Positions 1 through 64,000 of a DNA stretch of 64,000 bases are shown here, piece by piece. The translations under genes were made by a program, and so were the position numbers. The first letter of the stretch is position 1. Each line of letters starts with the position of its first letter. The DNA comes from Xylanibacter muris. Its GTDB lineage: Bacteria; Bacteroidota; Bacteroidia; Bacteroidales; Bacteroidaceae. The DNA lies in NCBI RefSeq assembly GCF_013166605.1, contig NZ_JABKKF010000007.1, positions 1 to 64,000 on the forward strand, read 5' to 3'. The notes beneath the pieces are model-generated. The model was given only the letters and a program-made list of their open reading frames with translations, was not told the origin of the DNA and searched no databases.

Positions 1-69
1 TTCAAAATTCGAAAGTATTTCAGATGGCAGAATTAATTGTGCCAATGCCAATAGTCCTTGAGTGTTCAT
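1..69 (-). CDS. Probable IS transposase N-terminal region (partial, runs off the left edge)
   Basis: An ATG at 69 on the minus strand opens a frame that stays open for 23 codons to the window edge, beginning MNTQGLLALAQLILPSEILS. A promoter-like TACCTTTG lies only a few bases before the ATG, which is common for insertion sequence genes in this group. The leucine-rich start with a 'LILPxEIL' core resembles what I remember of ISAon1-family transposase N-region proteins, but 23 residues are too few to be firm. It could also be any short-leader gene. The adjacent broken recombinase makes a mobile-element context likely. Confidence 0.4.
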   Translation of the reverse strand, partial: MNTQGLLALAQLILPSEILSNFE

Positions 70-73
70 GATG

Positions 74-81
74 CAAAGGTA
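74..81 (-). promoter_or_regulatory. Promoter -7 box TACCTTTG for the minus-strand gene at the left edge
   Basis: TACCTTTG on the minus strand matches the Bacteroidetes -7 consensus TAnnTTTG exactly and lies five bases before the ATG at 69. Such a short distance implies an almost leaderless transcript. Confidence 0.5.
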
Positions 82-250
82 GCACTTTTCGGATAAATAA
101 AAGAAACTCCCCCATGGTTTGTCGGGTGAGCCGACTTTATTGCTGTTTGTGTAGTATCGCATTTTCCTTAATATTAATGTTTTTTAACCCGTTTTTATGC
201 GGTTTTATACCAATATGTGATACCAACGTGTGATACCAAAAACAAACGTT

Positions 251-1403
251 ATGATCAAGTACCCTACAACAAGAATCGTCTTCGACAGGAAGAAAACCGC
301 GACACAGTCAAAAACAGGGCTCGTACAGGTAGAGATAATGTTCGAACGGAAGAGGAAATACATATCTTCCGGAGTAAAGGTTTTCAAGGGACAGTGGAAC
401 GAAAGGGGCGGAGTTTGCAACAGAATAGACATGCTGGCACTGAACTCACGGATAAACGCTGTGAAGGAGAAGGTGGATGGCTATATAAGAAGTCTGATTG
501 AGAAAAATGTCGCCTTCGATTGGAAGGGCTTTGGAAGATACATCTCCTTTTCTGACAAGGATACTATCAGTTTCGTTGAATGGCTGGAAGAAAGGATAAA
601 CAGCCGTACGGATATCCGGGAGACGACACGCAGAGTGCACCGGAAGCTTATATATGCAATGCACGACTTTAGAAAGATAAGTTTTTTTGGGGATTTGACT
701 AAAGCCAATGTCATGGCCTTTGATGACTATCTTCATGCGAGAGGACAGAGGCAGACAACTGTATATTCATATCATAAGATGTTAAAGACATATATTTATG
801 ACGCGCAATGCGCAGAGATTTGTTGAGGGACAATCCTTATAAAAGTCTCCGTTTCAAGCGTGGGGAAAGCAAAATGGGAAGATTCTTGACTGAAGATGAG
901 ATTAAAATGATAGAAGAGGCCACTATGCCGACTGACAGTATCAACAAAGTTCGTGATCTTTTCCTTTTGCAGTGTTTTACCGGCATGGCTTATGGAGACC
1001 TCATGGATTTTGACTTTAAAAAAGTTGTGGAAAGTAAGTCTCAGTATATCCTTTATGGGAAGAGAAGAAAAACTGGAGTTGATTTTGTTGTGGTGCTCCT
1101 TCCCAAGGCTATGGAAATTCTGAAGAAATATGACTACAAGCTTCCGCGCATCACAAATGAACAATATAATATGTGGCTAAAAATAGTTGCTGATGCATCC
1201 GGAGTAAACAAGCCCATTGCATCGCACTATGAACGTAGGACATGTGGAATGTATCTTCTCAATCACGGATTCCCGATAGAGGTTGTCGTCAAAGTGCTTA
1301 GGCACGCATCAATGAAGACAACAGAGTCCGTATACGCAAAATCATGGGTAAGACTGTTGAGGATGCTTTCAGCAAGCTTATCGGGGATGTCAAAGAAAAG
1401 TGA
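251..1403 (+). pseudogene. Tyrosine recombinase (phage/conjugative-element integrase), broken by two frameshifts
   Basis: The first frame (ATG at 251, stop at 826) encodes the arm-binding and SAM-like N-terminal domains (VFDRKK, 'MFERKRKYISSGVKV', core-binding helices). The catalytic half continues in another frame from about 808, so one base was lost or gained near 808-826. A second shift near 1340, in the AAAA run after the catalytic tyrosine (SVYAK), moves the natural tail MGKTVEDAFSKLIGDVKEK, which ends with a TGA at 1401-1403, out of frame. HxxR (HYERR), LRH and the Tyr are visible; Arg I is not present in FTGMAYGDL, as in several Bacteroides integrases. The gene is inferred to be dead. 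An assembly error at the homopolymer could explain the second shift but hardly both. Confidence 0.85.
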
Positions 1404-1428
1404 AATATGAGAACTGAAGCGTCTCAAA

Positions 1429-1469
1429 AGAATCTGCTGACGATTCTGTTCCAGCAGATTCTTTTTTTA
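1429..1469 (+). terminator. Intrinsic terminator after the recombinase remnant
   Basis: AGAATCTGCTG (1429-1439) pairs perfectly with CAGCAGATTCT (1452-1462), followed by a run of seven T. Confidence 0.85.
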
Positions 1470-1487
1470 TGATATACCATTTTGGCG

Positions 1488-1583
1488 TCATTCCTTTATT
1501 ATCTCATTGAAGTGCCTGCCCACGTATATGCCCATGATGTAGGCCGCAAGGGTGGATATTATCATTATCACCGTCATAATCAT
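1488..1583 (-). CDS. Very small predicted membrane peptide (31 aa)
   Basis: A 31-codon frame starts at the ATG at 1583 and ends at a TGA at 1488-1490. It begins MIMTVIMIISTLAAYIMG, a continuous hydrophobic stretch long enough for one membrane helix, and ends in a short charged tail (GRHFNEIIKE). Its start codon overlaps the stop of the 82-codon gene upstream as ATGA, the usual sign of translational coupling, so the two are probably one transcription unit. Nothing identifies a function. The overlap and helix argue for a real peptide, but the length means chance cannot be excluded. Confidence 0.5.
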   Translation of the reverse strand: MIMTVIMIISTLAAYIMGIYVGRHFNEIIKE

Positions 1584-1828
1584 TCCGTTTCAACAATGTA
1601 TGTCAACACCTCACTATAAAATGAAATGGCGTCAAAATACTCCCTGAACTGCCTGTTCGCGTCCGGGTCGTTCAGGTTGGACAGCTCGCAGGATATCTGT
1701 GTCAGTATCTCGAGGAAGATTCTCTCGTGCGAGGTGCCTTCCTTTGCCATTTCCCTCAATGCCTGTATTCTTCTCTGCGCCTTGTCACTCAGTGTTATGG
1801 CTGGTGCTATATTGTCGTTCGTTGTCAT
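1580..1828 (-). CDS. Small hypothetical protein (82 aa) of the mobile region
   Basis: The protein starts MTTNDNIAPAITLSDKAQRR and is mostly helical and charged, with no signal peptide or membrane helix. It looks like the small accessory proteins carried by conjugative elements in Bacteroidales, but I do not recognise a named family. It is preceded by an A-rich stretch rather than a Shine-Dalgarno sequence, normal for this phylum, and overlaps the next small gene by ATGA. The opposite strand is also open here, but the minus-strand reading has the more protein-like composition. Confidence 0.6.
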   Translation of the reverse strand: MTTNDNIAPAITLSDKAQRRIQALREMAKEGTSHERIFLEILTQISCELSNLNDPDANRQFREYFDAISFYSEVLTYIVETE

Positions 1829-1890
1829 GTCTTTTTGTTTTAAGTTTGTTATTTGTTTGATTTTGTTATTGTTGTCAAGGTTATCAGGGT

Positions 1891-2124
1891 TTAATAATTG
1901 ACTCTCCTGCGCCTTAGTTCCGCTTCAATGGCCTCTCTTATAATTTTAATGTCATTTTTGCTGTTGTACACGTCCTTTTCCAAATTTTCAATAAACTCGT
2001 ACTTGTAAATACGGTCTTTAATCCAATTAGAAAAATCTCTTTTGCTTCCAAGGAAAGCGTGTAGGTCTCTTGCGTTAACGGCTTTCTTACCGTTCTTCTC
2101 GCAGATTGGGATTAGTTCATTCAT
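1891..2124 (-). CDS. AntA/AntB-type antirepressor N-terminal fragment (77 aa)
   Basis: From the ATG at 2124 the protein reads MNELIPICEKNGKKAVNARD followed by LHAFLGSKRDFSNWIKDRI, which is the start of the AntA/AntB antirepressor domain known from temperate phages. Full-length antirepressors continue for another 100 to 200 residues; here the domain breaks off after YEFIEN and ends in an unrelated basic helix rich in Arg and Glu. The frame stays open upstream of 2124, but those residues look like non-coding translation, so 2124 is the likely start. I infer a truncated prophage relic. It may still be made as a short protein. Confidence 0.7.
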   Translation of the reverse strand: MNELIPICEKNGKKAVNARDLHAFLGSKRDFSNWIKDRIYKYEFIENLEKDVYNSKNDIKIIREAIEAELRRRRVNY

Positions 2125-2438
2125 ATCTGTAGCATTTAAAGATATGTTATAGGCAAATAAAAAGCGGTCGCCATATACGCTGCTACAGATAATGGTTCCA
2201 CTCAGCAGAGCGAAAAATCTACGTATAGGCAACCGCCAAATATCTTTAAAGTGTGAGCACAAAAAATGCTCAACTTTTATTGAGCAATTAATCGCTGCCC
2301 CACGTGACATTAAAGTTTGTCGAACTGTTAGCGTTGCAAGGTTACGAATGTTTTTCATACAAGCAAAGAAAAACGTAGAGAAAGTTGTCACAAAAAGAAA
2401 TTTTCCCATTATTAGTTGTTATATAAAGAAACTTTTAT
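2125..2438. other. Non-coding stretch with a long imperfect inverted repeat
   Basis: No convincing gene is seen. GCGGTCGCCATATACG near 2163-2178 is matched by CGTATAGGCAACCGC around 2220-2234, with a second, inner pairing (CTGCT/AGCAG), so the stretch can fold into a long stem. Further along, TGCTCAA and TTGAGCA (about 2271-2286) form a small hairpin. Confidence 0.5.
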
Positions 2439-2446
2439 TATCTTTG
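2416..2446 (+). promoter_or_regulatory. Promoter of the higBA-like operon
   Basis: TATCTTTG at 2439-2446 matches TAnnTTTG, with TTG at 2416-2418 upstream. The toxin ATG follows after only four bases. Confidence 0.65.
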
Positions 2447-2450
2447 CATC

Positions 2451-2777
2451 ATGAAACGTAAGATAAGAACGTATGGTGGGTATTTTGAAGCGTTTATAGC
2501 GACCTTGACGAAGAAAGAGCAAGAAAAGGTGCAATATGGTTTGCTTCTACTAAAGACCCAAGACAGACTTCCCACGAAGTTTGTAAAACTGATTAGGGAT
2601 GGGTTGTACGAGTTGAGGACAGAATACAATGGAAACATTTACCGTGTGTTCTTCATCTTTGATGACGGGGCGATAGTGGTATTATTCAACGGATTTCAAA
2701 AGAAAACACAAAAGACACCAACGTCAGAAATAGAAAAAGCATTAAAAATAATGGAGGCATATTATGGAGACAAATAA
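2451..2777 (+). CDS. higB: RelE/HigB-family toxin (phage Gp49-like)
   Basis: At 108 residues this is the usual size of HigB/RelE-type ribosome-dependent mRNA interferases. The characteristic core is visible: 'GLYELRTEYNGNIYRVFFIFD' across about residues 51-71, then the glycine and lysine-rich 'LFNGFQKKTQKTP' and a C-terminal helix. The order toxin then antitoxin, with a 14-base overlap, is typical of HigBA rather than RelBE. It is expected to cleave translated mRNA when the antitoxin is depleted. The TAnnTTTG promoter sits just before the start. A decayed second copy lies downstream. Confidence 0.88.
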   Translation: MKRKIRTYGGYFEAFIATLTKKEQEKVQYGLLLLKTQDRLPTKFVKLIRDGLYELRTEYNGNIYRVFFIFDDGAIVVLFNGFQKKTQKTPTSEIEKALKIMEAYYGDK

Positions 2778-3069
2778 TCATCAGATTGTGGACTATGATG
2801 CAGTATTGGACGCAAAATTCGGAAAAGAGGGAACTCCCGAACGTGCGAAAGCTGAAAACGAGGCATACGTTTTCTATACCAGCCAAATACTTGTCGAAGC
2901 GAGGAAGATTGCGAAAATGACGCAAGGTGAACTTGCGAAGAAAGTGGGAACGAACAAGTCCTATATATCAAAGATTGAACATGGACTAATCGAGCCAGGA
3001 GTAGGGCTGTTCATGCGCATCATTAATGCATTAGGTCTAAAAATCGACATCGTAAATCCTATAATGTAA
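2764..3069 (+). CDS. higA: HigA-family antitoxin with XRE helix-turn-helix
   Basis: A 101-residue protein overlapping the toxin gene by 14 bases. The N-terminal third contains the linker seen in Bacteroidales HigA ('KFGKEGTPERAKAE'). The C-terminal half is a lambda-repressor-type HTH: 'MTQGELAKKVGTNKSYISKI' followed by a dimerisation helix ending GLKIDIVNPIM. By family knowledge it binds the toxin and represses its own promoter. Its intact HTH contrasts with the frameshifted copy at 3560-3849. Confidence 0.88.
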   Translation: METNNHQIVDYDAVLDAKFGKEGTPERAKAENEAYVFYTSQILVEARKIAKMTQGELAKKVGTNKSYISKIEHGLIEPGVGLFMRIINALGLKIDIVNPIM

Positions 3070-3087
3070 AAAGTCGCGCTACGTGTT

Positions 3088-3236
3088 GTCTAAGGTTTGT
3101 TATGCAAAACCTCTGTGGACATTTCTGCTTCACGACACGGCGTAGTATTTTGATAAATACTTTTCTCGTAAGTTGGTAGGTACAATAAACGCATCCTATT
3201 AAGGTGCGGCATCATATCGCATAACAAATTTTAGAC
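3088..3236. repeat. 149-bp element bounded by inverted repeats
   Basis: GTCTAAGGTTTGTTATGC at 3088-3105 and GCATAACAAATTTTAGAC at 3219-3236 are reverse complements at 16 of 18 positions, with only a central GG/TT mismatch. The triplet GTT flanks both ends, compatible with a 3-bp target duplication. The interior codes for nothing obvious. It sits directly before the second toxin, which lacks a proper start. A MITE is a reasonable reading; mobility is inferred, not shown. Confidence 0.55.
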
Positions 3237-3557
3237 GTTACTTTCATAGATTTTGTGAAGTCGCTTTCCGAAAAGATGCAGGATAAGGTAGTGAAAACCA
3301 TACAATATGTAGAAACGCTTCAGATTGTCCAGGAGAAATACTTGAAGCATATTGAAGATACAAGGGGGCTTTATGAAATTAGAGTGAAATTCGTAAGTGA
3401 CATAATACGTGTTTTTTGCTTCTTTGATGGTGAAAAAATGGTTATCCTATTGAGCGGCTTTCAAAAGAAAACGCAAAAGACACCGAAAAACAAGATAGAT
3501 CGGGCTGTCAGGCTCATGCAAGAATATTTTAACGAAAAGGAAAAAGAAAGGAAATAA
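3225..3557 (+). pseudogene. Second RelE/HigB-type toxin, start region lost
   Basis: The frame is open from 3225 but contains no ATG before residue 8 of the recognisable protein; the only candidate start is a GTG at 3255. Homology to the family seems to extend upstream of that GTG (ILDVTFIDFVKSLSEK), so the true N-terminus is missing or fused to the inverted repeat at 3088-3236. The body keeps the family signature 'GLYEIRVKFVSDIIRVFCFF' and 'LLSGFQKKTQKTP'. It is clearly a diverged relative of the intact toxin 700 bases earlier. It could still be translated from the GTG as a shortened protein. Confidence 0.7.
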
Positions 3558-3559
3558 TT

Positions 3560-3849
3560 ATGGAAACTTACACTATAGAAGATATAAAGAATGAAGTTTA
3601 TGGAAAAACCGGCACTCCGCGTCGAGACAAAATTGAAACCGAGCTTTCCAATCTTCGTGTCGGGCTTCAGATACGCAATGCCCGTGAAGCAAGGAAAATG
3701 ACCCAAAACGAACTTGCTGGAAAGATAGGGAAAGAACGCTTTTTATCTCTAAAGTTGAAAGGGAAGGAAGCAATCTTACTCTTTCCACGCTTTATGACAT
3801 TGTAACAAAAGGGCTGGGAGGAAAGCTTGACATACAGGTTCAACTTTAA
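3560..3849 (+). pseudogene. Second HigA-type antitoxin, frameshifted inside the HTH
   Basis: Starting METYTIEDIKNEVYGKTGTP, the protein follows the HigA pattern to 'MTQNELAGKIGKE', then leaves the frame at the T-run near 3741. Shifting one frame restores 'FISKVEREGSNLTLSTLYDI' and 'KGLGGKLDIQVQL', ending at TAA 3847-3849. The uncorrected frame ends at 3805 with nonsense. The frameshift destroys the recognition helix, so neither DNA binding nor a full fold is expected. It lies two bases after the second toxin, completing a decayed TA pair. Confidence 0.8.
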
Positions 3850-3854
3850 TTATG

Positions 3855-3912
3855 TATCTTTGCAGTAAAACCTGCGGATTTTCTAAAGTGGTCAAATTTG
3901 ACCACTTTAGAA
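3855..3912 (+). promoter_or_regulatory. Orphan promoter with a perfect 32-bp palindrome
   Basis: TATCTTTG at 3855-3862 fits TAnnTTTG. Eighteen bases later, 3881-3912 is a perfect 32-bp palindrome with no loop, centred on GGTCAAATTTGACC. No plus-strand gene follows; the next gene-like sequence is on the other strand. This looks like an operator/promoter fragment left after its gene was deleted. Confidence 0.5.
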
Positions 3913-3988
3913 TTTGGGTTATCCATCATTTTAAAGGCGTCGGTCAATCTAAAAAGACCCTTATTCCTGCCATTCCTTTAGGATGTCC

Positions 3989-5462
3989 TTACATAACCAC
4001 GTTTGACATTATATCATTTATACTACTTATCAACAGTGTTTGTGCCTGCAATTCTTTCAATATTGGTGTATTATCACTTACAGGTATATTCAATGCACTT
4101 CCAAGACGCTTCATAAGCAATGATCTTATGGCAGATATGTCTGATGTCTGCTGTGAGACAAAGAATCTTATACTATTAAGCAGGGCCTCCAAAGCATTTG
4201 CCGTCTGCTCTGTAATTCCTTGTATTCCTTGTTGAAGTTTCGACAGGCTGGTGTTTGCATCGCGCCCCATCTTGAAGTTGCTCTGCAATCTGCTTCATGG
4301 TTTCATTAAACAACTCTAAAGTTTCAGGCGCGTCTTCCCTTATCTTTTCCAAAGCTTCTCCTATACTGTCTAAATTTGCAGAAGTTCCGTCTTTATTTAT
4401 TAGAGCGGTTTCAAGCGGTTTCAATAAATTTCCAATAATCATGTCTCCGACCCGCAATGAAATTTGTTTTTTCAACATTGTATCAAACAAATCGTCAAGT
4501 TGTTCCTGTAGTGCCTGAAGAGTATTGCTGCCTTGATTAAAAGCGACCCAAGCGTCTGCAAAAGCCTGTGCGGCTGTTTTATAATTGCTTTCAGAACCGA
4601 AGCAGCCAAGAGATTCAAGAAACTCTTCTTCAAGTGCTTTTATGACCTTGTTGTTCTCTTGTATTTGGTTTTCCCATTGTCGTATTTGGCCGTCATTGGA
4701 ATTTTTCTTGTCACGTTCTGCTGCTATCGATGCTTGTAAGGCTGCATTTTGAGCTTTTAGATTCGCTATTGATTCATTTTTGAATTTCTCCAAATTGGCT
4801 ATATCCCAAGCGTCATCCATTGATTGCTTCAAGTTTTCGCATGCTATTTGTAGATTCTCTATATGACGTTGATGATTTTCTATTTCTCTTTGCAGTTTTT
4901 TGTCTTTATTTCCAAATCCAAAGATTGAACCAATAGTATTTCCTATTCCTGCAAGTGTCTTCATTCTTCCTGCCAGCATGCCAACAGGGTCTTTTTAAGC
5001 ATACGCATCCATAAACTGCGACGCTCCTTCAAATCCTTGTTAAAGACCGTTTAATGCTCCGCTGACTTTTTCAAGTCCATCTGTATTTATGCCGAGATTA
5101 CCAAGCATTCCATACAGTTCAGAAAAGCCGGAGTTCAAATCCCCTATCTTCTGTGCTATTCGGTCTAATGATTCTCCGAGTTTGGTAATAGCTTTTGCCT
5201 TATCATCAGGATTCTCAGCATTGACCAGTTCTTTCCATGACCTTAAAAAGGCTTTTATTGGATTCCTATCCCAAAGTTCTTTGTCAAGAGTTTCCATTTG
5301 CCGTACAATCTCCTTTAGCTGTTCCGGTGACAGTCTTTTTAAGGATGAACGAAGCTCAGAAAGCCTGTCTCTCATTTTTTCAAGGGTAACATTAGAAGTA
5401 TAGTCAAGGTTTTCAAATATTCTGATATAACAGTCAGAATATTTGAATTCTTTACATTTCAA
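3989..5462 (-). pseudogene. Phage tail tape-measure protein remnant with two stops and a frameshift
   Basis: Three minus-strand pieces belong to one protein. 5462-5040 and 4979-4176 are in the same frame and are separated only by two TAA codons; reading through them gives GALNGL-stop-QGFEGASQFMDAYA-stop-KDPVGMLAGRM, which is continuous in sense. A frameshift near 4285 then moves the tail into another frame (QSNFKMGRDANTSLSKLQQG onward), ending at 3989. Long coiled-coil helices and 'LAGIGNTIGSIFGFGNKDKK' are typical of tape-measure C-termini from Bacteroidales prophages. The upstream end is junk joined at a hairpin (5412-5447). No other tail genes remain. It is almost certainly non-functional. 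Confidence 0.75.
5412..5447. repeat. Perfect 14-bp stem hairpin at the broken end of the phage remnant
   Basis: TTCAAATATTCTGA (5412-5425) is followed after eight bases by its exact reverse complement (5434-5447). It marks the point where tape-measure similarity ends, so it may be a deletion junction. Confidence 0.6.
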
Positions 5463-5563
5463 CTCAATATATGTTCTCTGAAATACTGATACAAAAACCG
5501 AATGGGAAAAGTTATGCGGTAATGTTTCTACTAAGCCATAAAGCCGGTAGGGAAATAGACCAT

Positions 5564-5592
5564 AAAAAAACAGGGTAAACGAATTACCCTGT
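5564..5592 (-). terminator. Minus-strand intrinsic terminator without an obvious gene
   Basis: Read on the minus strand, ACAGGGTAA, a five-base loop and TTACCCTGT are followed by a run of T. No minus-strand gene is left upstream of it, again suggesting a deletion. Confidence 0.65.
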
Positions 5593-5920
5593 AAAAGTCC
5601 CGGAAAGCCCGGGCGTAATATCGGAATATATCACCGATGCTTAAAAACGTTTCTGTATGGTTTTACTTCTTGTAATATTCGTATGGCGGCTACATCGTAA
5701 TTTAATCGATTAAAGCCGTGTGGTGTTGGTGCCTGCCACATCAACACCGCAAAACGTTTTTATTAAGTGTAAATATAACGCTATTCTTTTGATGTTGATT
5801 ACTTTGTTAACATCATTTAGGAAAATAGCGTTATAAGCCCGCAACGAGCTACATTGTAGCAGCGTAACCTGTGGTGCAATTCCATGGCGGGCACTATTAT
5901 TGACAATTAAATTATGAACT
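5593..5920 (+). other. Highly structured non-coding leader before the 77-aa gene
   Basis: The stretch holds several strong hairpins. One pairs GTGTTG with CAACAC. ATAACGCTATT (5775-5785) pairs with AATAGCGTTAT (5824-5834). GCCCGC (5837-5842) pairs with GCGGGC (5887-5892), enclosing GCTACA/TGTAGC (5848-5860). No protein-coding pattern is seen. The last domain resembles another one at 6266-6311, also just before a small ATG. Confidence 0.5.
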
Positions 5921-6154
5921 ATGAAATCATTTAAAACAGTGCAAGGCGCATTTAACCACATTAAGAATAATGCGCAAACAGGAGAAGAAAATTGTCTTAA
6001 CAGGGTATTAATGTTCGGTATGGGTATATATACATGTTCAGACGTTGCAACATATTCAGGCGTAAAGAATTATAGCGCTTCAAGCGAATGTATGTATCAC
6101 TTTGCTAATGACAACGAAGTAATATGTTTTGTCGAATGGCTACAAAAAAACTGA
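5921..6154 (+). CDS. Small hypothetical protein (77 aa) of plasmid/phage type
   Basis: The protein begins MKSFKTVQGAFNHIKNNAQT, has no signal or membrane helix, and ends FVEWLQKN. I do not recognise a family. Its composition is coding-like and its start follows a structured leader ending GCGGGCAC and an AT-rich spacer. Similar tiny genes, each behind its own folded leader, are seen on Bacteroidales plasmids and phages. A truncated analogue (ATG at 6343, only six codons) follows another such leader. Confidence 0.55.
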   Translation: MKSFKTVQGAFNHIKNNAQTGEENCLNRVLMFGMGIYTCSDVATYSGVKNYSASSECMYHFANDNEVICFVEWLQKN

Positions 6155-6569
6155 CAGTTATTTGATTGTTGAATAAAAAAGGATGTTTTGTCGGACATAC
6201 CGCTACAATGAATATGGATAAGTTACCGTTATTTTCGGAATTTGTCAAGTAATAAAAGCGGCAAAGCCTTTGAAGTTAAGCATTATATCACGTTTGTACC
6301 GTGGCAAAGGCACAAATTAATTAATAACTTAAATAAAGTAGATATGAAGCAATTTATATCATGATTTCCGGTGACTGGAATAAGGCATCCGTTTGAATCA
6401 TATTTTTGTTAAACATCCGTTTTTTATATGTCGCCAATTGGAAATATGGATATTGTTGACAGAATACACCTTAATATTATAATGAGTTAAGATTGTTTAA
6501 CAAAAGGCTATGCAGTGTTTCCGGTGCGGTCTTATCATTATGAAATAAAGTAAAAGCTATAGGAAAGAA
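6155..6569 (+). other. Gene-poor stretch with a second leader-like fold and two micro-frames
   Basis: GCCTTTG (6266-6272) pairs with CAAAGGC (6305-6311); the right arm is preceded by CCGTGGC and followed by AC, as in the 5837-5892 fold. Two very short frames occur, about 14 codons starting MNMDKLPLF and a six-codon MKQFIS at 6343. They look like gene beginnings cut off by deletion. No TAnnTTTG motif is clear before the sigma-factor gene at 6570. Confidence 0.45.
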
Positions 6570-8273
6570 ATGGATTTGAAAGAGCTTGTGGAAAAGGCCG
6601 TTGACGGTGATGCCGGTGCATTTGGAGAGCTGTATAAACGCTATGCTCCCCAGATGAGGTATATCTGCAGCGGTATCCTGAAAAATGACAGAGATGCTGT
6701 GGATGACATTGTTCATGATGCCTTCATCCTGGCCTTTGCCTCTCTTAAGAACCTGAGGAATCCGGATCGTTTTCCGCTATGGATGTCTGCCATCATAAAG
6801 AATGCGTCGTTGAAATATCTGAGGATGAAGAAATCCTCTCCTGTATCTTTGTCGTTATTGCCGGATGATTGTCTTTGTGATATTGAAACACCGAATGTCT
6901 GCGATAACGAGTTGCTGCGCGCGGATATATTTTCGGCTATAGAAAGCCTTCCGGAGGGCTATGGGAAAGTGTTCCGTCTTTCCGTCATGGAAGGGTTTTC
7001 GCATAAAGAGATTTCAGAAATTCTTGGAATCGAGCCTCATAGCTCGTCTTCCCAGTTGTCGAGGGCGAAGGCGATGCTCAGAAAGAAACTTTATGTGTAC
7101 AGAGCGTTGGCGATGGTCTTTCTTGCTTTTGTGGCCGGTCCGTTATACCGGTTTCTTGTCACGGGGGATCAACGCTGTGCGGAAAAGCGTTTTCCGGGCA
7201 TGAGGCATTATGGCATGATTTCACTTGCGGATACAGCAAAGACGGACACCGTGAATGTGGGTTCCGATGGCAGGACTATCTCTTCAGCGTGTGAGAACCT
7301 TATCGCCGGGACAAAGAAAGAATATGATGATACGTGTATCGTGTCTGTTTCAGACACATTGTATATGGCTGATAGCAGTGTCTCTTTTTCCGATACGATT
7401 GATGCCGTTTTGGCAGATTACGATTCAGTCTTGATGACAGATGTCTTTATTCCTGACACATTCCTTTCCTCTGACATTCCTGTGCGGAACAGCGTTGCGA
7501 CGGATGTGAGGCCGAAGAAACCGATGTGGAAAATGGTGCTTGCCGGCTCTGTCGGTCCGGCATTGGCCCGGAATGTATATAAATTGTTGGCTACCGGTGC
7601 GGATATGACAGAGCCTGACGGTCCGGATCAGCCGTCTTTCATTCCGAAATATGTCGGAACGTGGGAGGAATACTATTCATATCTTTCAGAAAACAACAGC
7701 GGCATGTCACCGGATACGCTGACACTGATGGACATAGCCAAGAACAATACGGGACCGATAACCGAATATGAGCGTCATGAGAAGCCTCTCACTGTGGGAC
7801 TGTCGTTCTCAAGACGGCTTTCCGGTAGATGGAGTATAGAGACAGGATTGCAGTATTCTGTTCTTAAATCCGTGTTTTCCATGGGAGGCAGTTCCGATAA
7901 TATAAGGCGTACTCAGAAAATACATTATGCGGGACTGCCGTTGCGCATGTCGTATAATATCGTTTCAGGCGATAAACTGTCCCTATACGGCTCGGCCGGT
8001 GTTGTTATGAACATTCCTGTATACGGAAGTTCCGACAGATACCTTGTTACCGATTCAGTGCCCGTGCGTTTCGACAGCAAGCATGTGGGAATGCCCCTGC
8101 AGTGGTCGGTGAACATAGGCACAGGTCTGCAGTATAAGCTGTCAGGCGGTGTCGGACTATACCTCGAGCCTACATTAAACTGGCATATCCCGTCAGGCGG
8201 ACGTTCCCATACCGTATGGACAGAGCATCCGTTTACCTTCACCGTACCTTTCGGTGTACGGTTTACGTGGTAG
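6570..8273 (+). CDS. ECF sigma factor fused to a transmembrane helix and outer-membrane-type beta-barrel domain
   Basis: Residues about 1-90 are sigma-70 region 2 ('FGELYKRYAPQMRYICSGIL', DDIVHDAF, PLWMSAIIKN). Residues 110-170 are region 4 ('SLPEGYGKVFRLSVMEGFSH', KEISEILGI). A single hydrophobic helix (ALAMVFLAFVAGPLYRFLV, about 178-196) follows, then an acidic Ser/Asp-rich linker of some 200 residues. The C-terminal 170 residues show alternating strands and end in an aromatic (FGVRFTW), like outer membrane barrels. Standalone ECF factors have about 180 residues; 567 shows a true fusion. The sigma half would be cytoplasmic and the barrel half outside the inner membrane. I infer an envelope-sensing, self-anchored sigma factor that may control the two genes downstream. 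How the halves act together is unknown. Confidence 0.85.
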   Translation: MDLKELVEKAVDGDAGAFGELYKRYAPQMRYICSGILKNDRDAVDDIVHDAFILAFASLKNLRNPDRFPLWMSAIIKNASLKYLRMKKSSPVSLSLLPDDCLCDIETPNVCDNELLRADIFSAIESLPEGYGKVFRLSVMEGFSHKEISEILGIEPHSSSSQLSRAKAMLRKKLYVYRALAMVFLAFVAGPLYRFLVTGDQRCAEKRFPGMRHYGMISLADTAKTDTVNVGSDGRTISSACENLIAGTKKEYDDTCIVSVSDTLYMADSSVSFSDTIDAVLADYDSVLMTDVFIPDTFLSSDIPVRNSVATDVRPKKPMWKMVLAGSVGPALARNVYKLLATGADMTEPDGPDQPSFIPKYVGTWEEYYSYLSENNSGMSPDTLTLMDIAKNNTGPITEYERHEKPLTVGLSFSRRLSGRWSIETGLQYSVLKSVFSMGGSSDNIRRTQKIHYAGLPLRMSYNIVSGDKLSLYGSAGVVMNIPVYGSSDRYLVTDSVPVRFDSKHVGMPLQWSVNIGTGLQYKLSGGVGLYLEPTLNWHIPSGGRSHTVWTEHPFTFTVPFGVRFTW

Positions 8274-8347
8274 AAAACGATTTTTCTCATGCAGTCTTTC
8301 CGATGTTGCGGTATCTGTATCGGCAGAAACCATAAAAAAAAGGAAAG

Positions 8348-9412
8348 ATGTATAGTATTGGCGATTACATCCGCAACGGATGTGTTTATCTTAATAATAT
8401 TGTCAGGCCGCGGCATAAGACGCTTGGCTCGCTGATGATATATTCTACGACACGCTGCCAGTCGAGATGCAGGCATTGTTCTATATGGAAGAAAAGGGAA
8501 GAGAACCTCAGTCTTGACGATATAAAGCGGATAATGCGCAGCAAGTGTGTGACGTCAGGGACCGTTGTCGGGCTTGAAGGCGGTGAGTTCGTGCTTCATC
8601 CTCAGATGGAAGAGATAATGGATTGGTTTATGAGGCATCATCCCAACTATACTCTTCTCTCAAACTGTCTTGCTCCGAAAAAGGTGATAGATGTTGTAAG
8701 GAAATACCGTCCGGCTCATCTTTATGTGTCACTTGACGGTGGCAGGGACACATATAAGTATATGCGCGGAAGAGACGGGTATGACAAGGTGATAGAGGTC
8801 GTGGAGGCCGTCAGGGATATTGTGCCGGTGTCGCTGATGTTCTGTCTGTCGCCATGGAACACTTTCGCCGACATGGAGTTTGTCATCAATGTCGCCGGAC
8901 GCTACGGTGTGGACGTGCGTATCGGCATTTACGGCACAATGGAATACTTTGATGTCAGCGAAGGGATGCTTGCCACCGATAAGGGGGACTATGTCCGGCA
9001 GATACCGGCCAATATTCATGGCACGGACGAGAACTATGATTTTGTGGCGCTTTATGACGAATGGCGTAACGGCAATCTCGTGCTCCCGTGCCACAGTATA
9101 TTCAGTGAGCTTGTGATACATGCTGACGGCAATGTGCCGTTATGTCAGAATCTGGATGTGATATTGGGAAACATTCATGACAGGTCTCTCGACGAGATAT
9201 TCAACTCACCGGAGGCCTGCCGGATGCAATGCCGTTATTCGAAGCGGTGCAACGGGTGCTGGATAAACTTCCACAGAAAGTATGACATAATTCTTTTGCG
9301 CAACATGGAGAGGGTGCTGCCGAAGAAAGCCGTAGAATGGTTTTTCGGCAAGTATCAATGGTCGTCGGATACCGGCGGGACATACAGACAATACTTTAAT
9401 AAAATCAAATAA
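8348..9412 (+). CDS. Radical SAM/SPASM-domain protein
   Basis: The 354-residue protein has the radical SAM cluster motif CQSRCRHC (Cys 37, 41, 44), followed by GLEGGEF in the position of the GGEP SAM-binding loop. The C-terminal third is cysteine-rich (PLCQN, ACRMQCRYSKRCNGCW), as in SPASM domains that bind auxiliary Fe-S clusters. Family members modify peptides, mature enzymes or act on sugars and cofactors; the substrate cannot be told here. It lies 74 bases after the sigma/barrel fusion and eight bases before an oxidoreductase gene, suggesting a small operon. An A-rich sequence with GGAAAG precedes the ATG. No precursor peptide gene is seen next to it. Confidence 0.88.
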   Translation: MYSIGDYIRNGCVYLNNIVRPRHKTLGSLMIYSTTRCQSRCRHCSIWKKREENLSLDDIKRIMRSKCVTSGTVVGLEGGEFVLHPQMEEIMDWFMRHHPNYTLLSNCLAPKKVIDVVRKYRPAHLYVSLDGGRDTYKYMRGRDGYDKVIEVVEAVRDIVPVSLMFCLSPWNTFADMEFVINVAGRYGVDVRIGIYGTMEYFDVSEGMLATDKGDYVRQIPANIHGTDENYDFVALYDEWRNGNLVLPCHSIFSELVIHADGNVPLCQNLDVILGNIHDRSLDEIFNSPEACRMQCRYSKRCNGCWINFHRKYDIILLRNMERVLPKKAVEWFFGKYQWSSDTGGTYRQYFNKIK

Positions 9413-9420
9413 AAAACGGA

Positions 9421-10491
9421 ATGTGGAATAATATGAACAACCTGATCAGACGTTATAAGGATATAAGGAACCGGAAACGGCTTGGCAATGTATATGACGG
9501 AGAGTATGCCTTTGTCGGGATAGGGGGACACAGCCTGGATAACCTCTATCCTGTTCTCGGCTATCTTAATGTGAGGTTAAAGTATATCTGTTGTAAGTCA
9601 CCGGACAAGATTCCTGTGATCGAGAATAAATACATGGGTGTCAGGGCCACTGCCGACATCGGTGATATACTGGGAGACGATAATATAAGAGGGGTGTTTG
9701 TCTCTGCGGCTCCTGCCTCGCATTTCGGCATAGCGGTGGAAATATTAAGGAGCGGAAAGTCTCTTTTTATAGAAAAGCCTCCGTGTGCGTCGTTGGAAGA
9801 GCTTTGCCGGCTCATTGATATGGAAAAGATGTATGGCTCTCCTGTGGTGGTTGCCGGTCTGCAGAAGCGTTATTCTCCTGCCGTATCGGTTCTCAGGAAA
9901 AAGCTCAGAGGCTGCTGCAAGGCAACAGGATACAGCCTGAAATATCTTACCGGACTCTATCCGGAGGGTGATGCGCTGACAGATCTGTTTATTCATCCGT
10001 TGGACTTGGTCTGTTTCCTTTTCGGACCGCCGTCAATACAGGGGATTGACATTATAAGAAGCAAAGACGGAGGACAGACCTTTATGCTTATACTTAAACA
10101 TCCGCAGGTCACGGGAATGCTTGAGCTTTCCACGTCATATACATGGGCCGATGGCTGCGAGACGATTACGGTGAACACCGAAAAGGGAGTGTTTGTATTG
10201 ACACAGATGAGGAATCTTGTTTTCAAACCCAGGTATGGATCCGTATTCGGGGTGCCGGTCGAGAAAATAGTACGGTGCAGTCCGTCGGCGGTTACACTGT
10301 TCTCTGAAAACGGCTTTGTTCCGACAATCGCAAACAATCAGCTTTACACTCATGGATATTTTAATGAGCTGAAGACCTTTGTCGATTCCGTTGAGGGCAG
10401 GCGTTCCGAAAACATGTCAGGGCTAAGTTCGTTGACAGACACGTACAGACTGCTTGGCGATATATGTCGTGCAGATAAGAGGGGAATGTGA
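9421..10491 (+). CDS. Gfo/Idh/MocA-family NAD(P)-dependent oxidoreductase
   Basis: The 356-residue protein has a Rossmann start (YAFVGIGGHSLDNLYPVL, about residues 28-45), a strand pattern ending SAAPASHFGIAVEIL, and the family signature FIEKPPC, where the Lys-Pro pair positions the nicotinamide and substrate. The C-terminal part has the sheet used for substrate binding and dimerisation. Such enzymes oxidise or reduce sugars, inositols or nucleotide sugars. It starts eight bases after the radical SAM gene, so the two are probably co-translated and may act on the same molecule. Which molecule is not visible. Confidence 0.85.
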   Translation: MWNNMNNLIRRYKDIRNRKRLGNVYDGEYAFVGIGGHSLDNLYPVLGYLNVRLKYICCKSPDKIPVIENKYMGVRATADIGDILGDDNIRGVFVSAAPASHFGIAVEILRSGKSLFIEKPPCASLEELCRLIDMEKMYGSPVVVAGLQKRYSPAVSVLRKKLRGCCKATGYSLKYLTGLYPEGDALTDLFIHPLDLVCFLFGPPSIQGIDIIRSKDGGQTFMLILKHPQVTGMLELSTSYTWADGCETITVNTEKGVFVLTQMRNLVFKPRYGSVFGVPVEKIVRCSPSAVTLFSENGFVPTIANNQLYTHGYFNELKTFVDSVEGRRSENMSGLSSLTDTYRLLGDICRADKRGM

Positions 10492-10510
10492 AGATGTAAA
10501 TAATTAATAT

Positions 10511-10653
10511 GGATTGCAAAATGTGCTTATGCTATTCATGAAGTGTATGTAGCCTACATACACTCTGTATTTAGCCTACATACACTCTGTATTTAGGCTA
10601 CATACACTCTGTATTTAGGCTACATACACTTTTAACATTTGCAATCCGTTTTT
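10511..10653. repeat. Palindrome array 1: four units, 22-bp period, inside a larger inverted repeat
   Basis: Cores start at 10546, 10568, 10590 and 10612, exactly 22 bp apart. The first is TATGTAGCCTACATA, the others TATTTAGCCTACATA or TATTTAGGCTACATA, with the spacer CACTCTG repeated between them. The array is enclosed by GGATTGCAAAATGT (10511-10524) and ACATTTGCAATCC (10635-10647), followed by GTTTTTT, so the whole could form a giant hairpin resembling a terminator. Confidence 0.85.
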
Positions 10654-10886
10654 TAGTTGTAATATACTCTTATTCACTAAAGCCTTCAGGGATAAATCAC
10701 CGTAGCCCTATTTATTCTTTCATTTTTCATATTTGCCTCTGTCATTGCTATGGAAATGCCATGTTTTATATCCGGCAACTTCATCCATACTGGCTTTATT
10801 CGACCCATATCGGAGTTTTAATACAGGCTATATAGTAATAAGAAAGATGTACCGTAAAGAATGGGTTTGCTGCATTCATCCTCCAT

Positions 10887-10964
10887 GTAGGGACGTGCCT
10901 TTGGCACGTGTCATTGGTATTTGAATATCAGGCCTTTTTATGCATCGCATAGCGATGCCCCTGC
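10887..10964. repeat. Inverted pair of REP-like hairpins (BIME-like), copy 1
   Basis: 10887-10912 starts GTAGGGACGTGCC, then TTT, then GGCACGTGTC. 10941-10964, read on the minus strand, starts GCAGGGGCATCGC, then TAT-like loop, then GCGATGCA. Both have the GTAG-type head and short hairpin typical of REP sequences. A closely matching pair lies at 30971-31143. Confidence 0.65.
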
Positions 10965-11006
10965 TTGGTCCATTCGTTTCACTGCGACCGGTCGTAAAAC
11001 AGTTCT

Positions 11007-13574
11007 TTATTCTTCATGGGCAGGCATGCCTCTGTCTGTCCTGAATGTCAGTTTGGCGGTGGTCTCGTCTTTGTCCACGTATACGCTGTCGCCCGGTTTG
11101 AGCTCTTCGTTTATGATTTTCTCGCACAACACATCTTCTATGTATTTCTGTATTGCACGTTTCAGAGGACGGGCACCGAACTGCACGTCGTATCCCTTTG
11201 TGGCAATCAGTTCCTTTGCGTTTTCTGATAATGTCAGTGTATATCCGAGCGGCTCTATGCGTTTGCATAGGGCGTTCGTTTCGAGATTCACAATCTTCTT
11301 TACTGCATCGAGGTCGAGCTGGTCGAAAGTGATTATCTCGTCGAGACGGTTGAGAAATTCAGGTGCAAACTGTTTGCTGAGGGCTTTCTGTATGACGCTC
11401 CTTGCATACTCCTTGTCTTTCTCGTTGAGTGCCATTCCCCCTCTGCCTGCATTGAATCCCACTCCGCGTGAAAACTCTTTCAGCTGACGCGTTCCGGTGT
11501 TGCTCGTCATTATTATCACGGTGTTGCGGAAATCAATGTTCCTTCCGTTGCCGTCGGTGAGCCGTCCTTCGTCGAGCACTTGGAGCAGAAGGTTGTATAT
11601 GCTGCTGTGAGCCTTTTCAATCTCATCGAGAAGCACAATGGAGTAGGGATGTGTGCGCACTTTTTCCGTAAGCTGTCCGCCTTCGTCATATCCTACGTAT
11701 CCGGGAGGGGCTCCAATCATGCGTGACGCGTTGAACTGTTCCGAATACTCACTCATGTCAATCCTTATAAGCGCATCGGATGAGCCGAACATAAACTCGG
11801 CAAGTTTCTTTGCGAGATATGTCTTTCCCACACCGGTCGGACCGAGAAACATGAACGCTCCGATTGGATGGTTCGGTGAGTTGAGGCCCACACGGTTGCG
11901 TTGTATTGCCTTTACTGTCATTTCAATGGCCTTGTCCTGCGCAATCACGGCATTCTTCAGTTTTTCTGCCATTCCCTTAAGGCGTATGCCCTCGTTTTCC
12001 GCTATCCGGCTTACGGGAACTCCGGCCATCACTGACACAACTTCTGCCACGTTGTCTTCTGTGACTTCCTGTCGTCTGCTGTTCTCGCTGATGCTCCAAT
12101 CCCTCCTGAGCATGGTTATTTCTGCTTCCAGATGCGTCTGTTTGTCGCGGAAGGCAGCGGCAAGTTCGAAGTTCTGGTTGCGCACCGCGTTTTGCTTTTT
12201 CTCTTTCACCGCTTCAAGTTTTTTCTCCTTCTCTTCTATTTCCGGAGGTACGGCGGCTGTTGAGAAATGGACTTTCGAGCCTGCTTCATCAAGTGCGTCT
12301 ATGGCCTTGTCGGGGAAGTTGCGGTCGGTGATGTATCTGTCCGTAAGGCTCACGCATGCGGCTATGGCCTCAGGAGTATAGCTTACATGGTGATGCTGTT
12401 CGTAACGGTCTTTGATGTTGTTGAGTATTATCAGCGTGTCTTCCTTTGTGGTAGGCTCGACGGTAATTTTTTGGAAGCGGCGTTCCAAAGCCCCGTCTTT
12501 TTCTATATTCTTGCGGTATTCGTCTATGGTTGTTGCGCCTATACACTGTATGGTGCCTCGGGCGAGGGCCGGCTTCAGGATGTTTGCCGCATCCATAGTG
12601 CCCGGGGTGGAACCGGCTCCTATGATAGTGTGTATCTCATCGATAAATACAATGATGTCGGGATTGGCTTCCAATTCCTTTATCAGTGCAAGTATACGCT
12701 CCTCAAACTGTCCGCGATATTTCGTTCCTGCCACAATGGCAGTCATATTGAGGCTTACCAGCTTTTTGCCGGTCATCACCGGTGATATTCGTTTGGCGAT
12801 AATGTCGGCAAGTCCTTCGACGATTGCACTTTTGCCTACGCCCGGCTCACCTATTAATATAGGGTTGTTTTTCTTGCGGCGGCCAAGGATTTCCATGACA
12901 CGGTTTATTTCCTTTTTCCTGCCTACGACTCTGTCAAGCTTTCCGTCAAGGGCAGCTTTAGTCAGGTCTGTGCTGAAATTGTCGAGCACGGGTGTTTTAG
13001 ACTGTACGGCCTGTGTATGTGTTCTATACTGGCTGTTTTGCTGCTGATTGCCTTTTTGCGGTTCAAGGTCGTCAAGCATATCATCGAAATTATCTGCCGA
13101 AAGTCCTGAATTTGTAGCCGGAGCCGTAGATGCATTGTCCTGTGATTGCAGGAGGGTCTTTACGTCTTCATAGATTATCCCGTTGTCATACAGCACGTTC
13201 TTTGCCCCATTGTTTACCCGGTCGTGCAGTATGGCCAGAAGCAGATGTGCCTCATCCACTCTTTGTGTATGCTGTATGCGTGCTTCGAGTACTGCAAGTT
13301 TGAGTATGTTGTTTGCTTTCTCGTTGAGCACAGGCTCCTTTGTGTCTATAGGTCTGTTTATGTCGTTGTCCATTACCTGTCTTTCAAGTTCAGACTTTAT
13401 GGTTGGTATATCGATTCTCAGTCTTGTGAAAACGTCTGTCACAGGACTTTTGCCGAGCCGCAGCATTCCGAGAAGCAGATGCTCCGGTCCTACGGACGTG
13501 CTTGCAAGCCGTGCGGCCTCTTCCCGGCTGAGAGCCAGGATTTTTGATACTATCGGTGAAAATTGACTGGTCAT
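11007..13574 (-). CDS. clpC: ATP-dependent Clp protease ATPase subunit ClpC
   Basis: The 855-residue protein has the two Clp N repeats (about 1-145), a first AAA+ module with Walker A GEPGVGKSAIVEG and Walker B VFIDEIH, a UVR-type middle segment around 445-490 (NFELAAAFRDKQTHLEAEI), and a second AAA+ module (GPTGVGKTYLAKKLAE, VLLDEIEKAH). The UVR segment separates ClpC from ClpB, whose coiled coil is much longer. It unfolds substrates for the ClpP protease. It is transcribed divergently from pheT. The upstream sequence has a sigma-54-type promoter rather than a good TAnnTTTG box, suggesting stress-linked control. The Gln-rich linker at 170-190 is ordinary for the group. Confidence 0.96.
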   Translation of the reverse strand: MTSQFSPIVSKILALSREEAARLASTSVGPEHLLLGMLRLGKSPVTDVFTRLRIDIPTIKSELERQVMDNDINRPIDTKEPVLNEKANNILKLAVLEARIQHTQRVDEAHLLLAILHDRVNNGAKNVLYDNGIIYEDVKTLLQSQDNASTAPATNSGLSADNFDDMLDDLEPQKGNQQQNSQYRTHTQAVQSKTPVLDNFSTDLTKAALDGKLDRVVGRKKEINRVMEILGRRKKNNPILIGEPGVGKSAIVEGLADIIAKRISPVMTGKKLVSLNMTAIVAGTKYRGQFEERILALIKELEANPDIIVFIDEIHTIIGAGSTPGTMDAANILKPALARGTIQCIGATTIDEYRKNIEKDGALERRFQKITVEPTTKEDTLIILNNIKDRYEQHHHVSYTPEAIAACVSLTDRYITDRNFPDKAIDALDEAGSKVHFSTAAVPPEIEEKEKKLEAVKEKKQNAVRNQNFELAAAFRDKQTHLEAEITMLRRDWSISENSRRQEVTEDNVAEVVSVMAGVPVSRIAENEGIRLKGMAEKLKNAVIAQDKAIEMTVKAIQRNRVGLNSPNHPIGAFMFLGPTGVGKTYLAKKLAEFMFGSSDALIRIDMSEYSEQFNASRMIGAPPGYVGYDEGGQLTEKVRTHPYSIVLLDEIEKAHSSIYNLLLQVLDEGRLTDGNGRNIDFRNTVIIMTSNTGTRQLKEFSRGVGFNAGRGGMALNEKDKEYARSVIQKALSKQFAPEFLNRLDEIITFDQLDLDAVKKIVNLETNALCKRIEPLGYTLTLSENAKELIATKGYDVQFGARPLKRAIQKYIEDVLCEKIINEELKPGDSVYVDKDETTAKLTFRTDRGMPAHEE

Positions 13575-13639
13575 ATCTTATTATCCTTTCTTTTCTTTTG
13601 AATAATCTTTAGATGTGGACTAAAGATGTATATTGAATA

Positions 13640-13655
13640 TGCAAAGGGTGTGCCA
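13640..13655 (-). promoter_or_regulatory. Sigma-54-type -24/-12 promoter of clpC
   Basis: On the minus strand the sequence is TGGCACACCCTTTGCA, matching TGGCACR-N4-TTGCW at every fixed position, with ten bases between GG and GC. The start site would be near 13628, giving a leader of about 55 bases before the ATG at 13574. No rpoN or activator gene is in the window. Confidence 0.55.
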
Positions 13656-13750
13656 CATTTATCGGATAGTTTCTGACAGGGTTGAAAAGTTTTTTATAAT
13701 GTATTGTGTCAAAGGCCTGCATGATGTGTCTGCAATTATTTATTGATAAA

Positions 13751-13782
13751 TTTGTATAAGTGATGGAAAAATAGTACTTTTG
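13751..13782 (+). promoter_or_regulatory. Promoter of pheT
   Basis: TTTG at 13751-13754 and TACTTTTG at 13775-13782 are separated by 20 bases, fitting the Bacteroidetes -33/-7 consensus. Confidence 0.75.
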
Positions 13783-13816
13783 CGGTTAAATTCGAATATA
13801 ATAAAGACTCATTATA

Positions 13817-16279
13817 ATGAATATATCTTACAAATGGCTTAAAGAGTATGTCGATTTCGACCTTACGCCGCAGGCTGTGTGCGATGCCCTTACGTCTACA
13901 GGGCTTGAAGTCGGCTCTCTTGAGGAAGTTCAGAGTATTAAAGGCGGTTTGAAAGGACTGTATGTGGGAAAGGTCCTTACGTGCGATGTTCATCCCAATT
14001 CCGACCATCTTCATGTCACTACAGTAGATTTAGGGCATGAAAATCCTTCACAGATTGTTTGCGGTGCTCCCAATGTTGCCGCAGGACAGAAGGTTATCGT
14101 TGCCGACCTTGGCTGTGTGCTGTATGACGGTGATAAGGAATTTGTCATAAAAAAATCCAAACTTAGGGGGGTGGAGAGTAACGGAATGATTTGTGCGGAG
14201 GATGAAATAGGCGTCGGCACAAGTCATGACGGTATCATTGTGTTGCCGGAGGATGCTGTGGTCGGCACTCCTGCCGCTGAATACTATAATCTTGAAAGCG
14301 ACTGGCTTATTGAGGTTGACATTACGGCCAACCGTGCCGATGCCCTCTCTCATTGGGGCGTGGCCCGTGACTTGTATGCATGGCTGAAGCGCAACGGCTA
14401 TCAGACCTCGCTTCACCGTCCTGACTGTTCGGCCTTTTCTGTGGACAACGAGGACTTGCCGATAGATGTCGAGATAGAGAATACCGAGGCCTGCAAACGT
14501 TATGCGTGTGTGAGCATTACGGGATGTGAGGTAAGGGAAAGTCCGGAGTGGCTTCAGAACAAGTTGAAGGTGATAGGCCTGCGTCCTATCAATAATATTG
14601 TGGACATAACAAACTATGTTATGATGGCATACGGCCAGCCGATGCACTGTTTTGATGCCGATATGGTGGAAGGCCGTAAAATCGTTGTCCGCACCCAGCC
14701 GGAAGGAACTAAGTTTGTAACTCTTGACGGTGAGGAGCATACCCTTGGACTTCATGACCTGAGCATTTGTAATGCTGTTGCCCCGATGTGTATTGCCGGA
14801 ATTTTCGGCGGCAAGGGTAGCGGCACTTATGAGACAACCGTCAATGTGGTGCTTGAGAGTGCGTATTTCCATCCCACATGGATACGCAAGAGCGCGCGCC
14901 GTCACGGCCTGAGCACAGACGCCTCGTTCCGCTTTGAGCGCGGTATAGACCCTAACGGAATTGTATATGCCTTGAAGCAGGCTGCGATAATGTGTAGGGA
15001 ACTGGCCGGAGGAAAAGTGTCGATGCATATAAAGGATGTTTATCCCGAACCGGTGGAAAATGCAGAAGTGCGGCTTGAATACGGTTATGTGAGAAGTATC
15101 ATAGGCAAGGATATTGAAAGCGAAATGATAAAATCCATCTGCGAGAGCCTGGAAATGAAAGTTACAGGCGAGACAGAGGCGTGGGTGGATTTGGAGATTC
15201 CTGCATATCGTGTGGATGTTCAGCGTCCGTGTGATGTAGTGGAGGACATACTACGTATCTACGGATATAATAATGTGGAGATACCCACTCAGTTGAAAGG
15301 CTGTCTTGTGGTTAAGGGCGATGAGGATAAGAAGCATAAGCTCGGGAATCTTGTAAGCGAACAGCTTGTAGGATGCGGCTTCAACGAGATACTCAACAAT
15401 TCGCTTACAAAGGGCGCATACTATAGCGCACACAACGCATATCCGGAGGAAAACTGTGTGAGGATAATGAATCCGCTCAGTTCTGACCTGAATGTGATGC
15501 GGCAGACATTGCTGTTCGGAGGACTCGAGAGCATTGAGCACAACTCAAAGCGCAAGAACCAGAATCTGCGTTTCTTTGAATTCGGAAACGTATATCATCT
15601 TAGTCCGGAAAAGCGGAATCATGACAATCCGATGATGGCATATACGGAAAATTGTCATCTTGGTATATGGGTGACGGGAAAGCGTGTTGAAGGCAGCTGG
15701 GCCCATGCCGATGAGGACAGCAGCTATTATGAGCTTGAGGCATACGTGCAGAACATCCTCACCCGTATAGGGGTGAAGCCGGGAATGACAGTCCGAAAGA
15801 AGAGCATTAACGATGTGTTTGCCGAAGGAGTGATGATAGAGAACCGCGGTGGAAAGAAGCTCATAGAGATGGGTATATTAAGCAAGAAGACTCTCAAGGC
15901 TGCCGATATAGACAGTCCGGTATACTATGCGGAGTTGAACTGGACGGCACTTATGAAGATGGTGCGCAAGAACACCGTGCTTTATACCGAGATAAGCAAG
16001 TATCCGGCTGTGAGCCGCGACCTTGCCCTGCTGATTGATAAAGGCGTTGAGTTTGCCGCTATAGAGGAGATTGCCCGTCAGACAGAGAAGAAGTTGCTTA
16101 AGAAGGTGGAACTGTTTGACGTATATGAAGGTAAGAATCTGCCGGAAGGCAAGAAGAGCTATGCCGTAAACTTTATTCTTCAGGATGAGACAAAGACCCT
16201 TAACGACAAGCAGATTGAGGCGATAATGAACAAACTGATTACAAATTTAAAAAATAAATTGGGAGCGGAGCTCCGTTAA
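13817..16279 (+). CDS. pheT: Phenylalanine--tRNA ligase beta subunit
   Basis: At 820 residues this is the expected length for PheT. The N-terminal tRNA-binding OB domain (about 40-150, GLKGLYVGKVLTCDVHPNSD), B3/B4 editing domain, B5 domain (about 400-480) and C-terminal ferredoxin-like anticodon-binding domain (KYPAVSRDLALLIDKGVEFA near 730 onward) are recognisable in order. It forms an alpha2-beta2 tetramer with PheS, whose gene is not in this window. The YebC-family gene follows after only about 12 bases, so both may share the promoter at 13751-13782. Confidence 0.97.
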   Translation: MNISYKWLKEYVDFDLTPQAVCDALTSTGLEVGSLEEVQSIKGGLKGLYVGKVLTCDVHPNSDHLHVTTVDLGHENPSQIVCGAPNVAAGQKVIVADLGCVLYDGDKEFVIKKSKLRGVESNGMICAEDEIGVGTSHDGIIVLPEDAVVGTPAAEYYNLESDWLIEVDITANRADALSHWGVARDLYAWLKRNGYQTSLHRPDCSAFSVDNEDLPIDVEIENTEACKRYACVSITGCEVRESPEWLQNKLKVIGLRPINNIVDITNYVMMAYGQPMHCFDADMVEGRKIVVRTQPEGTKFVTLDGEEHTLGLHDLSICNAVAPMCIAGIFGGKGSGTYETTVNVVLESAYFHPTWIRKSARRHGLSTDASFRFERGIDPNGIVYALKQAAIMCRELAGGKVSMHIKDVYPEPVENAEVRLEYGYVRSIIGKDIESEMIKSICESLEMKVTGETEAWVDLEIPAYRVDVQRPCDVVEDILRIYGYNNVEIPTQLKGCLVVKGDEDKKHKLGNLVSEQLVGCGFNEILNNSLTKGAYYSAHNAYPEENCVRIMNPLSSDLNVMRQTLLFGGLESIEHNSKRKNQNLRFFEFGNVYHLSPEKRNHDNPMMAYTENCHLGIWVTGKRVEGSWAHADEDSSYYELEAYVQNILTRIGVKPGMTVRKKSINDVFAEGVMIENRGGKKLIEMGILSKKTLKAADIDSPVYYAELNWTALMKMVRKNTVLYTEISKYPAVSRDLALLIDKGVEFAAIEEIARQTEKKLLKKVELFDVYEGKNLPEGKKSYAVNFILQDETKTLNDKQIEAIMNKLITNLKNKLGAELR

Positions 16280-16291
16280 TATTAAACTTCT

Positions 16292-17023
16292 ATGGGAAGA
16301 GCATTTGAATATCGTAAAGCAGCAAAGCTGAAGAGATGGGGGCACATGGCCCGTACATTTACAAAGATTGGTAAACAGATTGCTATCGCGGTAAAGGCCG
16401 GCGGACCGGATCCTGAGAACAACCCTCACTTGCGTGCCATCATGCAGACGGCAAAGCGTGAGAATATGCCTAATGCCAATGTCGAGCGTGCCATAAAGAA
16501 CGCAATGGGTAAGGATCAGAAGGATTTTAAGGAAATTACCTATGAGGGATATGGCCCTCACGGAATTGCTATCTTTGTCGATGCGGCTACAGACAATAAC
16601 ACCCGTACGGTGGCAAACGTGCGTGCCGTATTCAACAAGTTCAGCGGAAACATGGGTACACAGGGATCGCTTTCATTCCTCTTTGACCACAAGTGTGTGT
16701 TCACTTTCAAGAAAAAAGACGGTGTCGACATGGACGACCTTATACTCGAGCTTATAGACCTCGGTGTAGACGACGAGTTTGACGAGGACGAGGAAAGCGG
16801 AGAGATTACTCTTTACGGAGAGCCTACAAGTTTCAGCGAGATACAGAAATATCTCGAAGGCAATGGCTTTGAGGTGACAGGTGCGGAGTTTACACGTATC
16901 CCCAATGACCTGAAAGAGGTTACCCAGGAACAGCGTGAGACAATCGAGAAGATGGTCGACCTGCTTGAGGATGACGAGGACGTACAGAACGTTTATACGA
17001 ACATGAAGCCGGCTGAGGATTAA
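16292..17023 (+). CDS. YebC/PmpR-family DNA-binding or translation-related protein
   Basis: The 243-residue protein starts MGRAFEYRKAAKLKRWGHMA, the conserved basic opening of the family, and continues 'FTKIGKQIAIAVKAGGPDPE' and 'NANVERAIKNAMGK'. Three alpha/beta domains are expected. Members have been called transcriptional regulators; some related proteins assist translation, so the role is left open. The C-terminus is acidic (LEDDEDVQNV). It follows pheT closely and is followed by a strong terminator, ending the unit. Confidence 0.93.
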   Translation: MGRAFEYRKAAKLKRWGHMARTFTKIGKQIAIAVKAGGPDPENNPHLRAIMQTAKRENMPNANVERAIKNAMGKDQKDFKEITYEGYGPHGIAIFVDAATDNNTRTVANVRAVFNKFSGNMGTQGSLSFLFDHKCVFTFKKKDGVDMDDLILELIDLGVDDEFDEDEESGEITLYGEPTSFSEIQKYLEGNGFEVTGAEFTRIPNDLKEVTQEQRETIEKMVDLLEDDEDVQNVYTNMKPAED

Positions 17024-17055
17024 CCTTTTTCCGGATTGACAGTATACGATTCAGG

Positions 17056-17085
17056 AGGTTGTGCCAATCAGGCACAACCTTTTTT
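17056..17085 (+). terminator. Intrinsic terminator of the pheT-yebC unit
   Basis: AGGTTGTGCC (17056-17065) and GGCACAACCT (17071-17080) form a perfect ten-base stem followed by T residues. Confidence 0.9.
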
Positions 17086-17105
17086 ATGCGCAAATTCCAG
17101 ATTCA

Positions 17106-17783
17106 CTATAAAACAATCATTTGAGGACAATGGTCACTCATTTCTTTATTCCATCTGCCTAATTCGTACGCAAATGTTTGGATATTGGTGAAAGCGAAGT
17201 CTATAAAAAAAGGTTTGTCTTCTTTGAAAAGATGATAGTATGTAGCCTTGCTTTCCTTGCCAAACTCTTCTCCGTTACGTTCGTGATACAGACTGAATAG
17301 TCTTTTTTCCTGAAGGAATTCTATACATTGTTCAAATGTTCCGGTCTTCTTGCTTACACCAGACTGCCCTATGAAACAATTGAAGTCACCGCAAATCAAA
17401 GTAGGATAAGTTACAATATACTTTTCATACTCTTTAAGAGCGCTAAGCAGAATTTGAGGATATGTATTCTTTCTTGTAGGTATAATAGTTGGCCATGTAG
17501 CAAACAACAAAAAACTTCTGTCAACGATAAGAGGAAGTATGTATTTATGTTCATTATTATACCAGGGGGCAATGACAACTTCATGTTGATTACGCCATAT
17601 TACCCCAAGACCTTTCCAAAGTACGGAGTTGTTGCCAATCCATTCCATGGAAACCCCTTTTGGAAGTTTGATTTGGTCGTATCTTGCACACTCTGGAAGA
17701 ACCATTATATCTGCATCCATAGAAAGAACATAATCAATCTTCTTTTGCGTGCATTTGTTTATATTATAAGAAAGTATCTTCAT
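17106..17783 (-). CDS. Endonuclease/exonuclease/phosphatase-fold protein
   Basis: The 225-residue protein starts MKILSYNINKCTQKKIDYVL, contains a Glu in 'IMVLPECARYD', GDFNC at about residue 137, and ends with SDHCPQMIVL. These are the metal-binding and catalytic landmarks of the EEP fold (exonuclease III, DNase I, sphingomyelinase-like). It lacks a signal peptide, so it is probably cytoplasmic. The substrate is unknown. The gene is more AT-rich than its neighbours and stands alone between a terminator and an unrelated gene, which may point to recent acquisition. Confidence 0.8.
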   Translation of the reverse strand: MKILSYNINKCTQKKIDYVLSMDADIMVLPECARYDQIKLPKGVSMEWIGNNSVLWKGLGVIWRNQHEVVIAPWYNNEHKYILPLIVDRSFLLFATWPTIIPTRKNTYPQILLSALKEYEKYIVTYPTLICGDFNCFIGQSGVSKKTGTFEQCIEFLQEKRLFSLYHERNGEEFGKESKATYYHLFKEDKPFFIDFAFTNIQTFAYELGRWNKEMSDHCPQMIVL

Positions 17784-17988
17784 AATCAGATGACACTTTT
17801 GAAGTAATCTTAATAGCTATCGATGGCAAAGAAGTAGTCTGAGGCAATGCGACAGACCGCTTCCCATGTTCCTTTGGCAAGTATCAGGGCTTTTAGTGTA
17901 AACTGTTATACGTCTGTGTGATGTTCAGTTTTTAGTAAGTAATAAAAAGGATTTTGCGCACATTCTTGTCATGTAAGCCGCATACATA

Positions 17989-19347
17989 TTATGGTGTAAT
18001 CAAAGCGTCAGGGAAACGCTTCTTTATCTCTATCTTTTCTTTTGCAGAAACCTTGCCCCTGATAATGAGCTCCCCAATGTTAATATTGTCCATCCATGAA
18101 GGAAGGCTTACTTCATCTATAAAACGAAGTTCCAGCCTTTTGATTTCTTTCAGCTTGGACAAAACCTGAGGTACTTCCTTTATGCGTATTGAGATGCCTT
18201 TTTTAGACATTTCGGTCATGTTTTTCAACATCTTCTCTTCTTTGTTTGTGTCGGTCATGCACACTGCCCATCCTATTTTCGGTGTGAGTGCATGTGTGGT
18301 TGCGTCTTCTTCAATACCGATGAATCCGGCCTGTAGCCCCATGGGCAATTCTTTTGTCCCGGTGCTTTTTGCAATGATATACCTGAAGCTTACTTTCACC
18401 ATTTCCGGCAGCATCTTTGTAATATTATGTTCCACCTTCTTTATGCGTTTGCCGTATTTGTCGTATGGAAACAGTTTCAGAAACCATCCGTCCAGTACAG
18501 TGGGCTTTTCGCAGATTCCCCCACGTAGCCTGTCAGGGCGGTCCTTCATGACAATGTCTTTCCAGAATTGTCTGTTTGGCCTGCCTTCCGATGCCTTGAT
18601 GAATTCGTGAAGAACCGGTTTCAGATCCTTTATCCACTGGTCCATGCCATATCCTTCCAGAGCCGTGGTCTTTTCCATAACCTTCTTCCAGTCATCGGGC
18701 GTTCCTGTAAGTGTTATTTCGGGAATTCCACATCCTATTAGTATTACCACATATTCGAAATAAGGTTCCATTGTTTTCATAAGTGTGATGCCGGATGCTA
18801 TACGTTCGTTCACACCGGTTGTGCTGAAGTCTGCCGTGATGGTTTTGGCTATGTTGCCTTTTGTGTTACGGTCTATCTGATTTATGAAGCTGTCCATGAT
18901 TTGAGGCCAGTCGGCATTTTCAGACAACAGTTCTTTTTCCGAGCTCACAACGAGGCTTATTTTTCCATCATGGCCGACAAACTTGTCACGCATTGTTTTT
19001 GCATCCGTACTTATGTGATGTCCGAATACCTGGCAAATGTCAAGCCATATCATGTCCGGTGACAGAACCAGCGGCTTATGCTCGGCATACGCCTTGATCA
19101 TGCACCTGAACAAAACATCCTGGCCGATATCCTGCAGCGAGTCGTTAGCGAAACTTGATGCAATATATCTGCTGTCTGCTTTTATTATCTTCTTATTCTT
19201 GTTTTCGGGAGACGGTAGATTCTCGTCAACGGCAAACGTTATGCCTTTATCTGTCTTCCTTATGATGCCATAATCGGTTTTCTGTGCATGTATATGGATT
19301 GTGGACGATATCACCATATACAATAATAGTATAACAGCATGTTTCAT
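17989..19347 (-). CDS. Secreted DUF4419 protein
   Basis: The start at 19347 gives a good signal peptide (MKHAVILLLYMVISSTIHIHA, cleaved before QK); an ATG at 19371 would add eight polar residues before it and is less likely. The body carries the DUF4419 landmarks: 'LSPDMIWLDICQVFGHHIST', 'ADFSTTGVNERIASGITLMK', YFEYVV, 'CGIPEITLTGTPDDWKKV'. The family is widespread in Bacteroidetes and fungi and has no established function. Here it is probably periplasmic. It is followed upstream on the same strand by a small TSCPD protein and valS. Confidence 0.85.
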   Translation of the reverse strand: MKHAVILLLYMVISSTIHIHAQKTDYGIIRKTDKGITFAVDENLPSPENKNKKIIKADSRYIASSFANDSLQDIGQDVLFRCMIKAYAEHKPLVLSPDMIWLDICQVFGHHISTDAKTMRDKFVGHDGKISLVVSSEKELLSENADWPQIMDSFINQIDRNTKGNIAKTITADFSTTGVNERIASGITLMKTMEPYFEYVVILIGCGIPEITLTGTPDDWKKVMEKTTALEGYGMDQWIKDLKPVLHEFIKASEGRPNRQFWKDIVMKDRPDRLRGGICEKPTVLDGWFLKLFPYDKYGKRIKKVEHNITKMLPEMVKVSFRYIIAKSTGTKELPMGLQAGFIGIEEDATTHALTPKIGWAVCMTDTNKEEKMLKNMTEMSKKGISIRIKEVPQVLSKLKEIKRLELRFIDEVSLPSWMDNINIGELIIRGKVSAKEKIEIKKRFPDALITP

Positions 19348-19379
19348 GGCTTGTGGATTTTTATTAAACATTTTCTTTC

Positions 19380-19637
19380 TTATTTCTTCTCTTTCAGTAT
19401 TTTGAGAGCTTCTGAAAGTTGGTCAGGACAGCTTGTAGACTTATATCCGCATGTTATGCCTGACACTTTGTCTATCACATCGTCAATATTCCTGCCTGTT
19501 ATAAGCGATGCTATGCCTTTAAGATTGCCGTTGCATCCGCCTTCAAAATACACTTCCCTTATGATGTTGTCGTCATCTGCAGCCACATGTATCATGCGGC
19601 TGCAGGTTCCGGTTGTCTGATAGTCAATGGTTTTCAT
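19380..19637 (-). CDS. TSCPD-domain small protein
   Basis: The 85-residue protein has conserved cysteines in TGTCSRMIH, GGCNGN, ITCGYKSTSCPDQL; the last contains the TSCPD motif for which the domain is named. The domain occurs alone or at the C-terminus of some ribonucleotide reductases, where the cysteines probably bind metal. Standalone members are uncharacterised. It lies about 30 bases downstream of valS on the same strand and may be read through from it. Confidence 0.85.
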   Translation of the reverse strand: MKTIDYQTTGTCSRMIHVAADDDNIIREVYFEGGCNGNLKGIASLITGRNIDDVIDKVSGITCGYKSTSCPDQLSEALKILKEKK

Positions 19638-19669
19638 TGTTGTTTATGTTTCTCTCTTGAGGATATACG

Positions 19670-22309
19670 TTATTTCCCCTTCAGTGCGGCGATACTCTCT
19701 TTCAGTGCGGCGATTTTCTCTTCACTGTCGCTCTGTTTCTTACGCTCGAGTGCCACAACAGCCTCAGGTGCGTTGGCAACAAATTTCTCGTTGGAAAGTT
19801 TTTTGTTTATGCCTGCAAGGAAACCTTCGAGATGCTTCAGCTGTGCCTCCTGCTTTTCAATCTCAGCCTGAACGTCAATCTTGTCACCGAGAGGCACTGC
19901 AAACTCGTCTGTGCCGACCATGAATGCGGACGCTGATGAATCCTTGCTTTCAACGGTATTGACAGCACTGAGGTTTGCCATCTTGACGATGACGCTTGTG
20001 AACCCGGAGTAATTGTTCGTGCCTACGGTCTGAAGTTCAAGCGCGTCTTTCTGTGCTATGTTCTTCTGGTTGCGTATCATTCGCACACTGCTTACAATCT
20101 GCTTGACGTTTTCCATCGCGTCTGTCAGTTTCTCATCCTCTTCTGTCGCGGCAGGAATATCCAGTCTGTCGCGCATGATTGACTCGCCTTTGTTGCGGTC
20201 GTAGATGTGCTGCCACAGCTCTTCCGTGATAAACGGCATGAACGGATGCAACATTTTGAGCAATGTCTCAAAGAATCCTAATGTGGCATTGTATGTGGTG
20301 CTGTCGATAGGCTGTCCGTATGCAGGCTTTATCATTTCGAGATACCAGCTTGAGAATTCGTCCCAAAACAGCTTGTAGACAGTCATCAATGCTTCGGATA
20401 TGCGGTATTTTCTGAATAGCCCGTTGATTTCTCCGTTTGCCTTACGCAGTTTTGCGTCGAGCCATTCCGTTGCGATTCTGCTTGTCTCCGGCTGCGGGAC
20501 ATCGGCTGTCTGCCATCCTTTCACGAGGCGGAAGGCGTTCCATATCTTGTTGTTGAATGCACGTCCCTGCTCGCAGAGTGCCTCATCAAACAGGATGTCG
20601 TTTCCGGCCGGTGCGGCGAGCATCATGCCCATACGCACTCCGTCGGCTCCGTATCTGTCTATGAGCAGAAGTGGGTCGGGGGAGTTGCCGAGGCTCTTTG
20701 ACATTTTGCGGCCGAGCTTGTCGCGGACGATACCCGTGAAGTATACATGCTTGAAAGGCATCTTGCCGCGATATTCGTATCCTGCCATAATCATTCGTGC
20801 CACCCAGAAGAAGATGATATCTGGACCGGTAACGAGGTCGCTTGTAGGATAGTAGTAGTTTATCTCTTCATTGTCGGGGTTGTTCACACCGTCGAATACA
20901 GAGATCGGCCATAGCCAGCTTGAGAACCATGTATCGAGGCAGTCGCTGTCCTGTTCCATATCCTCGGCTGTTATACCGGGGGCGTTCTTTTTTGCCAGTT
21001 CAAGAGCTTCTTCCTGTGTTTCGGCAACGACAAAGTCTTTTTTGCCTTCGGCTGTTGTATAGTAGTATGCAGGAATGCGGTGACCCCACCATAGCTGACG
21101 GCTGATACACCAGTCTTTGATGTTCTCGAGCCAGTGGCGGTAGGTGTTCTTGTATTTAGATGGGTAGAACATGATGTCGTCATCCATAACGGGAGCCAGT
21201 GCTATATCGGCAAAATGTTTCATGGATAGGAACCACTGTGTTGACAGTTTTGGCTCGATAGGCACGCTGGTACGTTCGGAGTATCCCACCTTATTGGTGT
21301 AGTCCTCGACTTTCTCCATCAGTCCGGCGTCAGTGAGGTCTTTCTCTATCTGCTTGCGCACTTCCATTCTGTCCATGCCGACATACATTCCGGCAGCCTC
21401 GCTCAGGGTGCCGTCGTCATTGAAAATGTCAATGGTCTCAAGGCCGTGCTTCAGTCCGAGTGCATGGTCGTTGATGTCGTGTGCGGGAGTCACCTTCAGG
21501 CATCCTGTTCCGAATTCAATGTCGACGTATTCGTCCTCGATTACCGGTATTTCGCGTCCTACGAGCGGCACTATCACGTGCTTTCCGCGCAGCCATGCGT
21601 TCTTTGGGTCGTTAGGATTTATACACATTGCGGTGTCACCCATGATTGTCTCGGGGCGTGTGGTTGCAACAACGGCATATTTTCCAGGCTCTTCAACGAC
21701 CATATAGCGCAGGTGGTAGAGTTTTGAATGCTCCTCCTTATATATCACTTCCTCGTCTGAAAGGGCTGTCTTGGCTTTAGGATCCCAATTAACCATTCTT
21801 ACGCCGCGGTATATGAGTCCCTTGTTGTAAAGGTCGCAGAAGACTTTCAATACCCCTTTGGAGCGTGTTTCGTCCATAGTGAATGCCGTGCGGTCCCAAT
21901 CGCAGCTTGCCCCGAGTCTGCGCAGCTGTTTAAGAATAATGCCTCCGTGTTCGTTTGTCCAGTCCCATGCGTGCCTGAGGAACTCGTCGCGAGTGAGATC
22001 GGTTTTCTGTATGCCCTGTTGTGCAAGTCTGTTTACGACTTTAGCTTCCGTGGCTATTGACGCATGGTCTGTACCCGGAACCCAACATGCGTTCTTGCCT
22101 TCCATGCGTGCCCTGCGCACGAGAATGTCCTGGATGGTGTTGTTTAGCATGTGCCCCATGTGCAGCACACCGGTCACGTTAGGCGGAGGGATGACAATTG
22201 TGTAAGGTTCACGGCCGTCGGGCTTGCTGCTGAACAGTTTATTGTCAAGCCAGTACTGATACCATTTTGATTCCACTGCTTGCGGGTCGTATTTGCTTGC
22301 TAATTCCAT
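19670..22309 (-). CDS. valS: Valine--tRNA ligase
   Basis: The 879-residue class I synthetase shows HIGH as HMGH in '[17 protein letters not shown]', the editing domain ([16 protein letters not shown]), KMSKS in [14 protein letters not shown], the anticodon-binding helical domain and a C-terminal coiled coil (about 810-879) that contacts tRNA. Length and order fit ValRS, not IleRS or LeuRS. Transcription starts at the divergent region shared with mazG. Confidence 0.97.
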
Positions 22310-22350
22310 ATACTTGTATTTATTATATTTAATTTCTTTATAAAACGGTG

Positions 22351-22358
22351 CAAAATTA
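22351..22358 (-). promoter_or_regulatory. Promoter -7 box of valS
   Basis: TAATTTTG on the minus strand fits TAnnTTTG and lies 42 bases before the start codon. Confidence 0.65.
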
Positions 22359-22380
22359 CTAAAAATCCGTGGAATTTTAT

Positions 22381-22388
22381 TACTTTTG
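22381..22388 (+). promoter_or_regulatory. Promoter -7 box of mazG
   Basis: TACTTTTG fits TAnnTTTG exactly, 20 bases before the ATG at 22409. Confidence 0.7.
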
Positions 22389-22408
22389 CATAATTAAAAT
22401 AATTTACC

Positions 22409-23266
22409 ATGCATACAAAACAAGAAAAAATGGAGGCTTTCGGACGTCTGCTTGATGTGCTGGATACACTCAGGGATAAATGTCCGTGGGACAGAAAGCA
22501 GACAAATCAAAGTCTGCGTCCCAACACTATAGAGGAGACATACGAGCTTTGCGATGCGCTTATGAAAGATGACGTACATGACATTTGCAAAGAACTTGGC
22601 GATGTGCTGCTGCATGTTTGTTTTTATGCGAAGATAGGAGCCGAGAAAGGACAGTTCGATATTGCGGATGTTTACAACGGTCTTGTGGACAAACTCATAT
22701 TCCGCCATCCTCATGTCTATCATCCTTCACAGGTTGGCGCGCCTGCACCAAGACCTCTTCCATACGGGGAAAAGGCGGAAAATGACGTGGCATTGCAGGA
22801 TGTGAGGACCGCAAAGGACGTAATAGAGAATTGGGAGCAGATAAAACTTAAGGAGAAAGACGGAAATAAAAGCGTGCTTTCGGGAGTACCTTCTGCACTG
22901 CCGTCGCTTATCAAGGCTTATCGGATACAGGACAAGGCACGTAATGTGGGCTTTGACTGGGAGGACAGGCAAGACGTATGGGGAAAAGTGAGGGAAGAGC
23001 TTTCGGAACTTGAGACCGAACTCGGAAAAGGTGACAAGGAACGCTCGCTTGAGGAATTCGGTGATTTTATTTTCAGCATAATCAACGCCGGACGTCTTTA
23101 TCACATAAATCCCGATACGGCTCTTGAGAGGACAAATGAAAAGTTTATCAGGCGTTTCAATTATATAGAGGAACATAGTATAAAGGCAGGCAAGCCTTTA
23201 AAGGACATGACGCTACAGGAGATGGACGACCTGTGGAATGAGGCAAAGAAAAATGAAAAGAAATAG
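22409..23266 (+). CDS. mazG: MazG nucleoside triphosphate pyrophosphohydrolase
   Basis: The 285-residue protein has two MazG domains. The first starts 'LLDVLDTLRDKCPWDRKQTN' and contains EETYELCDAL and the metal-binding ELGDVLLHVCFYAKI. The second has GFDWEDRQDVWGKVREELSE and EEFGDFIFSIIN. It hydrolyses NTPs and damaged nucleotides to monophosphates, limiting mutagenesis and, in some bacteria, tuning ppGpp. It runs into the next lipoprotein gene with overlap. Confidence 0.95.
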   Translation: MHTKQEKMEAFGRLLDVLDTLRDKCPWDRKQTNQSLRPNTIEETYELCDALMKDDVHDICKELGDVLLHVCFYAKIGAEKGQFDIADVYNGLVDKLIFRHPHVYHPSQVGAPAPRPLPYGEKAENDVALQDVRTAKDVIENWEQIKLKEKDGNKSVLSGVPSALPSLIKAYRIQDKARNVGFDWEDRQDVWGKVREELSELETELGKGDKERSLEEFGDFIFSIINAGRLYHINPDTALERTNEKFIRRFNYIEEHSIKAGKPLKDMTLQEMDDLWNEAKKNEKK

Positions 23267-23918
23267 TTTTATGTGCCGTAACAGATTATTTATATTGTCA
23301 ATGACTTTCTCCTCGCTGTTTTTATTTACATGCTGCAACAGGCATTTTACGGGAGAAAGTACGGAAGAAGAAAAAGATACCGCACAGGTGAGCTTAACGG
23401 TCTTTGGAACCTGCGGTGACGGATCTTCGATGAATACCCTCGAGTTTATTACGGATGACAGCGACACGCTTAATCTGGAACTTGTCGATGCTTATGATAC
23501 AGGCAAGGTGTTTGGCGGATATGCCGTAGGCGACCGCATGGCGGTAGTACTGAATCCTGACAGTACGAAGGCGTTGCTCGTCATAAACGAAACTACTATG
23601 GCCGGAACTTGGATGCTTGCCGGAAACGGAAAAGCAACAGTTCGGATAGACAGAGACGGGAGTATGACTTCCTGTGGAATGCCAGTTAATTACAGTTCAT
23701 GGAGCATAGTAAACGGAAAACTTGTTCTGGAGAGAGACTCGACCGATAATGATGCCGCTGTTTCTGTAAATATCCGAAAAACATCCGGAGGCCAGACGGC
23801 CGCATCTATAAACTGTCGGCGTTGTGTTTTTGAAATACTGAAGCTTGATGCCGACTCGTTTGTGTATTCGGATACGGATGACACGACGCGCATATACAGA
23901 TATGTGAGAAAAATGTGA
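23253..23918 (+). CDS. Lipoprotein with a probable lipocalin-like fold
   Basis: The chosen start MKRNSFMCRNRLFILSMTFS (23253) overlaps the end of mazG by 14 bases; an upstream ATG at 23238 would add five charged residues. A hydrophobic stretch ends LFLFTCCNRH, a likely lipobox. The rest is beta-rich with 'TTMAGTWMLAGNGKATVRID', like the 'G.W.l' strand of lipocalin-type domains common in Bacteroidales lipoproteins. No catalytic motif is seen. Anchored in the envelope; function unknown. Confidence 0.65.
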   Translation: MKRNSFMCRNRLFILSMTFSSLFLFTCCNRHFTGESTEEEKDTAQVSLTVFGTCGDGSSMNTLEFITDDSDTLNLELVDAYDTGKVFGGYAVGDRMAVVLNPDSTKALLVINETTMAGTWMLAGNGKATVRIDRDGSMTSCGMPVNYSSWSIVNGKLVLERDSTDNDAAVSVNIRKTSGGQTAASINCRRCVFEILKLDADSFVYSDTDDTTRIYRYVRKM

Positions 23919-23960
23919 CGGTCTTTTGATTTACGTTTGCTTGTTAATAAACCTTATTTT

Positions 23961-24878
23961 ATGCAGCCGTTCAGAATACATGTGCTTGGGTGTGGAAGCG
24001 CCCTTCCGACATTGCGCCATAATCCCACATCGCAGATTGTTGAGTTGCGTGGAAAGATGTTTATGATAGACTGTGGTGAGGGAACGCAGTTGCAGTTAAG
24101 ACGTTCAAGGATAAGATTTACAAAACTTGGTCATGTGTTTCTTTCACATCTTCACGGTGACCATTGTTTCGGACTTATCGGTATGATCTCAACGTTCGGC
24201 ATGCTTGGCCGCACCGCACCGCTTCATATATATGCGCATCATGATTTTGAGCCGGTGTTGCGTTCAATGATGGATTTCTTCTGTACAGGGTTGGAATATG
24301 AGGTCGTTTTCCATCCGACAGACTGTGGACGCGAGGAAATTATTTATGAAGACAGAAGCATGACAGTCACCGCCTTTCCGCTCGACCACAGGATTCCGTG
24401 TTGCGGATTCCTGTTCAGGGAAAAGCCGTCAAGGCGTCATATAAACAGAAATATGATAGATTTCTATAAGGTGCCATTGAGTCAGATAAACAACATACGC
24501 GAAGGAATGGATTGGGTGATGCCTGATGGAACCGTCATTCCTAATGAAAGGCTTACGCTGCCTCCTGATCCTGTCCGGTCGTATGCTTATTGCAGTGACA
24601 CGAGGTATATGCCTGAGCTTCATAATATTGTGAATGGAGTGAGTATGCTGTATCATGAGAGTACATACGGTGATGATAATGAAGCCAACGCCTGCAAGTA
24701 CTATCATTCCACTGCGGCACAGGCTGCGCGTGTTGCCTGCGAAGCCAAGGTAGGCAAGCTTCTTTTGGGACATTATTCGGCAAGATACGACAACGAGAAT
24801 CTTCTGCTGAAAGAGGCGCGGGCTGTGTTTCCCGATACGCAGTTGGCCATGGAGAACAATATTTACGATATAGTATAG
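23961..24878 (+). CDS. rnz: Ribonuclease Z
   Basis: Starting MQPFRIHVLGCGSALPTLRH (ATG 23961), this 305-residue metallo-beta-lactamase-fold enzyme has the metal site HLHGDHCFGL, the later metal residues in 'HYHST'-like context (CKYYHST, LLLGHYSARY) and the flexible exosite arm expected of RNase Z. It removes the 3' trailer from tRNA precursors. Two changes deserve note: the usual SD-H motif reads SDTRY near residue 215, and the spacing is otherwise normal. It stands alone after the lipoprotein gene. Confidence 0.92.
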   Translation: MQPFRIHVLGCGSALPTLRHNPTSQIVELRGKMFMIDCGEGTQLQLRRSRIRFTKLGHVFLSHLHGDHCFGLIGMISTFGMLGRTAPLHIYAHHDFEPVLRSMMDFFCTGLEYEVVFHPTDCGREEIIYEDRSMTVTAFPLDHRIPCCGFLFREKPSRRHINRNMIDFYKVPLSQINNIREGMDWVMPDGTVIPNERLTLPPDPVRSYAYCSDTRYMPELHNIVNGVSMLYHESTYGDDNEANACKYYHSTAAQAARVACEAKVGKLLLGHYSARYDNENLLLKEARAVFPDTQLAMENNIYDIV

Positions 24879-25045
24879 CCGGAGTACTTTATACGGCAAC
24901 GGAAACAATCATGCAAAGCATTACCCTGTATTATTGTAATTTGAAGCAATACTTCCTATTCTTATTAATGGGTAATCGGTTTCTTGATTATATTAAAGCA
25001 GTAAAAAACATGTAAGGCTGATTTATGACATTGAATAGAATTTAT

Positions 25046-26140
25046 ATGAAAAACATTTGTATTGTTGTGGGTGCCCGTCCTAACTTCATGAAGGTGGCCC
25101 CGCTTGTACGCGCTATTATAAATGCAAGGGAAAAAGGAGAGCCGGTGGACTATAGACTTGTGTATACCGGCAAGGAAGACGACCCTACGCTTGAACCCAC
25201 GCTTTATGATGATTTGGGCATAAAGCGTCCGGATGCTTTTCTTGGTGTTGACTGTGTGAGCCTTAATGAACTTACAGGTCAGGTGATGGGTGCTTTTGAA
25301 CGTTATCTTGCCGCCAATCAGACCGATATAGTCATTGTTGTAGACGATCTTGCTTCTACTATGGCTGTATCCATAGTGACAAAGAAGGCCGGTGTCAGAC
25401 TTGCGCATCTTGTTGCCGGCACGCGTTCATTCGATATAAACATGCCGAAAGAAATAAACCGCCTCGTCATAGACGGTCTCAGTGACATGCTGTTTACGGC
25501 AGGAGCCGGTTCGAGCAGTGTGGCCACACGCGCGGGGGCGGAGCTTTCACGTATATATATGGTAGGAAACATTCTTATGGACACGCTTCGCTACAACCAT
25601 GGCAGGCTGTGTCGTCCGGCATTGTGGGATTCAATGGGACTCGAGAAAGGAAAATACATGCTGTTCACATTGAACCGCCGTGCGCTTATGGATAATGAGG
25701 ATAATTTGAGAGCCATGCTTCGCAGCATGGCGGAAGCCTCTGCCGGCATGATGATTCTGGCTCCGCTGAGAGGGCGTGCGCGTGAGACGGTGGAGAGGCT
25801 TATGCCGGAAGATTTGTGTATACGCTTGATAGAACCGTTGAAATATCTTGAGTTCGGATACCTGGCGGCCAATGCTGTTGGAGTCGTAACGGATTCGGGC
25901 AACGTTGCTGAGGAAGCGACGTTCAACAATGTTCCGTGTATCACTCTTAACAGCTATACCGAGCATGTGGAGACTGTCAAGACCGGTACGAACGTACTTG
26001 TGGGCGAGAATGCCGCCATGCTTTTCGATGCTGTGAAAAAGATGCTTTCCGGAGAGTGGAAACACGGAACTCTTCCCGACCGATGGGACGGGCGTACCGC
26101 GGAACGTATTCTACATTGTCTGTTGGTTGAGGAGAAATAG
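25046..26140 (+). CDS. UDP-GlcNAc 2-epimerase-like protein with altered active-site residues
   Basis: From ATG 25046 the protein reads MKNICIVVGARPNFMKVAPL, the unmistakable WecB-family start. The GT-B fold continues with 'VTDSGNVAEEATFNNVPCIT' and 'TEHVETVKTGTNVLVG'. Several positions that are catalytic in non-hydrolysing epimerases differ: HVEAGLR is HLVAGTR (Glu lost), VHGDT is VVVDD, and TERPE is TEHVE; the second Glu of PEE-NR is kept (PKEINR). The usual role is making ManNAc for surface glycans. The substitutions suggest a changed or lost reaction. It lies just before the importer genes, with no obvious pathway partner. Confidence 0.85.
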   Translation: MKNICIVVGARPNFMKVAPLVRAIINAREKGEPVDYRLVYTGKEDDPTLEPTLYDDLGIKRPDAFLGVDCVSLNELTGQVMGAFERYLAANQTDIVIVVDDLASTMAVSIVTKKAGVRLAHLVAGTRSFDINMPKEINRLVIDGLSDMLFTAGAGSSSVATRAGAELSRIYMVGNILMDTLRYNHGRLCRPALWDSMGLEKGKYMLFTLNRRALMDNEDNLRAMLRSMAEASAGMMILAPLRGRARETVERLMPEDLCIRLIEPLKYLEFGYLAANAVGVVTDSGNVAEEATFNNVPCITLNSYTEHVETVKTGTNVLVGENAAMLFDAVKKMLSGEWKHGTLPDRWDGRTAERILHCLLVEEK

Positions 26141-26183
26141 TGTTGAAAGAGAAAAGATGAAAGTGTTTGGTTGACGACAGATT

Positions 26184-27350
26184 ATGGCTTGTGTAAAGAA
26201 GATAAATGGAAGAGGTATGGCGGTTGCCGTGGTGTGCTGTATGGCAGCTTCGGTGCTGTCGTTGTTCTTTATGGAGTCGTGCGGGCGGTCCGGTGCTGCG
26301 TTTGCGCTCACGGATGGCGATACTGTCAGGATGAAGTATTCGCGGTTGTTGACCGTGATACGGCATGAGGCTTTCACCCAAGTGGATATTGCCGACCCTT
26401 GGCATAAAGGAAAGACACTGCATAAATATGTGCTTGTGCCTGAAGGTAGCCGGGTGGAGGATTTTCCAGAAGGAACGGTGATACGGATACCTTTGAGGCG
26501 TTGCGTCCCCTTTTCCACTGTGCATACAAGCCTTATAGCTGAACTCGGGCGCATAGGGGCTATAGCCGGAGTGGCAGACAGGAAATATATTAAGCTCGGG
26601 TCTTTACAGCAGTTGTGTAAGGAGGGAAAGGTGGCGGATGTCGGTGACGGCTATTCTCCGGATATAGAGCGGATTATAGATATAAGTCCCGATGCTATGC
26701 TTGTTTCTCCGTTTGAGAACAGTGGTGGTTATGGCAAGATAGACGAACTCGGAGTGCCTCTGATAGAATGTGCCGATTATATGGAGCCGACAGCACTCGG
26801 CCGTGCCGAGTGGATTCGGTTTTACGGTATGCTTTTCGGATGCGGTTCTAAGGCCGACTCCATATTCAATTCCGTTGACAGAAACTACAACAGGCTGAAA
26901 GATGCGGTTGCAAAGTCTGTTGCGAGACCATCCGCTGTTATAGATCGGCGTACGGGTTCTGTTTGGTATATGCCCGGAGGAAAGAGTACTCTTGGCTCGA
27001 TGATAAGTGATGCCGGCATATCATACGCTTTTTCTGATGACAGCCGCTCCGGCAGCCTTGCCCTGCCTTTCGAGACGGTGCTTGACAAATGCGGTGATGC
27101 CGATGTATGGATATTCCGTTACAGTCTCGACCGCGACATAACCTATACGGATATACTTTCAGAATTTGAGGGTTATGGGCAATTGAAAGCCGTGCGCAAC
27201 CGCAACTGTTACGGATGTAATCTTGAGCGGACTATGTTTTTTGAGGAGACACCGTTCCATCCCGACCATTTCCTCTCCGACCTTGTAATGATATTCCATC
27301 CGGAAATACGGTTAGCCGGAAATCTCAGATACTTTAAGCCTGTAAGATGA
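26184..27350 (+). CDS. ABC transporter substrate-binding lipoprotein (BtuF/FhuD type)
   Basis: The 388-residue protein has a hydrophobic N-terminus ending FFMESCGRSG, a plausible lipobox. The rest shows the helical-backbone periplasmic binding fold: 'VHTSLIAELGRIGAIAGVAD', 'ISPDAMLVSPFENSGGYGKI' and a C-terminal domain with 'FHPDHFLSDLVMIFHPEI'. It would deliver a metal chelate such as cobalamin, haem or siderophore to the FecCD-type permease whose gene overlaps its stop by four bases (ATGA). No cobalamin riboswitch was recognised upstream. Confidence 0.85.
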   Translation: MACVKKINGRGMAVAVVCCMAASVLSLFFMESCGRSGAAFALTDGDTVRMKYSRLLTVIRHEAFTQVDIADPWHKGKTLHKYVLVPEGSRVEDFPEGTVIRIPLRRCVPFSTVHTSLIAELGRIGAIAGVADRKYIKLGSLQQLCKEGKVADVGDGYSPDIERIIDISPDAMLVSPFENSGGYGKIDELGVPLIECADYMEPTALGRAEWIRFYGMLFGCGSKADSIFNSVDRNYNRLKDAVAKSVARPSAVIDRRTGSVWYMPGGKSTLGSMISDAGISYAFSDDSRSGSLALPFETVLDKCGDADVWIFRYSLDRDITYTDILSEFEGYGQLKAVRNRNCYGCNLERTMFFEETPFHPDHFLSDLVMIFHPEIRLAGNLRYFKPVR

Positions 27351-28378
27351 AGTATTCCTGTATTTTTATAAAACGTTCCATTCTTTTCATATTGTTGCTT
27401 TCGGTATTGCTTGCCGGATTGTTTCTTGCAAACCTTTTATACGGTTCGGCAGATATTCCCTTTGATGCCGTATGGGCGGTGCTTACGGGAGACGATACCG
27501 TCAGGGAGAGCTGGCGTTTCATTATAATGAATTCACGTTTGCCTCAGGCTCTGACAGCCTTGCTTGCCGGAGGCTCGCTTGCTGTCAGCGGAATGATGCT
27601 TCAGACGGCTTTCCGCAATCCTCTTGCCGATCCGTCGGTATTCGGTATAAGCAGCGGGGCGGCATTGGGGGCGGCCGTTGTCATATTGCTCATGGGAGGT
27701 GGACTTTCGGCCACAGTGTTCTCTTTTTCCGGGATGGCGGCGGTGCTTGTCGCTGCATTGGCTGGTGCTATGGGTATTACGGCCGTAATATTCTTCTTCT
27801 CACTTTTTGTCAGGAGCAATGTGATGCTTCTTATCATAGGCATAATGATAGGCTATTTGTCGTCATCGGTTATCTCGTTGCTTAATTTTTTTGCCACTCA
27901 GGACGGGGTGAAATCGTACGTTATATGGGGAATGGGGAATTTCGGTGATGTTTCGCTGGGCACTATGCCGGTGTTTGCCGCGTTGCTTCTTGCCGGACTA
28001 ACAGCCTCGGTATTTCTGATAAAGCCTCTTGACGCCCTGTTGTTAGGTGACAGGTATGCGGAAAATCTTGGTTATAATATTCCGATGATACGTAATTCGC
28101 TGCTTGTGATAACAGGTGTTCTCACAGCTGTGGTTACGTCATTTTGCGGTCCTGTATCGTTCATAGGTCTCGCCGTGCCGCATATCGCACGCATGATTAT
28201 GCACACCGACAGGCATATAGTGCTTATGCCTTTTACAATACTTACAGGTGCGGCCGTTGCCATGCTGTGCAATCTCGTCAGTGTGATGCCTAGCGGAAAC
28301 GGTATCATACCGCTGAATGCCATTACACCTATAATAGGTGCGCCTGTAGTCATTTATGTAATACTGAGAAAACGTTAA
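27347..28378 (+). CDS. FecCD/BtuC-family ABC transporter permease
   Basis: The 343-residue protein has about ten hydrophobic segments and the landmark 'RLPQALTALLAGGSLAVSGM', 'QTAFRNPLADPSVFGISSGA' and 'GLAVPHIARMIMHTDRHIV', the last containing the coupling helix. It forms the inner-membrane channel for metal-chelate uptake. The binding protein gene overlaps it by four bases. The ATPase gene normally third in such operons is missing; the following genes are a two-component system. The ATPase is presumably encoded elsewhere. Confidence 0.93.
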   Translation: MKYSCIFIKRSILFILLLSVLLAGLFLANLLYGSADIPFDAVWAVLTGDDTVRESWRFIIMNSRLPQALTALLAGGSLAVSGMMLQTAFRNPLADPSVFGISSGAALGAAVVILLMGGGLSATVFSFSGMAAVLVAALAGAMGITAVIFFFSLFVRSNVMLLIIGIMIGYLSSSVISLLNFFATQDGVKSYVIWGMGNFGDVSLGTMPVFAALLLAGLTASVFLIKPLDALLLGDRYAENLGYNIPMIRNSLLVITGVLTAVVTSFCGPVSFIGLAVPHIARMIMHTDRHIVLMPFTILTGAAVAMLCNLVSVMPSGNGIIPLNAITPIIGAPVVIYVILRKR

Positions 28379-28399
28379 AGAACGAAACACATACTGTCT

Positions 28400-29089
28400 A
28401 TGGATGAATACAGGATATTGGTCGTTGAAGACGAAGAGACACTTTGCGAGGCCCTTCAGTTAAATCTCGAACTTGAGGGGTATGCGGTGGATGTGGCAAA
28501 CAGTGCCGAAGAGGCTCTCGGCATGGATATAACAAGATATTCGCTGATATTGCTCGATGTGATGATGGGCGAAATGAACGGTTTCAAGATGGCGAGGATC
28601 TTGAAAGGGCGTCCGGAAACGGCAGGCATACCGGTAATCTTCTGTACGGCCAGAGACAGTGAGGATGATATGGTGGCTGGTTTCAATATAGGTGCCGATG
28701 ACTATATCTCCAAGCCTTATTCCATAAGGAACGTGCTTGTGAGGGTGAAGGCTGTTCTGAAGCGCGTTTATTGTTCCGCAGACAAAGGAAATGACAAGAA
28801 TTTAATGGCTTATGAAGGACTTTCTCTTGATTTGTCGTTGAAGCGTTGCACTGTTGACGGCAACGAGGTAAGGCTCACAAAGAAAGAGTTTGAATTGCTT
28901 TGTATGCTTTTGACAAATAGGGGAAGGATATTCTCGCGCAGTGAGATACTCTCGAAGGTGTGGCCGAGCGAGGTCGTTGTTGTCGACAGGGTTGTCGATG
29001 TGAATATCACCCGTTTGCGTTCAAAGGTAGGCCGTTACGGAAACCATATCGTGACGCGTGTGGGATACGGATATGGATTTAAAGGCTGA
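28400..29089 (+). CDS. OmpR/PhoB-family response regulator
   Basis: The 229-residue protein has a receiver domain (VEDEE acidic pocket, phosphoacceptor Asp in LILLDVMMGEMNG, conserved Thr/Ser in FCTARD and Lys in ISKPYS) and a winged-helix output domain from about 130 ('RLTKKEFELLCMLLTNRGRI', VDVNITRLRSKVG). It is followed after five bases by the sensor kinase. It differs in sequence from RprY. It lies 21 bases after the permease gene, so the pair could be co-transcribed with the importer and may regulate it. Confidence 0.95.
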   Translation: MDEYRILVVEDEETLCEALQLNLELEGYAVDVANSAEEALGMDITRYSLILLDVMMGEMNGFKMARILKGRPETAGIPVIFCTARDSEDDMVAGFNIGADDYISKPYSIRNVLVRVKAVLKRVYCSADKGNDKNLMAYEGLSLDLSLKRCTVDGNEVRLTKKEFELLCMLLTNRGRIFSRSEILSKVWPSEVVVVDRVVDVNITRLRSKVGRYGNHIVTRVGYGYGFKG

Positions 29090-29094
29090 ATTGT

Positions 29095-30534
29095 ATGGTA
29101 AACGGTTTGAAACTTTCATACCATGCGCGTCTGTTCCTGATTCTTTTGGGACTGTCGTGGGTGTTGGTGTTGTGTTTTCTTGCATTTCAGTATGATCGTG
29201 AGAAACGGTTTAAGGTGGAGATGTTCAACGCGCAGCTTCAGCTTTATAACAATCATATTCTTGATGCAATCTCGGCCGGTGACACGATAACGGATATCCT
29301 GCAGAAATCTGTCAAGCCTATCGGCGGACTGCGTGTTACGGTTGTTGATATGGAGGGAAATGTAGTGTTTGACAATTCTCTCGACAAGTTGCCGACAGAA
29401 AATCATCTCAGCCGTTCAGAAGTGTCAGAGGCAGTAAGAAAAGGCAGCGGCTATACTATACGGCGTCACTCCCACAGTACCAATGACACATATTTCTATT
29501 CAGCTACGAAAGGCGATGTCGGCATAGTCCGGTCGGCGGTGCCATACTCTGTTTCGCTTCAGGATGTGTTGAAAGCCGACGGGTCGTTTCTGTGGTTCAT
29601 GCTTGCCGTGACGTTAGGCATAAGCATTGTGGGATATTTTGCCACGCGCCGCATCGGCAGGACGATAAGCCGTCTTAACGGATTTGCCGAGCGGGCTGAG
29701 CGTGGCGAGAGGATCTATGACAACGAACCGTTTCCCCATGACGAACTTGGCAGTATTTCCCGACATATAATACGTCTGTATGCACGTCTGCAGCGCACAA
29801 CGGCAGAGCTTGACCGTGAACACAGGATTGCAATGCATGAAGAGCAGGAGAAGATACGGATAAAGAAACAGCTTACCAACAATATCAATCATGAGTTGAA
29901 GACTCCTGTCGCGTCTATCAAGGTTTGTCTGGAGACACTTATAGACCATCCGGAACTAGAAGAGGCACGCAGAAAAGATTTTCTGAAACGTTGTCATGCC
30001 AATACGGAACGTCTCGGAAGGCTGCTTGATGATGTATCGGTGATAACGCGCATGGATGACGGAACACGGTTAATAGAGAAGACAATGCTTGACGTGAACG
30101 GGATTGTGGATGATATCTGCGATGACATAGCGGGCGGGCTTCATAATAAGAATATGACCGTGAGGATTATGTTGCCTCCTGGAATAATGGTCAAAGGCAA
30201 TGCGATGTTGATAAGCTCCATATTCCGTAATCTGGCTGATAATGCGATTGCATATTCCGGTGGTACCGAGCTTGTTGTCTCGTTGGTGGGAGAGACATCT
30301 TTGCAGTATACCTTTTCTGTCTACGATGATGGCGTCGGTGTTCCTGAGGAGCATCTTCCACGTATTTTCGAACGTTTCTATCGTATAGACAAAGGGCGTT
30401 CACGACTTATGGGGGGCACAGGCCTCGGTCTTTCCATCGTGAAAAACGCCGTTATCATACATGGCGGCACGATTTCCGTTGAAAACAGAAAGGAAGGCGG
30501 ACTTATGTTTGTTTTCTCGATAATGAAAGAATAG
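29095..30534 (+). CDS. Membrane sensor histidine kinase
   Basis: The 479-residue protein has a first membrane helix (about 13-33), a periplasmic sensor of about 130 residues, a second helix (FLWFMLAVTLGISIVGYFA, about 163-181), a HAMP-like linker, a HisKA segment with the phosphorylated His in NINHELKTPVASI, and a HATPase domain with N, G1 and G2 boxes (NLADNAIAYSG, DDGVGV, GGTGLGLSIVKNA). It would phosphorylate the response regulator encoded just upstream. The signal is unknown; the neighbouring importer suggests a metal or envelope cue. Confidence 0.95.
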   Translation: MVNGLKLSYHARLFLILLGLSWVLVLCFLAFQYDREKRFKVEMFNAQLQLYNNHILDAISAGDTITDILQKSVKPIGGLRVTVVDMEGNVVFDNSLDKLPTENHLSRSEVSEAVRKGSGYTIRRHSHSTNDTYFYSATKGDVGIVRSAVPYSVSLQDVLKADGSFLWFMLAVTLGISIVGYFATRRIGRTISRLNGFAERAERGERIYDNEPFPHDELGSISRHIIRLYARLQRTTAELDREHRIAMHEEQEKIRIKKQLTNNINHELKTPVASIKVCLETLIDHPELEEARRKDFLKRCHANTERLGRLLDDVSVITRMDDGTRLIEKTMLDVNGIVDDICDDIAGGLHNKNMTVRIMLPPGIMVKGNAMLISSIFRNLADNAIAYSGGTELVVSLVGETSLQYTFSVYDDGVGVPEEHLPRIFERFYRIDKGRSRLMGGTGLGLSIVKNAVIIHGGTISVENRKEGGLMFVFSIMKE

Positions 30535-30640
30535 TGTTGCGCTCAGGTAACGCGTACTGTTAATTTATTAAAAAAACACGATTCTTTTGAAAATTTTGAA
30601 ATATATTTACTCTTTTGGTGCATGTAGAATTCTCTTCCGA

Positions 30641-30721
30641 TGAATAGCCTGTTCATGCTCAATGAATGGCATGTTCATCGGCCGTGAATGGCCTATTCAT
30701 CAAGCATGAACAGGCCATTCA
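30641..30721. repeat. Palindrome array 2: four units, 22-bp period
   Basis: Cores TGAATAGCCTGTTCA, TGAATGGCATGTTCA, TGAATGGCCTATTCA and TGAACAGGCCATTCA start at 30641, 30663, 30685 and 30707, exactly 22 bp apart. Each is a 15-base near-palindrome. The 7-base spacers (TGCTCAA, TCGGCCG, TCAAGCA) are not conserved, unlike the cores. Confidence 0.88.
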
Positions 30722-30970
30722 TTTTTGGCATACTTTTTGTTTGTAGATAACGTCTTGTATCTCAATATGTTATAAGTTTCACAAAAGTCTAAAAAACGGG
30801 GTGAAATCGTTTCCTGAATTTTTATTACAAAAGAAAGCGTTTTGGCGTATTGTCTGTCAACACATCTGATCCGACTTACCGAAAACATTGGATTTCATTA
30901 CAATCATCCAATATGCATGTACGTGCCTTCTGCGTATTATATGCATTGTCATTAACGTATGATTAAACAT

Positions 30971-31143
30971 TGTACACATCGCAAAGCGATGTCCCTACTT
31001 GTGGCAGGGTCCTGCATCTCCATCAGATGCTTCCATATAGTCTTCCTTTCTCTCCACTTTTGGGGTCTGAGGGTCTTCTTCTTTTTAGTAAGCCGTTTGT
31101 TGCTTTCATCCTCCATGTATGGGACGTGCCTTTGGCACGTGTC
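30971..31143. repeat. Inverted pair of REP-like hairpins (BIME-like), copy 2
   Basis: Read on the minus strand, 30971-30998 starts GTAGGGACATCGC, then TTT, then GCGATGTGTACA. On the plus strand 31117-31143 has GGGACGTGCC, TTT, GGCACGTGTC, preceded by TTCATCCTCCATGTAT, which also precedes the first copy at 10.88 kb. Compared with copy 1 the two hairpin types occur in the opposite order. Confidence 0.65.
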
Positions 31144-31164
31144 AAGCGGAACAACACCGCTCAA

Positions 31165-33423
31165 TCATATTTGGGCAACGGTGTTCTGGCGAAGCTTATA
31201 AGTGGCTCTCATGAGTTTGCGCAATGCCGACATCATTTCCTGTGTTTCCTGCAGCAGGTTGAGATATACGTACGTGACGGCAAGATTGCCTGCATCGCCT
31301 CCATGCAGTTGGCCGAAGATGCTCTGGCAGATGACGGATATGCGGTCTTTCACGTTGTCGCATCGTTTACGTATGGATGTTATTGTCTCGAGACTGCCGT
31401 GTTCTATGGCATCGCATGCATCGTCCATTATTGATACTGTTTCGGAATATACGGGTGTGAAGTCTTTGAGGAATGCTTTTGGAAGAGGCCTGAAATTGTT
31501 CTCGACATGTTCTTTGCATACCTCATTCATGCGTCGCAGGTTGTATGTCATCGACATGCACGAGTTGTTCATCAGATAAAACCATGCGCTTTTTTCTATT
31601 GCCGTCTCCTTATTGACAAGTCTGAGGCACAGTGTTTCCTTTCTACGCTCGTTTTTAAGCACAGCTTTTTCCTTTGTGAGGATCTTCTCCGATAGTTCCA
31701 ATGGTTTTATGTCGTCATTAGTGAATCCGGAGGCGATGCTTTTATAATTGTCCAATGCCTGGGTAATGAATTTTTTTTTGTGTTCGGTCATGTATATTAG
31801 CAGGAGTTCCCATGCCTGAGTCTTGTCCTCTGTGGTTATGATGGTCTGGAAGAGTGTTCCGTCCTGTTCTTTCTCCGTCTTTTGCCTGAATTTTCTGTTG
31901 TTTCTTATCAACAGGACAATTGCGGCTATGGCGGCAAGTGTCATGGCAGGAAATCCTCCCCAGTACATCACCAGGACGATTATTCCGGCTCCTATGAATG
32001 CGGCTCCGGCGGTAATGAACCATCCTCCGATGACGGATATCACTCCTGTGATGCGGAAGACTGCGCTTTCGCGACCCCATGCACGGTCGGCAAGCGATGT
32101 TCCCATTGCCACCATAAAGGTTACAAATGTCGTTGATAGAGGCAGCTTGAGCGATGTTCCCACAGCTATAAGCATTCCTGCGAGAGTGAGGTTTATCGAT
32201 CCGCGTACAAGGTCGAATGCAGCTCCGTCTTCTACTATGGTCTGCGATGTGTCAAAGCGTCTGTTTATCCATGTTCTTACCCTGACGGGCACGTATTGTT
32301 TTAGACGGCTGTGTGTAGAGATCACCATGCGCACGAGTTTCCTTGCCACACGTGACGAGCCGAACATCTCGTCGCCTCCGCCTTGGCTCCCGAGACCTAT
32401 TTCTGTCTTCGATACGTTTTGTGTTTTCTTTGATGTGGCGAGTGCCGTCACCATTATCACTCCTGCTGCGAACAGGAAATATACCGGAGTGTCTGCCGGT
32501 CCGTTGAGTGAGTCCATCATGAATGTGTGCGGGTTGCCGGCGCCGTTGGCCGTATAGTCGGTGTATGACGACAGACCGCTTAAAGGCACTCCGATGAAGT
32601 TTACAAGGTCATTGCCGGCAAAGGCCATGGCGAGTGAGAATGTGCCCATCAGTACAATCAGCTTCAGCACGTTTATCTTGCAGATATGCAGAATCTGCAT
32701 TATGGCGGTGGACAGGACCATGCTGCCGGTGAGAATCAAGACGGTATTGTCGTCTATCCATTCCTTGGCTCCGGCTGTCATAAAGGCCATGTCTTTCACT
32801 CCTTTCAGGAGCAGGAAGTATATCAGTGCCGTGGTAGCCAAACCTCCGAAGATTCCGATTTTCCATTTCATCTTGTTCTTGTAGTCGAACGAGAAGTACA
32901 TTCGTGTGAGAAACTGAACGATGGTTCCGAAGAAGAAGGCAATGGCCACCGAGAGGAATATTCCTACAATGACGGAAAGTGCTTTCTCGGTGTTAAGCAG
33001 GTCGTTTACGGATAGTGTGCCGGTGTCTGCGATAATCTTCACCATTGCCACGGCAAAGGTCGCACCGAGAAGCTCAAACACCATTGATACGGTGGTAGAG
33101 GTAGGCATGCCGAGGGAGTTGAAGATATCGAGAAGTATTATGTCTGTCACCATCACAGCCATGAAGATGCACATAAGTTCGTAGAATGAAAAGTGTTCCG
33201 GCCTGAATATGCCATGGCGTGCGATGTCCATCATTCCGTTGCTCATTACGGCTCCTATGAACACTCCTGTGGCAGCGATGATTAAGATTCGTTTGAACGG
33301 TGCTGCCTTGGAGCCTATGGCAGAGTTGAGGAAGTTGACAGCATCGTTGCTTACTCCTACTGACAGGTCGAATATTGCCAGTAAGAACAGAAAGACGATG
33401 ATTCCAAAGAATAGTATTTCCAT
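31165..33423 (-). CDS. PiT-family inorganic phosphate transporter with C-terminal PhoU-like domain
   Basis: The 752-residue protein starts with membrane helices and the PiT signature 'GVSNDAVNFLNSAIGSKAAP' and has a second copy near 400-440 ('LPLSTTFVTFMVAMGTSLAD'). About ten to twelve helices are present up to about residue 505. The last 230 residues are soluble and helical, with 'MTYNLRRMNEVCKEHVENNF', resembling PhoU/DUF47 partners that are usually separate proteins. It imports phosphate, probably with H+ or Na+. A TAnnTTTG box precedes it. Confidence 0.9.
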   Translation of the reverse strand: MEILFFGIIVFLFLLAIFDLSVGVSNDAVNFLNSAIGSKAAPFKRILIIAATGVFIGAVMSNGMMDIARHGIFRPEHFSFYELMCIFMAVMVTDIILLDIFNSLGMPTSTTVSMVFELLGATFAVAMVKIIADTGTLSVNDLLNTEKALSVIVGIFLSVAIAFFFGTIVQFLTRMYFSFDYKNKMKWKIGIFGGLATTALIYFLLLKGVKDMAFMTAGAKEWIDDNTVLILTGSMVLSTAIMQILHICKINVLKLIVLMGTFSLAMAFAGNDLVNFIGVPLSGLSSYTDYTANGAGNPHTFMMDSLNGPADTPVYFLFAAGVIMVTALATSKKTQNVSKTEIGLGSQGGGDEMFGSSRVARKLVRMVISTHSRLKQYVPVRVRTWINRRFDTSQTIVEDGAAFDLVRGSINLTLAGMLIAVGTSLKLPLSTTFVTFMVAMGTSLADRAWGRESAVFRITGVISVIGGWFITAGAAFIGAGIIVLVMYWGGFPAMTLAAIAAIVLLIRNNRKFRQKTEKEQDGTLFQTIITTEDKTQAWELLLIYMTEHKKKFITQALDNYKSIASGFTNDDIKPLELSEKILTKEKAVLKNERRKETLCLRLVNKETAIEKSAWFYLMNNSCMSMTYNLRRMNEVCKEHVENNFRPLPKAFLKDFTPVYSETVSIMDDACDAIEHGSLETITSIRKRCDNVKDRISVICQSIFGQLHGGDAGNLAVTYVYLNLLQETQEMMSALRKLMRATYKLRQNTVAQI

Positions 33424-33452
33424 AATATTACGTTGTTTTGTAAAACTTGGGA

Positions 33453-33460
33453 CAAAGTTA
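33453..33460 (-). promoter_or_regulatory. Promoter -7 box of the phosphate transporter
   Basis: TAACTTTG on the minus strand fits TAnnTTTG, about 30 bases before the start codon at 33423. Confidence 0.65.
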
Positions 33461-33811
33461 TTTATCTGTTGTTACAAAAATATTTCATAAGTGTTATTAT
33501 TGTGTGAAATAACATACTAATGCGTGTTTTTACAGCGATACCTTCGAGATATGGCCAAAGACACGTCACTGCTTTTGGGGATAGATGTCTGGTTTTGTAT
33601 TAGTGTATATTCACAGGTGCTTTGGCATATCTATATCGTGTTTGCTATCCTGTAGCTTGATCCCCACGGATTTTCTGCCGGGCCGACAATTCGGTTGAAA
33701 CATAAGTCAATGACAACAGCAGGTGAGGAGCCTGACGGTAAGTTTTTCCGACTGATTCCCCACGCTTCGTTTTTTAGGGCTGATAGAAATATTTTTTAAG
33801 CCTGACGCTTT
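33461..33811. other. Intergenic region without recognised features
   Basis: I see no gene, array or strong hairpin in these roughly 350 bases. The T-rich sequence near 33794 could help end transcription from the minus-strand gene that finishes at 33812, but no stem is evident. Confidence 0.5.
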
Positions 33812-34402
33812 TTATTCAATAGGGTCTTGTCCTGAATCGAGCTTTTTGGTAATCCGGTTTATGTTTATGTAGTTTATGATTTCCGTTACCCCATATAGAA
33901 GGTTGCACCATCCAAGTATAATCATAGGCAGTGCGGCGCTTTCCATAGGTTTTATTACCACATACAGCCCTACGATAAGAAGCAGCGACGGACATACCCA
34001 CAACATCCATGGCACACGGGCTATCCGTCTTGCACCCGAGAGGCTGAAAAACTGGCTTAGGGCACCGATGATGACAACGGCTCCCATTATATACATTAGT
34101 GCCTTGATGAATATTCCGGGGGTTAGCGCGAGCATGAGACCGAGTATCATGCATCCTATTCCGACAATGGGGAACATCGGTTTTCTGCTTATTATATTTC
34201 CTGTGGCATCGGTAATTGTATAATCGTTTGTATCGCGGCGCGAATTTAAATATGATATACACGATATCACACCCGACAGGAAAAACAGAATGCCTATTGC
34301 CATTGTTATCCAAACTACGGTATTGTCAGGATACTTGATGAGCAGGCAGCCTGTGATTATGGCGCATATTGCACGGAAAACGGAACTTTGAATAAACTTC
34401 AT
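33812..34402 (-). CDS. DUF308/HdeD-like membrane protein
   Basis: The 196-residue protein has six hydrophobic segments, beginning MKFIQSSVFRAICAIITGCL and including 'PIVGIGCMILGLMLALTPGI' and 'MIILGWCNLLYGVTEIINYI'. The repeated short helix pairs are characteristic of HdeD-type proteins, which include an acid-resistance protein of E. coli; most members are uncharacterised. No partner gene is nearby. The start has no Shine-Dalgarno sequence. Confidence 0.8.
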   Translation of the reverse strand: MKFIQSSVFRAICAIITGCLLIKYPDNTVVWITMAIGILFFLSGVISCISYLNSRRDTNDYTITDATGNIISRKPMFPIVGIGCMILGLMLALTPGIFIKALMYIMGAVVIIGALSQFFSLSGARRIARVPWMLWVCPSLLLIVGLYVVIKPMESAALPMIILGWCNLLYGVTEIINYININRITKKLDSGQDPIE

Positions 34403-34471
34403 ACGCTTTTGAATTTAATGGTTATGTTCGCAAATGTATGAAAAAGTAATCTGAAAACAAAATATTTTCAT

Positions 34472-34479
34472 TACTTTTG
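34472..34479 (+). promoter_or_regulatory. Promoter -7 box of the histidine phosphatase gene
   Basis: TACTTTTG fits TAnnTTTG. The leader to the ATG at 34537 is about 50 bases. Confidence 0.6.
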
Positions 34480-34536
34480 TAAGTATTATAATGACTTTTA
34501 TATAAAAATCATAAAAATAGGGAATACAGGGTTAAT

Positions 34537-35043
34537 ATGACAAAACTTTATTTGGCAAGACATGGCCAGACCGCGGATAATGCTGCCCGCATAATGCAGG
34601 GGCAGACTCACGGACGGCTGACGGATATGGGTAAGGCACAGGCTGTAGCCCTGTGCGGGAGCCTCTCGGGTGTGCATATAGACGCTTTTGTCGCAAGTGA
34701 TTTGAAGCGTGCCGTGGATACTGCGGAGATTATCGCCTCTCGGCGTAATATGTCCGTTGAGACAACACCGTTGTTGCGTGAGCGTGACTGGGGAAGTTTC
34801 ACGGGGCGTTTCATTCCGTCGCTTGCGGGAGAAGAGTGGCCGGATGACATAGAGACGGCAGATGCCTTGAGGGAAAGGGCGGGGAGTTTTCTTGAGTATA
34901 TAAGAGAGCGGTATCCTGGCATGACGGTTCTTGCCGTTGGACACGGGATAATAAACAAGGCCGTACAGGCCGTATATTACAATAAAGACATGAAGGATAT
35001 AGAAAGGATGGATAATGCGGAGGTGAGGGTGTTGATGATTTAG
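34537..35043 (+). CDS. Histidine phosphatase (phosphoglycerate mutase-like) family protein
   Basis: The 168-residue protein has the catalytic RHG motif (LYLARHGQTADNA, His 9), a second Arg in ASDLKRAVDTAEII, Glu in LRERDWGSFTG and the second catalytic His in VLAVGHGIINKAV. The family includes mutases, CobC-type phosphatases and others; the short length favours a small-molecule phosphatase. Substrate unknown. Confidence 0.9.
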   Translation: MTKLYLARHGQTADNAARIMQGQTHGRLTDMGKAQAVALCGSLSGVHIDAFVASDLKRAVDTAEIIASRRNMSVETTPLLRERDWGSFTGRFIPSLAGEEWPDDIETADALRERAGSFLEYIRERYPGMTVLAVGHGIINKAVQAVYYNKDMKDIERMDNAEVRVLMI

Positions 35044-35045
35044 GT

Positions 35046-35081
35046 AAAAAAAGGATGTGGCAGAACGGGTCTGCCACATCC
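35046..35081 (-). terminator. Terminator of the minus-strand gene at 35135-36235
   Basis: GGATGTGGCAGA (35053-35064) and TCTGCCACATCC (35070-35081) form a 12-base stem. The run of A at 35046-35052 becomes the T tail on the minus strand, so it ends transcription coming from the right; it also lies just after the phosphatase stop. Confidence 0.85.
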
Positions 35082-35134
35082 CAACGGAAATATTAAAGTA
35101 CTCAACTATAAAGAATGTCTGCATAAATCAGTTT

Positions 35135-36235
35135 TCATGTCTTCTGTGCCCTGAATGAAGAGGTGTTGTTTCTTGAACCTCCGAATCCGCGGCTGTTTTT
35201 TCCGGGCGAGCCGAACGACCTGTTGCCGCTGTTGCCCTTTGGAGCACTGAATGAACTGCCGTTACCTCTGTTTGATGGGCTTCCGAATGATTTGTTGCCT
35301 CTGCTTTGGGTAGAAGGCTTTCTTTCCATATTGTTTCTTGAGCCTCCGAATCCTCTGTTTGACGGCTGTGATGTGCTCTTGTTCACAGAAGGTTGCCTGT
35401 CATTGCGGATACTGTTCGGTTCGAAATGCTTTCTTGAAATGCTTTCAGACCTTTTGTCTACAGTCCTTACATCCTCTTTTTTCTGCATCACGTCATTGCC
35501 CGAATTTATTCTTTCAAGTTTGAAACCGTTGTTTTCCGTTCTTTTCGGACGTATTGTGCCGCTTCCGCCTTTATGTTCTGTGCCTTTGTCATTACGGTTG
35601 TTGCCGAAATGTCCGTTCTTTCTGTTGCCACCGAATCCTCCGTTGTTTCCCGGAGTGTTTCCGTTTTTATTGTTTACAGTCACGTGTGTTGAACTGTTAT
35701 GGCTGCCTTTGAAATCTCCACGGTTCCATTTGTCTCTCATACCGAAGTGACCGTTTTTCTTAGGGCGCAGCTGGTGGCGTTTGCCGTAATAATATCCCTT
35801 TCCTCCATGGTGTCTCCAGCTGTGGCCGCCTCTGTACGATACGTATACCGTGGGACGTCCGAAGTAGAAATAGTTTCTGTGAGGATAACGTGCATAAATG
35901 CCGAAATGCCAAAATCCGGCGCTCCAGTACAGAGGGCGGTAGAAGTATGTTGCGGCCTGAAACGCTTTCCATTGCCAGTCAAGCAATATATAGCTTATGT
36001 CGAGATTTCTGCGTGTCCAGTATGTACCGTATACGTTGTCGCGGCCCGTAACGCCCATCAGATAGTCAAGATTTATCTCGTATGCCGCGTCATACTGTGC
36101 ATCTGAAAGATTGAGCTCGTATGCCATCTTGTCTGTGAGAAACAGAGCCTCGTTGCGTGCCTGCTCATAACTCATCGCGTTTGCTGATACTGCTATCGTC
36201 AGTATTGCCGCTATTGTCAATATAATCCGTTTCAT
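35135..36235 (-). CDS. Secreted protein with low-complexity Gly/Asn/Ser/Arg-rich tail
   Basis: A clear signal peptide (MKRIILTIAAILTIAVSANA) is followed by a helical segment 'MSYEQARNEALFLTDKMAYE' and 'LNLSDAQYDAAYEINLDYLM', which I associate with a Bacteroidales-only family of unknown function. An aromatic His/Tyr-rich section follows (about 85-150). From about 165 to the end the protein is basic and repetitive, with FGGSRNN, GNKSFGSP and GNRSFGSP units. The tail is probably disordered and may bind nucleic acid or polysaccharide. It is a single-gene unit with its own promoter and terminator. Confidence 0.7.
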   Translation of the reverse strand: MKRIILTIAAILTIAVSANAMSYEQARNEALFLTDKMAYELNLSDAQYDAAYEINLDYLMGVTGRDNVYGTYWTRRNLDISYILLDWQWKAFQAATYFYRPLYWSAGFWHFGIYARYPHRNYFYFGRPTVYVSYRGGHSWRHHGGKGYYYGKRHQLRPKKNGHFGMRDKWNRGDFKGSHNSSTHVTVNNKNGNTPGNNGGFGGNRKNGHFGNNRNDKGTEHKGGSGTIRPKRTENNGFKLERINSGNDVMQKKEDVRTVDKRSESISRKHFEPNSIRNDRQPSVNKSTSQPSNRGFGGSRNNMERKPSTQSRGNKSFGSPSNRGNGSSFSAPKGNSGNRSFGSPGKNSRGFGGSRNNTSSFRAQKT

Positions 36236-36282
36236 GGTCGTGTTTCTATTAATTGTTATACTTCATGTTTCTTATTCTGTTG

Positions 36283-36290
36283 CAAAGATA
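36283..36290 (-). promoter_or_regulatory. Promoter -7 box of the secreted low-complexity protein gene
   Basis: TATCTTTG on the minus strand fits TAnnTTTG; the leader is about 45 bases. Confidence 0.65.
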
Positions 36291-36314
36291 ACAGGAAAGA
36301 ATTTTTCATGCAAA

Positions 36315-36413
36315 GGATTTTCCCTAAGTTGTTTGGGGAAAATCCCTATAGGTGAGTGTATGTGATATGACAAGGACGGACACACGGTGATATGCCAGGT
36401 GTGTCCGTCCTTG
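36315..36413. terminator. Two hairpins between minus-strand genes, probably transcription end of the GH2/GH28 unit
   Basis: GGATTTTCCC (36315-36324) pairs with GGGAAAATCC (36336-36345). CAAGGACGGACACAC (36371-36385) pairs perfectly with GTGTGTCCGTCCTTG (36399-36413). Neither has a long T tract, so termination is inferred from position. Confidence 0.55.
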
Positions 36414-36447
36414 AAAGCGGCTTTAGTATAGTGTTATGACGTTTTTT

Positions 36448-38514
36448 TTATTTTAAAACCCATAAGGTTTCCTCCTGTAGACCTCCGTTGGCTGTTACCC
36501 TTATACTGTTGGAGCCTTTTCTCAGAGTGATATTCCATGTTACCCTATGCATACTGTCGGCCTTTTGAGTGGAGATTTTCTTTCCGTTGACAAAAAGTGT
36601 GGCTTCTTTGCAGGTGGTGTATGCCTTTACTTCCGTTTCAGGATGTATTCTTTCTTTAAAGCGTTTGGAACATAAGTGCAACATTGGCGTCTTTTTTCCT
36701 TTACCTGCTTCCGGCATGCAACTCCAGTTTGCCTTATAGAAATAATAGGCGTCTTTTTTTGTTTCACGATTGTAGGTCACCAGTCCCTTGTCGTTTTGTC
36801 CGGGAGTGTCACCTTCGTTTTTGATGCACGACATCATGTCTGAGAACTGCCATATTGTTTTAATCCACAGCCATGGGCGTATTGCCAATGCCTTCCAATA
36901 GTTCTCATGACAAATCGCCTGATATTCTTCCGGATGATAATTTGACGGGAACTTGTCTTTTTTATACATTGTCGGTTCTCCGTGCTGCCACGGACTTCCG
37001 CCGCTTCCGTATTCAGACACTCCTACCGGATATCCGTTTGCATCAGCTTTTGCCTTGTCGAAAAATTCCGCACTGTTTGTTTCCGCAGATTTCCAAGAGA
37101 AGTATTTGTTCCATGCCATGAGGTCCGATATACCGAAAAATTCTCTATGGTCTACACATGTCGCAAAGCATGTGAGGCGTGACGGATCTGTCTGGTGAGC
37201 TGTCGCATTCAATTCTTTGAGTAACGGGCGAGGGTCATCGTATTGCCTGAACCTCTTTCCATCGTTGATAAGAAGTTCGTTGAACAGTCCCCAGAACATC
37301 ACCGACGGATGGTTCATTTTCTAATATATCATTTCTTTCAGTGTCTGTATGGCATTGTCTCTCACATCGTTTACGAATCCTGTGAAGAGATATCCTCCCG
37401 GGCCGCATAAAGGAATCTCCGTCCATAAGATGACACCGGCGGAGTCGCTAAGGTTGTATATCGGTTCACCGTGAGGGTAGTGGGCAAGGCGCACGACTGT
37501 GGCGTATGATTCTTTGATTAGTTCAATGTCTCGGAGATATTCTTTCATGGTCAGTGCCGAACCTGTGCCGTAGAAGTCATCGTGACGGTTGAAACCGTGT
37601 AGGTCGTAAGGCTTTCCGTTAAGGAAAAATCCCTTGTCTGCACTGATAGAAAAATACCTTATTCCGAGCGGCTGTTCAATCATGTCTATTACTTTGCCGT
37701 TTTTTAAAAGCTCAACTCTCACCTTATATAAATAAGGGTCGTGGAGTCCGTTCCATAGATGTGGTTTGGGAATGTTTATTTTTGATATGCAGAATGAATG
37801 CTTTTTGCTTTCTGTTGTTTTCAGGTTCTCCGTATGGATTCCTTTCTGGTTGTTGTCGCGGTCATATACGGTAGAACGGACAGAATAACTGCCGGATACC
37901 TCATTTATAGAAAGAATCGTTTTTATGTCTAATGTCGCGTTGCGCTCATTCACATCGCTTTGGGTGATAAGAATGCCTGGTGAGGCATGGAAGTCGGGAG
38001 CTATGCAATCCTGTGAAGTGATGATGAGCCGTACTGGTCTGTGGATTCCGCCTTGCACATTGAAGTCACCGCTTATCGGCAACACATCGGTACGGAACGC
38101 ATTGCCGGCCCATACTTCCAGTTGGTTGCTTCCGACATGCACCAAATCGGTAATTTCTATGCAGAAAGCGGTATATCCTCCTTTGTGGGAACCTGCTGAA
38201 GTATAGTTGACGAAAACATTGGCAACAGAGTTCACGCCTTCGAAATACAAAAACAGACGTTTGCCTTCTTTCATCTTGTCTGTGACGCTAAGCTCGCGCT
38301 GATATACCATTGTCTCACGGTTGTAGTTTGTCCCGTTGGTATACTTATTGTTCCACGTATGAGGCAATGTCACTGCTTCTGATTTTGCATTACGTTGTGA
38401 TGCGGATATCGGTTTTATTGTCCATCCGTCGTTCAACGTAATATATTCTCTATAATGCGCCTTGCATATAAGGCTATAGCCTATAGCTATTAATATGGTG
38501 ATAAATGTTCTCAT
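36448..38514 (-). pseudogene. Glycoside hydrolase family 2 enzyme interrupted by one in-frame amber codon
   Basis: Two adjacent frames are the same reading frame separated by a TAG at 37321-37323. Reading through gives LKEMIY-stop-KMNHPSVMFWGLFNEL; relatives usually have Gln there, so a single CAG to TAG change is likely. The first part has a signal peptide (MRTFITILIAIGYSLICKA) and the sugar-binding and Ig-like domains. The second holds the acid/base Glu in GLFNEL and the nucleophile Glu in VSEYGSGG. About 688 codons in all. It follows the GH28 gene after 11 bases, suggesting joint plant-glycan breakdown. No other decay is seen, so the mutation is recent, or the stop is read through. Confidence 0.85.
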
Positions 38515-38525
38515 TATTATTTATA

Positions 38526-39839
38526 CTATTCATTGAAACTTATCTCAAACTTACCTGTGTCGTGCATGCTTATTGTCTTACAGTTAGATTTTATACCTTT
38601 TATAATCAGGTTTTCTATAGGGCTTTCCGGAAGTCCTTTTGCCTTTAAGAGTGTTTTACAGCTGTTGATCTCAAAATCGTTTATGAATATGTTTCGGAAA
38701 CAAGGAGTCAGTTTATTTACTTCTCTTTCGGGCATACGTCTTCCAAGCTCACCGACAAATCTTTCTGACCCTAACATGTCTATGTTTATGGCAGCAGATC
38801 TTGACTTATTGACTGTTATGTTTTTTATCCATATATTCTCACCTCCTCCTCCACGCGGACGTCTTGTCTTTATGTATATGGCATGCACCGGGTTATCCAT
38901 TATTATGTTTTCTGCATATATGTTGCGTACCATACCGGCTGTTTCGCTACCTATGGTTATTCCACCTGTTCCGCGTTTTATATGACAGTTTCTTATTACT
39001 ACGTTTTCTGTTGGGATTCCTAAATCTACGGCTTCCTCGCCACGTCCTGATTTAAGCGTGAAACAGTCGTCGCCACAGTCGAGCGTGGAATTCTCTATCA
39101 GTACATCTTGGCTCGAGTCTATGTCTATGCCGTCTGTACGTCCATGCCCGTGGCTGCTTACTGTTATGTTTCTTATTATTATATTTTTGCTGTATACAGG
39201 AACAATGTTCCAGAATATGGAACGTTTCAAAGTAACGCCTTCTATGAGAATATTGCTGCATTTCACCGGACCTATGAATGTTGGCATGAATACCCGGCCG
39301 TTAGAACCGTCGGATAACTTATCTGTTTTCAGTTTTTGTTCCATATCCAGCGTAACGCCACCGTTCTGTTTTTTGCTTATCTCACAGTCGTAGTCTGGTG
39401 CAAGCAACGTTCCGTTTCCTGTTACTGCAATGTTTTCTTCGTTGTATGCATATATCATTGCACCGAGTGACATAATGTCCGCACCCTCATTTCGTGTTGC
39501 CACTACAGGCAGATAGTCTTTTATGTGGCCGGAAAATTCCAGCACAGCCCCTTCCTCTATGCAAAGATTTGTGTTGCTTTTTAATATGAGGCGTCCCGTG
39601 AGCCAATGCCCTTTGGGAACCGTTATTGTCCCTCCGCCTTGTCTGGCTATTCTGTCTATTGCTTTTTGTATTGCATCGGTTGATATTTTTCCTTCTACTG
39701 CTCCTGTCTTTTTAATGTTTATCTGGCGTGATGGAAATACAGGTGCTTGCATATTTGTTATTATGTCAACGAATGCAGGGTTTTGTGCACTTGTCTGTAG
39801 TGTAAATAGTAGTGTAAGTATCAAGAGAATCCTTTTCAT
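38526..39839 (-). CDS. Glycoside hydrolase family 28 (polygalacturonase-like)
   Basis: Signal peptide MKRILLILTLLFTLQTSA, then a right-handed beta-helix with GH28 landmarks: TDGIDIDSS and GDDCFTLKSG, carrying the catalytic aspartates. The third motif, usually GHG, reads RGTGGITIGSE, so the conserved His is Thr; the usual RIK motif reads YIKTRR. GH28 enzymes split galacturonic acid linkages in pectin; this one may act on a variant such as rhamnogalacturonan side chains, or be weakened. It is the first gene of a two-gene unit with the GH2 gene. Confidence 0.88.
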   Translation of the reverse strand: MKRILLILTLLFTLQTSAQNPAFVDIITNMQAPVFPSRQINIKKTGAVEGKISTDAIQKAIDRIARQGGGTITVPKGHWLTGRLILKSNTNLCIEEGAVLEFSGHIKDYLPVVATRNEGADIMSLGAMIYAYNEENIAVTGNGTLLAPDYDCEISKKQNGGVTLDMEQKLKTDKLSDGSNGRVFMPTFIGPVKCSNILIEGVTLKRSIFWNIVPVYSKNIIIRNITVSSHGHGRTDGIDIDSSQDVLIENSTLDCGDDCFTLKSGRGEEAVDLGIPTENVVIRNCHIKRGTGGITIGSETAGMVRNIYAENIIMDNPVHAIYIKTRRPRGGGGENIWIKNITVNKSRSAAINIDMLGSERFVGELGRRMPEREVNKLTPCFRNIFINDFEINSCKTLLKAKGLPESPIENLIIKGIKSNCKTISMHDTGKFEISFNE

Positions 39840-39864
39840 TAGTTTTTTTTTATTATTTTTAATG

Positions 39865-39872
39865 CAAAGTTA
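39865..39872 (-). promoter_or_regulatory. Promoter -7 box of the GH28-GH2 unit
   Basis: TAACTTTG on the minus strand fits TAnnTTTG, 25 bases before the start. Confidence 0.65.
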
Positions 39873-40091
39873 TATAATAGGATATGGTTGTATATGTTAT
39901 AATCGTTCATTTTATGTTATTATTGTACATATCGTAATTAAAAATGTTTCTTTGTGTTCTTTATGTGTTATATATTGTACTTGTTATAATGGCAAAGTGT
40001 TTTTTATGCTTTCAGTCAACATCAAGATGATTTGTATGATTATCATGCTATAAAAATGACCTATAGATGATATGATTTAAAATGTTTTGAC

Positions 40092-40099
40092 TATTTTTG
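40092..40099 (+). promoter_or_regulatory. Promoter -7 box of the Wzi gene
   Basis: TATTTTTG fits TAnnTTTG, 33 bases before the ATG at 40133. Confidence 0.6.
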
Positions 40100-40132
40100 C
40101 AGTGAAAAAGTTTTGTATGAAAATAAGAATTG

Positions 40133-41725
40133 ATGATGGCAAATAGAATATTGTTGCATGTCGTGGTGGTTTCTGTATTGTCTGCATCGTCGGCAAATGC
40201 AGATGAAAAGGATAACAGGCAGTCAGAACAGTTGCATTATAAGGTGGAAATGCAGGGTTCGGGCACGTTTGGTGACAATACGCCTTTGTGGTTGAATGCA
40301 AACAAATACGGATTGAGTTCTCTTGATACGGAGAACGGCTATATTAGAGCCTCGTTGGAGAAACCCGTGTCGGCCGAAACCGATAAACGTTTTGATTTTG
40401 GCGGTACGGTGGATGTCGTTGCTGCATGGAATTATACAAGCAGGATGATAGTGCAGCAGGCGTTTCTTGAAGGACGCTGGCTGAAAGGAGTGCTCACCGT
40501 GGGAAGCAAGCATTATCCGATGGAAATGAAAAACCAGGAGTTGAGTTCCGGTTCACAGACGCTTGGTATCAATGCGCGTCCTGTTCCTCAGGTACGTATG
40601 TCTTTGCCGGAATATTGGGCGTTGCCGTTTACAAACGGATGGGTAAGTTTGAAGGGGCATGTCGCTTTCGGAAAGACTACAGATGACAACTGGCAGAAGG
40701 ATTTCACCGGCAAACGTACAAAGTATACTCAGGGAGCGTATTATCATAGCAAGGCGGGATATATAAAGATAGGCAATGAATACAGGTTTCTGCCGGTGTC
40801 GCTTGAGCTCGGGCTTGAAATGGCAGCACAGTTTGGCGGCAAATCATATAATGTTGGTGCCGATGGCGAGAATTATGATGTTGTTGACAACGGCGGTGGT
40901 TTCAAGTCTTTTTGGAATGCTCTTATCCCGGGTGGATTTGAGTCAGTTGAAGGAAAGTATCAGAATATTGCGGGAAACCAGCTGGGCAGTTGGCTCATAA
41001 GATTGAATTTCGATTACGAATCGTGGTATCTCGGACTTTATGCCGACCATTTCTTTGAAGACCAGTCATCGATGTTCTTCCTTGATTATGACGGTTATGG
41101 CCAGGGCATGGAATGGAATGAGAAAAAACGCAGCCGTTATCTTATGTATTCGATGAAAGACATGATGCTCGGTGCGGAACTGAAACTGAAGAATGCGGCA
41201 TGGATAAACAATATCGTGTTTGAGTATATATATACAAAGTATCAGAGCGGTCCTATATATCATGACCATACGGAAAACATTTCCGACCATATAGGCGGCA
41301 ACGACAATTATTATAATCATTATGTGTTTACAGGCTTCCAGCATTGGGGGCAGGTGATGGGGAATCCTCTTTATCTCTCACCTTTATATAATGATGACGG
41401 CATGATAATGGTGAAGGACAACCGTTTTTGGGCTTTCCATCTTGGATTTGGCGGTGCTCCTTCTTATTATCTGAAGTATAGGGTTCTCGGTACATACCGC
41501 AAGGGTTTCGGCACTTATTCTTTGCCTTACGACAATCCTGAAGGCTCTTTCAATATGCTTGCTGAGGCTGTTTATGCCTTTCCGGAGTATACGGCTCTGG
41601 ACGGATGGAGCATCAAGGGTGCTTTCGGTGTGGATTTGGGCAATGTTTATGGCGACAACTACGGACTACAGCTGACAGTGGCAAAGGAGGGAATATTCAA
41701 TATAAAGAAGAACAGAAAGAAATGA
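40133..41725 (+). CDS. Capsule assembly Wzi-family outer membrane protein
   Basis: After a signal peptide (about 25 residues ending SSANA) the 530-residue protein is a beta-barrel with repeated aromatic strand ends, and carries Wzi-like segments such as 'GTFGDNTPLWLNANKYGLSS' and 'RYLMYSMKDMMLGAELKLKN'. By family it anchors capsular polysaccharide at the outer membrane; Bacteroidales versions are longer than E. coli Wzi. A TTG at 40130 is a less likely start. It overlaps the next gene by ATGA. Confidence 0.85.
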   Translation: MMANRILLHVVVVSVLSASSANADEKDNRQSEQLHYKVEMQGSGTFGDNTPLWLNANKYGLSSLDTENGYIRASLEKPVSAETDKRFDFGGTVDVVAAWNYTSRMIVQQAFLEGRWLKGVLTVGSKHYPMEMKNQELSSGSQTLGINARPVPQVRMSLPEYWALPFTNGWVSLKGHVAFGKTTDDNWQKDFTGKRTKYTQGAYYHSKAGYIKIGNEYRFLPVSLELGLEMAAQFGGKSYNVGADGENYDVVDNGGGFKSFWNALIPGGFESVEGKYQNIAGNQLGSWLIRLNFDYESWYLGLYADHFFEDQSSMFFLDYDGYGQGMEWNEKKRSRYLMYSMKDMMLGAELKLKNAAWINNIVFEYIYTKYQSGPIYHDHTENISDHIGGNDNYYNHYVFTGFQHWGQVMGNPLYLSPLYNDDGMIMVKDNRFWAFHLGFGGAPSYYLKYRVLGTYRKGFGTYSLPYDNPEGSFNMLAEAVYAFPEYTALDGWSIKGAFGVDLGNVYGDNYGLQLTVAKEGIFNIKKNRKK

Positions 41726-42153
41726 AACGCTTATTTTATTCGTTGATGGCGGCTGTCCTGCTTGTATCGTGTGAGATACAGACATCGTCAAACGGCAATC
41801 TGGACGGCTTTTGGCAGTTGCGTTCTTTGGACACTCTTGCTACGGGCTGTTCTACTGACATGCGTGGCTCAGGTATTTATTGGGCAGTACAGAAAAGACT
41901 GTTGGAAGTTCAGGATAAGAAAGGTATGAATGCCTGTGTCTTTTTCCGGTTCAGTCATACGGGTGATTCTCTGCTGCTATATGAGCCGTATATTGACGAC
42001 AGAATGTCGTCGGATACAAAGGTCGAGGATGTGGAACTGCTTCGCCCGTTTGGAGTCAACAGCCTTGATGAGGGTTTCCATGTAGAAATGTTGGACGGCG
42101 GCAGTATGGTACTGCGTTCTGATAAAGTAAGGCTTTGGTTCAGAAAATACTGA
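41722..42153 (+). CDS. Lipocalin-like lipoprotein, DUF4847 type
   Basis: The start at 41722 gives a lipoprotein signal (MKRLFYSLMAAVLLVSCEIQ, lipobox LVSC). The frame is open further upstream only as an overlap with the Wzi gene. The 143-residue body shows NLDGFWQLRSLDTLA, the start strand of lipocalin-like domains, and a WFRKY end. It is coupled to the Wzi gene by a four-base overlap, so may work with it at the outer membrane. Exact function unknown. Confidence 0.75.
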   Translation: MKRLFYSLMAAVLLVSCEIQTSSNGNLDGFWQLRSLDTLATGCSTDMRGSGIYWAVQKRLLEVQDKKGMNACVFFRFSHTGDSLLLYEPYIDDRMSSDTKVEDVELLRPFGVNSLDEGFHVEMLDGGSMVLRSDKVRLWFRKY

Positions 42154-42160
42154 TTACGCT

Positions 42161-42216
42161 ACACGGTGGCGGGAAATACAAATTGTTCTTTCTTCCCGCC
42201 GTGTGGTTTATATTTT
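42161..42216 (+). terminator. Hairpin between convergent Wzi/lipoprotein and sugar transferase genes
   Basis: ACACGG and CGGGAA on the left (42161 on, with a 3-base bulge) pair with TTCCCGCCGTGT (42193-42204), followed by a T-rich stretch. It can serve both strands. Confidence 0.7.
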
Positions 42217-42789
42217 CTTTCCTAACATAACGCCAAGGATAGTATACGTTATTATCTTGGCATCTAAGAAAAGTGTGCGGTGGTGAAGATAGTCAAGATC
42301 CATGTCAAGCCGTTTTATCATTTTTTCCATCGTGCTTGTATATCCGTTGTACAATGTGGCCATTGATGTAATACCGGGGCGTATGGCATACAACTCCGCG
42401 TAGTCGGGACGGTGTTCCATGATTTTGTTTATGAAATATTGGCGTTCCGGGCGATGACCGACGAATGACATGTCGCCGATAAGTACGTTCCATAGCTGTG
42501 GAAGTTCGTCAAGGTGATGTTCACGAAGAAACTTTCCTGTTTTTGTAAGTCTGCCGTCATTTATTTCTGCCAGTTGGGGGATTCCGTCAAGTTCGTTGTT
42601 GACAATCATTGTTCGGAATTTGAAAATATAGAAAGGGCGTCCTCCGAGCCCGACTCTTTCCTGTTTGAAGATGGCCGGTCCTTTGGTCGTGAGTTTCAGG
42701 CATATATATATGATAATGAGAAAGGGCGACAAAACGACAAGTCCTGTCACGGAAAATATAATGTCCAGTATTCTTTTTATTCTATCCAT
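42208..42789 (-). CDS. Undecaprenyl-phosphate sugar phosphotransferase (bacterial sugar transferase)
   Basis: The 193-residue protein has the single N-terminal membrane segment and conserved core of WcaJ/WbaP catalytic domains: 'FKQERVGLGGRPFYIFKFRT', LREHHLDELPQLWNVLIGDMS, FVGHRPER, IRPGIT. It links a sugar-1-phosphate to undecaprenyl phosphate, starting a repeat unit of capsule or exopolysaccharide. It lies 14 bases after the WecA-like gene. Confidence 0.95.
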   Translation of the reverse strand: MDRIKRILDIIFSVTGLVVLSPFLIIIYICLKLTTKGPAIFKQERVGLGGRPFYIFKFRTMIVNNELDGIPQLAEINDGRLTKTGKFLREHHLDELPQLWNVLIGDMSFVGHRPERQYFINKIMEHRPDYAELYAIRPGITSMATLYNGYTSTMEKMIKRLDMDLDYLHHRTLFLDAKIITYTILGVMLGKKI

Positions 42790-42803
42790 TGAGTGTTTGT
42801 CCT

Positions 42804-43937
42804 TTACTGTTCTGTCATCGTTTCAGCCTCGATAAGAAATTCTTTTTTGCCGTTCTTTCTTATGAAGTGGTTTATAACAGTCTGGAACAGCATCCAGACT
42901 ATTATATCTGTTATGACAATATAGTTGAAGTTTATAAACTTTGAGAGGCAAATATTAAGCATGATGAATATGATCTCCATACCGAGAATACTTCTCAAGG
43001 CTCCGTGTTGTGTAAGTCCCGCACGCATCATCTTGTGGTGTATGTGGTTCTTGTCGGCATCGAATATAGGCTTTCTGTGCCTGCTTCTGACAATTATTAC
43101 CCGGCATACGTCAAACACCGGTACTATGAGTAATGTACATGCCATTATCAGCCTGTCGTTTTTGACCGGCATGACGACAGTGTTCATCATGGAATACTTG
43201 ATGAGCATTACTCCAAGAATGAACCCGATGGTGAGGCTTCCTGAGTCGCCCATGAATATTTTTGTTCCCTTATCGGATTTTCCGAATATATTAAAATACA
43301 TGAAAGCAAGGATCACTCCCATCAGTCCGGCTATGAGTACACAATAGACGAACATTCCCTCAAGGGCAAAGAAAACGAGAAATCCTCCGAGAGAAATAAA
43401 TGACAATCCGGCCGACAGTCCGTCTATACCGTCGATGAGGTTCATGGCATTTACAATGAATACTATTACAAATACGGTCAGCGGTGCCCCGATCCAATAT
43501 GGTATGGTATATATTCCTAACAGCCCGTAAAGATTGTTTATGTAAAGGTTTGCGGCCGGAAGTATGGATGCGGATATTATCTGTACAATGAATTTTGTCT
43601 TTGCTCCAAGTCCCACAAGGTCGTCTATCAGTCCTACGCTGTAAATCATCAGAAGACTGATAATGAAATATGCGGCCCATAGATTAAGCTGAATCTTGTT
43701 TCCCACGGATGATGTGGCATTGAATACTATAAGGGCCAGTATTGCCGCAAACAGCATGTTGGGTGCAAAGCATATTCCTCCTAATCGTGGTATGCCGCGT
43801 TTATGTACTTTTCTGGCATTTGGCAAATCATACAGATTGTTAGCCCTACAAAATCGGATAATCAGCGGTATGAGGATAAAGCCGCAGGCCATGCTGACAA
43901 CAAATGATACCAATATATATAATAGATATAGAGTCAT
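42804..43937 (-). CDS. MraY/WecA-family polyprenyl-phosphate glycosylphosphotransferase
   Basis: The 377-residue protein has about ten membrane helices and landmarks of the family: 'HKRGIPRLGGICFAPNMLFA', NAMNLIDGIDGLSAG, KIFMGDSGSLTIGFILG, KNHIHHKMMRAGLTQHGALR. The HHK-type His motif favours WecA-like GlcNAc/MurNAc-type transferases of surface glycans over MraY itself. It is the upstream member of a pair with a second initiating sugar transferase, an uncommon but known combination. Confidence 0.93.
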   Translation of the reverse strand: MTLYLLYILVSFVVSMACGFILIPLIIRFCRANNLYDLPNARKVHKRGIPRLGGICFAPNMLFAAILALIVFNATSSVGNKIQLNLWAAYFIISLLMIYSVGLIDDLVGLGAKTKFIVQIISASILPAANLYINNLYGLLGIYTIPYWIGAPLTVFVIVFIVNAMNLIDGIDGLSAGLSFISLGGFLVFFALEGMFVYCVLIAGLMGVILAFMYFNIFGKSDKGTKIFMGDSGSLTIGFILGVMLIKYSMMNTVVMPVKNDRLIMACTLLIVPVFDVCRVIIVRSRHRKPIFDADKNHIHHKMMRAGLTQHGALRSILGMEIIFIMLNICLSKFINFNYIVITDIIVWMLFQTVINHFIRKNGKKEFLIEAETMTEQ

Positions 43938-44231
43938 TTCTGTATGTTTGTTTTCTCGTATTTTTATTATATAACTGAATCATCCGTTAAATATTGCATC
44001 AATGCGGATAAAAGTAATGAAGAGATTGGAATCCACATCGGTTTTATGGTGATGAATGCGTGTGTCTTGTGCGTCTGATTGTGATAAAAATAAAACATAT
44101 TGTTTTGAAATTGTGGAATAAATCCCCAATTTGTATATTAATCGCAATTGTTCTTGTCAGATTGTTGCCTTTTGGCTTACTTTGCACATGTATTCAGAAA
44201 ACAAGTTTCTAATTTTAAATTATCAACAGTT
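43938..44231. other. Divergent intergenic region upstream of the OmpA gene
   Basis: No gene seen. TTACTTTG around 44183-44190 is a one-mismatch version of TAnnTTTG, with TTGTTG further upstream, and is the best promoter candidate for the OmpA gene. Confidence 0.45.
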
Positions 44232-45383
44232 ATGAAAAAATTATTTATGATGCTCGCTGTCGCAGCTTTGTCGGCGGAAACAGCAAATGCCCAGAGTATT
44301 AAGGAGAGCAAATTAACAGACAATTGGTATGTAGGTGTGAATGGTGGTGCAAATGTAAAGACTACACATACATCATTGTTTAGGAACATTAATCCATCGG
44401 CAGGTCTTCGTATAGGCCGGAACATTACTCCCGTTTTCGGATTCGCTTTTGAGGGTGAGGTTTACTTTGACAATAAAGGAAGCAATATGCGTCCGCTCGG
44501 AACTTTTGTGAAAGGACTTAACACATCTGTGTTGGGAACGACAAATTTCACAAACCTGTTTGGCGGTTATAACGGTCAGCCGAGAGTTTTTGAGCTGATT
44601 GGTGTTTACGGTCTTGGTTGGGGACATGTGTTCAGCAATAGCGGTGCAAATGTCGACACCCGTAATATAGCGACATCAAAGCTTGGTCTTGACTTTGCAT
44701 TCAATCTTGGAGCCAAGCGTGCATGGCAGTTGTATGTGGAGCCTAATATCACCTACGGTCTTGGTCCTCACGGAGATGAAATCAAGATGAATTCAAATAA
44801 TTCCGCGCTTGGTGTGCTCGTTGGTGTCAACTATAAGTTCGGCAACAGCAACGGTACTCATAATTTCCAGAATGCCGTCGAGAGAGACCAATATGAGATT
44901 GACGCATTGAACGACAGGATCAATGAACTTCGTGTTCTTAACACAGAGAAAGACAACGCGCTCAGTGGAAACGCAGAAGAGATTGCACGTCTTGAAAAGC
45001 AGCTTGCAGAAGCAAAGAAGTACAAGCCGGCACCTGTAATAGTTAATAAGGAACATAACATCCTCCAGCCTACCGTTATCTTCAGACAGGGAAAGAGTGT
45101 TATTGATGCGGCACAGTATGCAAGTATATCAATGATTGCCCAGTATATGAAGAAACATAAGGACCACAAGATTTTAGTAAAGGGTTATGCTTCTCCGGAA
45201 GGCAGTTACGAGATAAACGAGAAACTTTCCAAGGCACGTGCGGAAGCTGTTAAGAAAGCTCTTGTCACACGTTACAAGATTTCTTCAGACCGTATCACTG
45301 CAGAAGGAATGGGAGCTACAGACAAACTGTTCGAGGAGGTTGACTTCAACCGTGTAGTGACATTCATAGATATAACTAAATAA
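44232..45383 (+). CDS. OmpA-family outer membrane protein
   Basis: The start at 44232 gives a signal peptide (MKKLFMMLAVAALSAETANA, then QS); the frame open from 44148 would bury it. Residues 25-215 form an eight-strand-type barrel. A coiled-coil linker follows ('RDQYEIDALNDRINELRVLN'). The C-terminal OmpA domain (about 285-383) has 'HKILVKGYASPEGSYEINEK' and LSKARAEAVKKAL, with Asp replaced by the SPEG/Arg pair typical of Bacteroidales. It links the outer membrane to peptidoglycan. Strong terminator follows. Confidence 0.92.
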   Translation: MKKLFMMLAVAALSAETANAQSIKESKLTDNWYVGVNGGANVKTTHTSLFRNINPSAGLRIGRNITPVFGFAFEGEVYFDNKGSNMRPLGTFVKGLNTSVLGTTNFTNLFGGYNGQPRVFELIGVYGLGWGHVFSNSGANVDTRNIATSKLGLDFAFNLGAKRAWQLYVEPNITYGLGPHGDEIKMNSNNSALGVLVGVNYKFGNSNGTHNFQNAVERDQYEIDALNDRINELRVLNTEKDNALSGNAEEIARLEKQLAEAKKYKPAPVIVNKEHNILQPTVIFRQGKSVIDAAQYASISMIAQYMKKHKDHKILVKGYASPEGSYEINEKLSKARAEAVKKALVTRYKISSDRITAEGMGATDKLFEEVDFNRVVTFIDITK

Positions 45384-45413
45384 AGTAAGCCGCGTTTAGT
45401 CGCATTTTGATAA

Positions 45414-45460
45414 ACGGACTGTGCGTCATCCTTGTAGGGAAGGGCACAGTCCGTTTTTTT
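45414..45460 (+). terminator. Intrinsic terminator of the OmpA gene
   Basis: ACGGACTGTGC (45414-45424) and GCACAGTCCGT (45444-45454) pair perfectly and are followed by a T run. Confidence 0.9.
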
Positions 45461-45546
45461 ATTTCTGTTTATAGAATCAGGAATAATGATATGATTTTAT
45501 AAGATAAGTCAAAAACCGGTATATCCGTTAAAAGTAGCGGGCGTGT

Positions 45547-46341
45547 TTATTTTAATCCGTCGATATCTCTTTTTACATTGTTTCTTATCTTATCAAGATA
45601 ACCTTTCATTCTTTTGGAGTCTTTGCTGTCTATAATGTCGAGCAATTCTTTCAGTTCGGTACGTATTTGCGCCACTTGTCCGTTTGTGTATGGATTGAAC
45701 AGTATTTCCTGCAGCAGATATTCATCCTCGCTCAATACCCCCTTTGCAATTCTAAGATGACGTTTGAATGTGGTGCCCGGAGCGTCCTGATGCTTCATTA
45801 CTGCGGCAAATACGAATGTACTGACAAAAGGAATGCTAAGAGAGTAGGCCACTGTGCGGTCGTGCTCATCGAAAGAATACTCATAAATGTTCAGGTCCAG
45901 CCGGCTGTAAAGGTCCTTGAAGAATATGCGTCCCATATAGTTGCCCTTGTTTATTATTATGGCGTTCTCCTCGCTGAGTTGGTTCAGGTTTGCAAAGGTC
46001 GGTCCGAACATGGGGTGTGTGCTTACGTATGGGTGGCCGCTTTGCTCATAGAACTCCTTAAGTCCGGTTTTTACGGATGCGATGTCGCTTATGATACATT
46101 CATCGGGTATATATGGCAATATTTCCTTGAATGCGGATATTGTATATTTCACCGTTACGGCATTGATTACCAGTTCCGGTTTGAAGGCCTTGATGTCGTC
46201 AACCGATGCAAATCTTTGGCAGTTGTATGTGAACCGCATGCGTTTCGGGTCTTTTTCGTATACGGCCGTTTCATGGTCGAAACTTAGCAAGTCGAGGAAG
46301 AAACTTCCCATCTTGCCTGCTCCCATAACTAATATTCTCAT
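45547..46341 (-). CDS. tyrA: Prephenate dehydrogenase
   Basis: The 264-residue protein has an NAD-binding start (MRILVMGAGKMGSFFLDLLS) and the family segments ISDIASVKTGLKEFY, 'HPYVSTHPMFGPTFANLNQL' and SFDEHDRTVAYSLSIP. The His in STHPMFGP and the active-site region fit TyrA dehydrogenases. It oxidatively decarboxylates prephenate to 4-hydroxyphenylpyruvate for tyrosine. It is the last gene of the aromatic operon, 13 bases after the synthase/mutase gene. No ACT domain is attached, so feedback must act elsewhere. Confidence 0.93.
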   Translation of the reverse strand: MRILVMGAGKMGSFFLDLLSFDHETAVYEKDPKRMRFTYNCQRFASVDDIKAFKPELVINAVTVKYTISAFKEILPYIPDECIISDIASVKTGLKEFYEQSGHPYVSTHPMFGPTFANLNQLSEENAIIINKGNYMGRIFFKDLYSRLDLNIYEYSFDEHDRTVAYSLSIPFVSTFVFAAVMKHQDAPGTTFKRHLRIAKGVLSEDEYLLQEILFNPYTNGQVAQIRTELKELLDIIDSKDSKRMKGYLDKIRNNVKRDIDGLK

Positions 46342-46354
46342 GTAAGGAATGCGT

Positions 46355-47419
46355 TTATTTGTTTATAATCTCCATTTGTTGTCTTACAGACTCTTCGTGA
46401 ATGCCTTCAAATACTTTCACAATAAAGTCGGCGTCCATTCCGCATAATACGCCTTGCGCTCCGCGCTTTTCCATAATCTCTTTGTAGCGTGCTGTCTGCA
46501 GTACAGTCAGGTTGTGCTCTTTTTTATACTGTCCTATCTCGCGGCATACACGCATACGCTTTGCCAATATCTCCATTATCTGGTTGTCAAGCTCGTCGAT
46601 CTGCCGCCGCAAGAGAGTTATCCCTTCAGTTGTGTGGGTTTCGCTTCTTACGACAATAAGTGAAAGGATATAGTCGAGCACATCCGGTGTCACCTGTTGT
46701 TTGGCATCGCTCCATGCCTTGTCCGGGTCGTTGTGGCTTTCCACTATCAGACCGTCGAATCCGAGATCCATAGCCTGTTGGCATAAAGGGGCGATAAGTT
46801 CGCGTCTTCCGCCTATATGGCTTGGATCGCATATTATCGGCAGGTCCGGGATTCTTCTGTGAAGTTCGATAGGTATCTGCCACATAGGCAGGTTGCGGTA
46901 AATCTTCTTGTCATAGCTTGAGAATCCGCGGTGTATGGCACCAAGTTTCTTTACTCCGGCCTGGTTTATCCTTTCCATGGCTCCTATCCACAGCTCGAGG
47001 TCCGGATTCACAGGGTTTTTGACAAGCACAGGAATGTCAATGCCTTTCATAGCATCGGCCAGTGCCTGCATGGCGAACGGGTTGGCGGTGGTACGTGCTC
47101 CGACCCAGAGAATGTCCATTCCGTATTTCATTGCCAGTTCCACATGCTCAGGAGTGGCCACCTCGGTGGATATGAGCATGCCTGTTTCCTCCTTCACTTT
47201 TTTCATCCATGGCAGTGCGGTCTCGCCGTTGCCTTCGAATCCTCCCGGCTTTGTACGTGGTTTCCATACACCCGCACGAAATATATGGCATCCTTTTTGA
47301 GCCAGTTGTCTGGCTGTTTCCATCACCTGCTTTTCCGATTCGGCAGAACATGGGCCTGCTATTACAAACGGCCGTTTGTTGTCACTTGGCAATATAAGCG
47401 GTTCTAATATCAATTCCAT
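46355..47419 (-). CDS. Bifunctional DAHP synthase / chorismate mutase
   Basis: Residues about 1-255 are a type I-beta DAHP synthase: FVIAGPCSAESEKQVMETA, 'WKPRTKPGGFEGNGETALPW', 'KNPVNPDLELWIGAMERINQ', and CDPSHIGGRRELIAPL. Residues 265-354 form an AroQ-type chorismate mutase helix bundle (LLRRQIDELDNQIMEILAKR, MRVCREIGQYKKEH). Here the mutase is C-terminal; in the Bacillus enzyme it is N-terminal. It supplies the first shikimate step and converts chorismate to prephenate, joining the two ends of the pathway within one protein. Mutase-linked feedback by prephenate is known in the group. Confidence 0.95.
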   Translation of the reverse strand: MELILEPLILPSDNKRPFVIAGPCSAESEKQVMETARQLAQKGCHIFRAGVWKPRTKPGGFEGNGETALPWMKKVKEETGMLISTEVATPEHVELAMKYGMDILWVGARTTANPFAMQALADAMKGIDIPVLVKNPVNPDLELWIGAMERINQAGVKKLGAIHRGFSSYDKKIYRNLPMWQIPIELHRRIPDLPIICDPSHIGGRRELIAPLCQQAMDLGFDGLIVESHNDPDKAWSDAKQQVTPDVLDYILSLIVVRSETHTTEGITLLRRQIDELDNQIMEILAKRMRVCREIGQYKKEHNLTVLQTARYKEIMEKRGAQGVLCGMDADFIVKVFEGIHEESVRQQMEIINK

Positions 47420-47472
47420 AATATACTGTTTTTTATTGTTTCTGAAGTGTTATATATAATAATTGATGTTTC

Positions 47473-48663
47473 TCACAATTTGTCTTTGTTCTGTGATATG
47501 CGGTGCAGTGCTTCACTGATTTTCTCTTCTTTGGCACAGAGTGATATTCTGATATATCTTTTCCCGTTAGATCCGAATATGAATCCGGGCGTTATGAATA
47601 CTCTTGCGTTGTGAAGCACATTCTCTGTAAGTTCCTCGGCATCGGCATATTTGTCGGGTATTCTTCCCCAGAGAAACATTCCTGTTTGCGCTTTGTCGTA
47701 TGTGCATCCGAGTGTGTCCATAATCTTTTCGGCATGTCGTCTTCTGTTGGCGTATGTCTCTATGTTTGCCTTGCGGTGCCATTCGTCATCGTTCCCGTAT
47801 GCTTCTGCGGCAGCGAGCTGCAATCCTCGGAACGTGCCGCTGTCGATGTTGCTTTTAATTTTGAGAATCCATTTGATGAATGTTGGGTTTGAGGCGCATA
47901 GTCCCACCCGCCATCCCGGCATGTTGTGGCTTTTGCTCATGGAGTTGAACTCAATGCAGCATTCTTTTGCCCCGGGCACTTGCAGCAGTGATATAGGTTT
48001 GTCGTTCAGAATCATCGAGTATGGATTGTCGTTTACAATAACGATATTGTGGCGGTGTGCGAAATCTGTCAGTTTTCTGTATGTTTCCGTCATGGCGTTT
48101 CCTCCGGTGGGCATATTGGGATAGTTCGTCCACATCAGTTTTACTCGGCTGAGGTCCGTCTTTTCCAGTTCGTCAAAGTCCGGTTGCCATTTGTTTTTCT
48201 CCAATAGGTTATAGTTTACAACGTTCACACCGAGTATACGGCTCAGCGAAGTATAAGTAGGATATCCAGGATTGGGTACGAGCACTTCCTCTCCCGGGTT
48301 TACAAAGGCGAGTGTTACGTGCAGTATTCCTTCCTTTGAGCCTATTAGCGGAAGTATTTCTGTTTCCGGGTCGAGTTCCACGTCATACCATCGTTTATAG
48401 AATCCGGCCATGGCGTTGCGAAGCTCCGGTGTTCCCATTGTAGGCTGATATCCGTGTGTATCCGGGCGTTGTGCCACCTCACATAGTTTCCTCACGGTGT
48501 TTTCCGATGGCGGCATGTCAGGACTTCCTATGGCCAGGCTTATAATGTCTTTGCCCATGGCATTCAGTTTCGCCACTTCCTTCAGTTTGCGGCTGAAGTA
48601 GTATTCGCTTACCATGCCGATACGCTCGGCCGGCATTATGTTTTTATTCACATTGTTTTCCAT
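47473..48663 (-). CDS. PLP-dependent class I aminotransferase of the aromatic operon
   Basis: The 396-residue fold-type I enzyme has IGSPDMPPS, 'NPGYPTYTSLSRILGVNVVN', the cofactor-binding NYPNMPTGGNA, and the Schiff-base Lys in EFNSMSKSHNMPGWRVG. The position between pheA and tyrA genes implies conversion of phenylpyruvate and hydroxyphenylpyruvate to Phe and Tyr, though the sequence also resembles LL-diaminopimelate-type aminotransferases. It overlaps pheA by 20 bases. Confidence 0.92.
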   Translation of the reverse strand: MENNVNKNIMPAERIGMVSEYYFSRKLKEVAKLNAMGKDIISLAIGSPDMPPSENTVRKLCEVAQRPDTHGYQPTMGTPELRNAMAGFYKRWYDVELDPETEILPLIGSKEGILHVTLAFVNPGEEVLVPNPGYPTYTSLSRILGVNVVNYNLLEKNKWQPDFDELEKTDLSRVKLMWTNYPNMPTGGNAMTETYRKLTDFAHRHNIVIVNDNPYSMILNDKPISLLQVPGAKECCIEFNSMSKSHNMPGWRVGLCASNPTFIKWILKIKSNIDSGTFRGLQLAAAEAYGNDDEWHRKANIETYANRRRHAEKIMDTLGCTYDKAQTGMFLWGRIPDKYADAEELTENVLHNARVFITPGFIFGSNGKRYIRISLCAKEEKISEALHRISQNKDKL

Positions 48664-49486
48664 CTTTATATTCTCCTAATATTTTCAGTTCTTTTGTAAG
48701 CGGAGTTATCGCATCGATGCTTTGTCGGTATCGTGTCAGGCTACCGTATGTCACGTCCACGTAGAACAGATATTCCCATTCGTGTCCTATTATAGGCAGC
48801 GACTGTATCTTTGTCATGTTTATCTTGTAGAACGAGAGTATGCTTAGCACTTGTGACAGCGAGCCTTCCTCATGAGGCAGTGAGAATACAAGGCTTGCCT
48901 TGTTCGATTCCTCCAGCGAGCGCATGAAGTCGGCTTTGCCTGGATTGCATGTTATGAGAAACCTTGTGAAATTGTGTTTGTTGTCCTCTATATGGTCTTC
49001 CAGTATTTTCAATCCATACATTTCCGCTGCCGCCGCACTGCATATCGCTGCCACTCCATGGCTGTTGTTTTCCGAAATGTTTCTTGCAGAGCCTGCCGTA
49101 TCATCGTCTTCCACCATTTTCAGGCTTGAATGCCTTGCCAGGAATTTCCGGCATTGCATCAGTGCCACGGGGTGGGAGTGCACTTCCGTTATTGTGTCCC
49201 ATGAATCGTCGTTCAGGCAGCAGATGCAGTGTGATATGTGCAGTTTATGCTCGCCGACCACTGTCGTACCAGAATCTCTCAGCAATTCATAGTTGTGCAG
49301 CAGGCTTCCTGCGATGGTGTTTTCTATGGCGCTTATGCCAATCACAGTGGGGTCTTTATTGATATTCTCGAATACTTCCTCAAAAGTGTCGCAACAGATC
49401 AGTTGAATCTGTTCACCCTCAAAATATTGATGTGCGGCAATGTCGTGGAAAGAGCCTGGCATGCCCTGGATCGCAATTCGTTTCAT
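48644..49486 (-). CDS. pheA: Prephenate dehydratase
   Basis: The 280-residue protein starts MKRIAIQGMPGSFHDIAAHQ, has SAIENTIAGSLLHNYELL and the catalytic Thr-Arg-Phe motif in NFTRFLIT, then an ACT domain from about 198 (KASLVFSLPHEEGSLSQVLS). It converts prephenate to phenylpyruvate; the ACT domain normally senses Phe, although the usual ESRP motif reads IQSLP here, so allostery may differ. First gene of the operon, behind an attenuator. Confidence 0.95.
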   Translation of the reverse strand: MKRIAIQGMPGSFHDIAAHQYFEGEQIQLICCDTFEEVFENINKDPTVIGISAIENTIAGSLLHNYELLRDSGTTVVGEHKLHISHCICCLNDDSWDTITEVHSHPVALMQCRKFLARHSSLKMVEDDDTAGSARNISENNSHGVAAICSAAAAEMYGLKILEDHIEDNKHNFTRFLITCNPGKADFMRSLEESNKASLVFSLPHEEGSLSQVLSILSFYKINMTKIQSLPIIGHEWEYLFYVDVTYGSLTRYRQSIDAITPLTKELKILGEYKDGKQCE

Positions 49487-49517
49487 TCTGTTCTATTCTT
49501 GTTTGGGTCTCTGTTAT

Positions 49518-49618
49518 AAAAAACAAGTCCCGCCTTATAAAATGAAGGCGGGACTTGAATGAGAAACTTTATTATGTTTATCTGTCATAAGTTGAAATCT
49601 ACACGCAACTTCCCGCTT
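49518..49618 (-). promoter_or_regulatory. Transcription attenuator of the Phe/Tyr operon
   Basis: On the minus strand CAAGTCCCGCCTT (plus 49545-49557) and AAGGCGGGACTTG (plus 49524-49536) form a 13-bp stem followed by six T: an intrinsic terminator only about 32 bases before pheA. The leader peptide's own codons contain AAGCGGGAAGTTG (plus 49606-49618), nearly the same as the terminator's 3' arm, so it can pair with the 5' arm instead. Ribosome stalling at the Phe/Tyr codons would leave this segment free and open the operon; completing the peptide would cover it and allow termination. Seen in sequence; mechanism inferred from classical attenuation. Confidence 0.88.
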
Positions 49619-49670
49619 CACAAATCCTTGTAAAGTAAAAGTAATAAAAAGATGCGCTAAATCGACTCAT
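49599..49670 (-). CDS. pheL: Phe/Tyr leader peptide (23 aa)
   Basis: A 23-codon frame starts at ATG 49670 and ends at TAG 49599-49601. It begins MSRFSASFYYFYFTRI, so within ten codons (4-13) there are five Phe and three Tyr. It lies about 30 bases after the promoter and about 40 bases before the terminator stem, and the operon downstream makes exactly these two amino acids. It is too short for ordinary gene finders. I consider it the sensor of aminoacyl-tRNA supply. Confidence 0.9.
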   Translation of the reverse strand: MSRFSASFYYFYFTRICEAGSCV

Positions 49671-49700
49671 GCTGTTTTTTCTTTTTTGTTTATTATGCTG

Positions 49701-49732
49701 CAAAAGTATAATATTTTTATGAACTATACAAA
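49701..49732 (-). promoter_or_regulatory. Promoter of the aromatic amino acid operon
   Basis: On the minus strand TTTG (49729-49732) and TACTTTTG (49701-49708) are separated by 20 bases, an excellent -33/-7 pair. The transcript would start near 49695, giving a leader of about 210 bases before pheA. Confidence 0.8.
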
Positions 49733-49789
49733 TAAATCCTTATATTTTTTAATTGTAATGTTGTTTTGTATTATAATGCAGATATTATG

Positions 49790-52198
49790 CTATATCGTTT
49801 TCAGTTCTATTGTTTCCGACAGCCTGAGCTTTTTGTCTGTGACGGTGAGGCGAAGCTTTCCTGCATTCTTTGTGCTTCTCACCACCACCACAAGCTGTCC
49901 GTTAAAGAGTCTCATCTGTGGTTGGGTGAACGGCTCGAGCGATGTGGCGTCACCGTTGCATGCAGCCTGGAATGTTCCGTCGCCTGTCACTTCGAATGAT
50001 AGGCTGTTGTCTGCGGTCGGACAGTGGATGCCGTCTTTGTCGGTCATGGATACGGTGATGAATGCCATGTCATTGCCGTCGGCCTTAAGCTGCATGTCTG
50101 TATTGTCAGGGCATTCGGCACTAAGTTTGATTGCGGCAGGTTTTCCGGCTGTTCTCCTGACATCCTCTCCGATCTTATTGCCTTTACCGTCGTAAGCAAC
50201 GACTTTTATTTCTCCCGGTTCATATTTCACTTCATTCCAGCGCAGGCGGAAACGGTCGAGTCGTGAATCCTTGTTCTTCTTTATACGTCCCTGACTCTTG
50301 CCGTTAACGAACAGTTCGGCCTCCTCTCCGTCGGTGTAGCAGTATACCGGTGTGATCTTTCCCTTACGGTCGTTCCACGTCCAGTGTGGTAGCAGGTGAA
50401 TGGTGTGCTCTTTCTTGTTCCAGTGGCTGCGATAGAGAAAATATCTGTCTTTGGGAAGTCCTGCCAGGTCGCATATTCCGAAGTAGCTGCTGCGGCTTGG
50501 CCAGTAGTTGTCGTATGGAGTAGGCTCGCCGAGATAGTCGTATCCTGTCCATACAAACTCACCTATGACCCAAGAGTTGTCCTCCTGCCATTTCCAGTCG
50601 TCATCAGGCAGATTGCTCCATGAGCAGTATTCAGTGTCGTATCCGTTGCACTGTCCGTCGGTATATGTGTTTTTGTCAGATACGGTGACCGGGAATTTGT
50701 ATACCCCCCGGCTGCTTACCGTAGATGCCGTTTCCGAACCGAGCAGAAAGCCTTGCGGCAGAGTCTCTATGCCCTTTTGGTATTTATGGAGGCGATAGTT
50801 GAATCCCGGCACGTCCATGGCTTGTGCCACGCCTGATTTCAGGGCTGCGTCAACACGGTCGAGACCCTGTGTCACCGGACGTGATGGGTCGAGTTTATGG
50901 CAGAGGTCCTGAAGCCGCTTCGATATGGCCAGTCCGTCTTTTCCTCCCTGCTCCGGTATCTCGTTGCCTATGCTCCACATCACTATGCTCGGATGGTTTC
51001 TGTGGTGCAGCACAAGATTCTCGATGTCTTTTTCGCCCCATTCCTTGAAGAATCTCGCATAGCCGTTCTTGCACTTGGGGTAAATCCACATGTCGAAGCT
51101 TTCTGCCATGACCATCATGCCAAGGGAGTCACAGATGTCCATCTGCATTTCCGACGGAACGTTGTGGGCTGTGCGTATGGCATCACATCCCATGGCTTTC
51201 ATCATCTTTATCTGTCTTATCAGTGCAGCCTTGTTCTCAGCCGTGCCAAGCGGTCCGAGGTCATGATGCAGGCATACTCCCTTTATCTTGCGTGTCTTGC
51301 CGTTGAGCATGAATCCGCCTTCTTTTGATACTTCAACCGTGCGCACCCCCACGTTTATAGCCTGTCTGTCGAGCACTTTTCTGTCCTGTTTGTGTGTCAG
51401 CACAAGCTTATATAAATAAGGTGTCTCGGGAGACCACAGTTTTGGCTTGTTGAAATCGAGCACTGTATGGATATTTCCCTCTGCATCAGCGTTGCAGTGA
51501 CTTGCGGCCACAATCATTCCGCGGTCATCATAAAGTTCCACCTCCGTGCCGGACGGTTTCGTAATGTCAGCTCCGAGAATCTTTGTATCAATGCTTATGA
51601 ATGCTTTTTTCTTGTCTGCTTTAATGGTCCTTACGTATGTTCCCCATGTATCAAACCTTGTCTCGCCTGTGAGTACAAGCTTCACCGGACGGTATATTCC
51701 GCCTCCTGGATACCACCTGCTGCTCTCCTCCACATTATTGAGAGATACTTTCAGGTGGTTTTCACCAGGTTTTACAAGGTCTGTAATATCCATGCGGAAA
51801 GCGTTGTATCCGTAGGCCCAGTATCCGGCCTTATGGCCGTTCACCGTTACTGTTGGCTCGCTCATGGCTCCGTCGAATATCAGTTCCGCCCGGCAGCGGT
51901 GGTTGGGCATGTTGAATGTTTTTGAGTAATATCCCTTGCCAATCCAAGGCAAAGCACCTGAGCGTCCCGACTTTTCTGACTTTTCTTTCTCTCCGTTCTG
52001 CTCTATTGCCACAGTCTGCAAGTCCCATTTCTTGTCGAATGGTCCGCTGATAGCCCAGTCGTGCGGAATGTTCACACGTTCCCAATTCTCATTATCGCGT
52101 GAGAACATCCAGTCTTCGTTGAGGCTAATCTCTTTACGCTGCTGGGCCATTGCCGATGCCGCCAGGGCAAAGGCGATAAATAATAGGTTTATTTTCAT
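49790..52198 (-). CDS. Glycoside hydrolase family 2 beta-galactosidase-like enzyme
   Basis: The start at 52198 gives a signal peptide (MKINLLFIAFALAASAMA); the frame is open for 93 codons more but without coding character. The 802-residue protein has the sugar-binding domain, Ig-like domain, TIM barrel with acid/base Glu in WSIGNEIPEQGG and nucleophile Glu in LLGSETASTVSS, followed by DUF4982-type and Ig-like C-terminal domains. It probably removes terminal beta-galactose or beta-glucuronate type residues in the periplasm. It lies alone with its own promoter and is unbroken, unlike the GH2 gene at 36.4 kb. Confidence 0.93.
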   Translation of the reverse strand: MKINLLFIAFALAASAMAQQRKEISLNEDWMFSRDNENWERVNIPHDWAISGPFDKKWDLQTVAIEQNGEKEKSEKSGRSGALPWIGKGYYSKTFNMPNHRCRAELIFDGAMSEPTVTVNGHKAGYWAYGYNAFRMDITDLVKPGENHLKVSLNNVEESSRWYPGGGIYRPVKLVLTGETRFDTWGTYVRTIKADKKKAFISIDTKILGADITKPSGTEVELYDDRGMIVAASHCNADAEGNIHTVLDFNKPKLWSPETPYLYKLVLTHKQDRKVLDRQAINVGVRTVEVSKEGGFMLNGKTRKIKGVCLHHDLGPLGTAENKAALIRQIKMMKAMGCDAIRTAHNVPSEMQMDICDSLGMMVMAESFDMWIYPKCKNGYARFFKEWGEKDIENLVLHHRNHPSIVMWSIGNEIPEQGGKDGLAISKRLQDLCHKLDPSRPVTQGLDRVDAALKSGVAQAMDVPGFNYRLHKYQKGIETLPQGFLLGSETASTVSSRGVYKFPVTVSDKNTYTDGQCNGYDTEYCSWSNLPDDDWKWQEDNSWVIGEFVWTGYDYLGEPTPYDNYWPSRSSYFGICDLAGLPKDRYFLYRSHWNKKEHTIHLLPHWTWNDRKGKITPVYCYTDGEEAELFVNGKSQGRIKKNKDSRLDRFRLRWNEVKYEPGEIKVVAYDGKGNKIGEDVRRTAGKPAAIKLSAECPDNTDMQLKADGNDMAFITVSMTDKDGIHCPTADNSLSFEVTGDGTFQAACNGDATSLEPFTQPQMRLFNGQLVVVVRSTKNAGKLRLTVTDKKLRLSETIELKTI

Positions 52199-52249
52199 TG
52201 GTATTATAAAATTGTTCTGTAAATGTTGATTTGTGTAGACTATCTGTTG

Positions 52250-52257
52250 CAAATTTA
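52250..52257 (-). promoter_or_regulatory. Promoter -7 box of the GH2 gene
   Basis: TAAATTTG on the minus strand fits TAnnTTTG, about 50 bases before the start codon at 52198. Confidence 0.65.
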
Positions 52258-52616
52258 TACAAAAATAGTGGAATACATGCCTGTTTGGATAAAAAAGTGA
52301 TATTGGAGGAATGATAATCAGGGAGTGAAACAAGGTGGTTTCAATGAATACTGGATATAAAAGGGCATTCCTTTTCCTTAAGAATGGGGTGAGTGTCTCC
52401 ACATCGTCACACGAAATGAACAGCTTCCTCACTCCGATAAGCAAAAAATATATAAGATGGCGGATAGGTGTTTCCATGTTTAATATTCTGTTGCTTTATG
52501 GCACCGACAGATTTTCATGCCGGTGCATACTCCGGTTAACGTTTTATTTTTGCAGTCGGAAAACTGATTTCAGCTTTTTTATATATATTATTCTTGTTTT
52601 TATATGTTGTAGTCTG

Positions 52617-52624
52617 TATATTTG
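52617..52624 (+). promoter_or_regulatory. Promoter -7 box of the barrel-like protein gene
   Basis: TATATTTG fits TAnnTTTG, 24 bases before the ATG at 52649. Confidence 0.65.
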
Positions 52625-52648
52625 CATAACGAAATAAAACCGCGTTTT

Positions 52649-53356
52649 ATGATAAGAGAATTGTTTGTCGCGTTTGTTGCCGTTTTCCTGAACCTGCCTT
52701 TGTGTGCCCAGGAGGACGTTACACGCGTTATCCATGGCAGTAATGATATAGAGGCTTGCAGTGCAGTGGTGGAAAACTGTGTCGCCGACAGTATGGAGGC
52801 GGTCGTCACACCGTCCGGACTTCATCTTCCGGAGATTGATTCGTATGGTCGTGTGTTGCCGTCTGGACTGTGGTCTATGTCTTATCCCGGATGGGGCCTT
52901 TGGGAACTGCATCCCGGTTTGAATGTGAGTCTGGGTGCGGCGGTTACAGTGGCTTTCGGCAAACATTCGTATGGCGGCACGGGGTTCTGCCAGAATATAT
53001 CTGCAATGTATGCCGTTCCGCTCACACCGAAATTGTCTTTTGCTTTAGGTGGGAGTTTCGACAATATAAAATGGGCGGACGCCAGCCACCGCAATGCCGG
53101 TATTACGGCCGTGCTCGGCTATAAGTTCGACGAGCATTGGGAGGGATATCTCTATGCCCAGAAGTCGGTGTCCGGCAGCAGGCGCATGCCGTATGACCTT
53201 TATTATATGGGTGATATTTCCGACCGTATAGGTGCGTCGGTTAAATACAATTTCAATCCTACGTTCAGTATTCAGGTTTCTATAGAGAGCCGTAAGGTCC
53301 CGGTTGCCTGTCCCGTGTCGTATCCGGCATTTCCGTCTTCAGGATTTATGGAGTGA
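52649..53356 (+). CDS. Secreted protein with predicted outer membrane beta-barrel
   Basis: The start at 52649 gives a signal peptide (MIRELFVAFVAVFLNLPLCA, then QED). After a polar linker of about 60 residues, strands with alternating pattern and aromatic ends follow (LNVSLGAAVTVAFGKHSYGG, LSFALGGSFDNIKWA, 'IGASVKYNFNPTFSIQVSIE'), enough for an eight-strand barrel. Family not recognised. It has its own promoter and no linked partner. Confidence 0.65.
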   Translation: MIRELFVAFVAVFLNLPLCAQEDVTRVIHGSNDIEACSAVVENCVADSMEAVVTPSGLHLPEIDSYGRVLPSGLWSMSYPGWGLWELHPGLNVSLGAAVTVAFGKHSYGGTGFCQNISAMYAVPLTPKLSFALGGSFDNIKWADASHRNAGITAVLGYKFDEHWEGYLYAQKSVSGSRRMPYDLYYMGDISDRIGASVKYNFNPTFSIQVSIESRKVPVACPVSYPAFPSSGFME

Positions 53357-53464
53357 CGTCATATTATATTAATGTGGCGGTGTGATAGAGCCAAATATAC
53401 GGATATGGCATGTCATTTATATATTTTTTAAGTATATTTCTTAAGTATATTCTTTGAAAAAGTT

Positions 53465-53472
53465 TATCTTTG
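53465..53472 (+). promoter_or_regulatory. Promoter -7 box of the GT2 gene
   Basis: TATCTTTG fits TAnnTTTG, 19 bases before the ATG at 53492. A duplicated TTAAGTATATT lies just upstream. Confidence 0.7.
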
Positions 53473-53491
53473 CATTAAAATAACAAGATTT

Positions 53492-54238
53492 ATGCACGAC
53501 AGCGACAGTATTGTAATAATACCGACATATAATGAGAAAGAGAACATCGAAAAGATTATCCGTGCGGTGTTTTCATTGGACAAGTGTTTCCATATACTTG
53601 TGATAGATGACGGTTCGCCTGACGGTACGGCAGACATAGTGAAGCGTCTTATGTCAGAGGAGTTTTCCGGACGCCTGTTTATTCTTGAGCGTAAGGGCAA
53701 GCTCGGGCTCGGTACGGCTTATATCACAGGTTTCAGATGGGCATTGGAGCATGAGTATGAATATATCTTTGAGATGGATGCCGATTTCAGCCACGACCCC
53801 AATGATTTGCCCCGCCTGTATTCCGCCTGTCATGACGAAGGCTATGATGTTGCCATCGGTTCGCGTTATGTTTCCGGGGTGAATGTTGTAAATTGGCCCA
53901 TCGGCCGTGTGCTGATGAGCTATTTCGCCTCAAAATATGTGCGTATGGTCACGGGGTTCAAGGTCAACGACACCACAGCCGGCTTCAAGTGCTACAGGCG
54001 TCGTGTGCTTGAGACCATCGAGCTTGACAAGATTCGTTTCAAGGGCTATGCTTTCCAGATAGAGATGAAGTTCACGGCCTATAAGATTGGTTTCAAGATA
54101 AAGGAGGTGCCTGTGATATTTGTAAACCGCCGCGAGGGAGTTTCCAAGATGAGCGGAGGGATATTCTCCGAGGCGTTCTTTGGCGTGATGCGCCTTCGCT
54201 GGGACGGATGGACGAGAAAATACCCGTGTCCGGCATAG
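53492..54238 (+). CDS. Polyprenol-phosphate mannosyltransferase-like GT2 enzyme
   Basis: The 248-residue protein has the GT2 nucleotide-sugar site 'IVIIPTYNEKENIEKIIRAV', VIDDGSPDGTADIV, the metal-binding DAD in EMDADFSHDPNDLPRL and the acceptor region 'NDTTAGFKCYRRRVLETIEL'. The length and the lack of membrane helices fit soluble dolichol-phosphate mannose synthase types. It would charge a polyprenol carrier with mannose (or glucose) for envelope glycosylation, such as the O-glycosylation known in Bacteroidales. The acceptor enzyme is not nearby. Confidence 0.93.
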   Translation: MHDSDSIVIIPTYNEKENIEKIIRAVFSLDKCFHILVIDDGSPDGTADIVKRLMSEEFSGRLFILERKGKLGLGTAYITGFRWALEHEYEYIFEMDADFSHDPNDLPRLYSACHDEGYDVAIGSRYVSGVNVVNWPIGRVLMSYFASKYVRMVTGFKVNDTTAGFKCYRRRVLETIELDKIRFKGYAFQIEMKFTAYKIGFKIKEVPVIFVNRREGVSKMSGGIFSEAFFGVMRLRWDGWTRKYPCPA

Positions 54239-54563
54239 TATGCATGTTGTTTTGAATAAACGCTCCGCCTCAGAATAATCAAAATAAATTTTGCCTCAGC
54301 ATTTGGTTTGCAGTTTATTTTATATCATTTATTATAGGTGAGACAGGTATGGATATGGAAGCCATGTATTTGTGTGTTTTCCATTTCACTGCCTGTCTTT
54401 TTATTATGCGGATAGCTAAAAATGAAACGGTAGATGCAATCCGGTATGTCTGCCGGCAACCGGCTTGTTCGGGAGCGTCTTCTTTGTGGCTCACCCGGAC
54501 CAATATGGCTGTAAAGTCTGAATCTGCCATCCGTTTTCCGTGAAGTACAGGTTCGTAAGCCAG

Positions 54564-54643
54564 TCGACTTAAGTCGAACGATCTTCCGACTGTAGTCGAA
54601 ACATCTGTCGGCTTAAGCCGACAGATTTGCTGACTTAAGTCGA
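54564..54643. repeat. Palindrome array 3: four units, 22-bp period
   Basis: Cores TCGACTTAAGTCGA, CCGACTGTAGTCGA, TCGGCTTAAGCCGA and CTGACTTAAGTCGA start at 54564, 54586, 54608 and 54630, exactly 22 bp apart, with 8-base spacers. The third unit differs in both arms in a matching way (GACTT/AAGTC to GGCTT/AAGCC), keeping the palindrome. Confidence 0.9.
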
Positions 54644-54745
54644 CAGATAAGAGGACGGCCGCTTTTCGGTTTGAGAATGGCCTGTTTCTTGTTTGTGCAT
54701 AGCCATTTTTCATTCTTTTTGTTTTGTATTTTTGCCGACTTGCTG

Positions 54746-54753
54746 TAATTTTG
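54746..54753 (+). promoter_or_regulatory. Promoter -7 box of mfd
   Basis: TAATTTTG fits TAnnTTTG, 13 bases before the ATG; a second candidate TATTTTTG is at 54727-54734. Confidence 0.55.
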
Positions 54754-54766
54754 CATTCACATTGCA

Positions 54767-57700
54767 ATGGATATACAGGATTTAAAGGATTTATATGCCA
54801 TGTCGCCTCAGGTTGGGGCCTTGGCGAAGATAGTGGAGGACGAGTCTGTAAGGACTGTTTTTCTCAAGGGCTTATTGGCTTCTTCGGCACCGATGCTGTT
54901 TGCCGGTCTTGCGTCAAAGCTATGCCGCACGGTGTTATTTATACTTCAGGATGCCGAGGAAGCCGGTTATTTTTATCATGACCTTACCCAGATATTGGGT
55001 GAGTCAGGCGTATTGTTTTTCCCGTCGTCATACCGTAGGGCCGTAAAATATGGCCAACGCGATGCGGCCAGCGAGATACTCAGGACCGAGGCGTTGGCCG
55101 CGCTTGCGGCAGCCACCGGCGACAGTCTCCTTTATGTCGTAACATATCCCGAGGCCGTGGCGGAGCTTGTGGTGTCGCAAAAGAAGATGGATTCGCGCAT
55201 GCTTGTACTGAAGACAGAACAGACTGTGGATGTGTCAGACATTGCGCGCACTTTGCGCGATTTCGGATTCCGCGAGGTTGACTATGTGTATGAGCCCGGA
55301 CAGTTTGCCCGTCGTGGCAGTATATTGGATGTGTTCTCATATAGCTGCGAGTTGCCGTTCCGCATAGACATGTTCGGTGATGAAATAGACTCTATACGTA
55401 CGTTTGAGGTCGAAAGCCAGTTGTCGAAGGAGATAAGAAGTGAAGTGCGTATCGTGCCGGAGCTTGCCGGCATTGTCGAAGACCGTGTGCCGTTGATGTC
55501 TTTTATGCCTGACGGTACTGTCGTGGTGACGAAAGATTTGCTTTATGTGCGTGAGACGATAGATGCGGTTTATCGTGAGGGCTTCTCGGCACAGGCCATT
55601 GCCGAGCGTATGGAGGGAGCGACGGAAATGCGGCAGAAGGAGATTCTTGAAGAGATGCGTAAGGAGGTTCAACTTTCAGACGGTGCCACGTTCATGCGCG
55701 ATGCACTTTCTTTCCGCATGATGGAGATAGGCCACAGGCCGTCTCGTGAGCCGCAGGCGGAGATTTGCTTCGACATGACTCCACAGCCGCTGTTCCATAA
55801 GAATTTTGATTTGCTGTTCCAGTCGCTTGAAGACTATGTGCTGAAAGGCTATAAGCTGTATATCCTTGCCGACAGTGCCAAGCAGAACGAGCGGCTGAAG
55901 GAGATTTTCGCTTTGCGATCATCGTTCGGGTTTGTTCCGGTCAACAAGACCCTGCATGAGGGATTTGCGGACAATATCCTGAAGATGTGCGTGTTTACAG
56001 ATCATCAGATATTTGACCGTTTCCATAAGTACAACCTGAAATCAGACAAGGCCCGCAATGGAAAGGTGGCCCTTACGCTTAAGGAGATCAGGCAGTTTGA
56101 GGTCGGTGACTATGTGGTGCATGTCGACCACGGAATAGGCCGTTTCGGAGGTCTTGTGCGTATGCCTCAGGGTGACGGCTATCAGGAGATGATAAAGATA
56201 CAGTATCAGAAGAACGACTCTATTTACGTATCAATACATTCCTTATATAAGGTTTCAAAATACAAGGCGCAGGACAACGGCGAGCCCCCGCGCCTGAGCC
56301 ATCTCGGCACGGGACAGTGGGAACGGCTCAAGGAGCGCACCAAGTCGAAGATAAAGGATATCGCCCGCGACCTTATCAGGTTGTATTCCATGCGCAGGCA
56401 CGAGAAAGGCTATGCTTTCAGTGCCGACTCGTTCATGCAGCACGAACTGGAGGCGAGCTTCCTTTACGAGGACACTCCCGACCAGCTTAAGGCGACCAAC
56501 GACGTCAAGGCCGATATGGAGCGCGACAGGCCTATGGACCGTCTTGTGTGTGGCGACGTGGGGTTCGGCAAGACCGAGGTGGCTGTGCGTGCGGCATTCA
56601 AGGCCGCGTGCGATTCAAAGCAGGTGGCCGTGCTTGTGCCGACGACAGTGCTCGCCTACCAGCATTACCAGACATTCAGGAAAAGGCTGAGGGACTTGCC
56701 TGTCAGGGTGGAATATCTTTCGAGGGCAAGGAGCGCAAAGCAGACAAAAGAAGTGCTGAAAGACCTTGAGGACGGAAAGATAGACATACTTATAGGCACT
56801 CATAAGCTTATCGGCAAGTCGGTGAAGTTCAAGGATCTCGGACTCCTTATAATAGATGAGGAACAGAAATTCGGCGTGGCCACGAAAGAAAAGTTGCGCC
56901 AGATGAAGATAAACGTCGACACGCTGACTATGTCGGCCACGCCCATACCGCGCACACTGCAGTTCTCGCTTGTGGGCGCGCGCGACATGAGTGTTATCCA
57001 GACCCCTCCGCCCAACCGCTATCCCATACAGACGGAGATACACGTTTTCAGTCCGGAGATAATCGCAGATGCCGTCAACTTCGAGATGAGCCGCAACGGA
57101 CAGGTGTATTTTGTAAACAACAGGATAAGCAATCTGCCGCAGATTGCCGAAATAATACACAAGTATATACCAGATGCGCGTATTGCCATCGGACATGGAA
57201 GGATGAAACCCGAAGAGCTTGAGAACATCATAATGGACTTCTCAAACTATGAATATGACGTTCTTCTTTCCACCACTATTGTGGAGAACGGCATAGACAT
57301 CCCAAATGCCAACACCATAATAATAAACGCCGCACACAATTTCGGTCTCAGCGACCTGCATCAGATGCGGGGGCGTGTGGGCCGGGGCAACCGTAAGGCG
57401 TTCTGCTATCTGCTTGCCCCACCGCTGTCGGCCCTTAATCATGAGTCGCGCCGCCGTCTTGAGGCGTTGGAGAACTTCTCTGAACTGGGTTCGGGCATAA
57501 ACATAGCAATGCAGGATCTTGACATACGCGGTGCAGGCAATCTTCTCGGTGCGGAACAGAGCGGGTTCATTGCCGACCTTGGCTATGAGACATACCAGAA
57601 GATACTCAATCAGGCCGTTACAGAGCTTAAAAACGAAGAGTTTTCAGACCTTTATGCTGACGAGGCTGTGACAGACGGAGGCGATTTCGTCGAGGACTGC

Positions 57701-58174
57701 TCGTTTGAAAGCGACATAGAGATGTACTTTCCCGATAGCTACGTGCCGAGCGACAGCGAGAGAATGCTTCTCTACAGGGAGCTGGATAACCTGCGTGACG
57801 ACAGCGAGATCGAGGGGTTCCGCATGCGTTTGCGTGACAGGTTCGGAGCCATTCCTGATGTTGCCCGTGAGCTTATGAATGTCGTTCCGCTCCGTCATGC
57901 CGGCAAGAGCCTCGGTTTTGAGAAGATAATGATAAAGCAGGGACGTATGACGCTGTTTCTCGTGGCCAACGTTAACAGTCCGTACTATCGCAGTGCCGTT
58001 TTCGACGGTATTCTTGAATATGTCACATTCAATCCCCGTCGCTGCAGTCTTCGCGATAACGGCGGCAGGCGTTCTTTGGTTGTTTCGGAGGTGGCGACCG
58101 TCGGTGACGGGGTTGAGGTGCTGAAGTCAATGGGAGCTGCGGTAAGCAAAACCAAGGAAATGAAAGCCGGATGA
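54767..58174 (+). CDS. mfd: Transcription-repair coupling factor
   Basis: The 1135-residue protein has the UvrB-like N-terminal part, the RNA polymerase interacting domain (about 460-530, 'FEVGDYVVHVDHGIGRFGGL'), and the RecG-like motor with Walker A GDVGFGKTEVAVRAAFK, DEEQ box (IDEEQKFGVATKEKLR) and motif VI region 'HQMRGRVGRGNRKAFCYLLA', ending in the C-terminal regulatory TRCF domain. It pushes stalled RNA polymerase off DNA lesions and recruits UvrA. It overlaps the next gene by four bases, an odd partnership with a sensor-regulator. Confidence 0.97.
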   Translation: MDIQDLKDLYAMSPQVGALAKIVEDESVRTVFLKGLLASSAPMLFAGLASKLCRTVLFILQDAEEAGYFYHDLTQILGESGVLFFPSSYRRAVKYGQRDAASEILRTEALAALAAATGDSLLYVVTYPEAVAELVVSQKKMDSRMLVLKTEQTVDVSDIARTLRDFGFREVDYVYEPGQFARRGSILDVFSYSCELPFRIDMFGDEIDSIRTFEVESQLSKEIRSEVRIVPELAGIVEDRVPLMSFMPDGTVVVTKDLLYVRETIDAVYREGFSAQAIAERMEGATEMRQKEILEEMRKEVQLSDGATFMRDALSFRMMEIGHRPSREPQAEICFDMTPQPLFHKNFDLLFQSLEDYVLKGYKLYILADSAKQNERLKEIFALRSSFGFVPVNKTLHEGFADNILKMCVFTDHQIFDRFHKYNLKSDKARNGKVALTLKEIRQFEVGDYVVHVDHGIGRFGGLVRMPQGDGYQEMIKIQYQKNDSIYVSIHSLYKVSKYKAQDNGEPPRLSHLGTGQWERLKERTKSKIKDIARDLIRLYSMRRHEKGYAFSADSFMQHELEASFLYEDTPDQLKATNDVKADMERDRPMDRLVCGDVGFGKTEVAVRAAFKAACDSKQVAVLVPTTVLAYQHYQTFRKRLRDLPVRVEYLSRARSAKQTKEVLKDLEDGKIDILIGTHKLIGKSVKFKDLGLLIIDEEQKFGVATKEKLRQMKINVDTLTMSATPIPRTLQFSLVGARDMSVIQTPPPNRYPIQTEIHVFSPEIIADAVNFEMSRNGQVYFVNNRISNLPQIAEIIHKYIPDARIAIGHGRMKPEELENIIMDFSNYEYDVLLSTTIVENGIDIPNANTIIINAAHNFGLSDLHQMRGRVGRGNRKAFCYLLAPPLSALNHESRRRLEALENFSELGSGINIAMQDLDIRGAGNLLGAEQSGFIADLGYETYQKILNQAVTELKNEEFSDLYADEAVTDGGDFVEDCSFESDIEMYFPDSYVPSDSERMLLYRELDNLRDDSEIEGFRMRLRDRFGAIPDVARELMNVVPLRHAGKSLGFEKIMIKQGRMTLFLVANVNSPYYRSAVFDGILEYVTFNPRRCSLRDNGGRRSLVVSEVATVGDGVEVLKSMGAAVSKTKEMKAG

Positions 58175-60132
58175 AAATTCTAAGATTGTTCATATTGCTG
58201 CTGCCGTTGATGTTGGCCATGCCACTGGCTGCCGAAAGGACATATTATGTGCTTGACGGAGGACAGGGGCTTCGCGGACGCAGCGTGCTTCAGATGCTCC
58301 AGCTCTCCGACGGGCGTATGGTTGTGATGACGGAAAGCCACGTAAATATTTATGACGGTGCGGAATTCCGTTCCGTGGCTGTCGACACATCGGCTGCCGA
58401 GCCTCTTGAGGCGTATTACGGCCATACCCATCTCTATGTGGATGCATCCCGCAGGCTTTGGATAAAGTCTTATCGCAGTGTGTCATGCCTTGACCTTACT
58501 GCTCTCCGGTATGTCAGAGACTGCAAGAAACAGGCCTGTGTATCGTGTTTCGACGATATGTTTGTAGATTCGGAAGGCGGTATATGGACTGTTGCCGGAG
58601 GCGATGTGGTGTCGGCTGACACGGGTGTAAGGCTGTGTATGCCGGAAGGTGGCGGAACGGTGCAGGACATTGATGTGAAGGCCGGACGTGCGGTGATTTT
58701 TACAAGCGGCGGTTATGCATGTGTATTTTCCTTGTCTTCCGGTAAATGCGAAGGCATGACAGCGGCTTATGACAGTGTGACGGCCCGCAAGTATGAACGT
58801 ACATCGTTGATAGTGAAGACTTCCGACGGTATGTTCCATCAGATACGTACGGGCAGCGGATGTTCCATATTCCAGACTTTTAATCCCGTAACAATGTCAT
58901 GGAAACGCCATTTAGAGTGCGGTTATCTGCTGCATACACTCATTGCGGGCGATGGCGGCATGGCCTATATCACTACTCCTGAAGGGTATATAGCATATAA
59001 TTTCGGCACCTCCGGCCGACTGGTGTTGCGTGAGTTGCGTCTTCCCGACGGCACACGGCTGACCACCGGCATAAACACCGTGTGTAGCGATCGTGAGGGC
59101 GGAATATGGCTTGGAACGTATAATCGCGGCATTCTTTATCTTCCGCCTCTGTCGGGGGTGTTTGATATGGGGGAGTCGAATGTTCCGCTCACCCCTGTGC
59201 TCATTTCCGTGATGATTCACGGCCGCCGTATCGAGGCCGGTGGCGGCATGGATGTCGATGCGCCTTATCTCGACAGGCTCAGTCTTGATTATGAAGACAA
59301 CTCCGTGGCTTTTTGTTTTTCTCCGATGAAGTATGTGCATCCGCGTAGCGTATGCTACCGTTACAGGATTATAGGTCTCGACGGTGTGTGGCATACGGCC
59401 GATGCCGACAGCGACGGCATGCTTGTAGACAGTCGCGGGCTGCTCACACTGTCGTTCGTAGACCTTGCCGCGGGCAGTTATGTGCTCGAGGTGATGGCCT
59501 CGTCGCGTTTCGGAGTGTGGAACGGCGGTATACGCAGGCTTGTCTTTACTGTGGCCGTACCGTGGTGGCGTTCCACGGAGGCCATTGTCTTATATGTGCT
59601 GCTGTTTGTGGTGTCGGCTTCCACCGGCGTTTGGGTTTACATAAAAGCTGTGAGGCGCAGGGTGGCGCGCGAAGGACGCGAGGAGATGCTGCTCATGCGT
59701 ATCCGTGACCTTATGGAGCAGTGCAACCGCAATGAGAGTTCCGTCAGGGTTGTTCTTGTCGATAACGGTCATGGCGATGAAAAACCAGACATGAGCGGTT
59801 CGGAGATGGATTTTCTCGATAAGGCGACGAGGATTGTCGAGCGGCATATAGGCGATACGTCATACACAGTGGAGCAGCTCAGCCGCGAGATGTGTATGGA
59901 CCGCACCGGACTATACCGCCGGCTTACGGCCATACTCGACAAGTCACCCCAGATGTTCATACGCAGCATCCGTCTGCGTAAGGCCGCAGAAATGCTTTCG
60001 CGCGGTGGAACGACTGTGACGGAAGTGGCCGACGCCACAGGTTTCAGCTCGTCGAGCTATTTCACCAAATGTTTCCAAAAAGAGTACGGTTGCCGTCCGT
60101 CGGAGTATGCGGAGAAGAAAAGCATGCAATGA
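58171..60132 (+). CDS. Membrane-bound AraC-type regulator with periplasmic sensor (HTCS-like without kinase)
   Basis: The 653-residue protein starts with a signal/anchor (MKILRLFILLLPLMLAMPLA), has beta-propeller-type repeats (segments such as DRLWIKSYRS-like strands and SDREGGIWLGTYNRGILYL), a Y_Y_Y-type domain near 385-475 (NSVAFCFSPMKYVHPRSVCY, YRYRIIGLDGVWHT), a membrane helix (about 480-500), a short linker and a C-terminal AraC HTH pair (YTVEQLSREMCMDRTGLYRR, 'VADATGFSSSSYFTKCFQKE'). Classical hybrid two-component systems have a kinase and receiver between the helix and HTH; both are missing. It lies upstream of a GH31 gene it may control. Confidence 0.88.
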   Translation: MKILRLFILLLPLMLAMPLAAERTYYVLDGGQGLRGRSVLQMLQLSDGRMVVMTESHVNIYDGAEFRSVAVDTSAAEPLEAYYGHTHLYVDASRRLWIKSYRSVSCLDLTALRYVRDCKKQACVSCFDDMFVDSEGGIWTVAGGDVVSADTGVRLCMPEGGGTVQDIDVKAGRAVIFTSGGYACVFSLSSGKCEGMTAAYDSVTARKYERTSLIVKTSDGMFHQIRTGSGCSIFQTFNPVTMSWKRHLECGYLLHTLIAGDGGMAYITTPEGYIAYNFGTSGRLVLRELRLPDGTRLTTGINTVCSDREGGIWLGTYNRGILYLPPLSGVFDMGESNVPLTPVLISVMIHGRRIEAGGGMDVDAPYLDRLSLDYEDNSVAFCFSPMKYVHPRSVCYRYRIIGLDGVWHTADADSDGMLVDSRGLLTLSFVDLAAGSYVLEVMASSRFGVWNGGIRRLVFTVAVPWWRSTEAIVLYVLLFVVSASTGVWVYIKAVRRRVAREGREEMLLMRIRDLMEQCNRNESSVRVVLVDNGHGDEKPDMSGSEMDFLDKATRIVERHIGDTSYTVEQLSREMCMDRTGLYRRLTAILDKSPQMFIRSIRLRKAAEMLSRGGTTVTEVADATGFSSSSYFTKCFQKEYGCRPSEYAEKKSMQ

Positions 60133-60508
60133 TTGTTTATGTGAGGATATTTGAAATATGAAGTGATGACTCATCCGGTAAATCAGGAAAGATATTCCTA
60201 AATATACTTTCTGAAAAGGTATGGCATTTTGTCTTAATTAAAGAATGTTATGGCTTTATTCTTAATTTCTTATGACTTAGGAAAGCAATGTTCACCGATG
60301 CATTTTAATTTCTTCGTTTTGCATTCATTTTTCGTTTCTTTGCTGCATATTTCAACGTGATTACCAATAGAATCAACATAAGTGCAATGCTGTTTCAGGG
60401 TATTTGCAGTACCTTTGCATAAGGTAAGCTGCACCTCAGCAATTCCAAGCAAGCTTGATTGCGTTCGGTTTGCATTACCTTTGCAATAACTAAAACAATA
60501 TAGCATTT
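60133..60508. other. Intergenic region with promoter-bearing repeat upstream of GH31
   Basis: The first 270 bases are AT-rich without a gene. The last part contains two tandem TACCTTTG boxes and a 66-bp segment with inverted ends resembling a repeat often placed before genes in this order. Confidence 0.5.
60410..60486 (+). promoter_or_regulatory. Two identical promoter boxes bracketing a short interspersed repeat
   Basis: TACCTTTGCA occurs at 60410-60419 and again at 60476-60485. Between them AAGGTAAGCTGCACCTCAGC and GCGTTCGGTTTGCATTACCT are arranged so that GGTAA and TTACC form inverted ends. The second box lies 24 bases before the GH31 ATG. Confidence 0.55.
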
Positions 60509-62941
60509 ATGAAACGATTATCATTTATGATGCTTTTTGCCGCATTGTGGATGGCATGTCTGCCGTCGGGCGGAGCATCGGTTACGAAAGTAGTGTTTTA
60601 TTCGCCGCACATCGTGCGGATAGTAAAGTATCCGTCTGCGTTTGAGTCGCAGCCTGAGAAGAAAAGCTTCACAGTCATCATGCAGCCTGAGAAGGTTGGC
60701 GTGAAGACCACTGTTGCCGGTTCGCTTACCACATACGCAACCGACAAGATGAGGGTGGTTGTTCACGGCAACGGTACGGCCATGTTTCTTTCCGCTGACG
60801 GTGACACTCTGTTGCGCGAACAGTCTGTTCCAGGATTCGAGATGAGACGCGATGATGCCGATGAGGGCAAATACGTAGTGAACCAGAGATGGAGCCTTGC
60901 CGACGGTGAGCATATCTATGGTTTGGGCCAAAGGAAAGACAGGACCCTCAACCTCCGCGGCAAACACATAAAACTGTGGAACACCAATACCTATACCACC
61001 ATTCCCGTGTTTATAAGCAGTAAGGGTTATGGAGTGTTCTGGGACAATATGAGCCGTTCATTCTTTGACGATGACAAAACAGGGACATCGTTCAAGAGCG
61101 AGGTGGCTGAGATGGTCGACTATTATTTCATCTTCCGTGATGGTACGGCCGACGGTGTGATTTCCGGTTTGCGTTCTCTTACCGGCCGTGCCACAATGTT
61201 TCCTTTATGGGCAATGGGGCATTGGCAGTGCCGTGAGCGTTACAAGACTTCCGATGAGCTTGCCGGGGTGCTTGACAAATACCGTGCCCTGCAGATACCG
61301 CTTGACGGCATCGTGCAGGACTGGCAATACTGGGGATGTGATTCCAACTGGAATGCCATGCGGTTCATGAATCCTTACTATATTAATAAGGTGGGAGATC
61401 CGGCATGGGCCAAATACCTGCCGGGCGACATGCGTAATATGAGCCGTCAGGCAGAGCCCAGACTGAAAAGCCCTTTGGAGATGGCAAAGTATGTACATGA
61501 CAATAATGCACATCTCATGATTACCATCTGGGCCAGTTTCGGTCCGTGGACGGACGCTTATGCCGATATGAAGAAGATTGGCGCACTGCTGCCTTTCGAG
61601 ACATGGCCGAGGAATAGCGGCACGATGCCGTACGATGCCTTCAATCCAAAGGCACGTGACATATATTGGAAGCATCTGACCAACCTATATAATATAGGTT
61701 TCGACGCATGGTGGACAGACTCTACCGAGCCCGACCATTTTGAGAAGCCGGGCGATGACGACTATATGACTGCACGCGGCACATGGCGCAGCGTGAAGAA
61801 TGCCTTTGCCATCGAACACAACCGTGGCATATATGAACATCAGCGGAAGATGCGCGGCAACAATAAGCGCAGTATCCAGATGACACGCAGCGGACAGATA
61901 GGCATACAGCACTACGGTACGTTCTCATGGAGCGGTGACATCTCCAGCAGTTGGGAAGAGATGAAGGCACAGGTGCCGTCAGGTCTGAGCTATGTTATAT
62001 GCGGGATACCGTTCTGGAACACCGATATCGGCGGATTCTTCGGAGGATACTACCGCAACAATCCTAAAGATCCAGGAATGCAGGAGTTGCAGGTGCGTTG
62101 GATGCAGTGGGCGGCATTCATGCCGCTGATGCGCAACCACTGTTCTTCACCGATGGTGAGTGAGCTTTATGAATTTGGCAAGCCGGGCGAGTGGGCCTAC
62201 GATGTCCAGAAAGATTTCATAAAGTTGCGCTATCGTCTTCTGCCGTATATCTACAGCACACAGGGTGATGTGGTGCTCAATGACGGCTCCATGATGCGTC
62301 CGCTGGTGATGGACTTTGCCTCTGACGTGAAGGCACTTGATTGCAATGATGAATACATGTTCGGACGTTCGTTGCTCGTACGTCCTGTGACAGATCCCCT
62401 ATACACATGGCGTAGCGGTGACCGTCGTGGTCATCTTATATATCCGGATGTGACCAAAGGAGCGGCACCGGTCAGTGTGTATCTGCCGGAGGGTGCGAAG
62501 TGGTATGATTTCTGGACAGGCGAGTGCATAGAAGGAGGTCGTGAGATAATGCGTCCGTGTCCTATAAGCGAGATGCCGGTGTACGTGCGTGCGGGAAGTA
62601 TCATGCCTTGGGGGCCAGAGGTGCAGTATTCCTCAGAGAAATCATGGGATAATCTTGAAATGAGGGTATATCCCGGTGCCGACGGACGTTTTGTCCTCTA
62701 TGAGGACCGCGGTGACGGTTACGACTACGAGCGTGGAAAGTATACTCAGATAGAGTTTGAATGGGACGATGCCTCACGTACTCTTACAATAGGCAACCGT
62801 AAGGGGGCTTATCCGACGATGCTTCGCAACCGCAAGTTCAACATTGTTATGATGAACCACGGAACAGGGGCGGGAAGTGTTCCGGTGCAGGCTGTGCGCA
62901 CAGTGGAGTATAACGGTGAGAAGACAAAAATAACTCTTTAG
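60509..62941 (+). CDS. Glycoside hydrolase family 31 enzyme (alpha-glucosidase/alpha-xylosidase type)
   Basis: The 810-residue protein begins with a signal peptide (about 23 residues, ending GGASV region), an N-terminal beta domain and a TIM barrel with the nucleophile Asp in DAWWTDSTEPDHFEKP and the acid/base Asp in FSWSGDISSSWEEM; 'YVICGIPFWNTDIGGFFGGY' is a further landmark. Two C-terminal beta domains follow, the last with LYEDRGDGYDYERG. Which alpha-linked sugar is cut cannot be decided. It is likely periplasmic and regulated by the AraC-type protein encoded upstream. Confidence 0.94.
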   Translation: MKRLSFMMLFAALWMACLPSGGASVTKVVFYSPHIVRIVKYPSAFESQPEKKSFTVIMQPEKVGVKTTVAGSLTTYATDKMRVVVHGNGTAMFLSADGDTLLREQSVPGFEMRRDDADEGKYVVNQRWSLADGEHIYGLGQRKDRTLNLRGKHIKLWNTNTYTTIPVFISSKGYGVFWDNMSRSFFDDDKTGTSFKSEVAEMVDYYFIFRDGTADGVISGLRSLTGRATMFPLWAMGHWQCRERYKTSDELAGVLDKYRALQIPLDGIVQDWQYWGCDSNWNAMRFMNPYYINKVGDPAWAKYLPGDMRNMSRQAEPRLKSPLEMAKYVHDNNAHLMITIWASFGPWTDAYADMKKIGALLPFETWPRNSGTMPYDAFNPKARDIYWKHLTNLYNIGFDAWWTDSTEPDHFEKPGDDDYMTARGTWRSVKNAFAIEHNRGIYEHQRKMRGNNKRSIQMTRSGQIGIQHYGTFSWSGDISSSWEEMKAQVPSGLSYVICGIPFWNTDIGGFFGGYYRNNPKDPGMQELQVRWMQWAAFMPLMRNHCSSPMVSELYEFGKPGEWAYDVQKDFIKLRYRLLPYIYSTQGDVVLNDGSMMRPLVMDFASDVKALDCNDEYMFGRSLLVRPVTDPLYTWRSGDRRGHLIYPDVTKGAAPVSVYLPEGAKWYDFWTGECIEGGREIMRPCPISEMPVYVRAGSIMPWGPEVQYSSEKSWDNLEMRVYPGADGRFVLYEDRGDGYDYERGKYTQIEFEWDDASRTLTIGNRKGAYPTMLRNRKFNIVMMNHGTGAGSVPVQAVRTVEYNGEKTKITL

Positions 62942-63030
62942 GGCATTTATATCACCATGTATCTGACATAATGTCGCTATATTCTGTCTTTTTATACTTG
63001 TTATATGTCATTTTGTCTTGCGACTTGCAA

Positions 63031-63046
63031 TGGTATGCTTGTTGCG
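63031..63046 (+). promoter_or_regulatory. Sigma-54-type -24/-12 promoter of the hsp20 gene
   Basis: TGGTATGCTTGTTGCG has GG and GC separated by ten bases and fits TGGYRYR-N4-TTGC, with only the last base off consensus. No TAnnTTTG box is seen here. The leader to the ATG at 63130 is about 75 bases. TGACATAATGTC, partly palindromic, lies about 60 bases upstream. Confidence 0.5.
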
Positions 63047-63129
63047 ATATTGTAGGTGAAAACCTTCCGACAGAGCGGAGGTAATCATAAAAGACAATTT
63101 AAACATTAATAAAATAGGAGGATTTGATT

Positions 63130-63555
63130 ATGACATTAGTTAGAAGAAACGCAGCATGGCTGCCAGAGGTGTTCAACGATTTTTTTGATAACGGCTATAT
63201 GCATCGTGCCAACGCCATGGCACCGGCAATCAACGTGATAGAGACAAGCAAGGGCTATACAGTGGAGCTGGCTGCACCGGGTATGAAAAAGGAAGATTTC
63301 ATGGTGCATATAAATGATGAGGGCAACCTTACGGTGAAACTGGAAAAGAAGGAGGAACAGAATAATGAGGACAAGACAAGGCGCTACCTGCGTCGCGAGT
63401 TCTCTTACACAAAGTTTGAGCAGACGCTTGTATTGCCGGATGATGTTGACAAGAGTAAAATTGCCGCATCGGTGGCCAACGGAGTGCTTACAGTGGAACT
63501 TCCGAAATTCGAGCCTACCCAGGAAAAGGTGTCTCGTAAGATAGAAGTCATTTAA
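63130..63555 (+). CDS. Small heat shock protein Hsp20
   Basis: The 141-residue protein has a short N-terminal arm (MTLVRRNAAWLPEVFNDFFD), an alpha-crystallin domain (about 35-130, with INVIETSKGYTVELAAPGMK, the loop 'RRYLRREFSYTKFEQTLVLP' and ASVANGVLTVELPK) and a C-terminal RKIEVI, where I-x-V/I is the assembly motif. It holds unfolding proteins as an ATP-independent chaperone. The start follows AAATAGGAGGATTTGATT, unusual here because it holds a good AGGAGG Shine-Dalgarno sequence at about 10 bases. Its promoter looks sigma-54-dependent, as for clpC. Confidence 0.93.
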   Translation: MTLVRRNAAWLPEVFNDFFDNGYMHRANAMAPAINVIETSKGYTVELAAPGMKKEDFMVHINDEGNLTVKLEKKEEQNNEDKTRRYLRREFSYTKFEQTLVLPDDVDKSKIAASVANGVLTVELPKFEPTQEKVSRKIEVI

Positions 63556-63574
63556 GCGGAGCCGCTTTTTAAAC

Positions 63575-63642
63575 AAAGAGAGAAAAGTGAAGAATGGGCA
63601 GATGTATCTGCGGAATTCTTCATTTTTCTCTCTTTTCTTTTT
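63575..63642 (+). terminator. Terminator of the hsp20 gene
   Basis: AAAGAGAGAAAAG and TGAAGAAT are matched by ATTCTTCA and TTTTCTCTCTTT, a long stem followed by more T. Confidence 0.8.
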
Positions 63643-63726
63643 ATTGGGAAATATTAAACCTTGTCATGCATTCCGCGTCCTAAAAAAGAAAATAATAATC
63701 TTATCAAAAGAAAACGACCAAAACTT

Positions 63727-64000
63727 ATGAAAAGATATCCGGTTCTGTTTATGATTCTGATGCTGTGCCATTTGTTTGTCAATGCCCAGCAGGCCGTTGT
63801 GTCTGGAAATGTCTTTGAAGGCGGTTCGGATAATCCGCTCGACAAGGCCACGGTACAGCTGCTGAAGACAGACAGCACATTCGTGTGCGGAGCCTTGACG
63901 GCGACAAACGGACGGTTTGATCTTAAGCCTCCGTCGGCAGGGGCATACATAGTGAAAGTCTCATATCTCGGATACCGCACGGAATACAAGGATGTCAGTG
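63727..64000 (+). CDS. Outer membrane protein with carboxypeptidase-regulatory-like N-terminal domain (partial)
   Basis: The gene starts at ATG 63727 and runs off the right edge after 91 codons. A signal peptide (MKRYPVLFMILMLCHLFVNA) is followed by a beta-sandwich pattern VVSGNVFEGGSDNPLDKATV, ATNGRFDLKPPSAGAYIVKV, SYLGYRTEYKDVS, the CarboxypepD_reg-like domain that opens many TonB-dependent receptors and related barrels in Bacteroidetes. The rest would be a large barrel. No TAnnTTTG box is obvious; the Hsp20 terminator precedes it. Confidence 0.8.
   Translation, partial: MKRYPVLFMILMLCHLFVNAQQAVVSGNVFEGGSDNPLDKATVQLLKTDSTFVCGALTATNGRFDLKPPSAGAYIVKVSYLGYRTEYKDVS

Follow-up and report, generated by a model that had tools for sequence, protein, structure and literature searches.

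A Dma3-type sigma factor fused to an outer-membrane barrel: candidate promoter, predicted target operon and proposed release mechanism

The joining of a sigma factor, a membrane helix and an outer-membrane barrel in one polypeptide is an architecture that is already known, and among the dual membrane-spanning anti-sigma (Dma) proteins it carries the name Dma3. In Bacteroides thetaiotaomicron Dma3 has a sigma domain at its own N-terminus and is the least understood of the Dma proteins, about which very little is known (PMC13088901, which cites Pardue et al. 2024 PNAS for Dma). Deletion of dma1 or of dma2 induces the dma3 locus, bt_2778-2779 (PMC13088901). The domain order of Dma3 is that of the protein studied here, and by the published description its N-terminal sigma domain takes the place of a separate, neighbouring ECF21 sigma gene. 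For Dma3, PMC13088901 gives neither a regulon nor a promoter motif, and neither a mechanism nor the loss of the anti-sigma domain; it is these points that we address for the fused homologues.

The better described relatives are two-protein systems, namely Das1/Dma1 and Das2/Dma2 of B. thetaiotaomicron and EcfO/Reo of B. fragilis and Phocaeicola vulgatus. They share with the fused protein a transmembrane helix, a disordered tether, a C-terminal barrel and a related ECF sigma, and have been proposed to sense the state of the outer membrane or stress upon it (PMC9308784, PMC13114119). The difference is that their barrel protein starts with an N-terminal anti-sigma domain, whereas the fused form is a single protein that lacks this domain and is associated with a different promoter. 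A precedent for the release of a fused sigma by proteolysis is IutY of Pseudomonas putida (ECF243), in which a sigma and a membrane regulator form one chain that is processed via Prc and RseP (PMC8999054). IutY, however, has a fused membrane-bound anti-sigma and belongs to cell-surface signalling for the siderophore aerobactin, while the protein described here has a barrel in the same chain and no FecR-type domain. The actinobacterial groups ECF48, ECF52 and ECF53 also join a sigma to a C-terminal transmembrane regulatory extension (PMC8999054), but there the extension is a zinc-finger anti-sigma and lacks an outer-membrane barrel.

The window analysed here is a stretch of 64,000 nucleotides from Xylanibacter muris. 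The fused gene lies at 6570-8273 on the forward strand (as do the protein domains, the two promoter-like elements and the target genes located below) and encodes 567 amino acids, with neither a stop nor a frameshift in its 567 codons. Matches above the Pfam gathering score were obtained for Sigma70_r2 (residues 21-88), Sigma70_r4_2 (residues 120-170) and OMP_b-brl_2 (residues 401-524). Sigma region 2 (6630-6833; PF04542) is helical in the AlphaFold2 model, and region 4.2 (6927-7079; PF08281) contains a −35 recognition helix, PHSSSSQLSRAK, that begins at residue 156; within this region HSSSSQL-RA is invariant in the alignment of fused homologues. By hydropathy a single transmembrane helix follows at approximately residues 179-197 (7104-7160), with a conserved proline at position 191. 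The open reading frames of the window include no second sigma gene adjoining the fused one; the sigma sits in the same chain. Pfam, hydropathy and AlphaFold2 thus agree with a sequence-only reading of this DNA, which had placed sigma regions 2 and 4, one membrane helix and a barrel on one polypeptide.

Between the membrane helix and the barrel, residues 198-318 (7161-7523) form a periplasmic tether that is disordered by pLDDT and poorly conserved in the alignment. The long acidic linker described earlier is present, but its acidity is mild, with 19 D/E against 12 K/R by our own count. In the full-length AlphaFold2 model, built on a 27-sequence alignment, sigma2 and sigma4 are helical, one continuous helix runs from residue 156 to 202, residues 200-318 are disordered (pLDDT below 50) and strands then continue to the C-terminus. 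Foldseek matched this model in the PDB to SigW, RpoE and AlgU as well as to OmpA. The C-terminal outer-membrane β-barrel is assigned to residues 319-567 (7524-8270) from Pfam, the alignment and the model. A barrel-only model of the C-terminal 258 residues from a 56-sequence alignment gave a pLDDT of 87.4 and a pTM of 0.80, and its best fold matches in the PDB include the barrels of OmpA, OmpW, OprG, Ail and OmpX, so that the domain is modelled as the barrel that had been proposed. In our reading of the model, eight strands are joined by short turns on the periplasmic side, the first surface loop is long and the chain ends in tryptophan. The aromatic final residue picked out earlier is Trp567, conserved in at least 90% of the homologue alignment. 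Two helices in the first extracellular loop, at residues 365-374 and 381-391, are conserved, and W365 and N393 are invariant.

We recovered about 90 full-length fused homologues. A scan of 201 genomes of the same family gave about 40 full-length fused proteins with 31-46% identity to the query. When named genomes were scanned, the 80 best loci were full length in nearly all cases. These 80 come from Prevotella, Segatella, Hallella, Leyella, Paraprevotella, Bacteroides, Parabacteroides (one locus) and Muribaculaceae, so the architecture recurs in Bacteroidales, as the earlier reading had stated. A sequencing error or the chance joining of two genes is excluded by the intact frame and by this number of full-length fused homologues. 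In a class-wide search with few genomes per family, no fused relative was found outside the GTDB family of the window at E<1e-33, and a search for phage-type relatives in PHROGs gave only a generic sigma family match. A few fused genes (L169 on G074:C10, L029/L117, and one on G156:C16) contain a frameshift or a single in-frame TAG or TGA stop and are either pseudogenes or assembly errors. One locus of Bacteroidales type is labelled Roseburia (L049), most likely because the genome bin was mislabelled or contaminated.

To place the fusion in relation to unfused systems we compared sigma domains. In the tree, 92 fused proteins fall into a single clade apart from 23 unfused sigmas, with a support of 96/100, and in 97% of bootstrap trees. 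Because the fused sigma domains are one clade the fusion is old and single, a result that rules out recent repeated fusions. When other ECFs from the window's own genome are included, the sigma domain falls with the Das-type sigmas of NigD-Das-Dma pairs and not with them. The protein of the window sits on a long branch, surrounded by sequences of Prevotella type, and the tree also holds two fused genes of B. faecis (L067 and L079) and relatives from B. salyersiae and Parabacteroides faecis.

The genome of the window also encodes an unfused operon, at C20, arranged like Das/Dma and EcfO/Reo and consisting of a NigD lipoprotein, a 196-aa sigma and a 422-aa barrel protein. The fused barrel is 33% identical to this Dma barrel and OMP_b-brl_2 is found in both. 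Unfused barrel proteins have approximately 45-50 residues ahead of the transmembrane helix, at the position of the Dma anti-sigma domain. A hidden Markov model built from the N-termini of 24 unfused Dma proteins matches all 24 of them and none of the 92 fused proteins at E<0.1, and on this result we rejected a hidden anti-sigma domain within the fused chain. Pfam and NCBIfam scans of the 567-aa protein likewise gave no FecR or other anti-sigma domain. By these profiles the Dma anti-sigma domain is absent from the fused proteins, which is a new observation.

What remains between the recognition helix and the transmembrane segment of fused proteins is a link of 6-14 residues (median 11). A proline lies inside the transmembrane window in 81 of 87 fused proteins and in 2 of 24 unfused ones; this count, like that of motif conservation below, is made on related sequences, and since the fused proteins are one clade these are not independent events. 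An RseP-family M50 protease is encoded in the same genome, and the homologue alignment revealed no conserved site-1 cleavage sequence in the tether. The earlier suggestion that helix and linker act as a built-in anti-sigma module gains from the missing domain, the short link, the transmembrane proline and the RseP/M50 protease, while its second part, release by proteolysis, is something we infer.

A search for a shared promoter motif, as had been proposed, proved informative. A promoter-like element lies at 6511-6541, upstream of the fused gene, with a −35 of TGCAGTGTTT (6511-6520), a 12-base spacer and a −10 of TATC (6533-6536) with the bases that follow, 59 bases before the start at 6570. 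A second one, TGCAGTCTTT-N12-TATCTGTAT, occupies 8290-8320, 58 bases before the start of the next gene at 8348. The same arrangement recurs across fused loci, in which TGCAGTCTTT with a downstream GTATCTAT or GGACTATA is found ahead of the fused gene and again just past it, and the consensus is TGCAGTCTTT-N11/12-GTATCTAT. The median distance from element to start codon is 60 bases for the first site and 61 for the second. Where the downstream scan found no second site, the next gene is mostly convergent; several such loci have the site ahead of the following co-directional gene instead.

The −35 element is present upstream in 76 of 77 named fused loci, mostly exactly and otherwise with 1-2 mismatches and with a spacer of 11-12 bases; we give more weight to strict genome-wide counts, because 229 of 5633 background windows also pass the score used in the 77-locus scan. 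The motif was found on fused loci and its genome-wide specificity was tested afterwards: the strict form TGCAGTNTTT-N8..14-NTATC occurs three times in the 3.35 Mb of the window's own genome, and two of these sites flank the fused gene. The third (at C7) overlaps genes on the other strand and was judged by eye to be a chance match. A looser pattern with at most three mismatches gave 43 matches in this genome, against 10 for the reversed pattern. Across the 201 family genomes the GTATCTAT form of the motif yielded 31 sites, which are spread over 20 genomes and lie almost without exception at fused loci; the reversed control yielded none. The exceptions that we examined were a truncated fused gene, a site before a CotH gene within a fused cluster, and one site for which the sequence piece examined carried no fused gene. 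We also scanned eight named genomes, including two of Bacteroides, and there too most motif sites are at fused loci.

The −10 element varies with the sigma clade. The variant GGAC is found at both sites in 25 of 25 clade-B loci, and genes for radical-SAM targets are preceded by TATC in clade A (11 loci) and by GGAC in clade B (6 loci). Since the same kind of target carries a different −10 in each clade, this element follows the sigma and not the target. Site specificity and this covariation together are strong evidence, from comparison of sequences, that the fused sigma reads these paired sites. We infer that the sites are promoters used by the fused sigma, and that the fused gene would be autoregulated. 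Upstream of six unfused Das-type sigma genes (L137, L138, L139, L141, L151 and L157) we observed TGCAGTATTTTTG-N-ATC, possibly an ancestral form of the fused-clade promoter, and a related TGCAGTATTTTTGCA element is present at some unfused sigma genes. Bacteroides promoters differ from the E. coli type; a perfect E. coli-type TTGACA-16-TATAAT (12/12) at 6456-6483, which shortly precedes the element of the fused gene, may be a chance occurrence.

As the target of the second site we predict the gene for a 354-aa radical SAM/SPASM protein (8348-9412; PF04055 and PF13186), followed in the same operon by a Gfo/Idh/MocA-type oxidoreductase of 356 aa (9421-10491; PF01408). No NCBIfam family scored above its cut-off for this pair (8348-10491). 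Radical SAM/SPASM relatives adjoin the fused gene in about 30 loci, with the oxidoreductase almost always next to them. Elsewhere the second site is followed by a methyltransferase (about 30 loci), a lipoprotein of about 185 aa (17 loci), a FUT8-like protein (5 loci), or a GT2 glycosyltransferase or CotH. The FUT8-like protein is a putative fucosyltransferase of about 350 aa with a Pfam match below the cut-off, which replaces the usual neighbour at L062, L065, L071, L073 and L119. The target genes suggest a role in modifying surface or secreted molecules. The regulon is apparently small, limited to the fused gene and one neighbouring gene or a few. A large dispersed regulon is disfavoured by the finding of just three strict sites in the window's own genome, though a few weak extra sites may exist.

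We propose that the protein is a trans-envelope ECF sigma of Dma3 type that is held off by its own anchor, released by proteolysis and autoregulated, and that drives the adjacent operon, and give this reading a probability of roughly 0.6. The architecture, the missing anti-sigma domain, the single origin, the paired sites, their specificity and the covariation of the −10 with the sigma clade are all seen in the sequences compared. The sigma would lie in the cytoplasm at the inner membrane, with the disordered tether spanning the periplasm and an OmpA-like barrel with its conserved surface loop in the outer membrane. Because the −35-recognition helix runs almost straight into the transmembrane helix, the anchor itself could keep the sigma off through membrane occlusion, in place of an anti-sigma domain. 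The signal sensed by the barrel might be a surface ligand, or damage to the barrel, the LPS or the outer membrane. Such a change would expose the tether or helix to proteases, presumably a site-1 type enzyme and then RseP within the proline-containing helix, and free the sigma. With RNA polymerase the free sigma would then transcribe from TGCAGTCTTT-N11/12-GTATCTAT upstream of its own gene, a positive feedback, and from the site before the adjacent operon, here that of the radical SAM/SPASM protein and Gfo/Idh oxidoreductase.

A sigma that stays attached might also do this work. The state of the barrel or tether would then shift where the sigma stands at the inner membrane, to which RNA polymerase would be recruited for the same promoters. 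Membrane-bound one-component regulators exist, and CadC and ToxR are tethered transcription factors able to act from the membrane. Tethering alone is for this reason no proof of cleavage, and the earlier argument, that a tethered sigma cannot diffuse to DNA unless cleaved, was too strong. A tether that lacks a conserved protease site would also suit an attached sigma, but the link of 6-14 residues and the continuous modelled helix of residues 156-202 leave little room for promoter DNA and polymerase, and the transmembrane proline is a feature of the fused clade (81/87 vs 2/24). The short link is a stronger argument for cleavage than tethering itself, and we regard activity from the membrane as unlikely. 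Still less probable is a separate, unlinked anti-sigma or partner that holds the sigma inactive and is needed for its release, with the fusion merely localising it. ECF factors usually come with a protein inhibitor and the fused chain lacks an anti-sigma domain, yet there is no conserved second gene of anti-sigma type near the fused genes, the neighbours being radical SAM, oxidoreductase, methyltransferase, lipoprotein and CotH genes.

The TGCAGTCTTT repeats might instead be recombination or mobility sites bounding a cassette. They are in direct orientation on either side of the gene and cassettes with differing downstream genes exist, but the spacer is free in sequence and fixed in length at 11-12 bases, both sites lie about 60 bases ahead of a start codon, the site can precede the following co-directional gene when the next gene is convergent, and the −10 variant tracks the sigma clade. 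This makes a mobility function highly improbable. Returning to an anchored sigma released by proteolysis, the fullest version of that reading gives the part of anti-sigma factor to the membrane: the fusion was followed by loss of the domain and joining of the helices, the barrel triggers intramembrane cleavage, and one gene provides a surface-to-promoter pathway in which both the promoter code and a small regulon are private to the sigma. We would put the chances of this version at about even.

With this comparative evidence the fused form gains a candidate promoter and a predicted target operon, together with a proposed mechanism that is concrete. If the mechanism is true, a single polypeptide carries a signal from outside the cell to the gene, with a covalent tether replacing the anti-sigma domain. 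Because the −10 element covaries with the sigma clade, it could also supply Bacteroides with orthogonal promoter/sigma pairs. Two further features of the neighbourhood were observed. Upstream of the fused gene, at 808-3805, an integrase-like open reading frame and two RelE/HigB-like/HTH antitoxin-like pairs were recognised by eye and may be a mobile island. Between the oxidoreductase gene and a convergent Clp ATPase gene, at 10544-10630, there are four copies of a partly palindromic 22-base unit, TGTATTTAGCCTACATACACTC, with a 96% match.
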